Part shown: in pieces, positions 1 through 64,000 of the stretch | Position numbering within the stretch: position 1 is the first letter of the stretch | How the letters are laid out: each line of letters starts with the position of its first letter | Origin: Devosia sp. SL43 | Lineage (GTDB): Bacteria; Pseudomonadota; Alphaproteobacteria; Rhizobiales; Devosiaceae | Reading direction: 5' to 3' | DNA length: 64,000 nt | Assembly (NCBI RefSeq): GCF_021729885.1 | Contig: NZ_CP063401.1 | Coordinates: forward strand, 248,001-312,000 | Notes under the pieces: generated by a model | Told to the model about the DNA's origin: nothing | The model's input: only the letters and a program-made list of their open reading frames with translations | The model's database searches: none | Made by a program: the position numbers and the translations under genes

Positions 1-301
1 CCTGGCTTTGGGTCTCGGGGATCACAATCACCGATTTGAATCCCAGCGAATTGGCCACCAGCGTCAGCCCGATGCCGGTATTGCCCGCCGTGCCCTCGAC
101 GATTGTACCGCCCGGCTTGAGCGCGCCCGACTTCACCGCATCATGGATGATGAATAGCGCTGCGCGATCCTTCACCGACTGACCGGGATTGAGAAACTCC
201 GCCTTGCCCCAGATGTCGCATCCCGTGAGCTGGGAGACGCGGTTGAGGCGGATCAGCGGCGTATTGCCGATGGCGGAAATGAGGTCTTTATGATTGGCCA
301 T
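1..301 (-). CDS. cysK: Cysteine synthase (O-acetylserine sulfhydrylase), 5' part only
   Basis: Only the first 100 residues lie in the window; the gene runs off the left edge. The family makes cysteine from O-acetylserine and sulfide with pyridoxal phosphate in the cytoplasm. The protein begins [20 protein letters not shown], the usual N-terminus of the PLP-dependent cysteine synthase group. [11 protein letters not shown] carries the lysine that binds PLP, and [11 protein letters not shown] is the loop that binds the cofactor and substrate. The ATG at 299-301 gives a start typical of the family. The 186 bases upstream, before the photolyase gene, hold nothing I recognise. A cystathionine beta-synthase-type relative cannot be excluded because the C-terminus is missing. 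Confidence 0.88.
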
Positions 302-487
302 GGATCTTTGTGCGGGCTGTTGTTGCCTGATGGTAGGTGCGCACTGTGTCACCCGCAAGAGATAACCGGCTGTCACGGCAGTGCTTTTCGTTCACGCCCA
401 CCTGGACGCAATGTGTATGCGCCCGTGTCTGTTCCGCAGAATATCATTCCCACGATCGGGCGCTCAGCTTGGCGGCACACCGCTGAA

Positions 488-1888
488 CTAAAGTTCCTGC
501 GCTGCCGCCAGCGCCCGCTCGCGCGACATCTTGAGGTCGACGATTGGCCTTGGATAGGTCTTGCCCAGCACGACCCTGGCATCCGCAAGTACGTCCTTGG
601 GCGCCATCCACGGCTGGTGGACCCACTTGTCGGGCAGGCCCGCTATCTCAGGCACCCAGCGCCTTACATAGTTGCCGCTGCCGTCAAACCGTTCGCCCTG
701 CGTTACCGGATTGAAGATGCGGAAATACGGCGCCGCATCGAGCCCGCTCCCCGCCACCCACTGCCAACTCGCCGGATTGTTGGCGACATCGCCATCGACC
801 AGGCAGTCCCAGAACCACTGCTCGCCCAGCCGCCAGTCGATCAGCAGGTTCTTGGCCAGCAGTGATGCGACCAGCATGCGAACCCGGTTCTGCATATAGC
901 CGGTCTCCCAAAGCTCCCGCATCCCGGCATCGACAATGGGCAGCCCGGTCTGGCCGCGCTGCCACGCCCGCAAGTCAATGGGCGCATCCCGCCAGCTCAT
1001 CCCGCCATATTTGGGCTGCATCGGCTCCCCGCTGATATCGGCGCGATGATAGAGCTGGTGGTAGCTGAAGTCGCGCCAGGCCAGCTCCGAGAGAAACTTG
1101 TCGACCGCGGCGCGCTTGCGATGGTCGGCATGCGCGACGGCCTCTGCCGCGTGCCACACCTGCCGCGCGCTGATCTCGCCAAACCGCAGATGCGGTGACA
1201 GGCGCGACGTGGCGTCCCGATCTGGAAAGTCCCGGCCCTCCGCGTAGCCCTCCAGGCGATCCTCCAGGAAATCATCCAGCGCCTTGTGGGCTGCGCGTTC
1301 ACCAATCGACCAGTGCTGCGGCAACTTGGCAGCCCATTTCGGCGTACCATAGCCGTCGTCGATCGCACCGACCTTGAGCGCTTTGGCAGCATCAGGCCGG
1401 CGCATTGGCGTCGCGATGGGTCGCTCCCGCAAGGTCTTCCAGAACGGCGTGAACACCGAATAGGGCTTTCCCTGCTGCGTGGCGATGTCCCACGGCTCGA
1501 CCAGCAGATTGGCGCCGAACGACTCGGTCGCCACGCCGCGCTCTCGCAAGCCCGCCTTGATGGCCGTATCGACCGCACGCTCGCCGGGCGCATAGCGCCT
1601 GTTCCAGTACACCGCCTGAGCGTCGTGTTCCTTGATCACCGCAGCGATGACGTCCGAAGGATCGCCGCCACGAACGACAAGCTCGACCCCGCACGCCGCC
1701 AAATCCTTACCGAGCACCACGAGGCTTTGATGCAGCCACCAGCGTGCCGCCGCTCCGGGCGGGCGCACGCCATCGGCGGCCTCGTGAATATAGAGCGCGA
1801 CCGCCCATTCGCCGCCGCGCATGGCGGCCGACAGGGCAGGATTGTCCGATACGCGCAGGTCGTTGCGCAGCCAGGCGATGTTGGTCAT
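488..1888 (-). CDS. phrB: Deoxyribodipyrimidine photolyase (class I CPD photolyase)
   Basis: Light-driven repair of UV cyclobutane pyrimidine dimers using FADH-. The 466 residues match class I photolyase length. The N-terminal Rossmann antenna domain begins IAWLRNDLRVSDNPAL (residues 4-19). The FAD domain contains TSRLSPHL (227-234), ELAWRDFSYHQLYH (268-281), MQNRVRM (332-338) and DGDVANNPASWQWVAG (365-380), followed by PYFRIFNP (387-394). These are the flavin- and dimer-contacting blocks of the family. The N-to-D exchange that marks cryptochromes is not evident, so repair activity is likely. A short gap separates it from the SRPBCC gene upstream on the same strand. I see no LexA-type box in front of it. 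Confidence 0.93.
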   Translation of the reverse strand: MTNIAWLRNDLRVSDNPALSAAMRGGEWAVALYIHEAADGVRPPGAAARWWLHQSLVVLGKDLAACGVELVVRGGDPSDVIAAVIKEHDAQAVYWNRRYAPGERAVDTAIKAGLRERGVATESFGANLLVEPWDIATQQGKPYSVFTPFWKTLRERPIATPMRRPDAAKALKVGAIDDGYGTPKWAAKLPQHWSIGERAAHKALDDFLEDRLEGYAEGRDFPDRDATSRLSPHLRFGEISARQVWHAAEAVAHADHRKRAAVDKFLSELAWRDFSYHQLYHRADISGEPMQPKYGGMSWRDAPIDLRAWQRGQTGLPIVDAGMRELWETGYMQNRVRMLVASLLAKNLLIDWRLGEQWFWDCLVDGDVANNPASWQWVAGSGLDAAPYFRIFNPVTQGERFDGSGNYVRRWVPEIAGLPDKWVHQPWMAPKDVLADARVVLGKTYPRPIVDLKMSRERALAAAQEL

Positions 1889-1938
1889 GGTCCCCCCGTT
1901 GCTGTGCAGATACGTGCTGAAAGGGGAAAAGGTTCAGC

Positions 1939-2394
1939 CTATTCCATCACCTCGGCCAGATGCTCGAGCGCCGCGCTCCAGGCTTCCATCGAGAAGATGC
2001 GCGATTCCGGATCGGCATGGGCCAGCCCGCGTTCGGTGATCGTCACCCGGGTCTGGTCCTCGCCCAAAGCCTTGAACGCAATTTCCAGCACGAAGATCAG
2101 CTCGTCGCCGTCTTCCTCGTCATCCTGGTGCACCCAGGACATCACCAGCTTTTCGTTCTCGACGAACTGCAGGATTTCCCCGCTGACCGTATGGTCCTCC
2201 GGATCCTCGTCGTCGCCAAAGGTGGTAAACTTGTATTCGCCGCCCTCGAAGGCATCGAGTTCCGCCTCGTCTGCCTGCCACTGCTCGATCAATGCCGGAT
2301 CGGTCCAGGCGGCGAAAACGTCCGATATGTTGGCGTCGATGGTCCGGGTCAGGGTGATCTGGCTTTCGGGATCGACGTGGCTGCCATTGCTCAT
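1939..2394 (-). CDS. SRPBCC-domain protein (AHSA1-like)
   Basis: A 151-residue single-domain protein of the START/Bet v 1-like SRPBCC superfamily, AHSA1 branch. The family signature is visible in the start RTIDANISDVFAAWTDP followed by LIEQWQA, the central GGEYKF, GEILQFVENEKLVMSW, and the closing helix region FSMEAWSAALEHLAEVM. Members bind small hydrophobic ligands or act as stress-associated accessory proteins; the ligand here is unknown. Its ATG overlaps the TGA of the upstream MFS gene by 4 bases (2391-2394), so the two are probably translationally coupled. It could help handle the compound the transporter exports, but that is inference. Confidence 0.82.
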   Translation of the reverse strand: MSNGSHVDPESQITLTRTIDANISDVFAAWTDPALIEQWQADEAELDAFEGGEYKFTTFGDDEDPEDHTVSGEILQFVENEKLVMSWVHQDDEEDGDELIFVLEIAFKALGEDQTRVTITERGLAHADPESRIFSMEAWSAALEHLAEVME

Positions 2395-3629
2395 GCTGGG
2401 GCCTTTCTGTTGGGATGCAGTTCGGCGGTCCGGGGCAGGAAGATGGTCAACAGCCCCAGGACGGGCAGAAACGCACAGATGTTGAAGACTGAAACAATGC
2501 CGATGCGATCGGCCATCGCCCCCAGCACGGCGGCGCCGATCGCGCCCACGCCGAAGGCAAATCCGAACACAAATCCTGCCACCATGCCCACTTTGCCGGG
2601 CAGCAGCTCCTGGGCATAGACCACGATCGCCGAAAACGCCGATGACAGCACCAGGCCGATGATCACGCTGACCACCGCCGTCCAGGTCATATCAAGATGC
2701 GGCAGCAACAGCGTAAAGGGCAGGGCGCCCACGATGGAGCACCAGATGACGGTCAATCTGCCGAAGCGGTCACCCACCGGCCCGCCGATGAAGGTGCCGG
2801 CCGCGATCGCGCCCAAAAACAGGAACAGGTAGAGCTGCGCATCCTGGGCCGATAGCGAGAATTTCTCGATCAGGAAGAAGCTGTAATAGCTGGTGATCGA
2901 GGTGATGTAGACATACTTGCTCAGCAGCAGCGCCCCGATGACGACGAACGCCACCAGCAGCCGTTGCCGTGACAGCACCTGCGGTACCGCTTTGGGCACC
3001 GGCCGGCCAGACTGCGCCCGCTGATGCGCGCTATACCACCGTCCCACCGCCGCCAGGATCACCAGCGACGTCACCGCCACGATGGCGAACCAGGCGACGC
3101 TGCCCTGGCCGCGCGGCAACAGGAAGAATGCGGCAGCCAACGGCCCGATCGACGTGCCGATATTGCCACCCACCTGGAACAGCGATTGGGCAAAACCAAG
3201 TCGCCCGCCTGAGGCCAGCCTCGCCACGCGGGACGCCTCCGGGTGAAAAATCGCCGAACCGATACCGCCAAGCATTGCCGCCAGCACCAGCAGCCCAAAT
3301 GTGTTGGCAGTGGAGAGCAGCAGCACGCCGGCCAGCGCGAACACCATCGAACCTGCGAGAGCCCAAACCATCGGCCGCTTGTCGAAATAATAGCCCACCA
3401 GCGGCTGCAGGATAGATGCCGTGATCTGCTGGCTGAATGTGATGAGCCCGATCTGCATATAATCGAGGCCATAGGCCTGCTTGAGCAGTGGATAGAGCCC
3501 GGGCAGCAGGAACTGCATCAGATCATTGAGCAGGTGCGACGCGCTGACCGCCAGGATGATGATGAGCGAGGTGCGCTGCACTGTCGGTGCAGGCTTTGCC
3601 AGAACGGCGTCCATATTGAGAAGGTCCAA
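2391..3629 (-). CDS. MFS transporter of the fosmidomycin-resistance (Fsr) type
   Basis: A 412-residue inner-membrane protein with about 12 hydrophobic segments. The N-terminal part, ASHLLNDLMQFLLPGLYPLL and QIGLITFSQQITASILQPLV, with GYYFDKRP as the cytoplasmic loop between helices 2 and 3, resembles the Fsr family of proton-driven drug exporters. GSAIFHPEASRVA and SLFQVGGNIGTSIGPL are also typical of that family. The start at 3629 gives MDLLNMDAVLAK; an internal ATG five codons later is possible. It heads a two-gene unit with the overlapping SRPBCC gene. The exported substrate cannot be read from sequence. Confidence 0.85.
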   Translation of the reverse strand: MDLLNMDAVLAKPAPTVQRTSLIIILAVSASHLLNDLMQFLLPGLYPLLKQAYGLDYMQIGLITFSQQITASILQPLVGYYFDKRPMVWALAGSMVFALAGVLLLSTANTFGLLVLAAMLGGIGSAIFHPEASRVARLASGGRLGFAQSLFQVGGNIGTSIGPLAAAFFLLPRGQGSVAWFAIVAVTSLVILAAVGRWYSAHQRAQSGRPVPKAVPQVLSRQRLLVAFVVIGALLLSKYVYITSITSYYSFFLIEKFSLSAQDAQLYLFLFLGAIAAGTFIGGPVGDRFGRLTVIWCSIVGALPFTLLLPHLDMTWTAVVSVIIGLVLSSAFSAIVVYAQELLPGKVGMVAGFVFGFAFGVGAIGAAVLGAMADRIGIVSVFNICAFLPVLGLLTIFLPRTAELHPNRKAPA

Positions 3630-3731
3630 TGCCTAAATGCGCGCAGCCCTACCGCGACCGCCCTGTGCTGGCAATGGTCGCACCGATGCAACGAGAGCGG
3701 GCTGCTGGCGTTGCTAGCGCAGGAGATTAGC

Positions 3732-4001
3732 ATGGTCACCAATCACTTCGTCGTCTCGCAACGGGAAAATTCCTGGCAAATCAGTTTCAAGGGCGATGTC
3801 ACAGCGCCCTTCACCACCCGGGATGCTGCCATCGCTGCGGCCATCAACCTGGCGGGTACCGTCGGCGATACCAGCACCGAGGTCATCGTGCATGACGCGG
3901 ACCTTCGGTCCGAAACCGTGTGGCGGGCCGCCGGCGCCAATCTGTCGGAAGACGAGAGCGCCGTTCTGGCCGTGGAGACAGAACGCGAGCGCGACGCCTG
4001 A
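3732..4001 (+). CDS. DUF2188-like small protein
   Basis: An 89-residue protein starting MVTNHFVVSQRENSWQISF, with a good AGGAG ribosome site just upstream of the ATG at 3732. The pattern of an N-terminal beta-hairpin ending in W, then a helix rich in Ala (TTRDAAIAAAINLAG), then EVIVHDADLRSETVWR is that of DUF2188. That family is small, widespread and of unknown function. The longer open frame upstream lacks coding character and its start lies inside the opposite-strand MFS gene, so I prefer 3732. The C-terminus is acidic (EDESAVLAVETERERDA). It stands alone between the MFS gene and tRNA-Asn. Confidence 0.72.
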   Translation: MVTNHFVVSQRENSWQISFKGDVTAPFTTRDAAIAAAINLAGTVGDTSTEVIVHDADLRSETVWRAAGANLSEDESAVLAVETERERDA

Positions 4002-4040
4002 TAGGCATCGTCGCTCAAGTTCATCAATGTAGGGGGTGAT

Positions 4041-4116
4041 TGGCTCCGCGAGCTGGACTCGAACCAGCGACCATTCGATTAACAGTCGAATGCTCTACCA
4101 ACTGAGCTATCGCGGA
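4041..4116 (-). tRNA. tRNA-Asn (anticodon GUU)
   Basis: On the minus strand the sequence folds as a full cloverleaf: acceptor stem TCCGCGA/TCGCGGA, D arm TAGCTCAGTTGGTAGAGCA, anticodon loop CTGTTAA with anticodon GTT, T arm with GGTTCGAGTCC, discriminator G and an encoded CCA at 4041-4043. The length is 76 bases including CCA. Confidence 0.97.
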
Positions 4117-4216
4117 ACAAAATCGATGCCTTCTGGGAAGGCGAGGTCCGTGTACCGAACTTGTTTTGCTTTGCCAAGCCCTAATTGCCCGGCGTGTGCA
4201 TAACTCGTCACCGATG

Positions 4217-4831
4217 TCAGGCCCGCACGGCTATCCGCTGCAGGTCAACCAGGTCGGCTACAGTGTTGATGTTGCGAAACGGATTGTCGCTACGCTCGGT
4301 CTGCCAATCCACCCGCCGCGCACCTAGCTCCCGCAGCAGGGCCTTTAGGCTGGCCGGCGCCGCGCCAGATCTTACCCGGTCGGGCAGGGCGGTTATCGCC
4401 TCGATCCGCCAGATTGCATTGGGTGGATAAAAATCGTCGCCCCAGGCCGCAAAAGCTGCCGGCGCCGCACCCAGCGCCGCGCCCATGCGCGCCACGAAGT
4501 CCCGCGGCAGGAACGGCGTATCCACAGCCGCCGACACCAGCAATCCGTCCACAATTTCCTGGCCCGCCAACCAATCCACCGCAGCCACCAATCCCGCCAC
4601 CGGCCCCGCGCATTCCGCCACGATATCTGGCACGGCCACACAGTCCGGCGCCAATCCGATGGAACGTCCCATAGGCCCGACCGAGACGAGCACCGGTGCC
4701 GCGACCGCACCCAGCGCGCGGATGACCCGGTCGAGCTGACGCATCCCGCCGATCCGCAGGTCGGCCTTGCGCACGCCGCCAAGCCGCTGTCCCTCGCCAC
4801 CGGCGATGATCACGGCATGTGGCAGGCTCAT
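4217..4831 (-). CDS. mobA: Molybdenum cofactor guanylyltransferase
   Basis: A 204-residue protein that joins GMP from GTP to molybdopterin to form the guanine dinucleotide cofactor. The N-terminus MSLPHAVIIAGGEGQRLGG is the nucleotidyltransferase P-loop of the MobA family, followed by the conserved RKADLRIGG with the catalytic-region lysine. VSAAVDTPFLP is the metal-binding DTPF loop, and NPFRNINTVADL near the C-terminus is the family's NxNTxxDL ending. The ATG at 4831 overlaps the stop of benE by 4 bases; the longer open frame upstream is a benE shadow. No molybdoenzyme or other cofactor gene is nearby. Confidence 0.88.
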   Translation of the reverse strand: MSLPHAVIIAGGEGQRLGGVRKADLRIGGMRQLDRVIRALGAVAAPVLVSVGPMGRSIGLAPDCVAVPDIVAECAGPVAGLVAAVDWLAGQEIVDGLLVSAAVDTPFLPRDFVARMGAALGAAPAAFAAWGDDFYPPNAIWRIEAITALPDRVRSGAAPASLKALLRELGARRVDWQTERSDNPFRNINTVADLVDLQRIAVRA

Positions 4832-6042
4832 ATGCCCGTATTCTCCACCGGCGGCTTGATGCCGAAGCGCAGCAGCACCAGCATGGCAATACCCCCCACC
4901 AGGCCCCAGAATGGCGCACCCACGCCCAGAATGGTGATTCCCGACGCCGTGGTGACGAAGGTGAAGATGGCCGGGAGCCGCATCTCCTCGGTCACCAATG
5001 CTCCAGCCAGCGCCGCCGTGAGACTGGATAGGAGGGCCAGCCCGGCCACGGCCTGGATCAGCAGCGGCGGCGATGCTGCGATAAACGCCGCAGCCAGGCT
5101 CGCCCCCGGCGCCAGCAGCAGATAGACCACGCCCGCCGAGATCGGCGCCGGCCACCGCTTGCTGCGCTCCGGATGGGCTTCAGGACCGGCGCAAATCGCC
5201 GCCGTGATCGCCGCCAGATTGCTGCTATGCCCACCGAAAAACGCCGTCACCGCGCTGGCAATGCCCGTCAAGATGAACAGGGGCGCCGGCGGCAGGTCGA
5301 AGCCATTGGCCTTCATCACTGCCAGTCCCGGCAGGTTCTGCGAGGCCATGGTCACGACATAAAGCGGCAGCCCGATCCGCACGATGGCATCGAGCGTGAA
5401 CACCGGCATGACAGGCACGAAAACCGGCCAGCTGCCATCCAGCGCCCCTGCCGGCAGATGCGTTGTCGTCGCCAGCAACACGCCCGTTACCACCACCGCG
5501 ATCGGCACCGCATAGCGCCGTGCAAAGCGCAGCCCGATGACCCAGGCCAAGAGGATTGGTAAGGCCAGCAACGGCATCTCGGCCACTGCAGTGATCGGCG
5601 CCAGACATAGCGTCAGCAGCATGCCCGCCAGCATGGCATTGGCGATGGCCGATGGAATGGCCGCAATCAGCCGCGCCAGCGGCTTGATCAGCCCGGTCAG
5701 CACGATCAGCCCGGCCGCGACGAGAAACGCACCCGCAACCGCCGGAAACCCACCCACCGGCTCGCCCACCGTCAGGATGAAGGCCACGCCCGGCGTCGAC
5801 CAGGCAAAGCTCACCGGCAGTCTGACCCGCGCGCTGACCACGATGTTGAGAATACCGATGGCGATACAGACGCTCATCAGGCCCGAGCCGGCCTGCTGCG
5901 GCGAAGCACCCGCCGCCGTCAGCGCCGCCAGTACCAGCGTGAACGTGCTTGCATAGCCCACCACGGCCGCCAAAGCGCCGGCCATTACCGGCTGCAGATA
6001 ATCCCGTCGCCCGACGGCGCCCCCTGTCAGCGATTGGCTCAC
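4828..6042 (-). CDS. benE: BenE-family benzoate/H+ symporter-like transporter
   Basis: A 404-residue inner-membrane protein with about 12 hydrophobic segments, of the BenE family of putative benzoate:proton symporters (nucleobase-transporter fold). Typical stretches are FAWSTPGVAFILT, GLIKPLARLIAAIPSAIANA and FILTGIASAVTAFFGGHSSN, the last with the family's GGHxxNLAAITAAIC. The stop overlaps the mobA start by 4 bases. No benzoate catabolic gene is nearby, so the substrate is uncertain and the name reflects family membership only. Confidence 0.87.
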   Translation of the reverse strand: MSQSLTGGAVGRRDYLQPVMAGALAAVVGYASTFTLVLAALTAAGASPQQAGSGLMSVCIAIGILNIVVSARVRLPVSFAWSTPGVAFILTVGEPVGGFPAVAGAFLVAAGLIVLTGLIKPLARLIAAIPSAIANAMLAGMLLTLCLAPITAVAEMPLLALPILLAWVIGLRFARRYAVPIAVVVTGVLLATTTHLPAGALDGSWPVFVPVMPVFTLDAIVRIGLPLYVVTMASQNLPGLAVMKANGFDLPPAPLFILTGIASAVTAFFGGHSSNLAAITAAICAGPEAHPERSKRWPAPISAGVVYLLLAPGASLAAAFIAASPPLLIQAVAGLALLSSLTAALAGALVTEEMRLPAIFTFVTTASGITILGVGAPFWGLVGGIAMLVLLRFGIKPPVENTGI

Positions 6043-6182
6043 CGCGATTCCCCTTTGTGCGGCGGCACCCTAAGCAAGCCCGCAATCTGGGTGAAGCCAA
6101 ATTGTGCTGGCGACCGCGATAACGGTTTGGCAACTCCCGATCTTGCATAAGACTTGGCGCTGGCTTAGATACCGGCGCCAGA

Positions 6183-6256
6183 GGCCTCGTGGCGGAGTGG
6201 TGACGCAGCGGATTGCAAATCCGCGTACTCCGGTTCAATTCCGGACGAGGCCTCCA
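6183..6256 (+). tRNA. tRNA-Cys (anticodon GCA)
   Basis: A cloverleaf with acceptor stem GGCCTCG/CGAGGCC, anticodon stem-loop CGGATTGCAAATCCG with anticodon GCA, T arm CCGGTTCAATTCCGG, discriminator T and an encoded CCA at 6254-6256. The length is 74 bases including CCA. Confidence 0.97.
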
Positions 6257-6289
6257 TCAATCTTCATCGACGGACGCTGTCGGGTGTGT

Positions 6290-6568
6290 CTACTGGAACA
6301 CCGGCAGGGGCTTGTAGACCGGCACAAAGGCGTTGAGCCGCTGCTGGAGCTGGATGTCCTGGATTTTGTTCTCCAGCATCTTGAGCTCGAACTCATATCT
6401 GCGTCGCGCGGTGTCCTCCGCCAGCTCATTCTGCAGGCAGATGAGTCGGTCGCCATTGGCGCGCACTTCCTCCGGCAGTGAGCCGGGTACAGCCGGTGGG
6501 CATGCGCCCAGCGCGGGTCCCGCGGTGAGCGTTATCAGAAAGAATGTCGCTGACAGTTGCCGAAGCAT
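6290..6568 (-). CDS. Small exported protein of unknown function
   Basis: A 92-residue protein starting MLRQLSATFFLITLTAG with a typical Sec signal peptide and likely cleavage near ALG-ACPP. The mature part has two cysteines and a charged helical stretch (ENKIQDIQLQQRL) that could form a short coiled coil. It ends in a Pro-rich tail, VPVYKPLPVFQ. I chose the ATG at 6566-6568 because a GGGAGG ribosome site lies just upstream and because it places the signal peptide at the N-terminus; the open frame extends to 6682. I do not recognise the family. Confidence 0.6.
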   Translation of the reverse strand: MLRQLSATFFLITLTAGPALGACPPAVPGSLPEEVRANGDRLICLQNELAEDTARRRYEFELKMLENKIQDIQLQQRLNAFVPVYKPLPVFQ

Positions 6569-6787
6569 CGCGCCTCCCAGCCTTATCTTCAGACTGTATC
6601 GACATCGCTGCAAATCACGATACGATGACTCATTGCTCGGGTGGCCACCTCCTGACCAATGGCTGTGCCGATCACATAGCACCTATGCGCCGCCCATTTT
6701 GTCGCGGCGCACGATCCCGCCTTGTCAGCCGCCACCTCGGCGGATATTCACGTCCAGCATATGGACTGACGCGGGCGGGCATCCCCA

Positions 6788-7444
6788 ATGACTGATTTCG
6801 AGCGCGTACGCGCTTACATGGTGGATAACCAGCTGCGCACCAGCGGGGTGACCGAGCATCGCCTTCTGGCCAGCATGGCCGCTGTTCCGCGCGAGCTCTT
6901 TGTCTCCGCCGATCGCCAGGCCGTTGCCTATGTCGACGATGTCCAGTGGCTGGGCCAGCCTCCCGCGCGCCGCTTCATGCCGCCCCCGGCTTTGCTGGCC
7001 AAGCTGTTGCAACTGGCTGAAATCACCGAGAAAGACCATGTGCTCGATATCGGCGCGGCCACCGGCTACGCGACTGCGGTCATCGCTGGTTACGCGGCAT
7101 CCGCGACCGGCCTGGAGGCCGATGCAGGTCTGGTTGGTCTTGCCCGCGCCAATCTCGAAAGATTGGGCCTCGCCAATGCTGACATCGTGGCTGGCGACAT
7201 CGCTGCGTTGCGCGGCCGGCAGTTCGACGTGGTCATCGTGCAGGGTGCACTCGATAATGTTCCCGACACCTTCTTCGCTGCGCTTAAGGACGGGGGGCGA
7301 CTGGTCGCTTTGGTTCGCCAAGGTCGCGTCGCGGTTGCCAATGTCTTCGTAAAGGCTGGCACGACCATCACTGCGCGAGGTGAGTTCAATGCCACCTTGC
7401 CACCGCTGCTTGCGCCGCAGGCAGTTGAGGATTTTGTTTTTTGA
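6788..7444 (+). CDS. Protein-L-isoaspartate O-methyltransferase family protein
   Basis: A 218-residue SAM-dependent methyltransferase of the PIMT family, which repairs isoaspartyl residues in aged proteins. MVDNQLRTSGV near the N-terminus is the substrate-loop region of the family, RRFMPPPALLAKLLQL follows, and VLDIGAATGYAT (85-96) is SAM motif I. It differs from the pcm that sits beside surE in many proteobacteria; this version is the one found next to tolC and popZ in alphaproteobacteria. It is followed by the tolC-like gene on the same strand, with 134 bases between. Confidence 0.84.
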   Translation: MTDFERVRAYMVDNQLRTSGVTEHRLLASMAAVPRELFVSADRQAVAYVDDVQWLGQPPARRFMPPPALLAKLLQLAEITEKDHVLDIGAATGYATAVIAGYAASATGLEADAGLVGLARANLERLGLANADIVAGDIAALRGRQFDVVIVQGALDNVPDTFFAALKDGGRLVALVRQGRVAVANVFVKAGTTITARGEFNATLPPLLAPQAVEDFVF

Positions 7445-7578
7445 GCGTGGGTTGCAACCCAGTGTTGCCGCTGGAACACGGCGGGCATAAATCGCGCATT
7501 AACGTTTTGTTGGGATTGTTGCAGCTGGTTGTTAACACCATCTGCCGCGCATACTGTTCTGAGACTTGGAGGCGGGCC

Positions 7579-8943
7579 ATGAGTTTTCGCGGGAATTTGG
7601 TCGCAAGTGCGCTGGCTCTGAGCCTGGCTTCATTTGCTATGGGTGGCGCACAGGCGCAGTCGATCACTCAGGCGCTGACAGCCGCCTACAATCACGCACC
7701 CGACCTGCAGGCGGCGCTGCTCGACGCCAAGGCGTCGGCGGAAAACATCGCATTGGCCGAAGCCGGCAAGCGCCCCACCATCGGGGCGTCGCTTGCGGGT
7801 AACTATAGCGGCAGTCTGTCGAACGGCGCGTTCAGCGGTGGACCGTCCATCACCACCGGCATATCCTACAACCAGACCATCTTCGACAATTTCCAGACCG
7901 AAGCGCAGATCGAAGCCGCTCGCGCCGGTGCGGAAGTGGCCGAGTACCAGATTCGCAATACCGAACAGAACGTGTTGCTGGCGGTCGTGCAGGCCTACAT
8001 GAACGTGCTGAGCAACCGGCAGCTCGTCGCGTTGCGGCAGGAGAACGTCAACTTCTTCCAGGCGCAGCTGCAATCCGCGCAGGATCGGCTCGATGTGGGT
8101 GAGGGCACGCGCATCGACGTGGCGCAGGCCCAGGCGCGCCTTGCGCAGGGCGATGCGACCTACCGCGCTGCCCAGGCCAGTCTTGAGATCAGCCAGGCGA
8201 CATTCCAGCGCTACGTCGGCACGGCACCGCAGAGCCTCGACTCGTCGCACAACTTCGGCCGTCTCATTCCGTCCAGCCTGCAGTCGGCCATCTCCGAGGC
8301 CGAAGCGGGTCACCCGGCGATCCTGATGGCCAAGGCCGCGATCCGCGCCGCTCAGGCCGCCAGCGATGGCGCCCAGGCCGCCTTTGGCCCCACCGCGAGC
8401 ATCAGCGGTCAGATTGGCAGCCGCTGGTCAGGCACCGCCGGCGCGGCCGGAGATGGGTTCAGCGGTTCTGTTGGTTTCCAGATCACCGTGCCGATTTATG
8501 CCGGCGGCGCCATCGGCGCTGGCGTGCGCAAGGCCAATATCAACCAGATCAAGTCCGAGGTGGATGCCATGTCCGCCTATGACCAGATCCGCGAGGCCGT
8601 GATTTCTGCCTGGGCCGGCATCCAGAGCGCCGACGCGCAGATTTCGGCCGCCAATGCCGCTGTCTCTGCCGGACGCACCGTGCTGGATGGCGTCATTCAG
8701 GAACGCGATCTGGGCACCCGCACCACGCTCGACGTGCTCAACGCCCAGGCCGAATTGACCACAGCTCGTGAGGGCCTCATCAACGCCTCGGCCAACAAGG
8801 TGCTGGCCACCTTCTCGCTGCTCTCGGCCATGGGCCACTTGACCGCGACCGATCTGGCCCTCAATGTCGAGGTTAAGTCTGCCGTCACCTACACGCAGAC
8901 CGTCGACGACGTCTGGCAGGAATTGCGCAGCGTCGAGGACTGA
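7579..8943 (+). CDS. tolC: TolC-family outer membrane channel protein
   Basis: A 454-residue precursor of the outer-membrane exit duct used by tripartite efflux pumps and type I secretion. The ATG at 7579 follows a GGAGG ribosome site and gives a clear signal peptide (ALALSLASFAMGGAQAQ). An alternative TTG at 7441 would place this signal inside the protein and is rejected. The two homologous halves of the OEP fold are visible: SYNQTIFDNFQTEAQIEAAR and, in the second half, QITVPIYAGGAIGAGVRKAN, each followed by a long Ala/Gln-rich helix. The 134-base leader may hold a weak promoter (TTGTTA, 17 bases, TACTGT at 7552). Confidence 0.93.
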   Translation: MSFRGNLVASALALSLASFAMGGAQAQSITQALTAAYNHAPDLQAALLDAKASAENIALAEAGKRPTIGASLAGNYSGSLSNGAFSGGPSITTGISYNQTIFDNFQTEAQIEAARAGAEVAEYQIRNTEQNVLLAVVQAYMNVLSNRQLVALRQENVNFFQAQLQSAQDRLDVGEGTRIDVAQAQARLAQGDATYRAAQASLEISQATFQRYVGTAPQSLDSSHNFGRLIPSSLQSAISEAEAGHPAILMAKAAIRAAQAASDGAQAAFGPTASISGQIGSRWSGTAGAAGDGFSGSVGFQITVPIYAGGAIGAGVRKANINQIKSEVDAMSAYDQIREAVISAWAGIQSADAQISAANAAVSAGRTVLDGVIQERDLGTRTTLDVLNAQAELTTAREGLINASANKVLATFSLLSAMGHLTATDLALNVEVKSAVTYTQTVDDVWQELRSVED

Positions 8944-8967
8944 TCCAGCTGGCTTCCATCGGCATCG

Positions 8968-9008
8968 ACCCACCACGGCATTCCCGCTTTGCGGGCATGA
9001 AGGTGGGT
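8968..9008. other. Stem-loop downstream of tolC
   Basis: An outer stem ACCCACC/GGTGGGT (8968-8974 with 9002-9008) encloses an inner hairpin CCCGC-TTT-GCGGG. It starts 25 bases after the tolC stop. No U-run follows on either strand, so it may stabilise the transcript end or act with Rho rather than as a classical intrinsic terminator. The rest of the 281-base gap to popZ shows nothing I recognise. Confidence 0.45.
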
Positions 9009-9224
9009 CAGGCGAGTTGGGAAGCCGCAGAACGCAGCCAGAAACATCCATCCATTGTGCTGACAATGCCTTCTGCCACAAGTTTTGGTGGAAGACCTCT
9101 TGCATACATGCCGCGGCGATTCCTAATTTCGCCTTCTGGGTCTAAGGTAGGCGTACGAATCAGGGTTTGGCCGTATTTTTGGCGGGGGCCGCACCCGGTT
9201 CGAGCGCATGAGTAAGAGGCACTG

Positions 9225-10022
9225 ATGAACAAGCCGGCACCCAAAGAACCCTCGATGGACGAAATTCTCTCGTCCATCCGGCAGATCATTGCCGATGACG
9301 ACGCCGCAGGGGTTCCACGCCGGCCCACAATCCAGGCCGCTCCCCCGCCGATGCAGGCCGCGCCCGCACGCGGCTTGGCTGATCCACTCGATCGCGATCT
9401 CAGCGATATGCTGGAAGACATGGAACCGCTGGCTCTCTCGCCCAACCAGATCGTACCTGAAGCCGCTGCGGAAGATGACGACGTAGCCGGCTTCAGTTTC
9501 GATTCGATCCTGGCTGATACCGAAAGCGCCGAGGAAGAGACGCCATTGGCGTTCGCTCCACAATTGGTCGATCCCGAGGATATTGGATTCTCCATCGAGG
9601 ACGCCGATGACGGCCTGCCGTCATTCGATCCGCCGCCGATGCGCCAGCTCGAACCGACCCCGCCACCACCAGCCCCAGTTCAGCGAGCCGCGCCCCGACC
9701 GGTCGAGCCGGAGCCGGAACCAGTCCGCGCTGCGCCTCCGCCGCGCCCCCAACCCAGCATCGCCGAGGCGGCGCCGATGCCCGATCCGACCTTGTCGAGC
9801 GACATCGCCGATCAGCTGCTTGAGCCGGCGACCCAATCTGCAGTGCGCTCGTCCATGACCAAGCTCAATGGCCTGGGACTTGGCAATACCAGCGCCACCA
9901 TCGAGTCGCTGATGCGCGACATGCTGCGCCCCATGCTCAAGGAATGGCTCGACGAGAACCTACCGTCCGTCGTCGAGCGCATGGTGGAAAAGGAAATCTC
10001 CCGCATTTCGCGCGGCGAGTGA
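9225..10022 (+). CDS. popZ: PopZ-like polar organising protein (DUF2497)
   Basis: A 265-residue protein with the three-part architecture of PopZ, the cell-pole scaffold that anchors the chromosome origin through ParB in alphaproteobacteria. The N-terminal helix is EPSMDEILSSIRQIIADD. The middle is long, acidic and rich in Pro/Ala (residues about 30-195) and is probably disordered. The C-terminal helical oligomerisation region includes ESLMRDMLRPMLKEWLDENL and VVERMVEKEISRIS. Its place directly before valS and after tolC matches the conserved alphaproteobacterial neighbourhood. The ATG at 9225 is preceded by an AGAGG-like site. Confidence 0.88.
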   Translation: MNKPAPKEPSMDEILSSIRQIIADDDAAGVPRRPTIQAAPPPMQAAPARGLADPLDRDLSDMLEDMEPLALSPNQIVPEAAAEDDDVAGFSFDSILADTESAEEETPLAFAPQLVDPEDIGFSIEDADDGLPSFDPPPMRQLEPTPPPPAPVQRAAPRPVEPEPEPVRAAPPPRPQPSIAEAAPMPDPTLSSDIADQLLEPATQSAVRSSMTKLNGLGLGNTSATIESLMRDMLRPMLKEWLDENLPSVVERMVEKEISRISRGE

Positions 10023-10138
10023 CCTATCCTGACGCGATACGGTTGACCCCGCATCCCGCATTTGCTTGAAGTCTGCCAACCTGTTTATCCGACCCGCCAA
10101 TGTCAGCATCGGCGGGTCGCTGCTGTTGCGAGTGACCA

Positions 10139-12898
10139 ATGCTTGAAAAGTCCTATGAGCCATCAGCGGTTGAAAACCGCGTCTATGCCGATTGGCTCAA
10201 GGCCAACGCCTTTGCGGCCGGGGCAGGGGCTGCCCCTGGCGCCGAGACCTTCACCATCGTCATTCCGCCGCCCAACGTCACCGGCTCGCTCCATATCGGC
10301 CACGCGCTGAACAACACGATCCAGGACATCCTCGTCCGCTTCAATCGCATGCTGAAGAAGGACGTGCTCTGGCAGCCCGGCACCGACCATGCTGGCATCG
10401 CCACCCAGATGATCGTCGAGCGCCAGCTGATGGAGCGCCAGCAGCCCGGTCGCCGTGAGATGGGCCGCGAGAAGTTCGTCGAGCGCATCTGGGACTGGAA
10501 GGCCGAGAGCGGCGGCACCATCATGAACCAGCTCAAGCGCCTCGGCGCTTCGGCTGATTTCTCCCGCGAACGCTTCACCATGGGTGAAAACGGCGTCGCC
10601 GACGACCAGATGGTTCGTGCCGTCACCAAGGTCTTCGTCGAGCTGCACCAGCGAGGCCTGATCTATCGGGCCAAGCGCCTGGTCAACTGGCATCCGGGTC
10701 TCGAAACCGCCATTTCCGATCTCGAAGTCGAAAACATCGAGATCAAGGGCCACATGTGGCACCTGCGCTATCCACTGGCCGATGGCGTCACCTACCAGTT
10801 CCCCATCGCCCATGACGAAGACGGCAACCCCACCGAGTGGGAAACCCGCGACTACATCGTCGTCGCTACCACCCGTCCCGAGACCATGCTGGGCGACAGC
10901 GGTATCGCCGTCCACCCGACAGACGAGCGCTACGCCCCGCTCGTCGGCAAGTTCGTCGATCTGCCGCTGGTCGGTCGCCGCATCCCCATCGTTGCCGACG
11001 AGTACGCCGACCCGACACTGGGCACCGGCGCGGTCAAGATCACGCCTGCCCACGATTTCAACGACTTCGAAGTCGGCGTCCGCAATAATCTCGAACAGAT
11101 CAACGTCTTCACCACCAACGGCTCGATCACATCAGCCGAGGCCATCCCCGCCGCCTATCGCGGCCTCGATCGCTTCGTCGCCCGCAAATCCATTGTCGCC
11201 GACCTGACTGCGCTCGCCGAAGCTGACCCGACCCGTGGCCTCGATCACATCGAGGACAAGAAGATCATGGTCCCGCATGACGAGAAGTCCAAACTCGTCG
11301 TTATCGAACCCTTCCTGACCGACCAGTGGTGGGTCAAGGCCGACGTTCTGGCCCAGCCGGCCATGGCCGCCGTCCGCGAGGGCCGCACCAAGTTCGTGCC
11401 GCAGCAATACGAAAACACCTATTTCGCCTGGCTCGAAAACATCAAACCATGGTGCATTTCCCGCCAGCTGTGGTGGGGCCACCAGATTCCGGCCTGGTAC
11501 GGCCCGGACAACGAGGCCTTCGTCGCCTACGATGAAGCCGAAGCCCAGGCGCTGGCCACTAAGCATTACGGCAACCCGGTAGCCCTCAAGCGCGACGAAG
11601 ACGTCCTCGACACCTGGTTCTCCTCCGCCCTCTGGCCGTTTTCGACCCTGGGCTGGCCGGATGACACCGCCGAACTGCGCCGTTACTACCCGACCGACGT
11701 TCTTGTCACTGGCTTCGACATCATTTTCTTCTGGGTTGCCAGGATGATGATGATGGGTCTTGAATTCCTGGATGAAGAGCCGTTCCACACGGTCTACATG
11801 CATGCTTTGGTCCGCGACGAGAAGGGCCAGAAGATGAGCAAGACCAAGGGCAACGTCATCGACCCGCTGGAACTCATCGATCAATACGGCGCCGACGCCA
11901 CCCGCTTCACCCTCGCCGCCATGGCCGCGCAAGGCCGTGACCTCAAGCTGTCGCTGCAGCGCGTCGAGGGCTACCGCAACTTCGTCACCAAGATCTGGAA
12001 CGCCGCGCGCTTCCTCGAAATGAACGAGTGCCGCCGCGTCGAGGGTTACGACCCCAAGGCCAACAAGCTCGCGCTCAACCGCTGGATCGTCGGTGCAACG
12101 GCACGCGGCGCTGCCGCCGTCACCCAGGGCATTGTCGAATACAAGTTCAACGAAGCCGCCAATGCCGCCTACGATTTCGTCTGGGGCACCTTCTGCGACT
12201 GGTATGTCGAATTCGCCAAGCCGGTGCTGCTGGGCGAGGACGAGGCCGCCAAGGCCGAAACCCGCGCCACAGCGGCGTGGGCTCTCGACCAGATCCTGAC
12301 GATCCTCCATCCCTTCATGCCCTTCGTCACCGAAGAGCTGTGGGCCGAGACCGGCAAGTTCGGGTCCAAGAGGTCCAGCATGCTGATCCTTACCGAATGG
12401 CCCGACCTGTCCGGCCTCGAGGATGCCGACGCCGATGCAGAGCTCACCTGGCTGATCGACGTCATCACCAATGTCCGCTCGGTCCGCTCGGAAATGAACG
12501 TCCCCGCCGGCGCCAAGCTGCCGATGGTGGTGGTCGGGGCAGGGGAAACCACCCTAAAGCGCCTCGTCGCCGGCACCTCGTTGATCACCCGCCTGGCCCG
12601 CCTCGAGGAAATCTCGCCGCAGACCGTGGTCCCCGGCGAATCCGCCCAGTTCGTTGTCGGCGAAGCCACCTTCGCCCTGCCGCTGGCCGGCTTCATCGAC
12701 ATCGCAGCCGAAAAGCTCCGGCTCGAAAAGGAAGTGACAAAGCTCGACGCCGAAATCGCCCAGATCGACAAGAAGCTCGGCAATGAGCAATTCGTTTCCA
12801 AGGCGCCCGAAGAGGTGATCGAGGAACAGAAGGCCCGTCGTGAAGCTGCCATCGAACGGCGTCATCACATCATCGAAGCCCTCAAGCGCTTGAGCTGA
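10139..12898 (+). CDS. valS: Valyl-tRNA synthetase
   Basis: A 919-residue class I aminoacyl-tRNA synthetase that charges tRNA-Val and edits threonine. PPPNVTGSLHIGHAL carries the HIGH signature (52-55). KMSKTKGNVIDPL, near residue 565, is the KMSKS loop. The CP1 editing domain lies between them (ATTRPETMLGD). Anticodon-binding and C-terminal coiled-coil arm regions follow (LEKEVTKLDAEIAQIDKKL, then NEQFVSKAPEEVI). Length and order are those of bacterial ValRS. It lies 116 bases after popZ and 8 bases before the zntB-like gene. Confidence 0.97.
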   Translation: MLEKSYEPSAVENRVYADWLKANAFAAGAGAAPGAETFTIVIPPPNVTGSLHIGHALNNTIQDILVRFNRMLKKDVLWQPGTDHAGIATQMIVERQLMERQQPGRREMGREKFVERIWDWKAESGGTIMNQLKRLGASADFSRERFTMGENGVADDQMVRAVTKVFVELHQRGLIYRAKRLVNWHPGLETAISDLEVENIEIKGHMWHLRYPLADGVTYQFPIAHDEDGNPTEWETRDYIVVATTRPETMLGDSGIAVHPTDERYAPLVGKFVDLPLVGRRIPIVADEYADPTLGTGAVKITPAHDFNDFEVGVRNNLEQINVFTTNGSITSAEAIPAAYRGLDRFVARKSIVADLTALAEADPTRGLDHIEDKKIMVPHDEKSKLVVIEPFLTDQWWVKADVLAQPAMAAVREGRTKFVPQQYENTYFAWLENIKPWCISRQLWWGHQIPAWYGPDNEAFVAYDEAEAQALATKHYGNPVALKRDEDVLDTWFSSALWPFSTLGWPDDTAELRRYYPTDVLVTGFDIIFFWVARMMMMGLEFLDEEPFHTVYMHALVRDEKGQKMSKTKGNVIDPLELIDQYGADATRFTLAAMAAQGRDLKLSLQRVEGYRNFVTKIWNAARFLEMNECRRVEGYDPKANKLALNRWIVGATARGAAAVTQGIVEYKFNEAANAAYDFVWGTFCDWYVEFAKPVLLGEDEAAKAETRATAAWALDQILTILHPFMPFVTEELWAETGKFGSKRSSMLILTEWPDLSGLEDADADAELTWLIDVITNVRSVRSEMNVPAGAKLPMVVVGAGETTLKRLVAGTSLITRLARLEEISPQTVVPGESAQFVVGEATFALPLAGFIDIAAEKLRLEKEVTKLDAEIAQIDKKLGNEQFVSKAPEEVIEEQKARREAAIERRHHIIEALKRLS

Positions 12899-12906
12899 GA
12901 CCCACC

Positions 12907-13914
12907 ATGGACGATATCCCACGCGAACCGCCAGCTCGCCATGTCGCCAACGGCATGGTGGGCGTCGGTGCGGTCCTCGTCTTTGATGGCAAGGGCGGCG
13001 TCCTGCGTCACGAGCCGAGCGCAGAGGAGCCAAAGGTGCCCGTCCGCGGCTTCAAGCTGGTCTGCGGCAACTCGAAATCGCCCGAATTCAAGGTCTGGTT
13101 GAAGCAGGAACTGGGTGCCTTCAATGCCGACCTGCTGACCGTGCCCAGCACACGCTCGCGCTGCACCGTCATCGAGGATCACGCCATGGTCGTCATGCGC
13201 GTCGCTCGCCCAGGCGCCGAACCCGACGATATTGGCCGCCAGTTGCTGACGCTGTGGATCGAGAAGGGGCGCGTCATCATCGCGTCCGAGCTGAACATTC
13301 TCGATTTCGTCGGCGTTACGAAATGGGTCGCCTCCCACCATGCGCCAGTCTCCCCCGCCGATCTGGTGGCTCGAATGGGTCTGCGCGCCGCCGACCGGCT
13401 CGAACCGCTGGTGGAGATGCTCGGCGATCGCCTCGACAGCATCGAGGAAGCGCTGATCGTACAGAACAACACCAAGGCCAATAGTCGCTTGGCCGACCTG
13501 CGTCGCAATCTCATCAGTTTCCGCCGCATCGTCTGGCCGCAGCGCGACGTACTCAACACGCTCGAAATCGAGGATCTGAGTTTCTTCACCACCCGCGACC
13601 GCCTGCGCCTGCGCGAAGCCTCGGCCCGCTCTGCTCGCATCGGCGACGAGCTCCAGGCGCTCTCAGAGCGCGCCGTGCTGGTGCACGAACAGATCATTGA
13701 TGCGCGGGCCGAGCAGATGAACCGCACCATGCTTATCCTCGCCGCGGTGACGGTCGTCTTCATGCCGCTGACGCTGCTGACCGGCGCGCTTGGTATGAAC
13801 GTTGCGGGCATTCCGTTCTCGGACAACCCACACGCCTTCTGGACCGTATGCGTGACGCTGTTCATCCTCTCTCTGGGCATTGTCTGGTGGATGCGCGGCC
13901 AGCGCTGGCTCTAG
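12907..13914 (+). CDS. zntB: ZntB/CorA-family divalent metal transporter
   Basis: A 335-residue inner-membrane protein of the 2-TM-GxN family. It has a large cytoplasmic N-terminal funnel domain and two C-terminal helices: TMLILAAVTVVFMPLTLLTG with the GMN signature (296-298), then FWTVCVTLFILSLGIVWWM. The periplasmic loop NVAGIPFSDNPHAF and overall length suit ZntB better than CorA. ZntB proteins are described as proton-coupled zinc importers; direction and metal are not visible here. It starts 8 bases after valS and is probably co-transcribed with it, and it converges with the ABC gene. Confidence 0.87.
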   Translation: MDDIPREPPARHVANGMVGVGAVLVFDGKGGVLRHEPSAEEPKVPVRGFKLVCGNSKSPEFKVWLKQELGAFNADLLTVPSTRSRCTVIEDHAMVVMRVARPGAEPDDIGRQLLTLWIEKGRVIIASELNILDFVGVTKWVASHHAPVSPADLVARMGLRAADRLEPLVEMLGDRLDSIEEALIVQNNTKANSRLADLRRNLISFRRIVWPQRDVLNTLEIEDLSFFTTRDRLRLREASARSARIGDELQALSERAVLVHEQIIDARAEQMNRTMLILAAVTVVFMPLTLLTGALGMNVAGIPFSDNPHAFWTVCVTLFILSLGIVWWMRGQRWL

Positions 13915-13930
13915 CGCCGGCCGCTTTCGA

Positions 13931-15781
13931 CTAAATGCTCGCCTGCACCCGATGCAGCCCGGCATACAGTCCATCTGCCGCCATCAGCACCTCATGCGTG
14001 CCTTCCTCGGCAATGCCATCCGCCGTCAGCACCAGGATCCGATCGGCATTCCGCACCGTCGATAGCCGATGGGCGATGACCACAGTCGTCCGCCCTTTGG
14101 TCAAGGCCAACAGCGCTTGCTGCACGGCACGCTCGCTCTCATTGTCGAGCGCGCTGGTGGCCTCGTCGAAGATCAGCACTGCCGGGTCCTTTAGGAAGGC
14201 GCGTGCAATCGTCAGTCGCTGCTTCTGCCCGCCCGAGAGCTTTACGCCGCGCTGGCCGATATCGGTGTCATAGCCCTGGGGTAGGGCGCTGATGAAGTCA
14301 TGCGCATTGGCCGCCGTCGCCGCCGCGATGATGTCGTCATCGGTGGCATCGGGCCGGCCATAGCGCAGATTCTCCGCCACCGTGCCGCTGAACAGATAGA
14401 CGTCCTGCTGCACCACGCCGACGCTTTGCCTCAGCGAGGAAAGCGTAACGTCGCGCACGTCGTGCCCATCGATGGTGATGGCGCCCGACGCCACGTCGTA
14501 AAACCGCGGGATCAGCGCACAGAGTGTGCTCTTGCCCACCCCCGATGGTCCGACCAGCGCGACGAATTCACCCGGCCTGATGTCGAGCGACAACCGGTTG
14601 AGCACATGCGGGCCGTCCTCTTCATAGCGGAAGCCCACTTCGCGGAAGCTGATCGCCCCAGCCACCTCGCCCAGATCCACTGCTCCCGGCCGATCGACGA
14701 TATCGGGCTGCTCTTCCAGCAGCTCCATGGCTCGGACAAACCCGGTATAGCCCTCCTGCCAAAGCCGGATAAAGTTATCCAGCCGCCGTACCGGATCAAC
14801 CAGCACGCCAACGCAGAGCAGAAAGGTCAGCAAATCTGCCACCGTCAGGTCGGCACTGAGGATGCGCAACGCCCCGGCCACGATCACCATGATCGTCACG
14901 ATCTGGGAAAAGCCATCCATGCCCACCCAGAGTAGGGCCTCACTGCGATAGCCCGCCGCCCGGCTCTGGAAGAAGCGTTGGTTCTCGACCTCGAAGCGGC
15001 GCAGCTCCATGTCCTCATTGGCAAACGACTGCACCACACGCACGCCGGCCAGTGCGTCCTCGACCCTCTCATTGACCGAAGCGATGCGTTCCTTGCTGCT
15101 CTTGAGAGCGACGTTCATGCGACCGTTGAAATGCTGCGCATAGAGCACCGCGAACGGCACCAGCAGCGCAATGAGCCCCGCCAGCACTGGATCGATGATC
15201 GTGAGCACCACCATGGCGCCGCCAAATTTGAGCACGCTGATGGCGATGTCTTCAGGCCCATGGTGGAACAACTCACCCAGCCACAGCGAGTCATTGCTGA
15301 TCCGGCTCATCAGCTGGCCTGTCCGTTGCCGATCATAGAAGCTGAACGACAGCTTCTGGCAGTGCTCGAACAGTTCGCGGCGCACGTCCGCCTCGATGCG
15401 GGCGCCCATGACATGGCCCTGATAGTCGACAAAGTAGGTGGCAAGGGATTGGACCAGGAACACGCCCAGCATGATCCCGCCCATGGTCAGGATTTGCAGC
15501 ATCCCATCATCGGCGGCGGCCAGATCCGGCAGGCGCGTTGTGATGTAGCTGGCACAGAGCGGCAGGGCGATTGCCGTCGCCGCAACCAAGACCGCGCAAG
15601 CGAGATCGGCGACGAGCAGCGGCACATAGGGGCGGTAATAGCCCAGAAATTTGCTGAAGCGTGACTGCGGGCGCACGGGCACGGAGCCCCGGCGGTTGGT
15701 CAGTCTGGCAAGAATGCGGGAGAAGAGGTGGTTACGGCCGGCGTTTTCGCGCGACTCCGTCCACATTTTTCGAGAGTGCAT
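13931..15781 (-). CDS. ABC transporter, fused permease/ATPase (exporter type)
   Basis: A 616-residue half-transporter. An N-terminal six-helix ABC type 1 membrane domain (residues about 45-335) is followed by an ATPase with Walker A GPSGVGKSTL, Q-loop VGVVQQDVYLFSGTV, signature LSGGQKQRL and Walker B AVLIFDEATSALD. It is of the MsbA/lipid and drug exporter type and should act as a homodimer in the inner membrane. The start at 15781 cannot be moved upstream, because an in-frame TGA lies 9 bases before it. A short open frame with a much better ribosome site overlaps this start (see the entry at 15732). The substrate is unknown. Confidence 0.9.
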   Translation of the reverse strand: MHSRKMWTESRENAGRNHLFSRILARLTNRRGSVPVRPQSRFSKFLGYYRPYVPLLVADLACAVLVAATAIALPLCASYITTRLPDLAAADDGMLQILTMGGIMLGVFLVQSLATYFVDYQGHVMGARIEADVRRELFEHCQKLSFSFYDRQRTGQLMSRISNDSLWLGELFHHGPEDIAISVLKFGGAMVVLTIIDPVLAGLIALLVPFAVLYAQHFNGRMNVALKSSKERIASVNERVEDALAGVRVVQSFANEDMELRRFEVENQRFFQSRAAGYRSEALLWVGMDGFSQIVTIMVIVAGALRILSADLTVADLLTFLLCVGVLVDPVRRLDNFIRLWQEGYTGFVRAMELLEEQPDIVDRPGAVDLGEVAGAISFREVGFRYEEDGPHVLNRLSLDIRPGEFVALVGPSGVGKSTLCALIPRFYDVASGAITIDGHDVRDVTLSSLRQSVGVVQQDVYLFSGTVAENLRYGRPDATDDDIIAAATAANAHDFISALPQGYDTDIGQRGVKLSGGQKQRLTIARAFLKDPAVLIFDEATSALDNESERAVQQALLALTKGRTTVVIAHRLSTVRNADRILVLTADGIAEEGTHEVLMAADGLYAGLHRVQASI

Positions 15782-15836
15782 GAACTGTCATGTCCTGTTG
15801 ATGAAGAACTCCTGTCGTTTCGGACACGGTTTTCAT
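15732..15836 (-). CDS. Possible 34-codon leader peptide overlapping the ABC transporter start
   Basis: An AAGGAG ribosome site sits 7 bases before an ATG at 15834-15836. The frame encodes a 34-residue peptide starting MKTVSETTGVLHQQDM and ending KNVDGVARKRRP. It runs past the ABC transporter start at 15781 in another frame and stops about 50 bases inside that gene. The ABC start itself has only a weak AGGA 11 bases upstream. The layout would allow translational coupling. No homology is recognised, and it may be a chance frame. Confidence 0.35.
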   Translation of the reverse strand: MKTVSETTGVLHQQDMTVHALSKNVDGVARKRRP

Positions 15837-16467
15837 GATGCACTCCTTGGGCTCTTGTCCGGCCAGTATGCGGATCGGAAGGGGCAACACAACCCCGTGA
15901 GCTACGCATAAGTTGCCGTCCGTTGCCGTTGGGAAACAGTTGCGACACGAGTCTGTGACGATTCCGCAACAGCCCCTCTGAATCGATTTGCCGGCACCCG
16001 GCAGCAACGTTTTGGCGATGTTTGTCGCCACAATCTCACCCTAAACGAGACGGCATAGGCATCTGGGGGCGGATGGCCTGTGGGCTCGGACGATTGTCTG
16101 TACGCCTGCGAGTTTTCATCCTCTGGTGTCTCGGCCCGTCGGCCGAAGTTGCGAAATGCGGCGCTTTGCCGGATTTCTGCGGTTTTGGCTCTGGGCGAAA
16201 GGAAGACTTCGACGTGACCCAAGCCACCGCAAGAGTTGGCGCCTACCCAATGATGTCGAGCGCTTTGTTGTGAAGAGTTCGGCTTCAATCCGGTCACAAA
16301 CGAAGTTTACCGAGTTCTTAACGCCGACTTTCCCCGCAGCGTCAGCGGGGACAGACTGGCAGCAAGGATGGATGGGCGCAGCCGCCATAGCTGGCGCGCC
16401 CGAGCGGAGCCCGGAACACCGGGTTCGTGATGGTAATGTAGCCTGCTACCCCGCGGGCAAAAGGAGT
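15837..16467. other. Intergenic stretch without a recognised gene
   Basis: About 630 bases separate the divergent ABC transporter and ExoR-like genes. Several open frames cross it on both strands, but none has a ribosome site plus convincing protein character. I notice a short hairpin (CCCCGC/GCGGGG near 16333-16350). The last bases before the ExoR-like gene hold its AAGGAG site. Promoters for both divergent genes must lie here, but I cannot place them with confidence. Confidence 0.5.
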
Positions 16468-16470
16468 ATG

Positions 16471-17280
16471 ATGCGGACCATTGGGGACAATTCCCTGATT
16501 TCCGTGACAATGGGAGCCTTCCTCGCCCTCGCGGCGTCGATCCTGCCCGTGCACGCACAGACCGCAGCTGATGCTGCGCTCAATATGGCCAACATGCTCG
16601 ACGGAGCTGGGGGCGGCGTATCGCGCGCCGACCAGCTCGCCGCGCTTGAGGATGCGGCCGATGCTGGCCAGCCCATGGCCATGTGGCAGCTTGGCATCAT
16701 GTACGAGAACGGCGAGGGCGTTGATCGCGACCTGGTCAAGGCCTTCGGCTATTTCGCCCAGATCGCCAATCAGCATGCCGACGCCGCACCCAAGGGCGTC
16801 GAAGCCGATATCGTCGCGCAGTCCTTCGTCAAGGTTGGCGACTATTACAAGCAGGGCCTGCCCGATGCCGGCATCCCCGTCGATGCCGAACGCTCGCACG
16901 CGCTGCTGCTGCACGCCGCCACCTATTTCGGTGATGCCGATGCGCAATACCGCGTTGGCCTGCTGTATCTTCAGGAAGACGAACTTGGCGTGAACCCGCT
17001 GCAAAGCGCGCGCTGGTTCTCGCTCGCCGCCCGCAAGGGTCATTGCCCGGCACAGGCCCAGCTCGGCCAGCTGCTGTTCCATGGCATAGAGGGCATCGAG
17101 CCTCAGCCGATCGAAGGCCTGATGTGGCTGACGGTCGCCCAGCAGCGCTGTGCGGGCACGGCTGATGCCGGCTGGATTGGCGACATGCTCAACACGGCTC
17201 TCGCCAGCTCAACGCCGGAAGATCAGGCCGAGGCATCCTCGCTGGCCACCACCATCGCACCGCAGTTCGCCGGGTTCTGA
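16471..17280 (+). CDS. exoR: ExoR-like periplasmic Sel1-repeat protein
   Basis: A 269-residue protein with a signal peptide (GAFLALAASILPVHAQ) and Sel1-type repeats. Recognisable units are AMWQLGIMYENGEGVDRD, DADAQYRVGLLYLQEDELGV and CPAQAQLGQLLFHGI. Length, repeat spacing and segments such as VKVGDYYKQGLP and HAATYFGDADAQY resemble ExoR of rhizobia. ExoR is the periplasmic inhibitor of the ExoS-ChvI two-component system that controls exopolysaccharide and motility. Adjacency to xthA, then erpA-dgt-argS, also fits the rhizobial locus as I recall it. ATGs occur at 16468 and 16471; I chose the second because AAGGAG ends 4 bases before it. The kinase and response regulator are not in this window. 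Confidence 0.68.
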   Translation: MRTIGDNSLISVTMGAFLALAASILPVHAQTAADAALNMANMLDGAGGGVSRADQLAALEDAADAGQPMAMWQLGIMYENGEGVDRDLVKAFGYFAQIANQHADAAPKGVEADIVAQSFVKVGDYYKQGLPDAGIPVDAERSHALLLHAATYFGDADAQYRVGLLYLQEDELGVNPLQSARWFSLAARKGHCPAQAQLGQLLFHGIEGIEPQPIEGLMWLTVAQQRCAGTADAGWIGDMLNTALASSTPEDQAEASSLATTIAPQFAGF

Positions 17281-17291
17281 TCCGGCGAACG

Positions 17292-18071
17292 TTAGAAGCG
17301 GAACGTGCCCTCGACCGGCACGTGATCGCTCGGCTTGTCCCAGCCGCGGACATCCTTGTGCACCATCACCGAATCCAGCCGGTCTGCCGCCTGCGGCGAC
17401 AGTAGCAGGTGGTCGATACGGATACCGGCATTGCGCCGCCAGGCACCGGCCTGGAAATCCCAGAATGTGTAGGACGGCTCGCTCGTCGTTGAGCGCAACG
17501 CATCGGTCAGCCCCAGGTTAAGCAGCGAGCGCCAGCGCTCCTGGCTCTCGGGCCGATACAGCGCGTCACCCCACCAGCCTTCGGGATTATGCGCGTCGAT
17601 GGGCGCCGGGATGATATTGAAGTCGCCGAGCAACACGAACGGCTCTTCCAACTCCAGCCGACCCTCGACGAAGCTTTCCAGGCGCCGCATCCAATTCAGC
17701 TTGTACGGAAACTTCTCGCTGTCGACGGGATTGCCGTTGGGCAGGTAGATGCCACAAACCCGGATAGCGCCGCCTTCCACCGAAAACACGCCTTCGATCA
17801 GCCGCGCCTGTTCGTCGCTGTCGTCGCCCGGCAGCCCGCGTGTCACCTCGTCGAACGGCAGCAGCGACAGGATGGCGACGCCGTTCCAGCTCTTCTGCCC
17901 GTGGAACTCGACATTGTAGCCAAGCGCCTCGATCTCCAGTCGCGGAAAGTTCTCGTCGACCGTCTTGGTCTCCTGCAGCACGACGATGTCGGGCTTCTCC
18001 TCGCTCAGCCACTTGAGCAGGAGCTCGAGCCGGGCCTTGATACCGGCAATGTTCCAGGTGGCGATGCGCAT
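17292..18071 (-). CDS. xthA: Exodeoxyribonuclease III
   Basis: A 259-residue Mg-dependent AP endonuclease / 3'-5' exonuclease of base-excision repair. The family blocks are in order: MRIATWNIAGIKARL at the start, DIVVLQETKTVDENFP with the metal-binding Glu, NGVAILS, RVCGIYLPNGN with the catalytic-region Tyr and Asn, FVLLGDFNIIPAPIDAHNP with the Asp/Asn active-site pair, and RIDHLLLSPQ and KPSDHVPVEGTF at the end with the catalytic Asp-His. It converges with the ExoR-like gene across 11 bases. Confidence 0.95.
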   Translation of the reverse strand: MRIATWNIAGIKARLELLLKWLSEEKPDIVVLQETKTVDENFPRLEIEALGYNVEFHGQKSWNGVAILSLLPFDEVTRGLPGDDSDEQARLIEGVFSVEGGAIRVCGIYLPNGNPVDSEKFPYKLNWMRRLESFVEGRLELEEPFVLLGDFNIIPAPIDAHNPEGWWGDALYRPESQERWRSLLNLGLTDALRSTTSEPSYTFWDFQAGAWRRNAGIRIDHLLLSPQAADRLDSVMVHKDVRGWDKPSDHVPVEGTFRF

Positions 18072-18124
18072 GTCAGTCTCCGAGTCACGTCAAAGGTATA
18101 AGCCGGGCGGGCAGGGGGCAACCG

Positions 18125-19240
18125 CTAGAGCCCGGCATACACAGCGTCGCGCACTGCTTCCTTATAGGCGCCGTCGCAGCCTTCGAGCCCGGTATTGCTC
18201 ATCGACACCACTGACAGGCCGTTTTCCGCATCGAGGAACCAGTTGTGTCCATAAATGCCCCCCCAGCGATTGGTGCCGATGGCCGCGGGTGAACCTGCTA
18301 CTTGCGCATCGTCCAGCCATGCGCCGAAATAGCTGAACAGCCAGCCTGGACCCTGCGACTGTGCCAACAGGGGCGTACGGTTGCCCAGGCCCAGAAGAAC
18401 GGTTTCGGGCTTCAGAACTGCTCCGCCCCCGGTTCGGAGCGCTTCCAGCAGGCGCATGAAATCGGGACCAGTCCCCGCCATGCCCCCGCCGCCGGACTGA
18501 AAGGCCCTTGCATCAAATATCCGTCCGGGATCGAACGTGGTCATGCCACCAAACGGGTTGGGAACGCTGTGAGGATCGCCCATTAGCACCGGACCCGCTG
18601 CGCCATCGGCGTAAGGTGCAGCCAGCCGCGCCGCATCGGTGACCCCAAACCGGCTGTCGTCCATGCGTAGCGGACCGGTAATGAATTGCCGGATCGTGTC
18701 GTCCAGCGTTCCGCCCGAGACCCTGGACGCGATGACGCCCAGGACATCGATCGATGGGCCATAGGACCAGCCTCCGCCGGGCGCAAACTGCAAGGGTAGG
18801 GCCGCGATCCGCGCCACGATCGCGTCGGCGCCCAAGTGCCAGCGATTGACCCTTGTCGCCTGTTCCTCTGCCGTCAGAATCGATGCCACGCTCAACCCGG
18901 ATGTGTGGGTCAGCAGGTGATCGATGGTGATGTCCGGCTGGCTGCCATCGGTCAGCCTCGGTCGGAAATCGGGCAGATAAGTCGCTACCGGCGCATCCAG
19001 CCGCAGCTTGCCAGCATCGACAAGGGCCAGCACTGTCGCCGCCACGATCGGCTTGGTCAGCGACGATAGCCTGAAGATGGTATCGACCGTCATCGGTCGC
19101 CCGGCCTCGCGATCTGCCAGTCCATGCGCCCTTTCATAGACCACATCGCCGTCCTTGCGGACGATCAGCACGGTCCCAACGATCTTGTTCTCCGCAATCG
19201 CCTTGTCGGCGACGGCATCCAGTCGTTGTTCGATATTCAT
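18125..19240 (-). CDS. Beta-lactamase-fold serine hydrolase (second of a tandem pair)
   Basis: A 371-residue protein of the class C beta-lactamase/esterase family (EstB-like) with no signal peptide, so probably cytoplasmic. The nucleophile motif is S60-L-T-K63. SYGPSIDVLG holds the second catalytic Tyr in the YxN-like position. GGIYGHNWFLD replaces the KTG triad with the HxW-type motif common in esterases of this family. The ATG at 19240 overlaps the stop of the upstream paralogue by 4 bases. Esterase or amidase activity is more likely than beta-lactam resistance; the natural substrate is unknown. Confidence 0.83.
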   Translation of the reverse strand: MNIEQRLDAVADKAIAENKIVGTVLIVRKDGDVVYERAHGLADREAGRPMTVDTIFRLSSLTKPIVAATVLALVDAGKLRLDAPVATYLPDFRPRLTDGSQPDITIDHLLTHTSGLSVASILTAEEQATRVNRWHLGADAIVARIAALPLQFAPGGGWSYGPSIDVLGVIASRVSGGTLDDTIRQFITGPLRMDDSRFGVTDAARLAAPYADGAAGPVLMGDPHSVPNPFGGMTTFDPGRIFDARAFQSGGGGMAGTGPDFMRLLEALRTGGGAVLKPETVLLGLGNRTPLLAQSQGPGWLFSYFGAWLDDAQVAGSPAAIGTNRWGGIYGHNWFLDAENGLSVVSMSNTGLEGCDGAYKEAVRDAVYAGL

Positions 19241-20334
19241 GCGTAAACCGCGCGCAGGATGTCGTCGCGGAACGGGCCATTGCAGCCTTCGAACGTCGTA
19301 TTGGTGCACACCACGATCGTGATCTTGTTGATCGGGTCGACCACCCAGTTATGGCCCCAAGCGCCGCCCCAATCGACCGTGCCGACGGGGCAGGGGTTGT
19401 TCGCCGCTACAGCATCGTCCAGCACCGCTCCGATGAAGCTGAAGCGTTTACCCGCATCATGCGGGCGGCGCTCCAGGTCGCCGATCTGGTTGGCCAGCGC
19501 CAGTTCCACCGTCTCCGGTGTCAACAGGCCCGGCGCTCCGTTGTAGACTTCGAGCATCTTGAGGATGTCGTCGGCTGTCCCCGCCATACCGGCGCCGCCA
19601 TTCTGCGCTGCCGCTGGATTGAAGATACGCGACGGCGAAAATACCGTGGTGCTACCATCGGCACTGACAATCGCATGCGGCTCGCCCATGCGAACCGGCG
19701 GTGTACCATCGGCATAGGGGGTCGCCAAACGCGCCGGGTCGGTGACGTAGAAATGTGCGTCGGTCATCCCGAGCGGACCGGTGACGTGGCGCAGCAGCGC
19801 GTCCTCGACATCGGAGCCGTTGATGGCCGCCAGAACCCCGCCCAGTACGTCGATGCTGGTGCCATAGTCCCACCCAGTCCCCGGCGCGAAGGCCAGCGGC
19901 ACCTTGGCGATGTTGACAAGTGTCTCGTTGAGCGGATTGATCACCCCGCTCAACCCGCCACTGGCATCGGCCGGCACGCGAGCATAGACCAGCCCCGACG
20001 TATGGCTGAGCAGGTGCTTTATCCTGATGTCGGCGGGCCTGCCGTCCGGATTATCAGGGGTAAACCACGGCAGGTAGCGCGTGACCTTGTCGTTGAGCCC
20101 GATCAACCCCAGGTCGACCAGCCGCAATATGGCCGTCGCGACGATCGGCTTGGTCACCGACGCCAGCCGGAAGATCGCGTCGCGCTGCATCGTCCGACCC
20201 GACTCGCGATCGGCAAGACCGGCGGCGCGGGCATAAATTTCCTGCCCATCCTTGTTGATCAGGATGACGCAGCCAACAATGCGCTGCACCAGCGCGGCAT
20301 CGATTGCCGCGTCCACACGTTCTGCCAAGCTCAT
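19237..20334 (-). CDS. Beta-lactamase-fold serine hydrolase (first of a tandem pair)
   Basis: A 365-residue paralogue of the next gene. It has the same opening plan, nucleophile motif S59-V-T-K62, DYGTSIDVLGG for the catalytic Tyr region, and GGAWGHNWVVDP at the HxW site. The start at 20334 is preceded by a strong GGGAGG ribosome site 5 bases away; the open frame extends five codons further to 20349 without a better site. There is no signal peptide. The two genes overlap by 4 bases and look like an old tandem duplication with diverged substrate loops. Confidence 0.83.
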   Translation of the reverse strand: MSLAERVDAAIDAALVQRIVGCVILINKDGQEIYARAAGLADRESGRTMQRDAIFRLASVTKPIVATAILRLVDLGLIGLNDKVTRYLPWFTPDNPDGRPADIRIKHLLSHTSGLVYARVPADASGGLSGVINPLNETLVNIAKVPLAFAPGTGWDYGTSIDVLGGVLAAINGSDVEDALLRHVTGPLGMTDAHFYVTDPARLATPYADGTPPVRMGEPHAIVSADGSTTVFSPSRIFNPAAAQNGGAGMAGTADDILKMLEVYNGAPGLLTPETVELALANQIGDLERRPHDAGKRFSFIGAVLDDAVAANNPCPVGTVDWGGAWGHNWVVDPINKITIVVCTNTTFEGCNGPFRDDILRAVYA

Positions 20335-20390
20335 GAAAACCTCCCGCAAACAGGGAGACGCTACGGCGAGATGTTCAGAAAAACAACCGC

Positions 20391-20741
20391 TTAGACGGCA
20401 AAACTCGTGCCGCAGCCGCAGGATGCAACCGCATTGGGGTTGCTGATCTGGAACGACTGCCCGATCAAGTCGTCGACATAATCGATCTGCGATCCGCCCA
20501 TGAATTCGAGGCTCATAGAATCGATCAGCACCACCGCATCGCCCTTGCTCAGAACGATATCGTCGCTACCGGGCTTTTCCTGTACGAGGTTGTATTCATA
20601 CTGGAAACCGGAGCATCCACCGCCCGCCACCGAAATGCGCAACACCGTGCCCTCGGGCTCCTTCGACAAGATACGCGACACGCGTTTGGCAGCGCGATCG
20701 GTCAGTACGACGTCGGTGGGAGCAAGGGCGGTGTCAGTCAT
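20391..20741 (-). CDS. erpA: Iron-sulfur cluster insertion protein ErpA
   Basis: A 116-residue A-type carrier that passes Fe-S clusters to apo-enzymes. The three cluster-binding cysteines of the family are present: C43 in GGGCSGFQY, and C108 and C110 in SCGCGTSF at the C-terminus. LTDRAAKRVSRIL is the usual N-terminal helix. I prefer the ATG at 20741 (MTDTALAP); an in-frame ATG at 20765 would add eight residues. It is divergent from dgt, with under 90 bases between them, so the two promoters must be close or overlapping. Confidence 0.93.
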   Translation of the reverse strand: MTDTALAPTDVVLTDRAAKRVSRILSKEPEGTVLRISVAGGGCSGFQYEYNLVQEKPGSDDIVLSKGDAVVLIDSMSLEFMGGSQIDYVDDLIGQSFQISNPNAVASCGCGTSFAV

Positions 20742-20823
20742 CTGATATCCATGCCGTGATGTCATAACGGTCAGGCTAAAATAGTAACTCTTGCGTCGAA
20801 TGAAAAGGGTCTTGTGATCAACG

Positions 20824-22017
20824 ATGAGCGATACTGCTGCCTACGCCAGTAAGCCCGAAGACTCGCTCGGCCGCCTTTACGGCACGGGCCCCAGCCCGAC
20901 GCGCTCCGAATTCCAGCGCGACCGCGACCGGATTATCCATTCCACCGCCTTCCGCCGCCTGCAGCACAAGACTCAAGTCTTTCTGCAGCATGGCGGCAAG
21001 CACTTCCGAAACCGGCTCACCCATACGCTCGAAGTCAGCCAGATGGCCCGTTCGATGGCCCGCGCCTTGCGGCTGAACGAAGATCTCGCCGAGGCCGTCG
21101 CGCTTAGCCACGATCTTGGCCACACCCCCTTTGGTCATGCCGGCGAGCGGGCGCTTCACACCGCCATGCAGCCCTATGGCGGCTTCGATCACAACATCCA
21201 AGCGATGCGCGTCGTCACCCGGTTGGAAAACCGGTACGCTGAGCATGACGGCCTCAATCTCACTTGGGAGACACTCGAGGGTATCCTCAAGCACAACGGG
21301 CCGCTGACCAATCTGGACGGCACGCCCTACGGCAAATACGCCCATGAAGGTCTGCCTGCGGGCATCGACGACATTCCCGCCGCCGCCGACCTTCGCTTGT
21401 CCAGCCACGCCTCCCTCGAAGCTCAGACCGCGGCCATCGCCGACGACGTCGCCTACAATGCGCACGACATTGACGATGCCCTGCGCGCCAATCTGATCGT
21501 GATCGACGACCTGATCGGTGTTCCGCTCGCCGGCCCCATCGTCCGCGAAGTCCTCGACCGCTATCCCAATGTCGCCCCCAAGCGCCAGGCCCACGAAGTG
21601 CAACGCCGCCTGATCACCCGCTCCATCGAAGATGTCATCGCCACCACCCAGGCCAATCTCGTGACCGCACGGGTGCAATCAGCCGAGGATGTCCGCATCG
21701 CTGGTCGGACCCTGGTGACCTTCTCTCCCGCGACGGCCGAAGCCGAACGTGGCCTCAAGACATTCCTCTTCGAGCGAGTCTATCGACACGAGGCGGTGAT
21801 GGTTCCCGTGCGCCAGAGCGAAACCGTCGTCACCGATCTTTTCGCGCGCTACATGGCGACACGCGACTTGCCCGGACGTTGGGGCGCTGTCACTGAGGCT
21901 GCCACGTCCGACCGTGCCCTTGCCCGCGTCGTGGCCGACTTCATCGCGGGCATGACCGATCCCTACGCCCTCGACGAGTATGCCCGGCTGTTTGACGCTC
22001 GCCCGGAATTCCTTTAG
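20824..22017 (+). CDS. dgt: Deoxyguanosinetriphosphate triphosphohydrolase-like protein
   Basis: A 397-residue HD-domain enzyme that splits dNTPs to deoxynucleoside and tripolyphosphate, trimming dNTP pools. N-terminal GPSPTRSEFQRDRDRIIHS and AFRRLQHKTQVF are typical of type 2 Dgt proteins. HTLEVSQMARSMAR supplies H67, and LSHDLGHTPFGHAGE supplies H96-D97 and the following His. Later VAYNAHDIDDALR gives the last metal-binding Asp. argS follows after 30 bases on the same strand. Confidence 0.94.
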   Translation: MSDTAAYASKPEDSLGRLYGTGPSPTRSEFQRDRDRIIHSTAFRRLQHKTQVFLQHGGKHFRNRLTHTLEVSQMARSMARALRLNEDLAEAVALSHDLGHTPFGHAGERALHTAMQPYGGFDHNIQAMRVVTRLENRYAEHDGLNLTWETLEGILKHNGPLTNLDGTPYGKYAHEGLPAGIDDIPAAADLRLSSHASLEAQTAAIADDVAYNAHDIDDALRANLIVIDDLIGVPLAGPIVREVLDRYPNVAPKRQAHEVQRRLITRSIEDVIATTQANLVTARVQSAEDVRIAGRTLVTFSPATAEAERGLKTFLFERVYRHEAVMVPVRQSETVVTDLFARYMATRDLPGRWGAVTEAATSDRALARVVADFIAGMTDPYALDEYARLFDARPEFL

Positions 22018-22047
22018 GGCCAACGCACTTCAATAGTCAGGTCAATC

Positions 22048-23793
22048 ATGGACGTTTTCGCGCTTTTCTCCGCACGCGTCGCCAATGCGATGCAGGTTCT
22101 CTTCCCCGAAGCCGGCGCCGATCTGGTCGCCCGCATCGTGGTGGAACCACCGCGAGATAGCGCCCACGGCGATCTCTCGACCAATGCCGCAATGGTTGTC
22201 GCCAAGCCCCTTGGCAAGAATCCGCGCGACGTCGCCGCCGTGCTGGTCGAACATTTTAAGCACGATGCCGACGTCACCAGTGTCGAGATCGCAGGGCCAG
22301 GCTTCATCAACTTTCGGCTGGCCAACCCGATCTGGCATCAGGTCCTGCGGTCCATCGCGACGCAGGGCGCGGACTATGGCCGCTCAACCCTGGGCGGCGG
22401 CGAGCGCGTCAATATCGAATATGTCTCGGCCAATCCCACGGGCCCAATGCATGTCGGTCATACCCGCGGCGCCGTCTTCGGCGACACGCTGGCCTCGCTC
22501 ATGGCCTATTCGGGCTATGACGTGACGCGGGAATTCTACATCAACGACGCGGGCAGCCAGGTCGATACGCTCGCCCGCTCCACCCTGCTGCGCTACCGCG
22601 AGGCCCTGGGCGAGACCATCGACATTCCCTCGGGTTTCTACCCAGGCGACTACCTGATTCCGGTCGGGCAAGCGCTGAAGGCCGAGTTCGGCGACAGCCT
22701 GCTTGGACGGCCCGATGCGGAAGTCCTGCCGTTGGTCAAGGACCGCGTGCTGATCGCCATGCTCGATCTGATCAAGGCCGATCTGGCGCGGCTCCGTATC
22801 CATCACGACGTATTCTTTTCCGAGCGCACGTTGCACGGGCAGGGGGGCGACATCCAGCTCACGCTCGATTGGCTGCGCGAGCAGAACCTGGTCTATCAGG
22901 GCAGCCTGCCGCCCCCCAAGGGGCAGGTTGTCGAAGACTGGGAAGACCGCGAGCAGACGCTGTTCCGGGCTACCGATTTCGGTGACGATACCGACCGGGC
23001 CCTCGTCAAATCCGATGGGTCCTACGCCTATTTCGCCCCTGATATCGCCTACCATCGCAACAAGTTCCTGCGTGGCTTCAAGCACATGGTCATCGTGCTG
23101 GGCGCCGACCATTCCGGCTACATCAAGCGGCTCAAGGCAGCGGTCAAGGCCGTTTCCGGCGGCGTCGCTGACATCGACGTCCGAATCTGCCAGCTCGTCC
23201 GGCTGCTCAAGAACGGCGAACCGTTCAAGATGAGCAAGCGCTCTGGCGATCTGGTAACGCTTGCCGACGTGGTCGAAGAAGTGGGCGCCGACGCGACCCG
23301 CTTCATGCTGACCTACCGTCGCAACGACGCGACCATGGATTTCGACTTCGCCCTGGTCAAGGAACAGACCAAGGATAACCCCGTCTTCTACGTGCAGTAT
23401 GCGCATGCCCGCGCTTATTCCATATTCAAGACCGCCGCTCGTGACCTGCCGGGGCTCGACACATCCGCTGCCGCGCTGGCCGCAGCGGAAGTCGAAACCA
23501 TCGTTACGCCCGCGGAACTCGACCTGGTTCGGGTGCTGGCGGCCTGGCCGCGCGTCGTCACGGCTGCCGCAATCGCGCATGAGCCGCATCGCATCGCCTT
23601 CTATGTCCATGAGCTCGCAGCGGCCTTCCACGGCTTCTGGGCCAAGGGCAAGGATGATCCGTCGTTACGATTTGTTAACGTAGACGACCCAAAGCTAACC
23701 TTGGCCCGACTCGCGCTGGTCGACGCTGTCCGTCAGGTTATCGTCAACGGACTTGGGATTTTGGGAGTATCCGCACCGACGGAGCTTTCATAA
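22048..23793 (+). CDS. argS: Arginyl-tRNA synthetase
   Basis: A 581-residue class I synthetase for tRNA-Arg. The N-terminal Add-1 domain is followed by EYVSANPTGPMHVGHTRG with the HIGH-type HVGH at 135-138. KMSKRSGDLVTLADVV (around residue 394) is the KMSKS loop, which many ArgRS lack or modify but which is well kept here. The C-terminal DALR anticodon-binding domain includes FYVHELAAAFHGFW. Spacing suggests an operon from dgt. Confidence 0.97.
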   Translation: MDVFALFSARVANAMQVLFPEAGADLVARIVVEPPRDSAHGDLSTNAAMVVAKPLGKNPRDVAAVLVEHFKHDADVTSVEIAGPGFINFRLANPIWHQVLRSIATQGADYGRSTLGGGERVNIEYVSANPTGPMHVGHTRGAVFGDTLASLMAYSGYDVTREFYINDAGSQVDTLARSTLLRYREALGETIDIPSGFYPGDYLIPVGQALKAEFGDSLLGRPDAEVLPLVKDRVLIAMLDLIKADLARLRIHHDVFFSERTLHGQGGDIQLTLDWLREQNLVYQGSLPPPKGQVVEDWEDREQTLFRATDFGDDTDRALVKSDGSYAYFAPDIAYHRNKFLRGFKHMVIVLGADHSGYIKRLKAAVKAVSGGVADIDVRICQLVRLLKNGEPFKMSKRSGDLVTLADVVEEVGADATRFMLTYRRNDATMDFDFALVKEQTKDNPVFYVQYAHARAYSIFKTAARDLPGLDTSAAALAAAEVETIVTPAELDLVRVLAAWPRVVTAAAIAHEPHRIAFYVHELAAAFHGFWAKGKDDPSLRFVNVDDPKLTLARLALVDAVRQVIVNGLGILGVSAPTELS

Positions 23794-23873
23794 TTCGGGC
23801 GCAATACTGTGTTGACTCGCGGAAAATCGCCCGCAGTGGGCACAGTTCGCAGTAACCAAGAGGGCGCTGCTAC

Positions 23874-26228
23874 ATGCCAGCGAGACCGCAGCCCATGGCC
23901 GGACAATCCGACGCCGCCGACGATCTGATCGCCGAATTGGCAAAACTGATGGCGCAGGACGCGCAGGGCGGGGGGAATGCTGCGGCTACCCCAGCTGCCC
24001 CGCCGCTTTATCCCGTGCGCATTCCGGGTGGCGATGCGCCACAGCCGGCCCCCCAGGCCAAGGCTGACCTCGATTTCGTACGGTCGTTCAATGCAGAGCC
24101 CGCTGAACGCCCGGCGCCGGCACCCGCAACTGCTCCGGTCGAGGCGCAGCGCGCTCCCGCAGCGCAGGTGGATGAGCCCGAACCGTTCAAGTTCGACTTC
24201 GATTTCGGCGCCAAACACGCGCCGTCCGAGCCAGTTGTGCTGCCCGTGGCTGCCAAGCCCCAAGCGACCCCCGCGCCTGCGCCCGCTTCGGTGATCGCGG
24301 CGCCAGCCGGACCTGCGTCTGCACCAGTTACTCAGGACATTGATCACGACAGCATTGCCGATCTGATCGCTGCCGACCTCGCAGCCGATACCCAACCCGC
24401 GCCATCTCCCGCTCCGACTCGATCCGAAGCCACTCCGGCCGCTGCGCCCGTGGTTGTTGCCGCCGAGCCCGCTCCGATGCCGGTCGCCGAGTCGCGACAG
24501 CCCAATCCCGGCCCGGGTTGGACGCCGACCACAGTTGCCGCCAACTTGGGTGGCCAGCAGCGTCCGGCCCGCCCGGCGCTGCGTGCCGTCAACTTGCAGC
24601 CTGTCGCCCGCCCCGAGCAGGATCGCTTCAAGGTGCCGCCGGTCTTCGGTCTGGCGACGACGCCGGCTAAGTCCACGGAAACAATTGTCCCGACGGAAAC
24701 CAGCGTTCCGGCGGCCGAGCCTGTTGTCGCTGCTCCTGCTCCGGTTCAGCTTGCCCCAGTCGAGACACAGCCAATCCCACGCCCGGCTGCGCCGACCCCG
24801 GTCGCCCCGCTGCGTCCGGCCGATCAATCCGATCTTGGTCTTGATCCCATCGACGAAATCGAAAGCCTGATCGGTCGCGCCATGCGCGTGGAATTTGATC
24901 AGGTTGCTGACGCCGACGAGCCCGTCGTGGCGCCACCGCCCGTTGAGTCGCGTCCGGCGCCAAGCCCGGCTTTGCGCTCGCTGGCGACCCCTACAATGGC
25001 TCCTGCGCCAGCGCCATCGGCACTATCCGCCGCCGACGAGGCTGTTCTGGCCGCTGCGGCGGCGACGGGCGCCCAGGTTGGCTGGGTCGAAGCCCCTGAA
25101 GTCTCCGATACCGACGATGAGCCGCGCCAGCGCACCGAACGTTCGCGTGGGCCGTTTGCCCTGGGCATGACCCGTGCCGTTGCCGGTCCGCTGGTGGCCG
25201 TCACCTTGCTGCTAGCTGCAGGCTTTGGCCTCTACTGGGTTCTGGGCCTTGGTGGTCGTGACACCGGTGGCGTTGCCCCGTTGCTCACTGCCGATGCCAC
25301 GCCGATCAAGCAGGTCGCCCCGGCAGCGACAACAGACACTGCTGCGACGCAGCAATCCGTCGTGTTCAATGAAATCGACGGCGTCGTGCCTGGCGCCGAG
25401 GAACAGCTCGTTTCGCGCGACCAGGCCGATGTCAACGAAGTCACGCAGGTGGCGTCCGCCGTTCCGGCCGATGTAAGCGAGGAGGGCCTTGCCAACCGCA
25501 AGGTCCGCACCGTCACCGTCCGTCCCGATGGCACCATTGTGAGCGGCGATGACAGCATTGCCGGCAGCGCTATCCTTCCCGTCGACAGGCCAAACGTTCC
25601 GGCTGTTCCCGGTGCCGAAACCGCGAGCCCTGAACTGCTGGCCGCCGCCGATCCGGTTACCCCCGCAGCTGCCGCACCAGCTGCGCCGGTTACCCCGGCC
25701 GTGACACCGGTTGAGCCGGGCGCCACCGTTCCAGCCTTCGACCTCACTGGCAATCCGATTGCTGGCAAGACCACGGTCGTGCCGCTGGTCCGCCCCGCCA
25801 ATCTCGCTTCCATTGCGCCCACGGCTGCATCGCCGGTCACGGCGGTCGTCGACCCGATCAATGCGGTCATCGATGCTGCCGCTGCTCCGGTCGCGGCTGA
25901 GCCCGTAGCGGCGCCGGTCGCTGCCGCTCCGGTCGAGCAGCCGGTCGCCGTTCCTGGTGCAACCGAAGTTGCGGCGCTGGGCAACGACGCCCCGGCCTAT
26001 GTCCAGCTCGCCTCCCAGCGCAGCGAGGCCGAAGCCCGACAAACCGCGCAGGCGATGGTTACGCGTTTTGGTCCGCTGTTCGGCGGCGCCAATATGGAAG
26101 TCCAGCGTGTCGATCTGGGCGCCAAGGGCATCTACTACCGTGTTCGCGTCCCGGCCAATTCGCTGGAGCAGGCCAACAACATCTGCACCAACGTCAAGGC
26201 CGCCGGCGGCGACTGCTTCACCATGTAG
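23874..26228 (+). CDS. SPOR-domain protein with long Ala/Pro-rich region
   Basis: A 784-residue inner-membrane protein. Residues 1-430 are extremely rich in Ala, Pro and Val with scattered acidic patches, probably disordered and cytoplasmic. One membrane helix follows (GPLVAVTLLLAAGFGLYWVL, about 433-456). A second Ala/Pro/Val-rich linker leads to a C-terminal SPOR domain (about 703-784) with YVQLASQRSEAEARQTAQAM and YYRVRVPANSLEQANNICTN. SPOR domains bind denuded glycan strands at division septa. The place after argS is the standard position of the SPOR gene in Hyphomicrobiales. A smaller start at 23895 is possible. Confidence 0.86.
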   Translation: MPARPQPMAGQSDAADDLIAELAKLMAQDAQGGGNAAATPAAPPLYPVRIPGGDAPQPAPQAKADLDFVRSFNAEPAERPAPAPATAPVEAQRAPAAQVDEPEPFKFDFDFGAKHAPSEPVVLPVAAKPQATPAPAPASVIAAPAGPASAPVTQDIDHDSIADLIAADLAADTQPAPSPAPTRSEATPAAAPVVVAAEPAPMPVAESRQPNPGPGWTPTTVAANLGGQQRPARPALRAVNLQPVARPEQDRFKVPPVFGLATTPAKSTETIVPTETSVPAAEPVVAAPAPVQLAPVETQPIPRPAAPTPVAPLRPADQSDLGLDPIDEIESLIGRAMRVEFDQVADADEPVVAPPPVESRPAPSPALRSLATPTMAPAPAPSALSAADEAVLAAAAATGAQVGWVEAPEVSDTDDEPRQRTERSRGPFALGMTRAVAGPLVAVTLLLAAGFGLYWVLGLGGRDTGGVAPLLTADATPIKQVAPAATTDTAATQQSVVFNEIDGVVPGAEEQLVSRDQADVNEVTQVASAVPADVSEEGLANRKVRTVTVRPDGTIVSGDDSIAGSAILPVDRPNVPAVPGAETASPELLAAADPVTPAAAAPAAPVTPAVTPVEPGATVPAFDLTGNPIAGKTTVVPLVRPANLASIAPTAASPVTAVVDPINAVIDAAAAPVAAEPVAAPVAAAPVEQPVAVPGATEVAALGNDAPAYVQLASQRSEAEARQTAQAMVTRFGPLFGGANMEVQRVDLGAKGIYYRVRVPANSLEQANNICTNVKAAGGDCFTM

Positions 26229-26335
26229 TTGGGCCCCAGCGCCCAACCTCCAGTGCAGATTGCCCTCCCGTGCTTGACGCTCGGGAGGCGAGCGGCCAAG
26301 GATGACGCGACGTTTCCGCAGCGCGGCTCCAATTC

Positions 26336-27124
26336 ATGACGACTGCCCAGACCGACTGGTTTGACGCTCCGGCCCCGCCCGCTGACGACGACATCATGTA
26401 TGTCGATGTCGGTGGCTACGAAGGACCGCTCGACCTCCTGCTCGATCTCGCGCGCCGCCAGAAGGTCGATCTGGCCGCTATTTCCGTCCTGGCGCTGGCG
26501 GAGCAATATCTGCTGTTCATCGAAACCGTGCGCGAGAAGCGCATCGAGGTCGCCGCCGACTATCTTGTGATGGCGGCATGGCTCGCCTACCTCAAGAGCC
26601 GTCTGATGGTGCCGCAGGCGCCTTCGGATGACGAACCGTCCGGCGAGATGCTCGCTGCGATGCTACAGTTTCGGCTCAAGCGGCTCGAAGCCATGCGCCG
26701 TGCCGCCAGCCAGCTGATGAACCGGCCACGCCTCGGCTTCCAGGTCTATGCCCGAGGCATGCCCGAGCCCATCGAGATCGCTCGCACCAACCTGTGGGAG
26801 GCCTCTCTCTACGATCTCCTCAAGGCCTATTCCGCCCAGCGCGAGCGCGGCATCAGCACCGACTATTCGCCCCTCCAGCGCACCGTCTGGTCGCTGCAGG
26901 ACGCACGCGACATCCTCCAACGCCTGATCGGTGACAGTTTCGACTGGATACCGATGGATACCTACCTGGCCGAATATCTGGCCAGCCCGCGCGAACGCGC
27001 CACGGTCCGCGCCTCGACCTTCGCGTCGAGCCTGGAGCTGGTCCGCCAGGGCCAGATCGACATCCGGCAGAGCGAGACTTTTGGTCCGCTGCTCATGCGT
27101 CGTCGCAAGGCCGACAAGCCGTGA
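26336..27124 (+). CDS. scpA: Segregation and condensation protein A
   Basis: A 262-residue kleisin that bridges the SMC heads in the bacterial condensin complex. YEGPLDLLLDLARRQKVDLA and AISVLALAEQYLLF form the N-terminal helical SMC-neck-binding domain. AADYLVMAAWLAYLKSRLML-like sequence with PSDDEPSGEMLAAML follows, and the C-terminal winged helix ends with SLELVRQGQIDIRQSETFG. The end overlaps the scpB start by 4 bases. In other Hyphomicrobiales nagZ usually precedes scpA; here only about 100 bases with small hairpins separate it from the SPOR gene. Confidence 0.93.
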   Translation: MTTAQTDWFDAPAPPADDDIMYVDVGGYEGPLDLLLDLARRQKVDLAAISVLALAEQYLLFIETVREKRIEVAADYLVMAAWLAYLKSRLMVPQAPSDDEPSGEMLAAMLQFRLKRLEAMRRAASQLMNRPRLGFQVYARGMPEPIEIARTNLWEASLYDLLKAYSAQRERGISTDYSPLQRTVWSLQDARDILQRLIGDSFDWIPMDTYLAEYLASPRERATVRASTFASSLELVRQGQIDIRQSETFGPLLMRRRKADKP

Positions 27125-27774
27125 GCGATCCCGAAGACCATGGCGAAGTCACCGAGCGCCACTTGCGTATTCTGGAGGCTTTGCTGTTTGCCTCATCCGA
27201 GCCATTGGCGACCAACCAGATGGCAACATATTTGGGTGAAGGGTCGCGCGTGATCGAATTGCTGGTGACACTGCAGCAGCGCTATGCGGGCAGGGGTGTG
27301 AACCTCGTTCAGCGCGCCGACAAATGGGCCTTCCGCACCGCCGAAGACCTCGGCTTCCTGTTGCGCCGCGAGGAACACGAAACCCGCCCGCTCTCCCGCG
27401 CTGCCTTAGAAACCCTCTCGATCATCGCCTATCACCAGCCCGCCACACGGGCAGAAATCGAGGAAGTCCGGGGCGTTGCGACCGGCAAAGGCACGATCGA
27501 CCTGCTCCTCGAAGCCGACTGGATTCGCATGCGCGGCCGCCGCCGCACCCCCGGCCGACCGGTAACCTACGGCACGACCGACGCTTTTCTCGACCATTTC
27601 GGCCTCGAAACGCTCGGCGATCTGCCGGGCCTCGAAGAGCTCAAGGGCTCCGGCCTGCTCTCCAACCGCCTCCCGCCCTCCATGCAGATTCCGCTTCCCT
27701 TTGACGGCGCCTTGCGCGAGGACGAAGACCCGCTCGATCCTGACGACAGCGGCAGCGAGGAAGAAATCTCCTGA
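27121..27774 (+). CDS. scpB: Segregation and condensation protein B
   Basis: A 217-residue protein made of two winged helices that binds ScpA in condensin. Visible family blocks are ILEALLFASSEPLATNQMAT, the PLSRAALETLSIIAYHQPAT core, RAEIEEVRGVATGKGTID, and RPVTYGTTDAFLDHFGLETL. The GTG start at 27121 overlaps the scpA stop (GTGA). The C-terminal tail is acidic (EDEDPLDPDDSGSEEE). It is joined to the ABC ATPase gene by a TGATG stop-start. Confidence 0.95.
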   Translation: MSDPEDHGEVTERHLRILEALLFASSEPLATNQMATYLGEGSRVIELLVTLQQRYAGRGVNLVQRADKWAFRTAEDLGFLLRREEHETRPLSRAALETLSIIAYHQPATRAEIEEVRGVATGKGTIDLLLEADWIRMRGRRRTPGRPVTYGTTDAFLDHFGLETLGDLPGLEELKGSGLLSNRLPPSMQIPLPFDGALREDEDPLDPDDSGSEEEIS

Positions 27775-28868
27775 TGACAGAAGAACTTGCCGGTTGGGGA
27801 CGACGCGGCACCACCGGCGTCAGCTTCGCCGCCACGCTCGAATTCGACGCCGTCGATGTCCATCTCGGGGGCAGGGTCGTCCTCGACCAGTTCAGCCTAT
27901 CGCTGCGCCCCGGTGAAATCGTCTGCCTGCTCGGCGAATCGGGCTCTGGCAAGTCCACCGCCTTGCGCGTCGCCGCTGGCATACAGCCGGTTTCCTCCGG
28001 TGTCGTCCGTATCAACGGTGAGGTCGTCTCGTCCGCCAGCAAGACCATCCCAGCCGATCGGCGCGGAATTGGTCTGATGTTTCAGGATTTTGCCCTCTTT
28101 CCACACCTGACCGTGCTGCAAAACGTGCTCTTCGGCCTGCGCAAGCTTGGCCGGAGCGCTGCGCTCGCCCAGGCACGGGCTGCCCTTGGCCGTGTGGGCT
28201 TGGCCGACCGTGAGGCCGACTATCCCCACCGTCTCTCTGGCGGCCAGCAACAGCGCCTGGCCCTCGCGCGCAGCGTCGCCCCACGGCCGGGCGTCCTGCT
28301 CCTCGATGAACCCTTTTCCAGCCTCGACGCCCGCTTGCGAGAGACAGTTCGCGAAGAGACCCTTGCGGTGCTGCGGGAAACCAATGTCACGAGCCTCATC
28401 GTCACCCACGATCCGGAAGAGGCCATGGTGCTGGGTGATCGCGTTGCGCTGCTGCGGCATGGCCGCATCGCCCAGATCGGTACGGCTGCGGAAATCTACG
28501 GCAAGCCTGTCGATCTCGCCGCGGCGCGCTTTTTCTCGCCGCTTAGCGAGATCGAGGCCACCGTCGTTGACGGCCACGTCGACACCCCCTTGGGCCCTCT
28601 CGGTACACCGGGCCTGGCCGACCGCACCAAGGTAACTGTGGCGATCCGCCCCGCCGGTGGCGCCCGCATCCGTATATCGGAACCCGGCATACCCGGTCGC
28701 ATCGTCAGCAAGCGGGACGCCATCGGCATCGATATCTGCGAGGTGACGGTCGGTGGGCTGGACAAGCCGCTGGGTATTCGGCAGCCCGCCAGCGCGGCAT
28801 TGAGGGTGGGACAAGACGTCTTCGTGACGCTTAACCCCGAGCACGTTCTTGTGTTCCCGCGCGATTGA
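27774..28868 (+). CDS. Orphan ABC transporter ATPase (FbpC/PotA-like)
   Basis: A 364-residue importer-type ATPase. Walker A is GESGSGKST (54-62), the Q-loop is GLMFQDFALFPHL, the signature LSGGQQQRLALARS lies near 152, Walker B is GVLLLDEPFSSLD, and the H-loop is LIVTHDPEEAM. A C-terminal TOBE-like beta domain spans about 290-364. It resembles ferric iron, thiamine or polyamine importers. No permease or binding-protein gene is nearby; the gene sits between scpB (TGATG overlap) and tatA. Its partners must be elsewhere, or it has another role. Confidence 0.87.
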   Translation: MTEELAGWGRRGTTGVSFAATLEFDAVDVHLGGRVVLDQFSLSLRPGEIVCLLGESGSGKSTALRVAAGIQPVSSGVVRINGEVVSSASKTIPADRRGIGLMFQDFALFPHLTVLQNVLFGLRKLGRSAALAQARAALGRVGLADREADYPHRLSGGQQQRLALARSVAPRPGVLLLDEPFSSLDARLRETVREETLAVLRETNVTSLIVTHDPEEAMVLGDRVALLRHGRIAQIGTAAEIYGKPVDLAAARFFSPLSEIEATVVDGHVDTPLGPLGTPGLADRTKVTVAIRPAGGARIRISEPGIPGRIVSKRDAIGIDICEVTVGGLDKPLGIRQPASAALRVGQDVFVTLNPEHVLVFPRD

Positions 28869-28928
28869 CCCTATTTCTGACCTATCTTTCGCGTGTAACG
28901 CGTTCTGAAGAATTCTAGGGAGACCAAA

Positions 28929-29135
28929 ATGCACGCGCCAGGAATTTGGGGCATTCTCGTTGTCGCCGTCGTCGTGATCCTGCTGTTCGGTCGCGGCAAG
29001 ATTTCCGGCATGATGGGCGAAGTTGCCTCGGGCATCAAAGCCTTCCAGAAGGGCATGAAGGACGAGGACAAGCCGGTGGAACGTGTCGCGACGACCACTG
29101 CCGATGTCCGTGAGCCCGAGAAGAAGGACGTCTAA
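28929..29135 (+). CDS. tatA: Sec-independent translocase protein TatA
   Basis: A 68-residue pore-forming subunit of the twin-arginine translocase. It has a short N-terminal membrane helix ([19 protein letters not shown], with the FGRGKI hinge), then the amphipathic helix [19 protein letters not shown] and a charged tail. An AGGGAG ribosome site lies just before the ATG. It starts 60 bases after the ABC gene and begins a tatABC operon. Confidence 0.95.
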
Positions 29136-29179
29136 GGACGTCACCGCCGGTCATGCCGCTGCGTTGAAGGAATAAGACT

Positions 29180-29896
29180 ATGCTCGGCTTGGGCTGGACA
29201 GAGATGCTGGTGATCGGCGTTGTTGCGCTGATCGTCATCGGGCCGAAGGACTTGCCGGTGGTGATGAACCGCATCGGCAAGGTCGCCGGTCAAATTCGTC
29301 GCATGGGCAGCGAATTCCAGCGCGAGATCAACAAGACGACTGGTCTCGACGAGGTGCGCAACCTGCGCAATTCCATCACGGCGCCGCTCAAAAAGACCAC
29401 CGACGAAATCCGCAAGGAATTCAACGCCATGACGCCGACAGGCGTCCAGCCGAGCGGCATCATCAAACCAACTGATCCCAAGGTCGAAAGCGTCGTCGAC
29501 GCCATCAAGACCCAGGCGGGCATGACCACGCCCAAGACAGCCGATCAGGTTGCTGCCGAAGCCGGTTTCAAGCCGGCCGGTCCCGCGCCAGTGGCGTCCA
29601 AGGCCACGGTGCCAACTGAAAAGAAGGCGCCTGCAACCAAGGCTCCCGTGAAAGCCAAGGCGGCGCCGACGCGTCCGGTGATCAAGACCGAGTTGGCGCC
29701 AATCGAGGCCGTGCCAGCACCGGCTGAGGCTCAGCCGGTTGACGTAAAGCCAGCCCGCAAGCCACGTACGCCCAAGGTTGTCGCGGAAACGCCGGTTCCC
29801 GTATTGCCCACCGAGCCGGCGGATTCGCCGGCGACGAAAACCCCGCGTGCCCGTACGCCGCGTAAGCCTGCCACCGCGAAAGCCGGAAGCGAATAG
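29180..29896 (+). CDS. tatB: Sec-independent translocase protein TatB
   Basis: A 238-residue TatB, which with TatC forms the receptor for twin-arginine signal peptides. The N-terminal helix LGWTEMLVIGVVALIVIGPK includes the Glu and GPKDLP hinge typical of TatB. A long amphipathic helix (MNRIGKVAGQIRRMGSEFQR) follows. The C-terminal half is a Lys/Ala/Pro-rich tail, longer than in E. coli but common in alphaproteobacteria. tatC follows after 3 bases. Confidence 0.94.
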   Translation: MLGLGWTEMLVIGVVALIVIGPKDLPVVMNRIGKVAGQIRRMGSEFQREINKTTGLDEVRNLRNSITAPLKKTTDEIRKEFNAMTPTGVQPSGIIKPTDPKVESVVDAIKTQAGMTTPKTADQVAAEAGFKPAGPAPVASKATVPTEKKAPATKAPVKAKAAPTRPVIKTELAPIEAVPAPAEAQPVDVKPARKPRTPKVVAETPVPVLPTEPADSPATKTPRARTPRKPATAKAGSE

Positions 29897-29899
29897 ACC

Positions 29900-30718
29900 A
29901 TGGCCGACGCCAAGCAGATCGAAGACAAGAGCAAAGAGCCGGTCGATGAGCTGGCCGGCAGCGAAGCGCCGCTACTCGAACACTTGGTCGAGCTGCGTAA
30001 GCGGCTGATCTATTCAGCCGTCTCGATCGTCGTGCTGATGGGCTTCTGTTTCATCTTTGCCAGCACGATCTACGAGTGGTTGCTGATCCCGTATAAGAAC
30101 TCGGTGCCGAACTCGGACCTGATCTTCACGGCGCCGCAGGAACTGTTCTTCACCTACCTGAACGTGGCCCTTTTTGGTGCCATTTTCCTCGGCTTTCCGG
30201 TGGTCGCCAGCCAGATCTACATGTTTGTCGCTCCCGGCCTCTATAAGCACGAGCGCAAAGCGTTCATCCCCTATCTTGTGGCGACGCCAATATTCTTCGT
30301 GGCGGGCGCCGCTTTGGTCTATTTCATCGTCCTGCCGATGGCCCTGCATTTCTTCGCCGGCATGCAGACCGAAGACATCGTGATGATGACCAGTGTCAGC
30401 GAGTATCTTGGCCTCGCCATGCTGCTCATCCTGGCCTTCGGCATCTGCTTCCAGCTTCCGGTCATCCTGACATTGCTGGCGCAGATCGATCTCGTGCATG
30501 TCGACATGCTCAAGAAGGGCCGCCGCTACGCCATCGTCGGCATCCTGATCTTCGCCGCCTTTATCACGCCACCCGATCCGATCTCCCAGATCGGTCTTGC
30601 GGTGCCCATGTACCTGCTCTACGAACTCTCCATCATTTCGGTACGGATGGTCGAGAAGCGCCGTGCTGCGGCTCTGGCCGCGCAGGAAGCCGAACTCTCC
30701 GGCTCATCATCCGACTAG
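29900..30718 (+). CDS. tatC: Sec-independent translocase protein TatC
   Basis: A 272-residue six-helix protein that binds twin-arginine signal peptides. LLEHLVELRKRLIYS carries the conserved cytoplasmic N-terminal motif with Glu and Arg. FLGFPVVASQIYMFVAPGLY and YKHERKAFIPYL are the conserved region after helix 2. AFGICFQLPVILTLL and RYAIVGILIFAAFITPPDPI are later helices. It ends in a charged Ala-rich tail. A dispersed inverted repeat lies directly downstream. Confidence 0.96.
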   Translation: MADAKQIEDKSKEPVDELAGSEAPLLEHLVELRKRLIYSAVSIVVLMGFCFIFASTIYEWLLIPYKNSVPNSDLIFTAPQELFFTYLNVALFGAIFLGFPVVASQIYMFVAPGLYKHERKAFIPYLVATPIFFVAGAALVYFIVLPMALHFFAGMQTEDIVMMTSVSEYLGLAMLLILAFGICFQLPVILTLLAQIDLVHVDMLKKGRRYAIVGILIFAAFITPPDPISQIGLAVPMYLLYELSIISVRMVEKRRAAALAAQEAELSGSSSD

Positions 30719-30728
30719 CAATCCACGA

Positions 30729-30830
30729 TGTCATCCCGGCGAAGGCCGGGATCCAGGTCCGTATCTTTCCCAGACCGCTGAGTTTGCAACTGCTTGCCGG
30801 ACATGGATTCCGGCCTGCGCTGGAATGACC
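30729..30830. repeat. Inverted pair of short GC-rich dispersed repeat units
   Basis: Two roughly 28-base units face each other. The left one (30729-30756) begins TGTCATCCCGGCGAAGGCC. The reverse complement of the right one (about 30803-30830) begins GGTCATTCCAGCGCAGGCC. Each unit is itself a hairpin. It resembles the GTCATTCCCGC-type interspersed units common between genes of many proteobacteria. It lies between tatC and serS and could act as a transcript-end structure. Confidence 0.75.
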
Positions 30831-30917
30831 CGGTGGGATTGGGGATTGCGGCGTTTCCTCATCGACCTTAGACAACGTGCGTAGCCAACCAGAGGCGGGC
30901 AGCGACCCGTAATACCG

Positions 30918-32249
30918 ATGTTCGATATCAAGTGGATCCGAGCCAACGCAGAAGCTTTCGATGCTGCCGTTTCGCGGCGCAAGGGCGTCTCCGTCCGCTC
31001 CTCCGATCTGCTCGCCATCGACGATCGCCGCCGCGACATCATTGGACGCCTCAACGACGCCCAGGAAAAGCGCAATGCGCTCTCCAAGCAGATCGGCCAG
31101 GCCAAGGCCCAAAAGGACGAGGCCAAGGCCGCCGAGCTGATGGCCGAGGTCGCCCGCCTTAAGGACTTCATCCCGCAGGGTGAAGCCGACGAACGCGCCG
31201 TCGAACTGGAATTGCGCAACGCGCTGTCGGTCATTCCGAACCTGGTGTTCGAGGATGTACCAGACGGCACCGACGAAACCGGCAATGTCGAATACTTCGG
31301 CCGCAACGGCTCGCCCGAAACCGCCGCCAAGGTTCGCGCCCCGCGCCCGAGCTTCGCGTTTGCTCCCAAGGAACACTACGAGATGGGCGTCGCCGCCAAT
31401 GGCGACATGGATTTCGAGATCGCCGCCAAACTCTCCGGCAGCCGCTTCGTGGTGCTGAAGGGGCAAGTTGCCCGCCTGGAGCGGGCACTGGGCCAGTTCA
31501 TGCTGGACCTGCACACGACCGAGCATGGCTATACCGAAGTACAGCCGCCGCTGCTGGTGAAGGACGACGCGCTGTTCGGCACCAATCAGCTGCCAAAGTT
31601 CGAGGACGACCTGTTCTTCACGCCCCACGGCGAGGCGAGACTGGCCCTGATACCAACGGCCGAGGTGCCGCTGACCAACTTCGTGCGCGACTCTATTGTT
31701 TCGGAAGAAGAGCTACCGCTTCGTATGACCGCCCTTACGCCCTGCTTCCGCTCCGAGGCCGGTTCCGCTGGCCGCGACACCCGCGGTATGCTGCGGCAGC
31801 ACCAGTTCAACAAGGTCGAGATGGTGTCCATCACTACGCCGGAAACCTCGGTGGACGAGCATGAGCGCATGCTGGCCTGCGCCGAGACGGTGCTGCAGCG
31901 TCTGGGCCTCCACTACCGCGTCATGAATCTCTGCACCGGCGATATCGGCTTCGGCGCGAAGAAGACCTACGACCTCGAAGTCTGGCTGCCCGGTCAGGAC
32001 ACCTATCGCGAGATTTCCTCCGTCTCGGTCTGCGGTGATTTCCAGGCTCGTCGCATGGATGCCCGCTATCGCCCCGCTGGCGAGAAGCAGGCGCCGCGCT
32101 TCGTCCACACGCTCAATGGTTCCGGAACAGCCGTTGGACGGTGTCTGATCGCAGTGCTGGAGAACTATCAGCAGGAAGACGGCTCCGTCCTCGTGCCTGA
32201 CGTGCTCCAGCCTTACATGGGCGGCCTCAAGTCGATCGGCAGCCGCTGA
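30918..32249 (+). CDS. serS: Seryl-tRNA synthetase
   Basis: A 443-residue class II synthetase for tRNA-Ser and tRNA-Sec. The N-terminal long antiparallel coiled coil (about residues 30-105) includes [20 protein letters not shown]. The catalytic core holds [12 protein letters not shown], motif 2 [20 protein letters not shown] and motif 3 [19 protein letters not shown]. Its stop overlaps the surE start (TGATG). Confidence 0.97.
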
Positions 32250-33016
32250 TGAGCCTGCGCATTCTCATCACCAATGACGATGGTGTGGATGCGCCGGGCA
32301 TCGCCATCATGGCCGACATCGCGCACGCGTTGAGCGACGATGTCTGGATCGTGGCGCCCGATGGCAACCAGTCTGGGGCAGGGCACCGCTTTACCTTGGG
32401 CCGCGAGCTCGAGATCGATCAGCGCGGTCGCCAGGTGTTTTCCGTAGTCGGCGGCTCGCCCGCCGACTGCGTCGTTGCCGGCATGACGCACTTGCTCGGC
32501 AATCGCCCGGCCGACGTGGTTCTATCAGGTATCAATGCCGGTCAGAACCTCGGCGACATCATCAATTGCTCCGGCACGGCGGCCGGCGCGCGCGAAGGCG
32601 CTTTGCAGGGTGCCATCGGCATCGCCATGAGCCAGGGCATCAACTACGAGCATGGCCGCGACGTGAACTGGTCCAATTCCCGCCATCACGGCGTGGCCGT
32701 TGCGCGCGCCATCATCGCCGCTGCCACGACAAGCGACCACTATTACAACGTCAACTTCCCGTTCTGCGACCCGCTCGACACCAAGGGCATAGCGGTCGTG
32801 CCGCACCAGCGTTTTTCGCGCTCGCCCTTCCGGCACTACCCCAGCGACAACAAGGGCAAGTTTTTTGTGGCAATCCCAGAGACGCCGTTGCCGCTCGATC
32901 GGGCGTCCGATTTCGAGGTGATGCGGCGGGACGGCTACGTCACGGTAACCCCAATGATGCTCCAGCAGACGGACTTCGCGCTGGTCGAACAGCTGAGCGG
33001 AACGCTATCTCTCTGA
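32249..33016 (+). CDS. surE: 5'/3'-nucleotidase SurE
   Basis: A 255-residue metal-dependent nucleotidase/exopolyphosphatase active in stress and stationary phase. The N-terminal ILITNDDGVDAPGI carries the metal-binding Asp pair (D10-D11). APDGNQSGAGHRFTL supplies the conserved Ser/Asn, and VLSGINAGQNLGDIINCSGT the second conserved block. It overlaps serS by one base and precedes the nlpD-like gene by 135 bases. The pcm gene that often sits between surE and nlpD is absent here. Confidence 0.95.
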   Translation: MSLRILITNDDGVDAPGIAIMADIAHALSDDVWIVAPDGNQSGAGHRFTLGRELEIDQRGRQVFSVVGGSPADCVVAGMTHLLGNRPADVVLSGINAGQNLGDIINCSGTAAGAREGALQGAIGIAMSQGINYEHGRDVNWSNSRHHGVAVARAIIAAATTSDHYYNVNFPFCDPLDTKGIAVVPHQRFSRSPFRHYPSDNKGKFFVAIPETPLPLDRASDFEVMRRDGYVTVTPMMLQQTDFALVEQLSGTLSL

Positions 33017-33151
33017 GGCCGCGCTCTTAACCTTACTCAATTCAGAATCCGGCCTGTACGATTTTGCTCAAATCGCGGCGGCCTTAAACTCGTCTTTACC
33101 TTACCGGCTTAGTCTCAAACTCGTGTTGAGTACCTGCGTACGAGTAAGCTG

Positions 33152-34411
33152 ATGAGTATCCGCGTATCCCGTCGGGCGCCCAAAGGTGCCGTTGCGATGG
33201 TTGGCCTTGTGGCCGCCGCCGTTGCCCTTTCCGGGTGTTCAAGTCTCGGTAGTCGCGCCTTCAGCGATCCGACGACCACATCTGCCATTCCGCAGACTGC
33301 TCCCCAGAGCATCAATCAGCCAATGCCGTCGAGCCTTGGTGCGCCACAGAGCATGGTGGCCGAAAGCCAGTTCCTGCCCCCTGCCAATGTCGGTGGCGGT
33401 GGCTTCGTCGGTCAGCCAGCAGCGCAGCCGGCCTGGAACCAGCCCGCGCAGACCGCTTTCAGCCAGCCGCTGCCTGCCCTTGGCGGCGCAGCGCCTGCCG
33501 TCCAGACCCAGTCTCTTCCAGCTCTGAATTCTCCGCCCCAGGGAACCCTGCCAGCCATGCAAGCACAGCCCGCCATCGCGTCGGCCTCGATGCCGTCACC
33601 TGCTGCCCTTGGCAGCCTGCCCACCAATAGCTCGGTGCCAACGCTGGCATCCGTGACCCCAGCGGCCCCGGCGGTCGGTGGAACCTTCACCCACACCATC
33701 GCCAGCGGCGAGTCGCTCTACACCATCGCCCGTCGCTATGAAGTGACGACCCAGGCGATCGTGCAGGCCAACAGCCTGTCCTCACCCGACAAGATCGTCG
33801 TCGGCCAGAAGGTGATCATTCCAGGCCGCGCTGACCTGCTGGCCACCAAGGCGCCGACCACCCAGGTCGCCGCTGCCACCCCGATGGCTGCACCAACGCC
33901 AACGCAGCAGACCCTGCCACAGGCAGCCCCGAACGCACTGCAGACCGCTGCTGCTCCCGCGCCGCTCGCTGCTCCCGCCGCAGCGCCGGTGCACGTCGCC
34001 AATGCTCCGGCCGCTCAGCCCGTGGCGGCTCCAGCGCCTGCCGCCAGTGCTGGCTTCCGCTGGCCGGTCAGTGGCCGCGTGCTGGTCGACTTTGCCTCGT
34101 CCAAGGGCACCGGCATCAATATCGAAGTGCCGGAAGGTACCTCGGTCAAGGCTGCCGACAATGGTACGGTGATCTATGTCGGCTCGGGCGTCGAAGGTTA
34201 CGGCAACCTGATCCTGATCCGCCATCCCAATGGCTACGTCTCGGCCTATGCCCATCTCGGCTCGATGAGTGTCGCCAAGGGCGCCAACGTCAATCGCGGC
34301 GACAGCATCGGCGCTGCGGGCATGACCGGCTCGGTGACCAAGCCACAACTGCATTTCGAGCTGCGCAAGGGCGCGACACCGGTTGATCCGGTCCCGCTGC
34401 TGGCCAGCTGA
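33152..34411 (+). CDS. nlpD: NlpD-like lipoprotein: LysM plus degenerate LytM (M23) domain
   Basis: A 419-residue predicted lipoprotein. The lipobox LSGC puts the modified Cys at residue 29. A long low-complexity Pro/Gln/Ala linker follows, then one LysM domain (about 181-228, SGESLYTIARRYEVTTQ), another linker, and a C-terminal M23/LytM domain (about 300-419). The zinc site looks broken: KGTGINIEV lacks the first His and Asp, and QLHFELRKG has HFE where active enzymes have HxH. E. coli NlpD is degenerate in the same way and activates the amidase AmiC. The surE-nlpD order is also conserved. A role in septal peptidoglycan splitting is likely. Confidence 0.8.
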   Translation: MSIRVSRRAPKGAVAMVGLVAAAVALSGCSSLGSRAFSDPTTTSAIPQTAPQSINQPMPSSLGAPQSMVAESQFLPPANVGGGGFVGQPAAQPAWNQPAQTAFSQPLPALGGAAPAVQTQSLPALNSPPQGTLPAMQAQPAIASASMPSPAALGSLPTNSSVPTLASVTPAAPAVGGTFTHTIASGESLYTIARRYEVTTQAIVQANSLSSPDKIVVGQKVIIPGRADLLATKAPTTQVAAATPMAAPTPTQQTLPQAAPNALQTAAAPAPLAAPAAAPVHVANAPAAQPVAAPAPAASAGFRWPVSGRVLVDFASSKGTGINIEVPEGTSVKAADNGTVIYVGSGVEGYGNLILIRHPNGYVSAYAHLGSMSVAKGANVNRGDSIGAAGMTGSVTKPQLHFELRKGATPVDPVPLLAS

Positions 34412-34435
34412 TAACAGCGCAAACTACGAAGAGAA

Positions 34436-34463
34436 GCCCCCGCGAAAGCGGGGGTTTCGCTTT
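34436..34463 (+). terminator. Intrinsic terminator of the nlpD-like gene
   Basis: The stem GCCCCCGC (34436-34443), loop GAAA and arm GCGGGGGT (34448-34455) are followed by TTTCGCTTTG. It lies 25 bases after the stop codon and just before palindromic repeat copy 1. Confidence 0.85.
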
Positions 34464-34464
34464 G

Positions 34465-34596
34465 TGCCACGCCCTCGTGGTTCGAGGCGCTGAAGAAGCG
34501 CACCTCACCATGAGGGCTACTGATACACAGCATTAACAACAGCCCTCATGGTGAGGTGCGAGCTCTTCGCGAGCCTCGAACCACGAGGGCGTGGCA
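34465..34596. repeat. Nested palindromic repeat, copy 1
   Basis: A 132-base element. The outer arm starting TGCCACGCCCTCGTGGTTCG (34465) pairs with its complement ending at 34596. The inner arm CACCTCACCATGAGGGCT pairs with AGCCCTCATGGTGAGGTG. A module containing GCTGAAGAAGCGC sits between outer and inner left arms, and GAGCTCTTCGCGAGC between the right ones. About 22 bases form the apical loop. The element fills the gap between the convergent nlpD-like and DUF815 genes. Copies 2 and 3 are at 47654 and 60593. Confidence 0.93.
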
Positions 34597-34602
34597 CATT
34601 TC

Positions 34603-35490
34603 TCAGGCAGACTTGCCCATTTCACCCGCCAGCGTCCGCACCAGTTGGATCGCCACGCGACCCGAACGCGCGCCACGTGTGGCAGACCATTCGATGGCCC
34701 GCGCCCGCAACGTCTCATCGTCGATGTCCAGCCCGTAGTGGTCGGCATAGGTCCGGACCATCGCGAGAAACGTCGGCTGGTCGCAATTGTGGAAGCCGAG
34801 CCACAGCCCGAACCGATCCGACAGCGACACCTTCTCCTCGACCGCCTCCCCAGGATTGATCGCGGTCGAGCGTTCGTTCTCGATCATGTCGCGCGGCATC
34901 AGGTGACGACGGTTGGAGGTGGCGTAGAACAGCACGTTGTCGGGCCGGCCTTCAAGGCCACCGTCAAGGATGGTCTTGAGTGACTTGTAGCTGGTTTCGC
35001 CATTGTCAAAGCTCAGGTCGTCGCAGAAGACGATGAAGCGCGCGGACTCCTTGCCGATGCGCCGCATCAGGGCAGGGAGGCTCTCCAGATCCTCGCGGGC
35101 GATCTCGATCAGCACCAGCCGCTCAAAGCCTTCCGAGCTCCTTTCGGTAATGTCGCCGTGGATGGCTTTGACCAGCGAACTCTTGCCCATGCCGCGCGCA
35201 CCCCAGAGCAGGGCGTTGTTTGCGCCATGGCCACGGGCGAACTGCTCGGTATTGCGCAACAGGATGTCCTGCACCGCGTCGATACCCTTGAGCATGGCCA
35301 GCGGCACGCGGCTGACGCGCGGCACGGCCATCAACACTCCGGCATCGGCATCCCAGTGGTAGGCATCCGCATCCTCAAGCACCGGAATCGATGCCTTTGG
35401 CATCGGCGCCAACACCTTGAGTGAATTGGCGATTTCGCCGAGGATGCTGGCGATCTGTGCGAGGTGTTGTTTGCTCTTCAAAACGTGCAA
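34603..35490 (-). CDS. DUF815 AAA+-type ATPase
   Basis: A 295-residue predicted P-loop ATPase of family DUF815, common next to yajC in alphaproteobacteria and of unknown role. Walker A is GARGMGKSS (97-105). FIVFCDDLSFDNGETSYKSL is the Walker B region with its acidic pair. ARPDNVLFYATSNRRHLMP-like sequence (here GRPDNVLFYATSNRRHLMP) is the sensor 1 region, and NPGEAVEEKVSLSDRFGLWL the arginine-rich family block. The N-terminal 90 residues are helical. It diverges from yajC and ends 6 bases from repeat copy 1. Confidence 0.87.
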   Translation of the reverse strand: MHVLKSKQHLAQIASILGEIANSLKVLAPMPKASIPVLEDADAYHWDADAGVLMAVPRVSRVPLAMLKGIDAVQDILLRNTEQFARGHGANNALLWGARGMGKSSLVKAIHGDITERSSEGFERLVLIEIAREDLESLPALMRRIGKESARFIVFCDDLSFDNGETSYKSLKTILDGGLEGRPDNVLFYATSNRRHLMPRDMIENERSTAINPGEAVEEKVSLSDRFGLWLGFHNCDQPTFLAMVRTYADHYGLDIDDETLRARAIEWSATRGARSGRVAIQLVRTLAGEMGKSA

Positions 35491-35532
35491 TTCCTATAGT
35501 CGGCGCGGCAATTTGCGACCCCCGGAATGCCT

Positions 35533-35561
35533 TTGCAATCGTGGGGGTGCAAATGTATAGT
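35533..35561 (+). promoter_or_regulatory. Probable promoter of yajC
   Basis: TTGCAA (35533-35538), a 17-base spacer and TATAGT (35556-35561) match the housekeeping consensus well. An upstream duplicate TATAGTCGGCGCGG at 35495 resembles the TATAGTCCGCGCG here and has TTGCTC 18 bases before it, so a second, tandem start is possible. Confidence 0.6.
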
Positions 35562-35685
35562 CCGCGCGATTTTGACCGGGGCGCAAGTGCATCAAGCCCC
35601 ATATGCGTCCAGTAGCGTCTTGCGTTGATGCTGGCTCTGGCGCTGTCCCTCCACCAAACCAAGAAGAAACGAAGGAACTCGCCTC

Positions 35686-36045
35686 ATGTTTGTAACGCCC
35701 GCTTTTGCCCAGGCGACGACCGGTGCGGCCGCCACTGGTGGCGGCATCAACGACATCCTGATCCAGCTCATGCCGATCCTGCTTCTGGTGGTGATCTTCT
35801 GGTTCCTGATCTTCCGCCCGCAGCAGAAGCGCCTGAAGGCCCAGCAGGCCATGCTCTCGGCGATCAAGCGTGGCGACACGGTCGTGACCACCGGCGGCAT
35901 CGTCGGCAAGGTGACCAAGGCCGTTGATGGCGAAGACCTCGAAGTCGAGATTGCCACCGGCGTAAAGGTCAAGCTGGTGCGCGGCATGGTTGCTGACGTG
36001 CGCTCCAAGGGCGAGCCGGTCAACGACAACAAGCCTGCTGCCTAA
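35686..36045 (+). CDS. yajC: Preprotein translocase subunit YajC
   Basis: A 119-residue single-span inner-membrane protein that forms a complex with SecDF. The membrane helix covers about residues 24-43 (ILIQLMPILLLVVIFWFLIF), followed by RPQQKRLKAQQAML, the conserved GDTVVTTGGIVGKV and the ATGVKVKLVRGMV block. An AAGGA ribosome site precedes the ATG. An intrinsic terminator lies between this gene and secDF. Confidence 0.95.
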   Translation: MFVTPAFAQATTGAAATGGGINDILIQLMPILLLVVIFWFLIFRPQQKRLKAQQAMLSAIKRGDTVVTTGGIVGKVTKAVDGEDLEVEIATGVKVKLVRGMVADVRSKGEPVNDNKPAA

Positions 36046-36065
36046 CCGCCGCAGCTCAGATACCG

Positions 36066-36092
36066 CCGGCGCCCAAGGGCGCCGGTTTTTTC
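36066..36092 (+). terminator. Intrinsic terminator between yajC and secDF
   Basis: The perfect arms CCGGCGCCC (36066-36074) and GGGCGCCGG (36077-36085) are followed at once by a run of seven T. It starts 20 bases after the yajC stop and ends 19 bases before the secDF start. It should stop or attenuate yajC transcripts. Confidence 0.88.
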
Positions 36093-36111
36093 CTTTCAGG
36101 ACGTCTCCTAA

Positions 36112-38661
36112 ATGCAGTTTTCGCCGGTCCGCACCGCCATCATCGCCATCGTTGCTCTTCTGGGTGTGCTCTTTGCCGTACCCAGCTTTCTGCCGCAGAC
36201 TGTGCGCGACGCCTGGCCGAGCTTCCTGCCCAAGCAGACCGTCGTACTGGGCCTCGACCTGCAGGGCGGCTCGCACCTGCTGCTTCAGGTCAACGAAGAT
36301 GGCATCGTCACCGAGCGTTTGCAGACCCTGCGCCGTGACGTTCGCAATACGCTGGCCAACGAAAACGGCATCGGCAACCTGATCACGACCGATGAAGCGA
36401 CCAAGTCGCTGAGCATCGAACTGACCGATCCGACGCAGAAGGAAGCGGCCCGTACCGCGATTGCCGCGCTGCAGAACACGGTCAGCAACTCGCTGATATC
36501 GGTTGGTGGCGTACAGGAACTGTCCTTTGGCGAGACCCCCGACGGCAAGTTGACCGTCACGCTGACGCCAGAGGGCATCAGTGAGCGCATGTCGGCTCTC
36601 GTCGCGCAGTCCATCGAAGTCATCCGCAACCGTATCGACGAACTGGGCACCACCGAGCCGTCGATCCAGCGCCAGGGCAGCAACCGCATTCTGGTGCAGG
36701 TGCCCGGCTTCGGTGACTCCACCCGCCTCAAGGACATCATTTCGCGCACCGCGCGCCTGACCTTCCATATGGTCTATCCGGGCATGAGCGCCGCTCAGGC
36801 CGAGGCCCAGGGCCTTCCCGCCGGCACCATGATTCTGCCGAGCCAGGATGGCGGCAACGAGCTGCTGTATGAAGACGTCGCAATCGGCGGCGAGTCGCTT
36901 GTCGACGCCCAGCCGAGCTACGACCAGCAACGCGCCATGCCTGTCGTCAGCTTCCGCTTCGACACGCGTGGTGCCGTCACCTTCGGCCAGATTACCTCGG
37001 CCAATGTGGGCCAGCGCTTCGCCATTGTGCTCGACAACACCGTCATCACGGCCCCACAAATCCAGCAGCCGATCACCGGCGGTACCGGACAGATCAGTGG
37101 CAGCTTCACCACGGCCACGGCCAACGACCTTGCCGTCCTGCTGCGCGCCGGCGCGCTGCCGGCCAGCCTCGACATCGTCGAGGAGCGTACGGTTGACGCG
37201 AGCCTGGGCGCCGACTCCATCCGCTACGGCCTGACCGCCGGTATCGTCGCGGCCGTTCTGGTCGTGGCCTTCATGGTCATCGCCTACGGCATCTGGGGCG
37301 TCTTCGCCAACATCTCGCTGATCCTCAACATCGTGCTGATTTTCGGCGCACTCTCCATGCTCGGCGCGACGCTGACGCTTCCGGGTATCGCCGGTATCGT
37401 ACTGACCATCGGCATGGCCGTGGACGCCAACGTGCTGATCTACGAACGCATGCGGGAGGAACAGAAGGCCGGCCGATCGCCACTGCAGTCGATCAATGCC
37501 GGCTTCGAACGGGCCTGGGGCACCATCGTCGATTCGCACCTGACGCAGCTGATCGCGGCCATCGTGCTCTACTTCCTGGGCTCGGGCCCGGTGCAGGGCT
37601 TTGCCGTTACGCTGGCCCTTGGCATCCTGACCTCGCTGTTCACCTCCTACACCGTGACGCTCTACTTCGTTGGGATGTGGTACCGGTCGGTGCGGCCCAA
37701 AATTCTCAAGATCCAGCATTTCCGCTTCATTCCTGACGGGACCAACATCCCGTTCATGAAGATCAGCCGCTACGTGATCGCCTTCTCGATCGTGGCCAGC
37801 CTGCTCTCCATCGGTTCGGCCTATTTCAAGGGCTTCAACCTCGGTATCGACTTCGTTGGCGGTACAGCCATCGTCATCCAGCACGAGGGTGGACCGGCCG
37901 ATGTCGGCGCCGTTCGCGAACTGCTCGACGGTCTTGATCTGGGCGAAGTGCAGGTCCAGGGCTTCGGCACGCCGGAAGACGTGCTGGTCCGTGTGCAGGC
38001 GCAGGAAGGTGGGCAGGATGCCGACCAGGTCGCGGTGACCAAGGTTCGGGAGGCTCTGGCGACCGAAAACTACACCGTTCGCAGCACCGAGGCTGTCAGC
38101 GGCACGGTGTCGGGCGAGTTGGCCTGGAAGGGCACGATTGCCGTTCTCGTCGCCCTGGGTGCCATCCTGATCTACATCTGGTTCCGTTTCGAATGGCAAT
38201 TCGCCCTGGCGGCGATCGTGACGACCTCGCACGATATCATCATGACCATCGGCCTGTTCTCGATAACCGGGCTGGAGTTCAACCTGACATCGATCGCGGC
38301 TGTGCTGACTCTTGTGGGTCTGTCGCTGAACGAAACCGTCGTGGTGTCGGATCGCGTTCGAGAGAATCTGCGCAAGCATCGAAAGATGCCACTGCCTGAG
38401 CTCATCGACCTGTCGATCAACCAGACCATCGTGCGCACGTCGTTGACGCAATTTACCGTGTTCCTAGCCCTCATCCCGCTGGTGCTGTTCGGTGGCGAAG
38501 TTATCCGCAGCTTCACCATCGCCATGACATTCGGTTCGCTGGTCGGCATGTACTCGTCGATCATCATCAACGGCCCGATTCTGATCAATTTCGGCCTCAA
38601 GTCGAAGGCCGAGGACAAGGATGTTCCGGCCACCAAGACGGCTGACGGCGCCTCGGTCTGA
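36112..38661 (+). CDS. secDF: Fused protein translocase subunits SecD-SecF
   Basis: An 849-residue fusion of SecD and SecF, the proton-driven partner that pulls secreted proteins through SecYEG. The SecD half (about 1-510) begins with a membrane helix, then VLGLDLQGGSHLLLQV and a large periplasmic domain, then helices with GMAVDANVLIYERMREE. The SecF half (about 540-849) shows FNLGIDFVGGTAIVIQ and LVGLSLNETVVVSDRVREN. Twelve membrane segments are expected. Fusions occur in several bacterial groups. A DUF498/Mth938-type gene starts 8 bases after its stop. Confidence 0.96.
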   Translation: MQFSPVRTAIIAIVALLGVLFAVPSFLPQTVRDAWPSFLPKQTVVLGLDLQGGSHLLLQVNEDGIVTERLQTLRRDVRNTLANENGIGNLITTDEATKSLSIELTDPTQKEAARTAIAALQNTVSNSLISVGGVQELSFGETPDGKLTVTLTPEGISERMSALVAQSIEVIRNRIDELGTTEPSIQRQGSNRILVQVPGFGDSTRLKDIISRTARLTFHMVYPGMSAAQAEAQGLPAGTMILPSQDGGNELLYEDVAIGGESLVDAQPSYDQQRAMPVVSFRFDTRGAVTFGQITSANVGQRFAIVLDNTVITAPQIQQPITGGTGQISGSFTTATANDLAVLLRAGALPASLDIVEERTVDASLGADSIRYGLTAGIVAAVLVVAFMVIAYGIWGVFANISLILNIVLIFGALSMLGATLTLPGIAGIVLTIGMAVDANVLIYERMREEQKAGRSPLQSINAGFERAWGTIVDSHLTQLIAAIVLYFLGSGPVQGFAVTLALGILTSLFTSYTVTLYFVGMWYRSVRPKILKIQHFRFIPDGTNIPFMKISRYVIAFSIVASLLSIGSAYFKGFNLGIDFVGGTAIVIQHEGGPADVGAVRELLDGLDLGEVQVQGFGTPEDVLVRVQAQEGGQDADQVAVTKVREALATENYTVRSTEAVSGTVSGELAWKGTIAVLVALGAILIYIWFRFEWQFALAAIVTTSHDIIMTIGLFSITGLEFNLTSIAAVLTLVGLSLNETVVVSDRVRENLRKHRKMPLPELIDLSINQTIVRTSLTQFTVFLALIPLVLFGGEVIRSFTIAMTFGSLVGMYSSIIINGPILINFGLKSKAEDKDVPATKTADGASV

Positions 38662-38669
38662 GGCGCCGC

Positions 38670-39059
38670 ATGACCAGCAACGACACCGGCCATTTCCCAC
38701 AGCAGGTCGGCATCGACGCCTACGGCAATAGCGGCTTCCGCTTTGCCGAAATGTCGCATCGCGGCTCATTGCTGTGCCTGCCCACGGGCATGCATGCCTG
38801 GGCTGTGACGACACCGACCGAGATCACGCTGGAAAGTCTGGCCCCGGTTATTGCCGCCGCCGCTGATATCGACGTGCTGATGGTCGGGCTGGGCCATGAC
38901 ATCATTGGGCTCACACGCGACGTCCGGGAGGCGTTGCGGGCCAACGGGATCATCGTCGAAGCGATCACCACCGGCAGTGCCGTGCGGACCTACAATGTGC
39001 TGCTGGCAGAGCAGCGCGCGGTTGCCGCAGCGCTGATCGCGGTCGAGCGGGTTCGCTAG
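38670..39059 (+). CDS. Mth938-like domain protein (NDUFAF3-related)
   Basis: A 129-residue single-domain protein of the Mth938/DUF498 family, whose human member NDUFAF3 is a complex I assembly factor. Family features are the N-terminal IDAYGNSGFRFAEMSHRGSL, the central IDVLMVGLGHDI, and IIVEAITTGSAVRTYNVLLA, which ends in the conserved TYN. It lies 8 bases after secDF and abuts the squalene-synthase-fold gene (TAGATG). The bacterial function has not been shown from sequence; a role in assembling membrane respiratory complexes is inference. Confidence 0.86.
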   Translation: MTSNDTGHFPQQVGIDAYGNSGFRFAEMSHRGSLLCLPTGMHAWAVTTPTEITLESLAPVIAAAADIDVLMVGLGHDIIGLTRDVREALRANGIIVEAITTGSAVRTYNVLLAEQRAVAAALIAVERVR

Positions 39060-39905
39060 ATGGCTGCCGAGAGTTTTGCCCATGCCGCCGAAGCCCTGCG
39101 CAAGGGCGACCGTGACCGCTACCTGTCGACCCTGGTGCTGAAGGGCGACGATCGCGACGCCGTCACCGCGCTCTATGCCTTCAATGCAGATGTCGCCTCG
39201 ATCCGCGAGCGCGTCTCCGATCCGGCACCGGGCGAAATCCGCTTGCAATGGTGGAGCGACGCCCTGGACGGCGAGGGTCACGGCGTGGTGCGCCAGAATC
39301 CAGTGGCCGACGCGCTGCTCGATACCGTCGCGCGCTACAATATCCCGGCCGGCACCCTGCATCGCCTGATCGCCGCTCGCCGTTTCGATCTTTACGACGA
39401 CCCGATGCCCGACCTCGAAACCTTCGAGGGCTATGCCGGCGAGACCACCTCGACGCTCTACCAACTGGCAGCAATGATCCTCAATGACGGGACTCAGGTG
39501 GAAACCGGCGATGCGGCAGGCCATCTTGGTGTCGCCCATGCCATGATTGGTCACATCAGGGCATTCGGCTATGTCTCCTCCCAAGGCCGTATCATGCTGC
39601 CCTGGTCGATTATGGCGGCCAACGGGGTGGTCGAGGGTAACATTTTTTCGGGACAGGCCAGCGAGGGGGTGGTCGAGGCCCTCGGGCAGGTCGCCGATCT
39701 GGCAGCCAGCCATCTGGCGAAAGCCGAATCCGCAATCGCCGCGCTCCCGGGCAAGCTCAGGCCGGCCTTCGCACCTATCGCAGTGCTGAAAGCACAACTG
39801 GCGCTCTATAAGGCGCGATCCTCCGGCCCCTTTGCCGTGGCGCCTGATGATGCCGACTGGCGCAAGATCGCCCGGCTGGCCTGGTGGACCTGGCGCAACC
39901 GCTAG
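39060..39905 (+). CDS. Squalene/phytoene synthase-fold protein (NDUFAF6-related, probably non-catalytic)
   Basis: A 281-residue protein with the all-helical fold of squalene/phytoene synthases. RDAVTALYAFNADVASIRE and PGEIRLQWWSDALDG align with the first substrate-binding region, but the Asp-rich DxxxD is replaced by D44-VASIR-E50. The second region, HAMIGHIRAFGYVSSQGRIM, also lacks its DxxED. So terpene synthase activity is unlikely. Human NDUFAF6, a complex I assembly factor, is of this type. The gene directly follows the NDUFAF3-like gene, and its stop overlaps that of the convergent thioesterase gene by 4 bases. Confidence 0.84.
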   Translation: MAAESFAHAAEALRKGDRDRYLSTLVLKGDDRDAVTALYAFNADVASIRERVSDPAPGEIRLQWWSDALDGEGHGVVRQNPVADALLDTVARYNIPAGTLHRLIAARRFDLYDDPMPDLETFEGYAGETTSTLYQLAAMILNDGTQVETGDAAGHLGVAHAMIGHIRAFGYVSSQGRIMLPWSIMAANGVVEGNIFSGQASEGVVEALGQVADLAASHLAKAESAIAALPGKLRPAFAPIAVLKAQLALYKARSSGPFAVAPDDADWRKIARLAWWTWRNR

Positions 39906-40351
39906 GCGTGCGGCTCGGCAATGGTGACGAACTCTCCGGTTAGCCGCGCGGCCACCTGGCCGGCAAAGCTAAGCTCGGCAACGACAGTCAGGCGTGCCTT
40001 GCCACGGCGCGTGAGCATGTGGAGGAAGGCGGGCCAGTTTGCCTCATCTAGACGAGCGATGGCGGTGAAATCCCCCGCTATCGGAGCCAGGTAGTCGATC
40101 TGGCTGCGATGGATCACCAACTGGCAGGCAATCGCCTCCTGGTCCAGCCGCAGATGCAGCGCCGACCAGGCCGCAAGCACGCCCAGCGTCGAGACGCTGC
40201 CGCCGAAGGCGGTACCGTGGACGTTGATGTTGGGGCCGAGCGGCGCCGACAGTTCGACATGTCCCGGCGCCGAGGAAACGACCCGCACGGCCATGGCCCG
40301 CGACAGCGGGATATGGTCGTGCAGATAAGTTTCCAGCGCCGCCGGTGTCAC
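39902..40351 (-). CDS. YiiD-type hotdog thioesterase
   Basis: A 149-residue protein with a hotdog fold of the YiiD C-terminal (putative thioesterase) family. Key stretches are [20 protein letters not shown] (helix and active-site loop), [20 protein letters not shown] and the strand [20 protein letters not shown]. It likely acts on acyl-CoA or acyl-ACP in the cytoplasm; chain length is unknown. Its ATG overlaps the trmFO stop by 4 bases, and it converges with the NDUFAF6-like gene by a 4-base overlap. Confidence 0.8.
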
Positions 40352-41730
40352 GCCCAGGCCTGCAGGTCTTCGAGCGCGCGCGAGGTGATGGCGCGGCGCT
40401 TGGCGATGGTCTTGTCATTGCCGCGCCAGCGCGCGACGCCTTCGGGCCTGACGATCGCCACTTCCGGAAACAGTCCGAAATTGACGTTCATCGGCTGGAA
40501 GCTGCGCGCGCCGCTATAGCCCTCGGCTTCGATATGGCCGCCGGTGATGTGGGCCACCAGCGCACCGAGTGCGGTGGTGATCGGCGGTGTGACCAGCGTT
40601 TCGCCCCGCGCGTCCGCTGCAGCGAGGCGACCGGTGATCAGACCGATTGCGGCGCTCTCGACATAGCCCTCGACGCCGGTGACCTGGCCGGCAAAGCGGA
40701 TGCGGGGATCGGCTTTCAGCTTGAGATCAGCCCCCAACACCTTGGGCGAGTTGATGAAGGTGTTGCGATGCAGCCCGCCAAGGCGGGCGAATTGTGCGTT
40801 CTCCAGTCCGGGGATCATGCGGAAGATGTCGGCCTGGATGCCGTAGCGCATTTTGGTCTGGAAGCCGACCATGTTCCACAGCGTGCCCAGCGCATTGTCC
40901 TGCCGGAGCTGCACGATGGCGTAGCATTTGACCGTTGGATTGCGAGGATTGGTCAGGCCCACCGGCTTCATCGGGCCGTGGCGCAGGGTCTCGACGCCGC
41001 GCTCCGCCATGACTTCGATGGGCAGGCAGCCGTCGAAGTAGGGGACGTGTTCCCAATCCTTGAATTCATGCAGCGGCGCGGTCTTTAGGGCCTCGACGAA
41101 GGCAAAATACTGGTCCTTGTCCATCGGACAGTTCAGATAGTCGGCGCCTGTGCCGCCCGGGCCGGCCTTGTCGTAGCGCGACTGGGCCCAGACGACGTCC
41201 ATGTTGATGCTGTCCTTGTGGACGATCGGGGCGATGGCGTCGAAGAAGGCGAGGGCATCTTCGCCGGTCTTGGCCAGAATCGCTTCGGCCAAAGCAGGGG
41301 AGGTCAGCGGGCCGCTGGCGATGATGACGTTCTGCCAGTCCTGCGGCGGCCAGCCCGCGATCTCTTCGCGGATGACGGTGATATTGGCGTGATTATGGAT
41401 GGCGCGGGTCACCTCGGCGGAGAAGCCGTGGCGATCCACGGCCAGCGCACCGCCGGCGGGCAGCTTGTGCAAATCGGCGGCGCGCATGATCAGCGAATTG
41501 CGGCGGCGCATTTCTTCGTGCAGCAGACCGACGGCATTCTGTTCGTGGTCGTCGGAGCGGAAGCTGTTGGAGCAGACCAGTTCGGCGAAGCTGTCGGTGC
41601 TATGCGCATCGGTGGCTTTGACGCCGCGCATTTCGTGGACAATGACCTTGGCGCCGGCTTCGGCGGCCTGCCACGCGGCCTCGGACCCGGCGAGTCCGCC
41701 GCCAATGATATGAATGGGTTGGTTTTGCAT
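40348..41730 (-). CDS. trmFO: Methylenetetrahydrofolate--tRNA-(uracil-5-)-methyltransferase
   Basis: A 460-residue FAD enzyme that makes 5-methyluridine at position 54 of tRNA using methylenetetrahydrofolate. The N-terminal [20 protein letters not shown] is the FAD-binding GxGxxG, and [20 protein letters not shown] and [20 protein letters not shown] follow as in the family (related to GidA/MnmG). [20 protein letters not shown] is the C-terminal signature. I prefer the ATG at 41730 because it places the FAD motif at the N-terminus; an ATG ten codons upstream exists. Confidence 0.95.
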
Positions 41731-41849
41731 TGCTGGCAGATAGCAAGTGCCATAGGGCAACGCAACTGAAGAGGGGTTCAGGCTATCACGCGCTCAAGCT
41801 GTGGGGATAAGTTGTTGGCAATATGTGGCTTTGTGCACGTCTTGGGCAG

Positions 41850-41889
41850 AAAAGCAAAACAGCCGCATCTCGGAGAGAAGCGGCTGTTC
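41850..41889 (-). terminator. Intrinsic terminator of the DUF1127 gene
   Basis: Read on the minus strand, the arms AACAGCCGC and GCGGCTGTT (41858-41866 with 41880-41888 on the plus strand) are followed by TTTGCTTTTC. It begins 36 bases after the DUF1127 stop. Confidence 0.85.
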
Positions 41890-41924
41890 GAAATGCTTGG
41901 GATGTAAGTTCAGTCGGGCAGAAC

Positions 41925-42074
41925 TTACAGACCAGCAGCATGATCGCGGGCAATGCGATTGATGTCGGTACGCGAGATGCCGAGATCGTTCAGCTGACGA
42001 TTGTCGAGAGCGGCGAGCTCACGAACGGTCTGCTGATAAGCTGCCCACTTCTTGAAAGTCTTGCGGATGTCCAT
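41925..42074 (-). CDS. DUF1127 micro-protein
   Basis: A 49-residue basic protein. It begins MDIRKTFKKWAAYQQTVREL and continues with the DUF1127 core LAALDNRQLNDLGISRTDI, then NRIARDHAAGL. A strong AGGAG site lies about 7 bases before the ATG, and an intrinsic terminator follows. In Agrobacterium and Rhodobacter, small DUF1127 proteins have been linked to RNA turnover, phosphate uptake and sRNA maturation. Its exact role here is unknown. It is a clear stand-alone gene. Confidence 0.93.
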   Translation of the reverse strand: MDIRKTFKKWAAYQQTVRELAALDNRQLNDLGISRTDINRIARDHAAGL

Positions 42075-42218
42075 TTGAAGTCTCCTTTTCGTTTACGAGC
42101 TTATATTTAGAGCAGTGCCGCCTAGATGAGCAGTGGGAGATTGGTCAAACGAGCTATGCGGTTTCTGCGGGGCTTTAACCAGGCTCGTTCATCTCTGGTT
42201 AAGCCATCCGGCAAAGCT

Positions 42219-42247
42219 AAGGCCGCCGGGTGGCGATCCGGCGGCCT
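42219..42247 (-). terminator. Strong hairpin downstream of the 42273 micro-ORF
   Basis: A perfect 10-base stem AGGCCGCCGG/CCGGCGGCCT (42220-42229 with 42238-42247). On the minus strand it is followed by TAGCTTTGCC, a weak U-tract. It could end a minus-strand transcript covering the two small frames. Confidence 0.55.
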
Positions 42248-42272
42248 CGGCAATTGCAGCGCGATGGGCGTG

Positions 42273-42425
42273 TCAGCGATCAAACAGCGACAGCGTCATC
42301 TTCCCGAAGTCGGGGCCGGAAATCCCCAGCAGATCGGCATCACGGGTCGGTGGCACGTTCATTCCCCGCGGCGTCTTCTTGATATCAACCAGGCGTCTCA
42401 CACGCCAGACGGCACGCACGAACAT
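42273..42425 (-). CDS. Possible 50-residue micro-protein, downstream of a coupled pair
   Basis: The frame begins MFVRAVWRVRRLVDIKKTPR and ends GKMTLSLFDR. The stretch TRDADLLGISGPDF faintly recalls the DUF1127 core, but I cannot assign it. A GAAGGGA site lies about 9 bases before the ATG, and that ATG overlaps the stop of the preceding small frame (TGATG). A strong hairpin follows 26 bases after the stop. The basic N-terminus resembles DUF1127 proteins. Coding is plausible but unproven. Confidence 0.38.
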   Translation of the reverse strand: MFVRAVWRVRRLVDIKKTPRGMNVPPTRDADLLGISGPDFGKMTLSLFDR

Positions 42426-42610
42426 CAGCGTAGTCCCTTCAGGCTGTTAACGGCGCTGCGAAGATGGGGTGATTTGAGCAGTAGCACCATGCCGCTAACG
42501 TCAATCGCTTTATGCGCAGGATGCATGGCGTTTTCACGATATCGTCGCATATCGGCCATTTGGGTGAGCGGAAGCGCCGCCTGTGATGCGGTTGTCGATG
42601 ATGGGCTCAT
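42425..42610 (-). CDS. Possible 61-residue micro-protein, upstream of a coupled pair
   Basis: The frame begins MSPSSTTASQAALPLTQMAD and ends LRSAVNSLKGLR. Its stop overlaps the next ATG (TGATG). The sequence has a DUF1127-like feel (ALPLTQMADMRRYRENAM) but no clear match to any family. No strong ribosome site precedes the ATG at 42610; a later ATG inside the frame is also possible. Just upstream lies an imperfect inverted repeat (42624-42635 with 42672-42683). Confidence 0.28.
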   Translation of the reverse strand: MSPSSTTASQAALPLTQMADMRRYRENAMHPAHKAIDVSGMVLLLKSPHLRSAVNSLKGLR

Positions 42611-42887
42611 GCCAAGATGGCGGACCCCGAGACGGTTTTCGCCTCTGGTTAATTAGAGAATGAGACGGAAGCCGCCTCGGGGTGCCGGTTTTTGGAACGT
42701 TTCCGGCGGCGGGAGGTCATAGCCTCTCACGGCCGAAACGCGAACCTGTGGGTCAGACGAAGACCACACCCAGCTCACCCCGCCACTGTTCGCCTGCAGG
42801 CCGCCGCGTGGGGTGATGTGGAGGAGTGTACGGGAGGATTTGGCGGTGGGGAGAAGATGGATAAGTTAGGGCTCCGAGTGTGTCGCC
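42611..42887. other. Intergenic stretch without a recognised gene
   Basis: This is the rest of the gap between the micro-ORFs and uvrA. I see the inverted repeat ACCCCGAGACGG/CCGCCTCGGGGT near 42624-42683. No frame has both a ribosome site and protein character. Confidence 0.5.
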
Positions 42888-42936
42888 CACCCCCCTCCCA
42901 ACCTCCCCCTTGATGGCGGAGGATTGGGAGGGGGTG
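42888..42936. repeat. Long imperfect hairpin downstream of uvrA
   Basis: The arm CACCCCCCTCCCAACCTCC (from 42888) pairs with GGAGGATTGGGAGGGGGTG (42918-42936), with one bulge and one mismatch and a loop of about 11 bases. It lies about 45 bases past the uvrA stop. There is no U-run, and it resembles short dispersed repeats. Confidence 0.6.
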
Positions 42937-42982
42937 TGACTGGCCCGGATATGGCCCCCGTCACACCCAGTCGCGTCGAACG

Positions 42983-45883
42983 CTACTCCGCCGCCCGCGT
43001 CGCGAACATCGGTCGCCTTGCCATCACTTCCTTGAGATAGTGTCCGGTATGCGAGCGCGGGTTGGCTGCGACATCTTCCGGCGTACCGACAGCCACGATC
43101 TCGCCACCGCCGTCACCGCCCTCGGGGCCAAGATCGATGATCCAATCGGCGGTTTTGATCACCTCAAGATTGTGCTCGATGACGACGACGGTGTTACCGC
43201 CATCGACCAGTTCATGCAGCACCTCGAGCAGCTTGGCCACGTCGTGGAAATGCAGGCCCGTCGTCGGCTCGTCGAGCATGTAGAGTGTACGCCCGGTGGC
43301 GCGCTTGCTCAGCTCCTTGGAGAGCTTCACGCGCTGCGCCTCGCCGCCTGACAGCGTCGTAGCCGGCTGCCCAACCTTGACATAGCCCAGGCCCACACGC
43401 TGCAAGGTCGCGAACTTGTCGCGGATAACGGGCACGGCCGAGAAGAAATCGACACCCTCATCGATGGTCATGTCGAGAATGTCGGAGATAGATTTGCCCT
43501 TGAACTGCACTTCCAGCGTTTCGCGATTGTAGCGCTTGCCCTTGCAGACGTCGCAGGTGACGTAGACGTCGGGAAGAAAGTGCATCTCGATCTTGAGGAC
43601 GCCATCGCCCTCGCACTTCTCGCAGCGACCGCCCTTGACGTTGAAGCTGAAACGGCCCGGGCCGTAGCCGCGCGTCTTGGCCTCCGGCAGGCCGGCAAAC
43701 CACTCGCGCAGCGGCGTGAAGGCGCCGGTATAGGTTGCCGGATTGGAGCGCGGCGTGCGGCCGATCGGCGACTGGTCGATATCGATGACCTTGTCGAGGA
43801 ATTCGAGCCCGGTCAGCGACTCGTGCGGGGCCGGGACGACGCGGGCACCATTCAGGCGACGGGCAATGGCCTGGTACATGGTGTCGATCATCAGCGTCGA
43901 CTTGCCGCCGCCCGAAACGCCAGTGATGGCGACAAACAGCCCGAGCGGCACATCGACCGAGACATTCTTGAGATTGTTGCCGGTGGCGCCCTTCACAGAA
44001 AGCGCCTTGCCCGTCTTGCCCTCGCGGCGTTCGGCCGGCATGGCAATGCCCATACGGCCGGAGAGATATTTGCCGGTCAACGAGTCGGGGTGGTTGAGAA
44101 TGTCCTGTGGCGTACCCTCGGCGACGATATGGCCGCCATGCACGCCAGCCCCCGGACCGATATCGACCACATAGTCGGCGGTCATAATGGCATCTTCGTC
44201 ATGCTCGACCACGATCACCGTATTGCCGATGTCGCGCAGCCGCTGCAGCGTATCGAGCAGGCGGGCATTGTCGCGCTGGTGCAGGCCGATGGACGGCTCG
44301 TCGAGCACATAGAGCACGCCGGTCAGTCCCGAGCCGATCTGGCTGGCCAGCCGGATACGCTGGCTTTCGCCGCCCGACAGGGTGCCGGAATTGCGGGCCA
44401 TGGTGAGATAGTCGAGGCCGACGTCGATGAGGAAGCGCAGGCGCTCGTTGATTTCCTTGAGGATGCGTTCGCCGATGGTCATCTGGTTCGGCGTCAGCTT
44501 GGCCGGCAGCGCTTCGAACCACGCCAGCGACGCGCGGATCGACTTCTCGGTGACCTGTCCGACATGCAGCCCGTCGATCTTCACCGCCAGCGATTCCGGC
44601 TTCAGCCGATAGCCGCCACAGGCCACGCAGGGCTTGGCCGACATGAACTTTTCGATCTCTTCGCGCATGCCAGCGCTCTCGGTTTCCTTGTAGCGGCGCT
44701 CAAGGTTGCCGATGACGCCCTCGAATGGCTTGGTGGTCTTGTACTGCCGCAGGCCATCGTCATAGACGAAGTTCACCGGCGTCTTACCGGTGCCGTAGAG
44801 CACGGCGTGCTGCACCTCGAAGGGGAGGTCGCTCCAGGCGGTACCGGTAGATGCACCATACTGCTTCACCACCGCCTGCAAGGTCTGCAGGTAATAGGGC
44901 GCTGATGTCTTGGACCAGGGCAGGATGGCGCCGTCACGGATCGAGAGGGTCGCATCGGGCACGATCTGGTCTGGATCGATCTTCTGCTCGGTGCCCAGAC
45001 CATCGCAGACCGGGCAGGCGCCGAAGGGGTTGTTGAACGAAAACAGCCGCGGCTCGATCTCGGCAATGGTGAAGCCGGACACCGGGCAGGCGAACTTCTC
45101 CGAGAAGGTGATCTGGCGCGGCGTGCCATCCTCGTTCTTCTCGTCGGCGAATTCGATCAGCGCGATGCCTTCGGCCAGCTTCAGCGCCGTTTCGAAGCTT
45201 TCGGCCAGGCGGCCGGAAATATCTGGGCCGACGACGATGCGATCGACCACCACTTCGATATCGTGCTTGAGCTTCTTGTCTAGGGCAGGGGCATCCTCGA
45301 TCTCATGATACTCGCCATCGATCTTGACGCGCTGAAAGCCCTTGCGCATCAGGTCGGCCAGTTCTTTCTTGTACTCGCCCTTGCGGCCACGCGCGATCGG
45401 CGCCAGCAGGTAGATGCGGGTCTCGGCCGGCAGTTCAAGGGTCTTGTCGACCATCTGGCTGACAGTCTGACTTTCGATGGGCAGGCCCGTGGCCGGCGAA
45501 TAGGGCACGCCGACGCGGGCGAACAGCAAGCGCAAATAGTCGTAAATCTCGGTGACGGTGCCAACCGTCGAGCGCGGATTGCGCGAGGTGGTCTTCTGCT
45601 CGATGGAGATAGCGGGCGAGAGGCCCTCGATATGCTCGACATCGGGCTTCTGCATCATTTCGAGGAACTGGCGGGCATAGGCCGACAGCGACTCGACGTA
45701 GCGGCGCTGCCCCTCGGCATAGATGGTGTCGAAGGCGAGCGAGGATTTGCCCGAGCCGCTGAGGCCGGTCATGACGATGAGGCTGTCGCGCGGCAGCGTG
45801 ATGTCGATGCCCTTGAGATTGTGCTCGCGGGCGCCGCGCACGATCAGTTCACGGTTCTGGCTGGGCTTTGGCGTCTTCATCAT
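42983..45883 (-). CDS. uvrA: Excinuclease ABC subunit A
   Basis: A 966-residue damage-recognition ATPase of nucleotide excision repair. The two ABC-type nucleotide sites show Walker [10 protein letters not shown] near the N-terminus and GVSGGGKST in the second half. Signatures are [16 protein letters not shown] and [17 protein letters not shown], with zinc-binding Cys pairs in [23 protein letters not shown] and [11 protein letters not shown]. Length is normal. A LexA-type box lies about 190 bases upstream on the same strand. ATGs at 45883 and 45880 are equivalent choices. Confidence 0.97.
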
Positions 45884-46071
45884 ATCAGTCCATGGCTCGG
45901 TGCGCCCGATGGCGGCACGGCGGCAGAAAGTGCAGATTGCATAAGGGCTGGAGGCTCACACAAATAGGTCGGGCGAGCCCTTGCCGCAAGCAGGCCACGC
46001 GCATGGCCGCCCGGCGCTCGTGTCACCTTAGCGTGTCCGCCCGCCATTTCCAAAACACCAAACGCGCTTTG

Positions 46072-46086
46072 GAACATAAGTGGAAC
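46072..46086 (-). promoter_or_regulatory. LexA (SOS) box upstream of uvrA
   Basis: GAACATAAGTGGAAC is an exact GAAC-N7-GAAC, the alphaproteobacterial LexA operator. It sits between the uvrA start (about 190 bases downstream on the minus strand) and the LysE gene's 3' end. TTGACC at 46098-46103 with TATGTT at 46073-46078 could form a weak minus-strand promoter overlapping it. Confidence 0.82.
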
Positions 46087-46099
46087 AATGCAGATTCGG

Positions 46100-46744
46100 T
46101 CAAGGGCCGACATGCTGGGTGATCCCGTGCCAGGCGGTGAACAGAGCCGCCGCGATGAACAATGCCCCAGCGCCTCGACCGATCCAAATGGTCGCCTGTG
46201 GGTTACCGATCAGCGCGTCGCGGCCTTTGCCAGCGGCCAGCGCCAGGCCGCCATAGATGACGAACTGCATGGTAACAGTCATGATGCCCATCACCAGCGC
46301 CTGCGACCAGATCGGTCCATATTCCGGGCGGATGAATTGGGGGAAGACGGCCAGCACAAAGAGATAGGCTTTTGGATTGAGCAGGCAGGTGACCAGCCCC
46401 TGGCGGAAGGCGACCCAGTCGGAACGGCTCTTGGTCTGGCCGATGCTGTCGACGGTGATGGAACTGCGCAACAGCGTCCAGCCGATCCAGGCCATATAGG
46501 CGGCTCCAACAAGGATCATCGCCTGGAACAGCATGGTGGGCAGCTGCGTCAGCACGCCCACAGCGATGGCGCCGAACAGGGTATGCACCGCGCCGCCCAG
46601 CATGATGCCGCCGACTGCGGCGAAGCCCGCCCGGCGGCCACCCGTCAGCGCGTTGGCGATGACGAAGAACATGTCCATGCCGGGCACAACGATGATGCCG
46701 AACAGCAGCACGAGATAGATCCACAATGCTTCGCTATAGCCCAT
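46100..46744 (-). CDS. LysE/RhtB-family exporter
   Basis: A 214-residue six-helix inner-membrane protein of the LysE/RhtB amino-acid exporter family. LFGIIVVPGMDMFFVIANAL carries the conserved VPGP-like loop (here VPGMD). GWTLLRSS and GLVTCLLNPKAYLFVLAVFP follow, with the NPK signature. The exported metabolite cannot be told. The gene separates uvrA from ssb, which lie side by side in many rhizobia, and is flanked by a LexA box on each side. Confidence 0.87.
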   Translation of the reverse strand: MGYSEALWIYLVLLFGIIVVPGMDMFFVIANALTGGRRAGFAAVGGIMLGGAVHTLFGAIAVGVLTQLPTMLFQAMILVGAAYMAWIGWTLLRSSITVDSIGQTKSRSDWVAFRQGLVTCLLNPKAYLFVLAVFPQFIRPEYGPIWSQALVMGIMTVTMQFVIYGGLALAAGKGRDALIGNPQATIWIGRGAGALFIAAALFTAWHGITQHVGP

Positions 46745-46826
46745 ACGTTCCGGTTCCTCGCGTGTACCGATGCTGTCGACCAGCCCTGCTGACAGGCGAT
46801 GTCAGTAGAACCTGACGGGATCGTGA

Positions 46827-46856
46827 TTGACACAGAACATAACATGAACATACAGT
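46827..46856 (+). promoter_or_regulatory. Probable ssb promoter
   Basis: TTGACA (46827-46832), an 18-base spacer and TACAGT (46851-46856). The -35 is perfect and the -10 matches four of six. The LexA box lies in the spacer. The untranslated leader to ssb would be about 200 bases. Confidence 0.68.
46835..46849 (+). promoter_or_regulatory. LexA (SOS) box in the ssb promoter
   Basis: GAACATAACATGAAC is an exact GAAC-N7-GAAC match lying between the -35 and -10 of the ssb promoter, where repressor binding would block RNA polymerase. It is also about 95 bases upstream of the divergent LysE-family gene and might affect it too. Confidence 0.85.
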
Positions 46857-47065
46857 GGGTGACTTGAAGGCGCTGGCCGGCTTCTTAGGTGTTCAAAACG
46901 TGCTGATCCAACGCGCGCCCGGGTTCGGGACAGGCTAAGATGGGGCATCTCGACAAGGCCAATGCAAATGGTCCGCGCTGTGGGCGGGCAGGGGTCTTGC
47001 GCAACCGTAAGTAAGCGTCCCGCGACCCAAGGCAGACCGGGACTGAATCGAAAGGAATTTTCGCC

Positions 47066-47596
47066 ATGGCAGGCAGTGTGAACAAGGTCATCCTGGTGGG
47101 CAATCTCGGGGCTGATCCCGAAGTGCGCAACCTTCCCAGCGGCGGCAAGGTGGTCAATCTCTCGATCGCCACCTCCGAAAACTGGAAAGACAAGAATACC
47201 GGCGAGCGCCGTGAAAAGACCGAGTGGCACCGTGTGGTGATCTTCTCGGAAGGGCTGGCACGGGTGGCCGAAAGCTATCTCAAGAAAGGTAGCAAGGTTT
47301 ATCTGGAAGGGCAGTTGCAGACGCGCAAATGGCAGGATCAGTCCGGCCAGGACAAATACTCTACCGAGATCGTCCTGCAGGGGTTCAACTCCAACATGAC
47401 GCTGCTCGACGGTCGCGGCGAGGGGCAGGGCGGCGGCGATAGCGACGGCGGCTTCCGCGGTGTCGATAATGGCGGTGGCGGCGGTTTCCGCGGCGCTCGC
47501 GACAATGGCGGTGGCGGCAATGGCGGCGGCCAGCGTCCCCGCGCCAACGCCCCGGCCTTCGAGCCCGGCGGCATGGACGACGATATCCCGTTCTAG
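47066..47596 (+). CDS. ssb: Single-stranded DNA-binding protein
   Basis: A 176-residue SSB that protects single-stranded DNA in replication and repair. The OB fold spans about residues 1-112, starting [20 protein letters not shown] and including [19 protein letters not shown] and [18 protein letters not shown] Gly-rich disordered linker ([20 protein letters not shown]) follows, then the acidic tip DDDIPF that recruits partner proteins. A LexA box controls its promoter. An intrinsic terminator follows the stop. Confidence 0.97.
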
Positions 47597-47609
47597 GGAG
47601 TGGAAGAAG

Positions 47610-47637
47610 CGGGTCGCGAAAGCGGCCCGTTTGTTTG
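47610..47637 (+). terminator. Intrinsic terminator of ssb
   Basis: The stem CGGGTCGC (47610-47617), loop GAAA and arm GCGGCCCG (47622-47629, one G-U pair) are followed by TTTGTTTG. It starts 14 bases after the stop codon. Confidence 0.83.
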
Positions 47638-47653
47638 TGGAGGTTACGCTTCT

Positions 47654-47775
47654 TGCCACGCCCTCGTGGTTCGAGGCTCGCACCTCACCATGAGGACTAC
47701 TGATACTCCGAACTATCAACAGCCCTCATGGTGAGGTGCGCTTCTTCAGCGCCTCGAAACCATGAGGGCGTGGCA
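47654..47775. repeat. Nested palindromic repeat, copy 2
   Basis: A 122-base element. The outer arm TGCCACGCCCTCGTGGTTCG (47654) pairs with the complement ending at 47775. The inner arm CACCTCACCATGAGG pairs with CCTCATGGTGAGGTG. The left side has a short form (GGCTCGCACC) with no extra module, while the right carries CGCTTCTTCAGCGCC, which is copy 1's left module in inverted orientation. It lies between the convergent ssb and diguanylate cyclase genes, directly after the ssb terminator. Confidence 0.92.
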
Positions 47776-47781
47776 ATCAAC

Positions 47782-49113
47782 CTAGGCCGACCGGAATACC
47801 CGGCTCGTGTTCCGCCCAGCGCCCTTGGCGGCGTATAGTGCCATGTCGGCCCGGCGGAACAGATCTTCGGACGTCCCGCCCGTGTTGTGGGCGACGCCAA
47901 CTGAGGCGCCCAGCTCTATGCGGTGGCCGCCGTGCACCAGCGGTCGACCGATGGCATCGACGATAGTCTCGGCGAGCGTTTCGACATCGGACGGCATCAA
48001 TCCGGCACCGGTCAGCACCGCGAATTCGTCGCCGCCGATGCGCGCCACCAGTTCGACATTGCCGCAGCACTGGGTCAGCCGCATCGCGGCCTCCTTGAGA
48101 CACTCGTCGCCCAGGGCATGGCCATGCGTGTCGTTGACTTGCTTGAAGCCATCGAGGTCGATCAGCAGCAGGCCGCTGATGGCGCGGCCACGTAGCCGGC
48201 CATCGAGATCATCCAGATGGTTCTGGAACTGGCTGCGATTGGCGAGGCCTGTCATCACGTCGTTCTCGGCCAGGTAGCGAGTGCGATCCGCCAGCAGTTT
48301 TTCCTCGGTAATGTCCTGCTTCATGCCAAAAATGCGTACGGCTACGCCGTTCTCCGCCTCCACCGCCCCGGTCAGCCGCATCCAGCGGCGCTTGCCCTTG
48401 GTGGTGACGATCTCGGCGATGACGCTGAAATCGGTACAGGTGGCGATGGCGTGCGCGCGCGCCGCTTCCATGGCAATGCGGGATTGCTGCGCATAGCAGG
48501 CAAGGGTCGTTTGGCGGTCGATAGCGGAGCCGCGCGGGATTTCGAACAGGTCATAGACGCCATTGGTCCAAGTCAGGCTGCCGTCTGACAGATCGCATTC
48601 CCAGATGCCGATCTTGGCCGTGGCAGAGGCCCGGTCGAATTGCCGGCGCAGGTAGTCCGAGCGCGCCGCGTTCTGCGCAAGCCTGGATGACAAGCGGGCA
48701 ATCGTCGAGCGGCTGGTGACATCGATGGCCAATGCGGCCAGTCGATGGGCCATGGCGGCGCTGCGCGAGCGCCGGTCGGCCAGGCTCAGCAGCAGCGGCG
48801 CGCCGTCGCTGCCCACCATCGGAATACCTGCATAAAATCGGGGTGAGTTTGGGGAGGGATCGTCGATGGCTGTGTCGGCGATGACGAGCGGTACTTGCTC
48901 CGCAACGGCCTTTGTCTGCCATTTGGACAGGTCCCAGTCTGAACCGCACGAAGCCACCAGGTGCTTACGGTCAGCGCTGTGCCGGGTAATCGCGGCGCTA
49001 TCCACGCCGAGCAGTCGGCGCAGTCGGTCCAGCCCCGCCCAAGCAGGACTAGTCGCCGGGTTTTCGGCCGTGACCGGAACAGCACTGACCGTATTAATAC
49101 CGAGGCTGCTCAA
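47782..49113 (-). CDS. Diguanylate cyclase with GAF-like and PAS domains
   Basis: A 443-residue cytoplasmic signalling protein with no membrane segment. The N-terminal 150 residues look GAF-like (LGVDSAAITRHSADRKHL, then FYAGIPMVGSDG). A PAS domain follows (IGIWECDLSDGSLTWTNGVY, with PAC region FGMKQDITEEK), then a GGDEF domain: NDVMTGLANRSQFQNHLDDL and RIGGDEFAVL near residue 360. GGDEF is intact, so c-di-GMP synthesis is likely. The RxxD inhibitory site is absent (NVEL instead), suggesting no product inhibition. No EAL domain. A large GAF-PAS sensory half points to an unknown chemical or redox signal. Confidence 0.87.
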   Translation of the reverse strand: MSSLGINTVSAVPVTAENPATSPAWAGLDRLRRLLGVDSAAITRHSADRKHLVASCGSDWDLSKWQTKAVAEQVPLVIADTAIDDPSPNSPRFYAGIPMVGSDGAPLLLSLADRRSRSAAMAHRLAALAIDVTSRSTIARLSSRLAQNAARSDYLRRQFDRASATAKIGIWECDLSDGSLTWTNGVYDLFEIPRGSAIDRQTTLACYAQQSRIAMEAARAHAIATCTDFSVIAEIVTTKGKRRWMRLTGAVEAENGVAVRIFGMKQDITEEKLLADRTRYLAENDVMTGLANRSQFQNHLDDLDGRLRGRAISGLLLIDLDGFKQVNDTHGHALGDECLKEAAMRLTQCCGNVELVARIGGDEFAVLTGAGLMPSDVETLAETIVDAIGRPLVHGGHRIELGASVGVAHNTGGTSEDLFRRADMALYAAKGAGRNTSRVFRSA

Positions 49114-49234
49114 AACCGAAACTCGTGGTTGGCATCCCGGTTACGCTATCGCGCCCGCAGTTAACACTTTGTGTTTCCACAAAAAACAAGCGGACTGCCG
49201 CAGCCGTCCGCTAAAAACGTTTACGGCGCGCACG

Positions 49235-49762
49235 TTACTTGCTGAACGGCACTTCGGCGCGCAGGCTGTCGCCGCTGGCGATATAGACGACCTCGAAAAC
49301 CACGCCGATAGCGTTGTTGTTGAGGCTGATCTGGGCGGAGATGTTCATCTCCTTGCCTTCTTCGTCCTTGTCGCGCTCGCGCAGGTTGAACACCAGGCCG
49401 CCGCCGCGCTTCTGACCCACGGCGAGGCCGGTGAAGGTCGCATTGGAGCTCATCGCGGCCTCGTAGCGGCCGCTGGCTTCGATATAGGCCATCGTTCCGG
49501 CAACCGACAGCTGCGTGCCCGCCAGGGTGCAGCGGCCGTTATAGTTCACCTTGTCCTGGTTGCCCTGGCTGAGCGTCAGCCGGCAAACCACGGTTTCGGA
49601 ATTGGCGCCCACCAGCGTGCCGCGACCGCGCCACTCGCCGATATAGGATTGCAGCAGAGCGACTTCTGCCGGACCGGCGAAAGCCGGGGCGGTGGCCGCG
49701 CCACCAGTCAAGAGCAGACCTGCCAGCGCAATGGCGCGCGACAGGGGTGCGAAATAGGTCAT
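49235..49762 (-). CDS. Exported protein of unknown function
   Basis: A 175-residue precursor with a clear signal peptide (AIALAGLLLTGGAATAPAFA). The mature part starts GPAEVALLQSYIGEWRGRGT and continues with alternating strands (LTLSQGNQDKVNYNGRCTL, ISAQISLNNNAIGVVFEVVY), so it is probably a periplasmic beta-barrel or lipocalin-like domain. GEWxGxG is reminiscent of nitrobindin/DUF1579-type folds. GGAGG precedes the ATG. No reliable family assignment and no operon partner. Confidence 0.66.
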   Translation of the reverse strand: MTYFAPLSRAIALAGLLLTGGAATAPAFAGPAEVALLQSYIGEWRGRGTLVGANSETVVCRLTLSQGNQDKVNYNGRCTLAGTQLSVAGTMAYIEASGRYEAAMSSNATFTGLAVGQKRGGGLVFNLRERDKDEEGKEMNISAQISLNNNAIGVVFEVVYIASGDSLRAEVPFSK

Positions 49763-49942
49763 TGCACTAAGCCTCCAGTAAAATCATGCCCCCCAGCAAA
49801 TCCGATATCGTAATTCGATATCAAATCCATTTGGTTGCACAGCAACCATCTCGACAATGTGAACCGGAACACGCCGATTCACCGCAGAATCAGTCCCATC
49901 CATGTAAGCGGGCGCCGAGGCGCCTCGCAAGCAGGTGATCGA

Positions 49943-52372
49943 TCAGGTCGCCCGCGGATCGGGGTGGCCGCCCTCGGTGCCGCCGTCGCCTGTCTGCGTG
50001 TCGCCCGTCGGATCGTCCGGCGTCGAATCGTGGTCGGCCGTACGCACCCGGATCCTGGCCAGCGGTTCGAAAAACTTGCCACCGGCCGCCAGCAGGGCCG
50101 GCAGGATGAACAGATCGCCGATAACGGCAAAGCCAAGGGTGGAAACGAACAGGGTACCGAACAAAGCCACCTGCGGCAGTTCGGAGAAGGTGACAATGAT
50201 CACGCCCGAACAGAGGATGATAGTCGTGGCGACGATGGCGCCACCTATTCGGTCCAGGGTGTGCTTGACCGCCTCCATATGCGGCCGCCCCTCCTCGCGC
50301 CGCGAATGCAGATAGTGCGACAGGAAGTGGACCGTGTCGTCGACCGCGATACCAAAGGCGATGGTCAGCGCGATCACGGTGGTCAGTTGCAGTCCCTGAC
50401 CGCTGAGGTAAAGCCACGCTATGGTGCCGAGCACTGGGAAGAGGTTGGGAATCGCCGAAGCCAGCGCCACCCGGAAGGACTGGAAGGCAAAGCCGATCAG
50501 GCCAATATTGAGCAGCACCGAAATCGTCAGGTCGAGCTGCAGGCCATAGACGATCTGGTCGGTCGCGAAGGTCGTGAGGATGCGGAAGCCGCCCACTTCA
50601 GCACCATCGATCCCTGCCGCCCGCATCTCTGCGGTGACATTCTCGACGAGCAGCTTGAGGTCTTCACTGTCGATGACGGTCGGCATGAAGCCAGTGACCA
50701 GCGCCTGGCTGCCATCGTCGGTGACGAAGCGCTTGCGCATGAACGGCCCTACAGCATCGAACACCTCTTCGCGGGTGAAGCCGCTCTCAGTGTAGTTGGT
50801 CAGCGCCGCCGCCGAGATGACTTTGTTCTCACCCAGATGCGACTCGAGGATGTCGTGCACCTTGCGGATGGTCTCGAAATCGGTCGGGCCGACATTGGGG
50901 TCGTTCTCGACCAGCGGCACGCGAATATAGATTGGCGCCACGCCGCCCACGCCGGAATCGATCTCCTCAGCCGCTGTCAGCGCTGTCGAGTCCTTGGCCA
51001 CAAAATCCTCGAACGAGAAGTGCGGCTTGATCAGCAGGTAGGGCACAAACAGGGTGATAGTGACGGCGATGGCCAGCACCGACAGGGCCCGGCCGAAGCG
51101 GCTGGCGATGAACCAGGCCAGCGGCAGCGGTGCGGTCAGCACCAGGCTGGAGCGCTTGGGTGGCTTGAAGCCGAGACGAATGGCCAGCTTGAGCAGCAGC
51201 GGCAGGAACGTCATCAGGCAGACGAACAGCAGGAATGTGCCGATAGAGCCGGCCATCGAGAATTCACGCACACCTTGCCCAGGCGTCAGCCAGAGCGAGG
51301 CAAAGCTCACCAGCGTTGTCAGCATGGTGAGGGCGGCGGCAGGACCGACAAGCTTTACCGTGGCGTCGACCGCCTTGTTGGGCTCCATCCCGTCGCGCCA
51401 ATAAGCCAGCCAGTTGAAGATAAAGAACATTGCTTCGGCAAAGGAAATCACCAGCACCAGCGTGGTCACGATGATGGTCAGGAACGAGAACGAGCCGAAG
51501 AACAGCAGGACCATCCCCATCGCCCACATCACCGCCAGGAACGGCGTAGCCGCCACGAGCAGGGCGCCGGTCAGCGAGCGGAGGGCCAGCAGCGCGATGA
51601 TGGCGCCGAGGCCAAAGCCCCAGACGGTGAACTTGACCTGATCGTCGACCGCCGCATTCAGCATTTCGGAGGTCCATACCGGCGGGCCGGTCAGCTCGAT
51701 GCTGACATCGGCGCTCTGGTAGGGCGCGATGGTGTCGCGCAGGCTGGCGATCATCGTCTTGGTGCCCTGTTCCTTCACCAGCTCCTGGTTGGGGAACATG
51801 ATCAGCACCACGCCCGACAAATCCGGCGTGATGAGATTGCGCATCATCGGATCGTTCTGCTGTAGATCCGTCAGCGCCAGGGCCACCTGGGCGAAGTCGG
51901 TCATGCCTTCCGGCACGGCAGGCACCGAGCCGCCAGCGCCATCCGGCTTGCGCAAGGTGAACGGCGACATGGTGCCGACCGCGAACTCGTTGAGCTCCAG
52001 GTCGAAGGCAAGTTCGCGGATTTTCTCCAGCGTTTCCGGGTTGGTCAGCGTCGGCGACGTTACCAGCAGGTAGATGTCGTTTTCGAATGTTCCGAAGGTC
52101 TCGGCCAGTTTCTCGTATGCGTCGTAATGCTCACCGGAATGGGCATAGACCCGCAGCAGGTCACCATCGACATTGGCCTTGGGAATTTGCGTGAAGCACA
52201 GGATCGAAAAGGCAAGAACCGCGAGGGCTACGGCGCGCGGAAAACGCAGGGTGGTGAGGCCGATATATTCAAGGCCAAAGCCGATCGACCGATCATAGGC
52301 AAAACGCGACCAAGCACGCTGAAAGAAAGAACCACCAGACACTGCGACCCGACTCCGCGAATACGGCGACAA
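49943..52372 (-). CDS. RND-superfamily exporter with MMPL/SSD domains (HpnN-like)
   Basis: An 809-residue inner-membrane transporter with the two-fold MMPL architecture. A first helix at about 45-65 is followed by a periplasmic loop, a group of five helices containing WGFGLGAIIALLALRSLTGA and the sterol-sensing-type WAMGMVLLFFGSFSFLTIIV, then a second, similar half ending with ALTIAFGIAVDDTVHFLSHY. The GIAVDDTVH motif holds the proton-relay Asp pair. It resembles hopanoid transporters and other lipid-exporting RND proteins. No adaptor or outer-membrane gene is adjacent. The C-terminal tail is hydrophilic. Confidence 0.83.
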   Translation of the reverse strand: MSPYSRSRVAVSGGSFFQRAWSRFAYDRSIGFGLEYIGLTTLRFPRAVALAVLAFSILCFTQIPKANVDGDLLRVYAHSGEHYDAYEKLAETFGTFENDIYLLVTSPTLTNPETLEKIRELAFDLELNEFAVGTMSPFTLRKPDGAGGSVPAVPEGMTDFAQVALALTDLQQNDPMMRNLITPDLSGVVLIMFPNQELVKEQGTKTMIASLRDTIAPYQSADVSIELTGPPVWTSEMLNAAVDDQVKFTVWGFGLGAIIALLALRSLTGALLVAATPFLAVMWAMGMVLLFFGSFSFLTIIVTTLVLVISFAEAMFFIFNWLAYWRDGMEPNKAVDATVKLVGPAAALTMLTTLVSFASLWLTPGQGVREFSMAGSIGTFLLFVCLMTFLPLLLKLAIRLGFKPPKRSSLVLTAPLPLAWFIASRFGRALSVLAIAVTITLFVPYLLIKPHFSFEDFVAKDSTALTAAEEIDSGVGGVAPIYIRVPLVENDPNVGPTDFETIRKVHDILESHLGENKVISAAALTNYTESGFTREEVFDAVGPFMRKRFVTDDGSQALVTGFMPTVIDSEDLKLLVENVTAEMRAAGIDGAEVGGFRILTTFATDQIVYGLQLDLTISVLLNIGLIGFAFQSFRVALASAIPNLFPVLGTIAWLYLSGQGLQLTTVIALTIAFGIAVDDTVHFLSHYLHSRREEGRPHMEAVKHTLDRIGGAIVATTIILCSGVIIVTFSELPQVALFGTLFVSTLGFAVIGDLFILPALLAAGGKFFEPLARIRVRTADHDSTPDDPTGDTQTGDGGTEGGHPDPRAT

Positions 52373-52458
52373 ATTGGCGCGATTTCTACGGGTTTGTGAA
52401 GATCAGGTCCAGCGGTTGCAGGCGTTCCGATGCGTTTGTGGCAATATTGCCGGTATGT

Positions 52459-52486
52459 TTGGCTCCGTGCCGAAACACGGAGCCAA
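52459..52486. other. Perfect 11-base stem-loop between the qorB-like and RND genes
   Basis: TTGGCTCCGTG and CACGGAGCCAA (52459-52469 with 52476-52486) form an 11-base stem with a 6-base loop. It lies 6 bases past the qorB-like stop. There is no U-run on either strand, so it may act as a transcript-end stabiliser. Confidence 0.5.
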
Positions 52487-52491
52487 TATCG

Positions 52492-53373
52492 TCATGCGCC
52501 CAGAGCGGCGCGGTTCTCGGTCAGGAAGTCGGCCAGCGTCTGTGGCTTGCGGCCCGAGAAGCGCTCGACGGTATCGGTGACGACACCATGGAAGCCAAGC
52601 ACCGCGTCGACCTGGAACGCCACCAGCGCCGCCGCAAATCCTTCGGGCAGGCCCGCGCCAACCAGGCCCGCCGTCAGTTCGGGTGGGGTGATGGCGATGC
52701 TGTTGACCGGCTTGCCGGTGAGCTGCGAATAGAGCGCCGCGCGCTCGACATTGGTGACGGCGGCCGGACCGGTGACGTCCTCGATGGACTTGCCTTCTGC
52801 AGTGAGGAGAGCGCCGGCAGCAGTGCGCGCGGCGTCGGCACGGGTCACATAGGCGGTGCCACGATCGCCAATCAGGCCGAACAGCTGGCCTGTTGCGATC
52901 TCGTGCGCCGCGCCCATGAGATTGTTCTCGGCATACATGTGATCGCGCAGGATCGTAAAATCCAGCCCGCTTTGGGCTAGCGCCACCTCGGTCCAGTAAT
53001 GCTCGATGCCAAGGCCCGCATCGGCATTGGGGCGGGCCGCCGGGGCGGAGGTGTAGACGATGTGCTTGACGCCGGCAGCTTTCGCCGCGGCGATGGCTGC
53101 CGTCTGCTGGGCAACGCGCTTGCCGATCCCATCGGTGCTGATGATCAGCACGCGGTCGACACCGGCGAAGGCGGCGGGCAGGCTTGCTGCATCGTCGAAA
53201 TCAACCTTGCGCACAGTCACGCCGCGAGCGGCCAGATCGGCCAGCTTGGCTGGGTCGCGCGTGCCGGCGATGAGCTTAGTGGCCCCGCGTGCCAGCAGTT
53301 CCTCGACGGCGATGCGGCCGAAATTGCCGCCAGCGCCGGTAACCAGCAGGGTCTGATCCTTAAATGAAGCCAT
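52492..53373 (-). CDS. qorB: NmrA/SDR-type NAD(P)H oxidoreductase (QorB-like)
   Basis: A 293-residue Rossmann protein of the atypical SDR (SDR_a5/NmrA) group, close in plan to E. coli QorB (YtfG), an NADPH:quinone reductase. The N-terminal TLLVTGAGGNFGRIAVEEL holds the GxxGxxG nucleotide loop; RDPAKLADLAARGVTVRKVD and GVKHIVYTSAPAARP follow. The ATG at 53373 has AGGAG upstream; an upstream frame extension to 53487 is unlikely. It diverges from an HxlR regulator as qorB does from the HxlR-type ytfH/qorR in enterics, which supports the assignment. Confidence 0.8.
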   Translation of the reverse strand: MASFKDQTLLVTGAGGNFGRIAVEELLARGATKLIAGTRDPAKLADLAARGVTVRKVDFDDAASLPAAFAGVDRVLIISTDGIGKRVAQQTAAIAAAKAAGVKHIVYTSAPAARPNADAGLGIEHYWTEVALAQSGLDFTILRDHMYAENNLMGAAHEIATGQLFGLIGDRGTAYVTRADAARTAAGALLTAEGKSIEDVTGPAAVTNVERAALYSQLTGKPVNSIAITPPELTAGLVGAGLPEGFAAALVAFQVDAVLGFHGVVTDTVERFSGRKPQTLADFLTENRAALGA

Positions 53374-53423
53374 GACGAACTCTCCTATTGTTGCGCCGAC
53401 CTCTCCTTGCAACAGATGCCGAT

Positions 53424-53454
53424 GGAGAGTAAGTATCGAACGGAGAGTGCTATC
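53424..53454. promoter_or_regulatory. Direct repeat in the qorB-like/hxlR-type intergenic region
   Basis: GGAGAGTAAGTATC (53424) and GGAGAGTGCTATC (53442) are similar units spaced by 18 bases between the divergent genes. They could be a binding site for the HxlR-type regulator. The similarity is moderate and unproven. Confidence 0.38.
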
Positions 53455-53522
53455 TAGTCGAGCCCGCCGGCTTGCGAAAGGAGGCACTTTCGCCGCGTAA
53501 CGTCACCTTGAGGTAACCGCCT

Positions 53523-53927
53523 ATGTTGTCCATGTCCGAGGAAGCCGCCGTCTATGTCGAGCGCTGGAACAGTGCGCCCCAGGGCAATGTTGGCAACTGC
53601 CCGGTTCGCGGCGTGCTCGACAAGATCAGCGACAAATGGAGCATGCTGCTGGTGATGACGCTGGCCGGTGGCCCCAAGCGCTTCAACCAGTTGCGCCGGG
53701 AAGTCCCCGACATCTCGCAGAAAATGCTGACCCAGACCCTGCGCGACCTGCAGCGCGACGGCATGGTCGCGCGCCGCGTCTTCGACACCAAGCCCCCCTC
53801 GGTGGAATACCGTCTGACGCCCATGGGCGAATCCATCATCGTGCCGTTTGGTCATCTGATCCAGTGGGCCAGCGAGAACCATCAAACTATTGGGGCATCG
53901 CGCGTGGAGTTCGACGCGCCGGTTTGA
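53523..53927 (+). CDS. HxlR-family transcriptional regulator
   Basis: A 134-residue winged-helix regulator. [20 protein letters not shown] is the HxlR signature with the redox-sensitive Cys, and [20 protein letters not shown] is the DNA-reading helix pair. [17 protein letters not shown] and [13 protein letters not shown] follow. It probably controls the divergent qorB-like gene, in analogy with QorR (YtfH), sensing quinones or electrophiles. The ATG at 53523 is 9 bases after GAGG; 53532 is also possible. Confidence 0.88.
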
Positions 53928-53948
53928 CCGGCCTTTTTGGGGTCGAAC

Positions 53949-54422
53949 TCACCCCAGTTTCAGCCGATCCACAGTCTGCGTCCAGCCGCCCTCGATGCCC
54001 ATGTCGAACCATTCCTTCGCCTTGGCGTCGCTGACATGGGGCGGGACCTCCAGGCGACAGACCATTTCCGTGCCTTCGGGCACGGCGTTGAACTCCAGTG
54101 TCACCAGTAGCGCGTCGTGCAGGCCCATCGACAGGTCGGGCCAGCCGCCGACCGCGCCGAAATTGAACACCAGTCGCCGGGGCGGCTCGATTTCGCGATA
54201 AATGCCGCCGGTGACATAGGATTTGTCTTCGCGCTCGACCATCAGCAGGCGCCAGGCGCCGCCGACGCGCAGGTCGACCTCGGGCTCCTGTTCGTCCGCC
54301 ATGCCGGGATTGAAGAACCAGCCGAGCTGCTTGGGATCGGTCCAGGCGGCAAAGACGGCCTCGGGCGGCACCGGATAGGTCCGGGTCAGGGTGAAGCCGC
54401 GCTTCTGCATGGGCATATTCAT
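53949..54422 (-). CDS. SRPBCC-domain protein (AHSA1-like), regulator-linked
   Basis: A 157-residue protein of the AHSA1-type SRPBCC family. FTLTRTYPVPPEAVFAAWTD and PKQLGWFFNPG are the opening block, LRVGGAWRLLM and IYREIEPPRRLVFNFGAVGG the centre, and KEWFDMGIEGGWTQTVDRL the end. Its ATG overlaps the ArsR gene stop by 4 bases. Pairs of an ArsR repressor with an AHSA1 protein are common in bacteria; the ligand is unknown. Confidence 0.85.
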   Translation of the reverse strand: MNMPMQKRGFTLTRTYPVPPEAVFAAWTDPKQLGWFFNPGMADEQEPEVDLRVGGAWRLLMVEREDKSYVTGGIYREIEPPRRLVFNFGAVGGWPDLSMGLHDALLVTLEFNAVPEGTEMVCRLEVPPHVSDAKAKEWFDMGIEGGWTQTVDRLKLG

Positions 54423-54757
54423 TGTTCGTCTCCTTTGCTCTGCCGCATCGCTTCCAGGTGTTCACCCAATCGGTCGAAGCGTTCGCCGAAGAACTGGCGG
54501 TATTGATCGATCCATTGGTCGGCCACCTGCAGCGGCGCGACGTCCAGCCGACAGGGCCGGAACTGCGCCGTCCGCTCCTTGACCACCAGCCCGGCTTCCT
54601 CGAGCACCTTGAGATGTCGTGAGATCGTCGGCAGCGTTGTCTTGAACGGCTCGGCTAACTCGTTGACCGTGGCCGGGCCCGCGGTCAGCCGCATCAGGAT
54701 GGCGCGGCGGGTCGGGTCGGCGAGGGCGGCGAAAGTAGTGGTCAGTTGATCTTGCAT
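54419..54757 (-). CDS. ArsR-family transcriptional regulator
   Basis: A 112-residue winged-helix repressor. FAALADPTRRAILMRLTAGP, TVNELAEPFKTTLPTISRHL and KVLEEAGLVVKERTAQFRPC form the HTH and wing. It lacks the ArsR metal-binding CxC on helix 3, so it is likely a non-metal member. Its gene overlaps the SRPBCC gene. A 12-base perfect palindrome lies just upstream of its start and is a likely operator. Confidence 0.9.
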   Translation of the reverse strand: MQDQLTTTFAALADPTRRAILMRLTAGPATVNELAEPFKTTLPTISRHLKVLEEAGLVVKERTAQFRPCRLDVAPLQVADQWIDQYRQFFGERFDRLGEHLEAMRQSKGDEQ

Positions 54758-54769
54758 AATTGCTCAATG

Positions 54770-54781
54770 ACGTAATTACGT
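54770..54781. promoter_or_regulatory. Candidate ArsR operator palindrome
   Basis: ACGTAATTACGT is a perfect 12-base palindrome in an A/T-rich patch (followed by ATATATGCAATTAA) 13 bases upstream of the ArsR start. The placement suits autoregulation, and it may also affect the divergent VOC gene. Confidence 0.45.
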
Positions 54782-54865
54782 ATATATGCAATTAACGAGG
54801 TTGACTGGGGTTGTCAACCGGCAGGAGCGACTGCAAGTTTCACACTGCTGGAGATCGAGACAGAG

Positions 54866-55231
54866 ATGACGGATCATGCGACGCCCAACCTTCCATCGCG
54901 CGATTTTGCGGTCACAGCGGCGTTCTATGCTGCGCTGGGATTTCGGGAGAGCTGGCGCGACGAGGGGTGGATGATCCTGCAGCGCGGGACCATTCAGCTC
55001 GAATTCTTTGCGTTCCCTGACCTCGATCCGGCCACCAGCAGCTTCGGCTCTTGCCTGCGGCTGGACAATCTCGACCAATTCTACGCCGCTTGCGTGGCTG
55101 CAGGCATACCTGAGACGCGAGAGGGCTGGCCGCGGTTACACTCACCTAAGACCGAAGCATGGGGCGGCCGCGTCGCCGCTTTGATCGATCCCGATTGCAG
55201 CTTGCTGCGGCTGATCCAGAACCCGTCCTAA
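54866..55231 (+). CDS. VOC-family (bleomycin-resistance/glyoxalase-like) protein
   Basis: A 121-residue vicinal-oxygen-chelate protein. [20 protein letters not shown] is the first beta-alpha motif, [20 protein letters not shown] and [20 protein letters not shown] follow, and [20 protein letters not shown] is the last strand pair. It resembles bleomycin-binding proteins, in which the fold traps a drug, but no drug gene is nearby and many such proteins have other roles. It diverges from the ArsR gene. Confidence 0.84.
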
Positions 55232-55319
55232 CTCTCCACAGCCTTGCTGTCCGGAAATTAGCAATTCCACCCGGAATCGCCTACATATCGAGCAGTTCGA
55301 ACAACCAAGAATCACCCCA

Positions 55320-58085
55320 GTGACCGATACGCCTGACAACGGAACCGGCGCTCTGCCGCCATCCGACATTTCGCTGATTTCCATCACCGACGAAATGCGG
55401 AAGTCCTATCTCGATTATGCGATGAGCGTGATCGTGAGCCGAGCGCTGCCCGACGTGCGCGATGGCCTCAAGCCGGTGCACCGGCGTATTCTGTTCTCGA
55501 TGAGCGAGAATGGCTACGAGTACAACAAGCCGTTCCGCAAGTCGGCGCGCGTGGTCGGCGACGTGATCGGTAAGTACCACCCGCATGGCGACAGCGCGGT
55601 TTACATGGCCTTGGTGCGTATGGCCCAGGACTTTTCGATGGGCGAGCTGCTGGTCGAAGGCCAAGGCAATTTCGGTTCGGTCGACGGCGATATGCCGGCG
55701 GCCATGCGTTATACCGAAGTGCGCATGCAGAAGATTACCAATTCCATGCTCGACGATCTCGACAAGGATACGGTGGATTTCCGCGACAACTATGACGGCT
55801 CCGAACACGAGCCGACGGTCATGCCGGCGCGCTTCCCCAACATGTTGGTCAATGGCGGCGGCGGTATCGCCGTGGGCATGGCGACCAACATCCCGACGCA
55901 CAACCTGAGCGAGACGATCGACGCAGCCTTGCTGATGCTCGACAATCCGTCGGTGTTGACCGAGGAATTGCTCGAAGTCCTGCCCGGCCCCGATTTCCCG
56001 ACGGGCGGCATCATTCTGGGCCGTCATGGCATCCGCTCAGCCTACGAGACCGGCCGCGGTTCCGTGCTGGTGCGTGGTCGGGTGGCGGTGGAAGAAATCC
56101 GCAAGGAGCGCGAGGCGCTCATCATCACCGAGCTGCCCTACCAAGTGAATAAGGCGGCGATGGTCGAAAAGATCGCCGAGCTGGTGCGCGAGAAGCGCAT
56201 CGAAGGCATCGCCGACATGCGCGACGAGTCCTCCCGCGAGGGCATGCGCGTCGTCATCGAGATCAAGCGCGACGCGCTGGCCGATGTGGTGCTCAACCAG
56301 CTTTACCGCTTCACGGCGCTGCAATCGTCCTTCGGCTGCAATTTCGTGGCCCTCAATGGCGGCAAGCCGCAGTTGATGAACCTGCGCGAGATACTCGGCG
56401 CCTTCATCGATTTCCGTCACGAAGTGGTTACGCGGCGGGCTCGGTTCCTGCTGAACAAGGCCCGCGATCGCGCCCATATCCTGGTGGGTCTGGCCGTGGC
56501 CGTCGCCAATATCGACGAGGTCATCGCGCTGATCCGCACCGCGCCCGATCCGGCGACGGCGCGCGAGCAGTTGATGACCCGCCGCTGGCCAGCGCAGGAC
56601 GTGGCACCACTGATCGCCCTGATCGACGATCCGCGCCACCGCATCAACGAAGACGGCACGTTCAACCTGTCCGAGGAACAGGCCCGCGCCATTCTCGAGC
56701 TGCGTCTGGCGCGCCTGACTGCGCTGGGTCGCGATGAAATCGGCGAAGAGCTCAATGGCCTCGGCGCCGAGATCGAGGACTATCTCGAAATCCTGCGCAG
56801 CCGCGAGCGCGTGGTCGAGATCATTCGCAACGAGTTGCTCGAGATCAAGGAACAGTTCGGCACACCGCGCCGCACCGAGATTTCCGATGTGGCTGGCGAT
56901 TTCGAGGACGAGGACCTGATTGCCCGCGAAGACATGGTCGTGACCGTGTCGCACGAGGGCTACATTAAGCGCGTGCCGCTCTCGACCTACCGGGCGCAGA
57001 ATCGCGGTGGCAAGGGCCGCTCGGGCATGGCGACGCGCGAGGAAGACTTCGTCACGCGGCTGTTCGTGGCCAATACGCATACGCCGGTGTTGTTCTTCAC
57101 CGATCGCGGCATTGCCTACAAGCTCAAGGTCTGGCGCCTGCCGCTGGCCCAGGCCAATGCGCGCGGCAAGGCGCTGATCAATATCCTGCCGCTGGAGCAG
57201 GGCGAACGGCTGACCACCATCATGCCGATGCCCGAGGACGAAGCCAGCTGGGCCAGCCTCGACATCATGTTTGCCACGACGCGCGGCACCGTGCGCCGCA
57301 ACTCGCTGGCCGACTTCGTCGAAGTGCGCCAGAACGGCAAGATCGCCATGAAGCTCGATGAGGGCGACCAGATCGTCGGCGTCGACACCGCGACTGTCAA
57401 TGACGACGTGCTGCTGACCACCGCACTCGGCCAGGCGATCCGCTTCCGCACCGACGACGTTCGCCTGTTCAAGGGCCGCGATTCCATGGGCGTGCGCGGA
57501 ATTCAGCTGGCCGAAGGCGACGTGGTTATTTCGATGGCCGTGATCAACCACTCCGACGCCACCGCAGAAGAACGTGCGGCCTATCTAAAGATGAGCCGTG
57601 CCGTGCGGGGCGAAGGCGCCGAGGAAGAGACTGGTTCGGACGAAGGCGACGTGGTCGCCGGTGACCTGCCGCAGGACCGCTATGCCCAGCTCGGCGCGAC
57701 CGAGCAGTTTATCCTCACCATCTCGGAAAACGGCTACGGCAAGCGCACCTCCAGCCACGAATACCGCATCACCGGTCGAGGCGGCAAAGGCATCGTCGCC
57801 ATGGCGGTCAACAAGCGCAACGGCAACCTGGTCGCCAGCTTCCCCGTGGAAGATACCGACCAGATCATGCTGATCAGCGATGGCGGCCAGACCATCCGCC
57901 TGCCGGTCGGTGGCGACAAGCCGATCCGCATCGTCTCGCGCGGCAGTCAGGGCGTTATCGTCTTTGACACGGCCGAGGACGAGAAGGTGGTTTCGGTGGA
58001 ACACATCAGCGAGCCGGAAGGCGACGACGATCTGCCGGAGGCACCTGAGGCCCCAGCAGTGCCTGACGCACCGGTCACTGAGTAA
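55320..58085 (+). CDS. gyrA: DNA gyrase subunit A
   Basis: A 921-residue breakage-reunion subunit of gyrase. The GTG start at 55320 gives [20 protein letters not shown]. The winged-helix domain has [20 protein letters not shown], where Met96 stands at the position of E. coli Asp87; the Ser83 equivalent is kept as Ser92. The catalytic Tyr lies in [10 protein letters not shown]. The C-terminal beta-pinwheel repeats include [20 protein letters not shown], the gyrase-specific GyrA box. The acidic tail is normal. A terminator follows. Confidence 0.96.
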
Positions 58086-58090
58086 GAAGA

Positions 58091-58119
58091 AGGGGCGCTG
58101 CGGCGCCCCTTACCTTTTT
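58091..58119 (+). terminator. Terminator of gyrA
   Basis: The stem AGGGGCGC-TGCG-GCGCCCCT (58091-58110) is followed by TACCTTTTT. The same hairpin read on the minus strand could also end the convergent DUF805 gene, as TTCTTCTTAC follows it there. Confidence 0.87.
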
Positions 58120-58615
58120 AGATGAACCTGCCTGTCGCGGGGCCAAGGGAATAGGCCGACGCCTGTGGCCGTGCGGCGGCATTGCCCATTCGGATATCGC
58201 GCGGAATTGTCGAGCGGCGGGGTGCGACTGGCGTCTTGTAGCGCGGCTCGTACGTGCTGGGCGCGGGACCGTCGTAGTAATTGGTGCCCGCCTCGGAGGC
58301 GCAACAGGCCCAATAGAGCAGCACCAATCCGCCCAGCGGCACGAAATGCAGCAGGTACCAGGCGCCGGACTTCCCGATATCGTGCAGGCGCCGCACCTGC
58401 ACCGTGAGGCCCGGCACGATGTGCGCGAAGAGCGCAAACAAGGTCAGCGGCGCAGACAGGTGCTCGGGGTCTGAATAGCCGCCCATCCTGTAGTCGGCAT
58501 AGATAGCTACGGCGAAAAGGGCGTAGCTGACAACGAAGAACATCCAATACTGCAAGCGCGTGCTGCGCCCAGAAAACTCGAAGTAGCGCAGCATGCCATC
58601 GAAGTATGAGCGCAT
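58118..58615 (-). CDS. DUF805 membrane protein
   Basis: A 165-residue inner-membrane protein of DUF805. LRYFEFSGRSTRLQYWMFFV opens the family domain, QVRRLHDIGKSGAWYLLHFV is the conserved RRLHDxGxSGWW-type loop, and LGGLVLLYWACCASEAGTNY ends it. The C-terminal 50 residues are hydrophilic and Pro/Arg-rich. Function unknown. It converges with gyrA; the stop lies in the terminator's U-run. Confidence 0.86.
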   Translation of the reverse strand: MRSYFDGMLRYFEFSGRSTRLQYWMFFVVSYALFAVAIYADYRMGGYSDPEHLSAPLTLFALFAHIVPGLTVQVRRLHDIGKSGAWYLLHFVPLGGLVLLYWACCASEAGTNYYDGPAPSTYEPRYKTPVAPRRSTIPRDIRMGNAAARPQASAYSLGPATGRFI

Positions 58616-58775
58616 CCGCGGCCCCGGTCAGGATGTGTCGACGCCAATCAATAGCCGCTAAGGCGTGTGCGTTCAGTGCGCGCAAACGATACAAGTTTAG
58701 CGATGCGGTACTGATCGTCTTTCCCTTGCCTTTGGCCGCAGGCGGTGGCTTGCTTGGTGTCCAAGGAGTCCCGCC

Positions 58776-59393
58776 ATGATCGATCCTGTCATCATTGTCC
58801 CTTACCTGCTCGCCTGCCTGCTCTTTGCGGTCATCCCCGGGCCATCGGTCTCAGTCGTCATTGCCAACTCGCTTGCTGGCGGAACCAAGGCGGGTCTCTT
58901 CACCATTCTGGGGACAGCGCTGAGCATGATCTCGATGGTGTTTGTCGTCGCCATCGGCCTCGAAGCGGTGATGACCTTCGTCTCGGGCGCCTTTGAAATC
59001 ATCAAGCTGATCGGCGCCGCCTATCTCATCTGGATCGGCTGGAAAATGTTCCGCTCCTCTGGTCGTCTCGATATGGCTGCGGGCGACCGCCTGCCCATCG
59101 GGCGCTACATCTGGCAGGGCGCGCTGACGAACTGGTCCAACCCAAAAACGCTACTGTTTCTGAGCGCTTTCCTGCCGCAGTTCATCGATCTGAGCCGGCC
59201 CGCCTTCGGACAGATCATGACCCTCGGTATCATCTGTCTGGTCGTCGCCGCCTGCAGCGACAGTGTCTATGCCCTTGCCGCCGGTCAGGCTCGCCACCTG
59301 CTGACCGCAGCGCGCGTGCGCATGGTCAACCGCGTCTCGGGCGTGATCCTGATGATCGGCGGCGTCTGGCTAGCGCTGCAGAAGCGCGCCTGA
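58776..59393 (+). CDS. LysE/RhtB-family exporter (second copy)
   Basis: A 205-residue six-helix inner-membrane protein. LLFAVIPGPSVSVVIANSLA carries the intact PGP loop, and YLIWIGWKMFRSSGRL and NWSNPKTLLFLSAFLPQFID the remaining signatures. It is a distant paralogue of the LysE-type gene near 46.1 kb and of a different sub-branch. The substrate is unknown; amino acid or homoserine-lactone export is typical of the family. A good AGGAG-type site (CAAGGAG) lies before the ATG. Confidence 0.88.
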   Translation: MIDPVIIVPYLLACLLFAVIPGPSVSVVIANSLAGGTKAGLFTILGTALSMISMVFVVAIGLEAVMTFVSGAFEIIKLIGAAYLIWIGWKMFRSSGRLDMAAGDRLPIGRYIWQGALTNWSNPKTLLFLSAFLPQFIDLSRPAFGQIMTLGIICLVVAACSDSVYALAAGQARHLLTAARVRMVNRVSGVILMIGGVWLALQKRA

Positions 59394-59507
59394 GGGGCGA
59401 TACGCAACGAGGCGGTTACCGGTCGCACGCATGATCGTCTCCCCGCGAACCTTGCCAGCAATCCCCTCGCATGACAAAACCGCGTTCAACAACAAGGGGA
59501 GGGCGGC

Positions 59508-60002
59508 ATGGGCAGATTGGTGGGCTTCTATCCTGGATCGTTCGATCCGCTGACCAACGGCCATCTCGACGTCATCGAGCGGGCCTGCAAGCTGGTCGAC
59601 ACGCTGGTTGTCGCCGTCGGCATCAATGCCGGAAAGAAGACGCCGCTGTTTGCCCATGACGATCGCCTGGCGATTCTCGATCAGGTGCTGGGCCCGGTGG
59701 GCAAGCGTACCGATACCGAGTTCAAGATCGTCGACTTCAGCGGCTTGATGGTCACGGCGGCGCGCGAGCACGGCGCCAGGTTGATCATCCGCGGCCTGCG
59801 CGACACCACCGACTACAACTACGAAATGCAGATGGTGGGCATGAACGCGCAGATGGCGCCCGACCTGCAGACCGTCTTCCTGCCCTCCAGTCCGCCCGTG
59901 CGGCATATCTCGGCCACATTGGTGCGCCAGATCGCCGAGATGGGCGGCGATATTTCCGCCTTCGTCCCGCAAATCGTTCTCAAGGCTCTGAAATCCAAAT
60001 GA
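59508..60002 (+). CDS. coaD: Phosphopantetheine adenylyltransferase
   Basis: A 164-residue cytoplasmic enzyme making dephospho-CoA from 4'-phosphopantetheine and ATP. The N-terminal VGFYPGSFDPLTNGHLDVIE carries the (T/H)xGH nucleotide-binding motif. The ISGLMV-like block FSGLMVTAAREHGARLIIRG and the C-terminal PVRHISATLVRQIAEMGGDI are normal for the family. A GGGGAGG site precedes the ATG. Its stop overlaps the following cyclophilin gene by 4 bases. Confidence 0.96.
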   Translation: MGRLVGFYPGSFDPLTNGHLDVIERACKLVDTLVVAVGINAGKKTPLFAHDDRLAILDQVLGPVGKRTDTEFKIVDFSGLMVTAAREHGARLIIRGLRDTTDYNYEMQMVGMNAQMAPDLQTVFLPSSPPVRHISATLVRQIAEMGGDISAFVPQIVLKALKSK

Positions 60003-60586
60003 ACGCTATTACCCGTCGCCTGTTCGGCGCCCTCGTCATCGGCGCCGCTGCGCTGACCGCTGCCCCGGCCTTCGCCCAGACCGGTACGCCGCATCTGATC
60101 CTGACGCTCGAAGACGGCGTGGTCGATATCGAGTTGCTGCCTGCACTGGCGCCCAAGCATGTCGAGCGCGTCATCGCGCTGACTGAGCAGGGCGCCTATG
60201 ACGGCGTGGTCTTCCACCGCGTCATCGATGGCTTCATGGCCCAGACTGGCGACGTCAAGTTCGGCAAGTCGGGTAGCGCAGACTTCAACCTGGCCAATGC
60301 TGGCATGGGCGGTTCCGATCTTCCCGACGTCCCCGCCGAATTCAACGCCGAGAGCTTCCAGCGCGGCGTGCTCGGTGCTGCCCGGTCACAGGATCCCAAC
60401 TCGTTCAATTCGCAGTTCTTCATCACCACCGCCGAAGCCAGCTTCCTCGATGGCCAGTACACCGTATTCGGCAAGGTCGTGAGCGGTATGGAATTCGTCG
60501 ATGCGCTCGAGAAGGGCCCGCAGAGCGCCAACGGCGCCGTGGCCAATCCGGATCAGATCGTTTCGGCGAAGATCGAATACAAGTAG
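59999..60586 (+). CDS. Periplasmic cyclophilin-type peptidyl-prolyl isomerase
   Basis: A 195-residue precursor with a signal peptide (RLFGALVIGAAALTAAPAFA). The mature cyclophilin core holds VVFHRVIDGFMAQTGDVKFG (with the catalytic-region Arg in FHRV), NSFNSQFFITTAEASFLDGQ and YTVFGKVVSGMEFVDALEKG. It should catalyse proline isomerisation of exported proteins in the periplasm. The gene overlaps coaD by 4 bases and is separated from a cytoplasmic paralogue only by palindromic repeat copy 3. Confidence 0.92.
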   Translation: MNAITRRLFGALVIGAAALTAAPAFAQTGTPHLILTLEDGVVDIELLPALAPKHVERVIALTEQGAYDGVVFHRVIDGFMAQTGDVKFGKSGSADFNLANAGMGGSDLPDVPAEFNAESFQRGVLGAARSQDPNSFNSQFFITTAEASFLDGQYTVFGKVVSGMEFVDALEKGPQSANGAVANPDQIVSAKIEYK

Positions 60587-60592
60587 GCTTGC

Positions 60593-60719
60593 GCCACGCC
60601 CTCGTGGTTCGAGGCTCGCGAAGAGCTCGCACCTCACCATGAGGGCTACTGGAACACTGCATCACGAGTAGCCCTCATGGTGAGGTGCGCCTATTGGCGC
60701 CTCGAACCACGAGGGCGTG
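60593..60719. repeat. Nested palindromic repeat, copy 3
   Basis: A 127-base element. The outer arm GCCACGCCCTCGTGGTTCGA (60593) pairs with the complement ending at 60719. The inner arm CACCTCACCATGAGGGCTAC pairs with GTAGCCCTCATGGTGAGGTG. The left side carries TCGCGAAGAGCTCGC, copy 1's right-hand module in inverted orientation. The right side carries a distinct one, GCGCCTATTGGCGCC. It begins 6 bases after the first cyclophilin stop and ends 71 bases before the next ATG. Confidence 0.93.
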
Positions 60720-60790
60720 TCCGGACCTTGCACCGCCAGCCCAATGGCCTTACATCCGGGCCACAAATTCCCAACCAGAAAGCACGACAC

Positions 60791-61270
60791 ATGGCTGATT
60801 ACGCCGATCCCGAGAACACCCTCGTCATCGAAACCACCAAGGGCAAGGTCGTCATCGCCATGCGCCCGGACCTGGCGCCCGAGCACGTCGCCCACATCAA
60901 GAAGCTGGCGCGCGAAGGCTTCTACGACAATATCGTGTTCCACCGCGTGATCGAGGGCTTCATGGCCCAGACCGGTTGCCCCGATGGCCGTGGCACCGGC
61001 GGTTCGAAGTATCCGGACCTCAAGGCCGAATTCAACGCCGAGCCCCACGTGCGCGGCACCGCCTCGATGGCCCGCGCTCAGAGCCCGAATTCGGCCAACT
61101 CGCAGTTCTTCATCTGCTTCGGCGATGCGCCCTTCCTCAACAAGCAGTACACTGTGTGGGGCAAGGTCATCGAAGGCATGGAGAACGTCGACCAGATCAA
61201 GCGCGGCGAGCCGGTGATCAATCCGGACAAGATGCTGTCGGTCAAAGTTGCCGCCGATATCGCTGCCTGA
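60791..61270 (+). CDS. ppiB: Cytoplasmic cyclophilin-type peptidyl-prolyl isomerase
   Basis: A 159-residue cyclophilin without a signal peptide. VFHRVIEGFMAQTGCPDGRG, MARAQSPNSANSQFFICFGD and QYTVWGKVIEGMENVDQIKR are the active-site and substrate-binding blocks, in the order of PpiB. The ATG at 60791 is the first in frame after the repeat and gives a start typical of PpiB proteins (MADYADPENTLVIETTKGKV). No strong ribosome site precedes it. It is the cytoplasmic partner of the exported cyclophilin just upstream. Confidence 0.92.
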   Translation: MADYADPENTLVIETTKGKVVIAMRPDLAPEHVAHIKKLAREGFYDNIVFHRVIEGFMAQTGCPDGRGTGGSKYPDLKAEFNAEPHVRGTASMARAQSPNSANSQFFICFGDAPFLNKQYTVWGKVIEGMENVDQIKRGEPVINPDKMLSVKVAADIAA

Positions 61271-61282
61271 CCTTTGCTTTCG

Positions 61283-61306
61283 TGGGGCGGCCGGCAGGCC
61301 GCTCCA
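61283..61306. other. Stem-loop after the second cyclophilin gene
   Basis: A 10-base stem TGGGGCGGCC/GGCCGCTCCA with one G-U pair and a 4-base loop, 12 bases past the stop codon. There is no U-run, so termination by this hairpin alone is doubtful. Confidence 0.5.
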
Positions 61307-61399
61307 CAGTCTATCGGCCGCGACCTAGTTCACCGACCATTCATTGGCACTCTGCTTGAAGGCGCCATCTGATCATTCAACGGCGTTCGGGAGAGATTG

Positions 61400-61792
61400 A
61401 TGAAGGCCATTTCGCGCGGTATCGCGGCAGTCGCAGCAGTTTTGGTCATGGCGACGGGCGCACAGGCCAGCGAGGGGCTGATGTGCGAAGGCAAGGGCGC
61501 GACGGTTGATGTCGCGCTCGGTCGGCTCGTTATCGTGGGCGTCTTGGGCGCCTATGTCGAGGTTGGCGGCAACAGCTACTCCACCGGTCCGGAACGCGGC
61601 GAAGGCATCCCCATCATCACCGGCCAGGCCTTCGGTGATGACGATGGCATCAAGATCGACTTTGTCGATTCCAACGTCGAGGAAATCCTGGTCAAGGTCC
61701 GCCTGACCTATACCGGCAACGAAGACGAGCCGCTGGCCGGCACCGTCACGGCCGGTGACGTCACAGCCGACATTGCCTGCATGGCAGGCTGA
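61400..61792 (+). CDS. Small exported protein of unknown function
   Basis: A 130-residue precursor with signal peptide ISRGIAAVAAVLVMATGAQA. The mature part begins SEGLMCEGKGATVDVALGRL and ends AGDVTADIACMAG, so two cysteines at the ends could form a disulfide. Beta-strand-like segments (RLVIVGVLGAYVEVGGNSY, VEEILVKVRLTYTGNED) suggest a compact beta domain. An in-frame TTG lies one codon before; I chose the ATG after the GGGAGAG site. Unknown family. Confidence 0.62.
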   Translation: MKAISRGIAAVAAVLVMATGAQASEGLMCEGKGATVDVALGRLVIVGVLGAYVEVGGNSYSTGPERGEGIPIITGQAFGDDDGIKIDFVDSNVEEILVKVRLTYTGNEDEPLAGTVTAGDVTADIACMAG

Positions 61793-61887
61793 CCAGCGAT
61801 TTACGCTGATGCCGGAATCGGATTTTAGTGCGCGCCACTTCAATCCGGCGCGTTGCTTCCAGCGTCGCGGCACAATCAGGTTATTTG

Positions 61888-62343
61888 ATGAAAATGGATG
61901 CAGTGCTCTCTGCGCTGATGGGCATCGTTGCCGGTGCCTGCATTGCCACGCAGGCCCCAATCAATGCGCAGCTCGGGCGCAATCTCGGCGTGCCCATCGC
62001 GGCGGCCGGCGTCTCGTTCGTGGCTGGCGCAATACTGCTGTGGGCCATAGCCTTCATTTATAGCCATGTTACCACGACGCCGATCAATTTCGGTGCGCCC
62101 GCGCCCTGGACCTTCGTTGCGGGCGGCGTCCTAGGCGCTTTCTATGTGTTCTCGAACATCACTCTGACTCCGATGATAGGGGCCGCTGCCGTCATGGCCC
62201 TGTCCGTCGCCGGACAGTTGGTCGGCGGCCTGTTGCTCGACAAGATCGGCTTCATGGGCATGGCTGTCCGCGAAATCTCGGTCGGTCGGATAGCCGGCGC
62301 CGTCCTGCTGGTGGTCGGCGCCCTGATGATCCGGATGCTGTAG
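61888..62343 (+). CDS. DMT-superfamily small membrane protein (DUF606/YdcZ-like)
   Basis: A 151-residue five-helix inner-membrane protein of the DUF606 (YdcZ-like) family in the drug/metabolite transporter superfamily. Typical segments are ALMGIVAGACIATQAPINAQ, GVSFVAGAILLWAIAFIYSH and VAGQLVGGLLLDKIGFMGMA, with a final helix GRIAGAVLLVVGALMIRML. Such half-size proteins probably dimerise. The substrate is unknown. ATGs at 61888 and 61894 are both possible. Confidence 0.8.
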   Translation: MKMDAVLSALMGIVAGACIATQAPINAQLGRNLGVPIAAAGVSFVAGAILLWAIAFIYSHVTTTPINFGAPAPWTFVAGGVLGAFYVFSNITLTPMIGAAAVMALSVAGQLVGGLLLDKIGFMGMAVREISVGRIAGAVLLVVGALMIRML

Positions 62344-62443
62344 CGGGACATTCCTGCAACACTGAAATTATCCCGCGCCGCTGTCGCAGCGCCGGGCGCG
62401 CTGCGAGATTTCGCCATTGACCAGTCAATGCTAGGGACGGCGC

Positions 62444-63529
62444 ATGCGCGTTTCCGACTTCGACTTCGACCTGCCCGAAAAACTCATCGCCCTGCACCCC
62501 GCCGAGCCGCGTGATTCCGCACGCTTGCTGGTGGTGGACCCTGCCGTCGGGCTGGCCGATCGTCACATCCCCGATCTGCTCTGGCTGCTCAAGCCCGGCG
62601 ATGTGCTTGTCGTAAACGACACCCGCGTGCTGCCCGCCGAATTGCGCGGCACCCGCATTCGGGGCGAGAACCGCGCCAATGTCTCGTTCAACCTGCACAA
62701 GCGCGTCGATGCCCATACCTGGCGGGCCTTTGCGCGACCGGCCAAGAAACTGGCGCTGCTCGACCAGCTCGAGCTGGGCAACGGCCAGGCCGACGCACTG
62801 ACGGCCCGCATTGCGGGCAAGGGCGAGACGGGCGAGGTGACGCTGGAATTTGACCTCGGTGGCGCCCAGCTCGACGAAGCGATCAAATCGCACGGCGCCA
62901 TGCCGCTGCCGCCCTATATCGGTGCCAAGCGCGCCGTCGAGGAGCGCGACAAGGTCGACTACCAGACGGTCTACGCCGCCGAAGACGGGGCAGTCGCCGC
63001 GCCGACCGCTGGGCTGCATTTTACCGAAACGCTGCTGCAGCAGCTCAGCGACAAAGGCGTCACCATTGAGCGGGTGACTCTGCATGTGGGGGCAGGGACC
63101 TTCCTGCCGATGAAGGTGGACGATACCGACGACCACGTCATGCATGCCGAATGGGGTGAGATCGACCAGGCCACGGTCGAGCGCATCCACGCCAAGAAGG
63201 CCCTCGGCGGCCGGGTCGTCGCGGTGGGAACCACAAGTCTCCGCCTGCTCGAAACCGCCTCCCGCAAGACCGGCACGCTGCAACCGTTCAGCGGCGATAC
63301 CGACATTTTCATCACCCCCGGCTTCCGCTTCGCCACGGTCGACGTGCTGATGACGAATTTCCACCTGCCCAAGTCGACCCTGTTCATGCTGGTCAGCGCC
63401 TTTGCCGGATTCGACGTGATGAAGGCGGCCTATGCGCATGCGATCGCCGACGGGTACCGGTTCTACTCGTATGGGGATTCGTCTCTGCTGTTGCGCGCGC
63501 AGCACGAGCAGGAGGATGAGGGGCTATAG
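62444..63529 (+). CDS. queA: S-adenosylmethionine:tRNA ribosyltransferase-isomerase
   Basis: A 361-residue enzyme that adds the epoxycyclopentane ring precursor to preQ1 in tRNA on the way to queuosine. [20 protein letters not shown] opens the family, [20 protein letters not shown] and [20 protein letters not shown] are its hallmark blocks, and [20 protein letters not shown], with [20 protein letters not shown], closes it. tgt, which often follows queA, is not the next gene here; an MFS gene follows instead. Confidence 0.96.
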
Positions 63530-63572
63530 CAGGCTGGTATCCGCACCGGGCTGAACGGGTATTGGGGAAGAC

Positions 63573-64000
63573 ATGTCGACGGCATTCAATCGCCTGGTTC
63601 GCCATCCGGGCTTTGTCTCACTCTGGATAGCCGACGGCCTGTCGAACTTCGGGACATTCGCCTTTACCCTGGCCCTGCAGCTCTTGTTGATCGAAACCAT
63701 GCAGGCCGATCCCCTGGAAATCGGCTGGGTGCGCTCGGCCCAATGGCTGCCCTCGCTGCTGTTCGGGTTGGCGGCAGGCGTGATAGTCGACCGCATCCGG
63801 CGCCGGTCGTTGCTCATTGCGACCGACATCGCCAGTTGCTGCTTGCTGCTGTTGATTGCAGGGCTGGGATTTGCAGGCTCGCTGACCCCGCTGCTGCTCG
63901 CGGCGCTAGTCTTTCTCCTCGGTACCGCGGCGGTCCTGCAGGGCGGCGCCCACCAGTCCTTCACCGCTGACCTGCTACCACCAAACCTGCTGGCTGCCGG
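63573..64000 (+). CDS. MFS transporter, N-terminal part only
   Basis: About 142 residues before the window ends. The start MSTAFNRLVRHPGFVSLWIA, with GLSNFGTFAFTLALQLLLIE as helix 1 and LPSLLFGLAAGVIVDRIRRR as helix 2 and the cytoplasmic GxxxDR loop, resembles the enterobactin-exporter (EntS-like/DUF894) MFS group. Further helices are SLLIATDIASCCLLLLIAGL and AALVFLLGTAAVLQGGAHQS. A GGGGAAG site precedes the ATG. The substrate is unknown. Confidence 0.75.
   Translation, partial: MSTAFNRLVRHPGFVSLWIADGLSNFGTFAFTLALQLLLIETMQADPLEIGWVRSAQWLPSLLFGLAAGVIVDRIRRRSLLIATDIASCCLLLLIAGLGFAGSLTPLLLAALVFLLGTAAVLQGGAHQSFTADLLPPNLLAA

What the first reader, a model, noticed from the sequence alone, without database searches (positions are those of the whole stretch)
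35686..39905. SecDF/YajC cluster carries relatives of two mitochondrial complex I assembly factors
Directly after secDF (8 bases) come a Mth938-fold protein (NDUFAF3 family) and a squalene-synthase-fold protein (NDUFAF6 family), joined TAG-ATG. In mitochondria both families act in early complex I assembly. The tight linkage to membrane-protein insertion genes suggests an ancestral membrane-complex assembly unit. Conservation of part of this neighbourhood in alphaproteobacteria has, I believe, been noted before, but the bacterial function is not settled.
Basis: partly seen in the sequence, partly recalled or inferred. Interest (0 to 1): 0.6.

Follow-up and report, generated by a model that had tools for sequence, protein, structure and literature searches.

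The report
Complex I assembly-factor relatives beside SecDF
Two small bacterial genes from the families of human helper proteins that build the first enzyme of the respiratory chain sit next to a protein-export gene; one looks like a squalene-making enzyme that has lost its active site but kept its shape, and the other is found almost only in bacteria that have that respiratory enzyme.

Summary
In detail: yajC, fused secDF, a DUF498/Mth938 gene (8 bases on) and a squalene-synthase-fold gene (TAG then ATG) lie at 35686-39905. The fourth gene is a pseudoenzyme: none of 201 proteins compared (the window's included) keeps the first Asp motif. Its predicted fold is intact (pLDDT 94.7; Z 29.8 to a CrtM-like enzyme). 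It falls in one clade apart from HpnC/HpnD/CrtB; some genomes carry true hpnCDE genes divergently beside it.

DUF498 genomes nearly always have complex I: 205 of 208 in an alphaproteobacterial sample, 96 of 98 in non-alpha Pseudomonadota. Non-alpha genomes without complex I rarely have DUF498 (2 of 54). But 137 of 335 NuoD-positive alpha genomes lack it. Nine DUF498-lacking non-alpha families, one genome each, have NuoD frames long enough for an E. coli-type NuoCD fusion.

The linkage argument is weaker: the neighbourhood is a broad conserved block with unrelated genes, and 16 of 18 non-alpha loci read have no secDF upstream of DUF498. Best reading: alphaproteobacterial NDUFAF3/NDUFAF6-family helpers of clade-A complex I. 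Function is inferred; eukaryotic orthology could not be tested here; part is already in print.

The parts
35686..36045 (+). yajC, Sec translocon accessory subunit
   Evidence: PF02699 8.7e-27, TIGR00739 over cut-off
36065..36086 (+). terminator-like hairpin (9 pairs, 8 G-C, T run) between yajC and secDF
   Evidence: a consensus match only, 3 such sites found in the region against a mean of 2.7 in shuffles
36112..38661 (+). secDF, fused SecD-SecF, 849 aa
38670..39059 (+). DUF498/Mth938-fold gene (NDUFAF3/AAMDC superfamily), 129 aa
   Evidence: PF04430 1e-28; profile of its relatives matches solved structures 2fvt, 2fi9, 3cpk, 2k2e, 2gm2 and human C11orf67 (AAMDC) 2ab1
39060..39905 (+). pseudo-squalene synthase (SQS_PSY fold, both Asp motifs lost; NDUFAF6-like), 281 aa
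   Evidence: PF00494 1.3e-52; motif loss; tree; AlphaFold2 model pLDDT 94.7, pTM 0.92; fold matches
34603..35490 (-). DUF815 AAA-type ATPase, conserved neighbour in 93 of 128 loci
40348..41760 (-). trmFO; in other genomes the immediate convergent neighbour of the pseudo-squalene synthase in 46 of 92 loci
   Evidence: in the window a YiiD_C thioesterase gene (39902-40351) lies between

Best explanation
secDF, the DUF498 gene and the pseudo-squalene-synthase gene are probably co-transcribed in this genome (inferred from spacing). The last two are most likely alphaproteobacterial members of the families that gave mitochondria NDUFAF3 and NDUFAF6: soluble or membrane-peripheral helpers in the assembly of the Q module / NuoH junction of mitochondrial-type (clade A) complex I. 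The pseudo-squalene synthase has lost the residues for metal and diphosphate chemistry but kept its fold and a new set of conserved residues, so it probably works by binding a hydrophobic ligand or a subunit rather than by catalysis. Shown here: family membership, motif loss, intact predicted fold, one clade, tight and widespread gene order, and one-way co-occurrence of DUF498 with complex I. Inferred: action on complex I, step of action, ligand or partner, and any functional coupling to SecDF.
For: DUF498 nearly implies complex I: 205 of 208 DUF498-positive genomes in the class sample have NuoD or NuoH, and the three exceptions are drafts of 77%, 68% and 96% completeness. Non-alpha part of the phylum sample, 231 genomes: D+N+ 96, D+N- 2, D-N+ 81, D-N- 52 (NuoH checks). 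One genome from each of nine DUF498-lacking non-alpha families with low NuoD scores was looked at: all nine have NuoD in open frames of 593-632 aa, the size of a NuoCD fusion; a tenth genome (G389), also without DUF498, has 417 aa. Of the 150 genomes in the capped list of strong matches to the window's SQS-like protein, 147 have complex I. None of 103 proteins, 18 and 80 keeps the first Asp motif. A new signature (D17, R20, E44, R61, Q63, W64, R107; 93-100% of 41 rows) is not the prevailing residue in the enzymes, which speaks for function rather than decay. NDUFAF6 and its orthologues are reported to lack both DxxxD motifs (PMC8007014, passages). The own genome has a nuo operon about 112 kb away and an NDUFAF7-family gene (the family's link to NDUFAF7 is recalled).
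Against: 137 of 335 NuoD-positive class genomes lack DUF498, and DUF498 is missing while secDF, the pseudo-squalene synthase and trmFO stay in seven loci, so neither gene is needed for complex I in general. G405, a 1.5-Mb genome rated 100% complete, has DUF498 but no NuoD or NuoH. Complex-I-negative alphaproteobacteria in the sample are nearly all small genomes; with size matched the difference is only 13 of 84 against 0 of 27, p = 0.035, not corrected for kinship. In the non-alpha sample the pattern may reflect few independent events. A tblastn of eight Nuo proteins of the own genome against 259 fetched loci found no nuo gene near these genes (no positive control in that run). No eukaryotic NDUFAF3/NDUFAF6 sequence could be compared; the only human match was C11orf67/AAMDC.
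Confidence: 0.6

Rival explanations
1. The neighbourhood is conserved only because alphaproteobacterial chromosomes keep this whole block. DUF498 and the pseudo-squalene synthase have no special tie to SecDF or to each other.
For: The block surE-pcm-nlpD-DUF815-yajC-secDF-DUF498-(cassette, mostly reversed)-pseudoSQS-trmFO-uvrA-ssb-gyrA recurs with functionally unrelated members. The pseudo-squalene synthase is directly next to DUF498 in only 8 of 92 class-wide loci.
Against: DUF498 follows secDF directly in 114 of 128 loci, within 50 nt in 108 of those, and also follows secD-secF in two non-alpha loci, L157 and L158. That is operon-type coupling, not mere synteny.
Confidence: 0.3
2. The two proteins serve a general lipid, isoprenoid or quinone function, for example binding a polyprenyl compound, and correlate with complex I only because respiring, ubiquinone-using bacteria have both.
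For: The fold is that of prenyl-diphosphate-coupling enzymes, and SQS genes on the opposite strand lie directly before the pseudo-squalene synthase in 14 loci, true hpnC/hpnD where checked. DUF498 is absent from many complex-I-bearing genomes.
Against: Both Asp motifs are gone. The complex-I-negative non-alpha genomes lacking DUF498 include ones of 3-5 Mb, so small genome size does not explain them, although their quinone metabolism was not examined.
Confidence: 0.2
3. The SQS_PSY protein is an active squalene, presqualene or phytoene synthase.
For: PF00494 at 1.3e-52 and best NCBIfam model HpnD.
Against: Motif 1 (DDxxD in the enzymes) and motif 2 (RDxxED) are both lost in the window protein and its clade. 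It scores 105 bits against HpnD's cut-off 278.6. The genome has a separate CrtB-like protein with both motifs.
Confidence: 0.03

Closest known systems
NDUFAF6 (C8orf38) family, mitochondrial complex I assembly factor
   Same: Squalene/phytoene-synthase fold; both DxxxD motifs lost (PMC8007014, passages read, for the eukaryotic side; for the bacterial side)
   Different: Bacterial, encoded beside secDF; eukaryotic sequences were not compared here and no bacterial function has been shown here
NDUFAF3 (C3orf60) / AAMDC, Mth938 fold
   Same: Mth938 domain PF04430; the profile reaches human C11orf67/AAMDC 2ab1 at 3.1e-6
   Different: Whether it is nearer to NDUFAF3 than to AAMDC was not testable; NDUFAF3's place in this superfamily is recalled
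HpnC, HpnD, HpnE squalene pathway and CrtB/CrtM
   Same: Same fold (Z 29.8, rmsd 2.5, 271 aligned to CrtM-like 8isa); hpnC-hpnD-hpnE is divergently adjacent in L010, all over their NCBIfam cut-offs
   Different: Catalytic Asp motifs absent; separate clade, support 100/100

Membership tests
Mth938/DUF498 (PF04430), NDUFAF3/AAMDC superfamily | Mth938 domain over the curated cut-off | tested here: met
   99.9 bits against cut-off 33
NDUFAF3 proper | Closer to NDUFAF3 than to AAMDC or other Mth938 proteins | not testable with these tools
   No NDUFAF3 sequence was at hand; the only human match in the PDB search was C11orf67/AAMDC
NDUFAF6 | SQS_PSY fold with both DxxxD motifs lost | tested here: met
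   Fold. Motifs. NDUFAF6 lacks them per PMC8007014
NDUFAF6 | Monophyly with eukaryotic NDUFAF6 | not testable with these tools
   No eukaryotic sequence collection; PMC8007014 used four bacterial orthologues as outgroup to NDU1 orthologues
Complex I assembly factor | Distribution confined, with few exceptions, to genomes with complex I | tested here: met
   DUF498 205 of 208 and 96 of 98; SQS-like gene 147 of 150 listed. Exceptions G011, G253, G383, G405, G468 (DUF498) and G011, G372, G383 (SQS-like); G405 looks real
Complex I assembly factor | Needed for complex I assembly | not testable with these tools
   Needs mutants
Active squalene/phytoene synthase (HpnC, HpnD, CrtB) | Two Asp-rich motifs | tested here: not met
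Active squalene/phytoene synthase (HpnC, HpnD, CrtB) | Over the NCBIfam equivalog cut-off | tested here: not met
   HpnD 105 bits against 278.6; HpnC 46.3 against 250.45

The most novel reading that the evidence does not exclude
DUF498 and the pseudo-squalene synthase are a pre-mitochondrial assembly module dedicated to clade-A (mitochondrial-type) complex I and irrelevant to E. coli-type clade-E complex I. The second protein arose in the alphaproteobacterial line by duplication of a squalene-pathway gene (hpnD-like) beside hpnCDE at this very locus, lost catalysis, and was re-used as a hydrophobic-ligand or subunit chaperone, working at the SecDF-assisted insertion of the NuoH/Q-module junction.
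Probability: 0.2. Interest if true: 0.7.

Novelty: new member of a known kind. Interest (0 to 1): 0.42.

Why it matters
Mutations in human NDUFAF3 and NDUFAF6 cause complex I deficiency (NDUFAF3: title of Saada 2009 as cited in PMC3436739; NDUFAF6 recalled), yet how these proteins act is unsettled. If their bacterial relatives serve clade-A complex I only, a bacterium carrying both complex I types gives a clean internal control: Rhodobacter sphaeroides has a clade-A and a clade-E enzyme (PMC4859585, passages). The role of both proteins then becomes testable in a laboratory bacterium. It would also show how a biosynthetic enzyme became an assembly helper before mitochondria arose.

Tried and rejected
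Linkage to SecDF as direct evidence of function: rejected as weak, since the same block holds unrelated genes.

Active terpenoid enzyme: rejected on motif loss.

Linkage to nuo genes: eight Nuo proteins of the own genome found nothing in 259 fetched loci by tblastn (no positive control in that run).

Direct comparison with eukaryotic NDUFAF3/NDUFAF6: not possible; PDB profile searches found C11orf67/AAMDC and prokaryotic Mth938 proteins for DUF498 (four further matches above E 0.4 look like chance), and prenyl-coupling enzymes for the other.

Defence-system reading of DUF815 and both genes: no PADLOC family.

Literature: the listings of searches showed no paper on bacterial mutants of these genes or on the clade-A association; only listings and, for seven papers, found passages were seen (PMC7050145, PMC11263603 and PMC10897435 added nothing used here). 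The papers I looked for by DOI (Saada 2009; Elurbe and Huynen 2016, DOI recalled) are not held, and Lemire 2017 was seen only as a citation, so no claim of absence from print is made. My recollection is that Saada 2009 already noted the conserved neighbourhood with Sec genes; that is recalled, not read.

Row dropping and soft counts: 12 of 140 fetched class loci (L004-L143) were left out of neighbourhood counts because my ORF picking missed DUF498 there, as were 2 of 20 non-alpha loci (L145, L149). Tables of matches stop at about 150 rows, so position counts and the SQS-like counts rest on listed rows only. In the class sample any NuoD match at E <= 0.001 counted as present, weak fragments included. 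In the phylum sample eight weak NuoD matches were counted as absent, and G493 and G506 as present because NuoH was found. G383 was left out of the size-matched test because it is 3.9 Mb, and the list of small genomes was picked by eye. The opposite-strand SQS genes were scored by eye from the printed alignment: 21 of 24 keep motif 1, three (L004, L027, L069) do not. The second Asp motif was scored by eye and could not be read in a few truncated or misaligned rows. The 80 named loci are the best 80 of 577 relatives, so they are not an independent sample. The names pcm, uvrA, ssb, gyrA and sod in the block are my reading of the sequences, not a family search; 'membrane' for the Urate_ox_N-like gene likewise.

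Full report
What is there. The window carries yajC (35686-36045), a fused secDF (36112-38661, 849 aa), a DUF498/Mth938 gene (38670-39059, 129 aa) and an SQS_PSY gene (39060-39905, 281 aa), all on the + strand. The gap between secDF and DUF498 is eight bases, and the DUF498 stop is followed at once by the next ATG. A terminator-like hairpin lies between yajC and secDF (36065-36086), so secDF-DUF498-SQS may be a unit of its own; this is a pattern match only. The 80 best relatives of the SQS-like gene in the GTDB contigs come from records titled as Hyphomicrobiales or genera that I recall as such (records very near the own genome may be left out there). The own genome (4.26 Mb, 99.9% complete) has a nuo operon about 112 kb away (genes for NuoD, E, F, G and H and three antiporter-like subunits recognised by Pfam), a PF02636 methyltransferase gene of the NDUFAF7 family (that family link is recalled) and a separate CrtB-like protein.

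The fourth gene is a pseudoenzyme. In 103 SQS-like proteins (the window's included) encoded on the strand of DUF498, or of secDF where DUF498 was not called, the first Asp motif is absent in every one and the second is absent wherever that region could be read; typical forms are YAFNxEIARTREVVSEP and GLLRAVPFHA. The first motif is also absent in 18 further loci, most chosen because DUF498 was missing or on another contig, and in 80 of 80 named loci. By contrast 21 of 24 SQS genes on the opposite strand keep motif 1; in L010 they are HpnC and HpnD, with HpnE beside them, all over NCBIfam cut-offs. A tree of 66 proteins, with 40 pseudo-squalene synthases drawn at random plus the window's, puts those 41 in one group with 100/100 support, apart from HpnC, HpnD and CrtB (the bootstrap had not fully settled). 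Residues D17, R20, E44, R61, Q63, W64 and R107 are kept in 93-100% of this group and are not the prevailing residue in the enzymes (letters are the group's majority residue, the window has D at 44), so the gene seems to be under selection for something else. The AlphaFold2 model is confident (pLDDT 94.7, pTM 0.92) and matches CrtM-like enzymes over the whole length (TM 0.85; Z 29.8, rmsd 2.5, 271 residues). Two relatives and the window protein score nearer to HpnD than to HpnC (for example 127.7 against 61.7 bits).

Neighbourhood. Of 140 class loci fetched, DUF498 was called in 128. There secDF is directly upstream on the same strand in 114, within 50 nt in 108 of those. A pseudo-squalene synthase follows on the same strand in 92, but directly in only 8 (a lower bound, since spurious ORFs may intervene). 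Often a cassette, mostly reversed, lies between: a Urate_ox_N-like gene (called in 59 of 128 loci; Pfam for one), a gene read as sod (38) or hpnE with hpnD/hpnC (21). The block extends to surE, pcm, nlpD and DUF815 on one side and trmFO, uvrA, ssb and gyrA on the other; some of these names are read by eye. Of 20 non-alpha loci fetched DUF498 was called in 18. Two (L157, L158) show yajC-secD-secF-DUF498; in 13 the upstream neighbour is one conserved gene on the opposite strand, an aminotransferase followed by homoserine dehydrogenase in L148; four (L148, L152, L161, L163) have nlpD and surE on the other side, and L162 has a sigma-70 family gene there. Family f190, with 38 of the 98 DUF498-positive non-alpha genomes, was read in one locus only (L157). 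Eight Nuo proteins found no match in 259 fetched loci. Linkage to SecDF is therefore tight and operon-like in alphaproteobacteria, but linkage alone cannot carry the assembly-unit argument.

Phylogenetic profile, alphaproteobacteria. In a class sample of 385 genomes DUF498 is found in 208 and NuoD in 335: both in 198, DUF498 alone in 10, NuoD alone in 137, neither in 40. NuoH was then found in 7 of those 10, leaving G011 (77% complete), G253 (68%) and G383 (96%). Of 28 genomes at least 90% complete and at most 5% contaminated without NuoD and NuoH, only G383 has DUF498. The test has low power because the complex-I-negative genomes are nearly all small: with size at most 2.0 Mb and completeness at least 90%, DUF498 is in 13 of 84 complex-I-positive and 0 of 27 negative genomes, p = 0.035 without correction for kinship. 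The window's SQS-like protein matched 240 of 385 genomes at E <= 0.001, but weak matches include true enzymes; strong matches were listed for 150 genomes, of which 147 have complex I (exceptions G011, G372, G383) and 16 lack DUF498.

Phylogenetic profile, other Pseudomonadota. In a phylum sample of 387 genomes (at least 90% complete) DUF498 is in 214 and NuoD in 339. Among the 231 non-alpha genomes the counts are D+N+ 96, D+N- 2, D-N+ 81, D-N- 52 (Fisher p = 9e-13, not corrected for kinship). The two exceptions are G405 (1.5 Mb, rated 100% complete) and G468 (93% complete), both also without NuoH. Complex-I-negative genomes here include ones of 3-5 Mb, which eases the small-genome confounder, though the number of independent events may be small. 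One genome from each of nine DUF498-lacking families with low NuoD scores was looked at: all nine have NuoD in open frames of 593-632 aa, as expected for a fused NuoCD; a tenth, G389, has a frame of 417 aa and also lacks DUF498. NuoC itself was not searched for. This suggests, but does not prove, that DUF498 goes with clade A/B rather than clade E complex I. Clade names follow PMC4859585 (passages); that E. coli NuoCD is a fusion of about 600 aa is recalled.

How it most likely works. DUF498 and the pseudo-squalene synthase are most likely helpers of clade-A complex I assembly, as NDUFAF3 and NDUFAF6 are in mitochondria. A review lists NDUFAF3 with the Q module and NDUFAF6 with the proximal membrane module (PMC10910544, passages). 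An evolutionary-rate study describes NDUFAF3, C8orf38 (NDUFAF6) and C2orf56 (NDUFAF7) as a tightly co-evolving triple (PMC3436739, passages). PMC8007014 states that NDUFAF6 and orthologues lack both DxxxD motifs and uses bacterial orthologues as outgroup (passages). The bacterial motif loss found here is the same feature. Action on complex I, and any role of SecDF, are inferred.

What speaks against it. Many genomes have complex I without DUF498; DUF498 is missing while the pseudo-squalene synthase stays in seven loci with secDF and trmFO in place (L166, L169, L170, L172, L174, L177, L178); two alphaproteobacterial loci, L126 and L180, show secDF-DUF498 with no pseudo-squalene synthase in the stretch read; G405 has DUF498 without complex I; and no mutant data were seen in the listings of the held library. 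Orthology with the eukaryotic proteins was not tested. C11orf67/AAMDC, a different human Mth938 protein, is the only human match by sequence.

Verdict. A relation between NDUFAF6 and bacterial proteins is already in print, so the genes are new members of known kinds; what is added here is the pseudoenzyme state in every relative compared, the hpnCDE neighbourhood, and the hint of a tie to one type of complex I, which a bacterium with both types could test directly.

Noticed in passing
window 36065-36086: G+C-rich hairpin with a T run between yajC and secDF; may end many yajC transcripts and make secDF-DUF498-pseudoSQS a separate unit.
   Followed up: no
window 34603-35490 (-): DUF815 AAA-type ATPase of unknown role, present in 93 of 128 alphaproteobacterial loci, usually between nlpD and yajC.
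   Followed up: no
L010:7157-10172 and similar loci (hpnE called in 21 of 128): hpnE-hpnD-hpnC squalene genes divergently placed beside the pseudo-squalene synthase, suggesting where the pseudoenzyme came from.
   Followed up: partly
G405 (f197, 1.5 Mb), G383 (f116): DUF498 present without NuoD or NuoH; G405 is rated 100% complete and is the clearest exception to the complex I association.
   Followed up: partly
L166, L169, L170, L172, L174, L177, L178: DUF498 not found in the genome while secDF, the pseudo-squalene synthase and trmFO stay in place.
   Followed up: partly
L039:6412-7011 (-) and cluster members in 59 of 128 loci: About 200-aa gene matching Urate_ox_N (one member checked), mostly in reverse between DUF498 and the pseudo-squalene synthase.
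   Followed up: no
L148, L152, L161, L163: DUF498 beside nlpD and surE also outside alphaproteobacteria, hinting at an older shared block.
   Followed up: no
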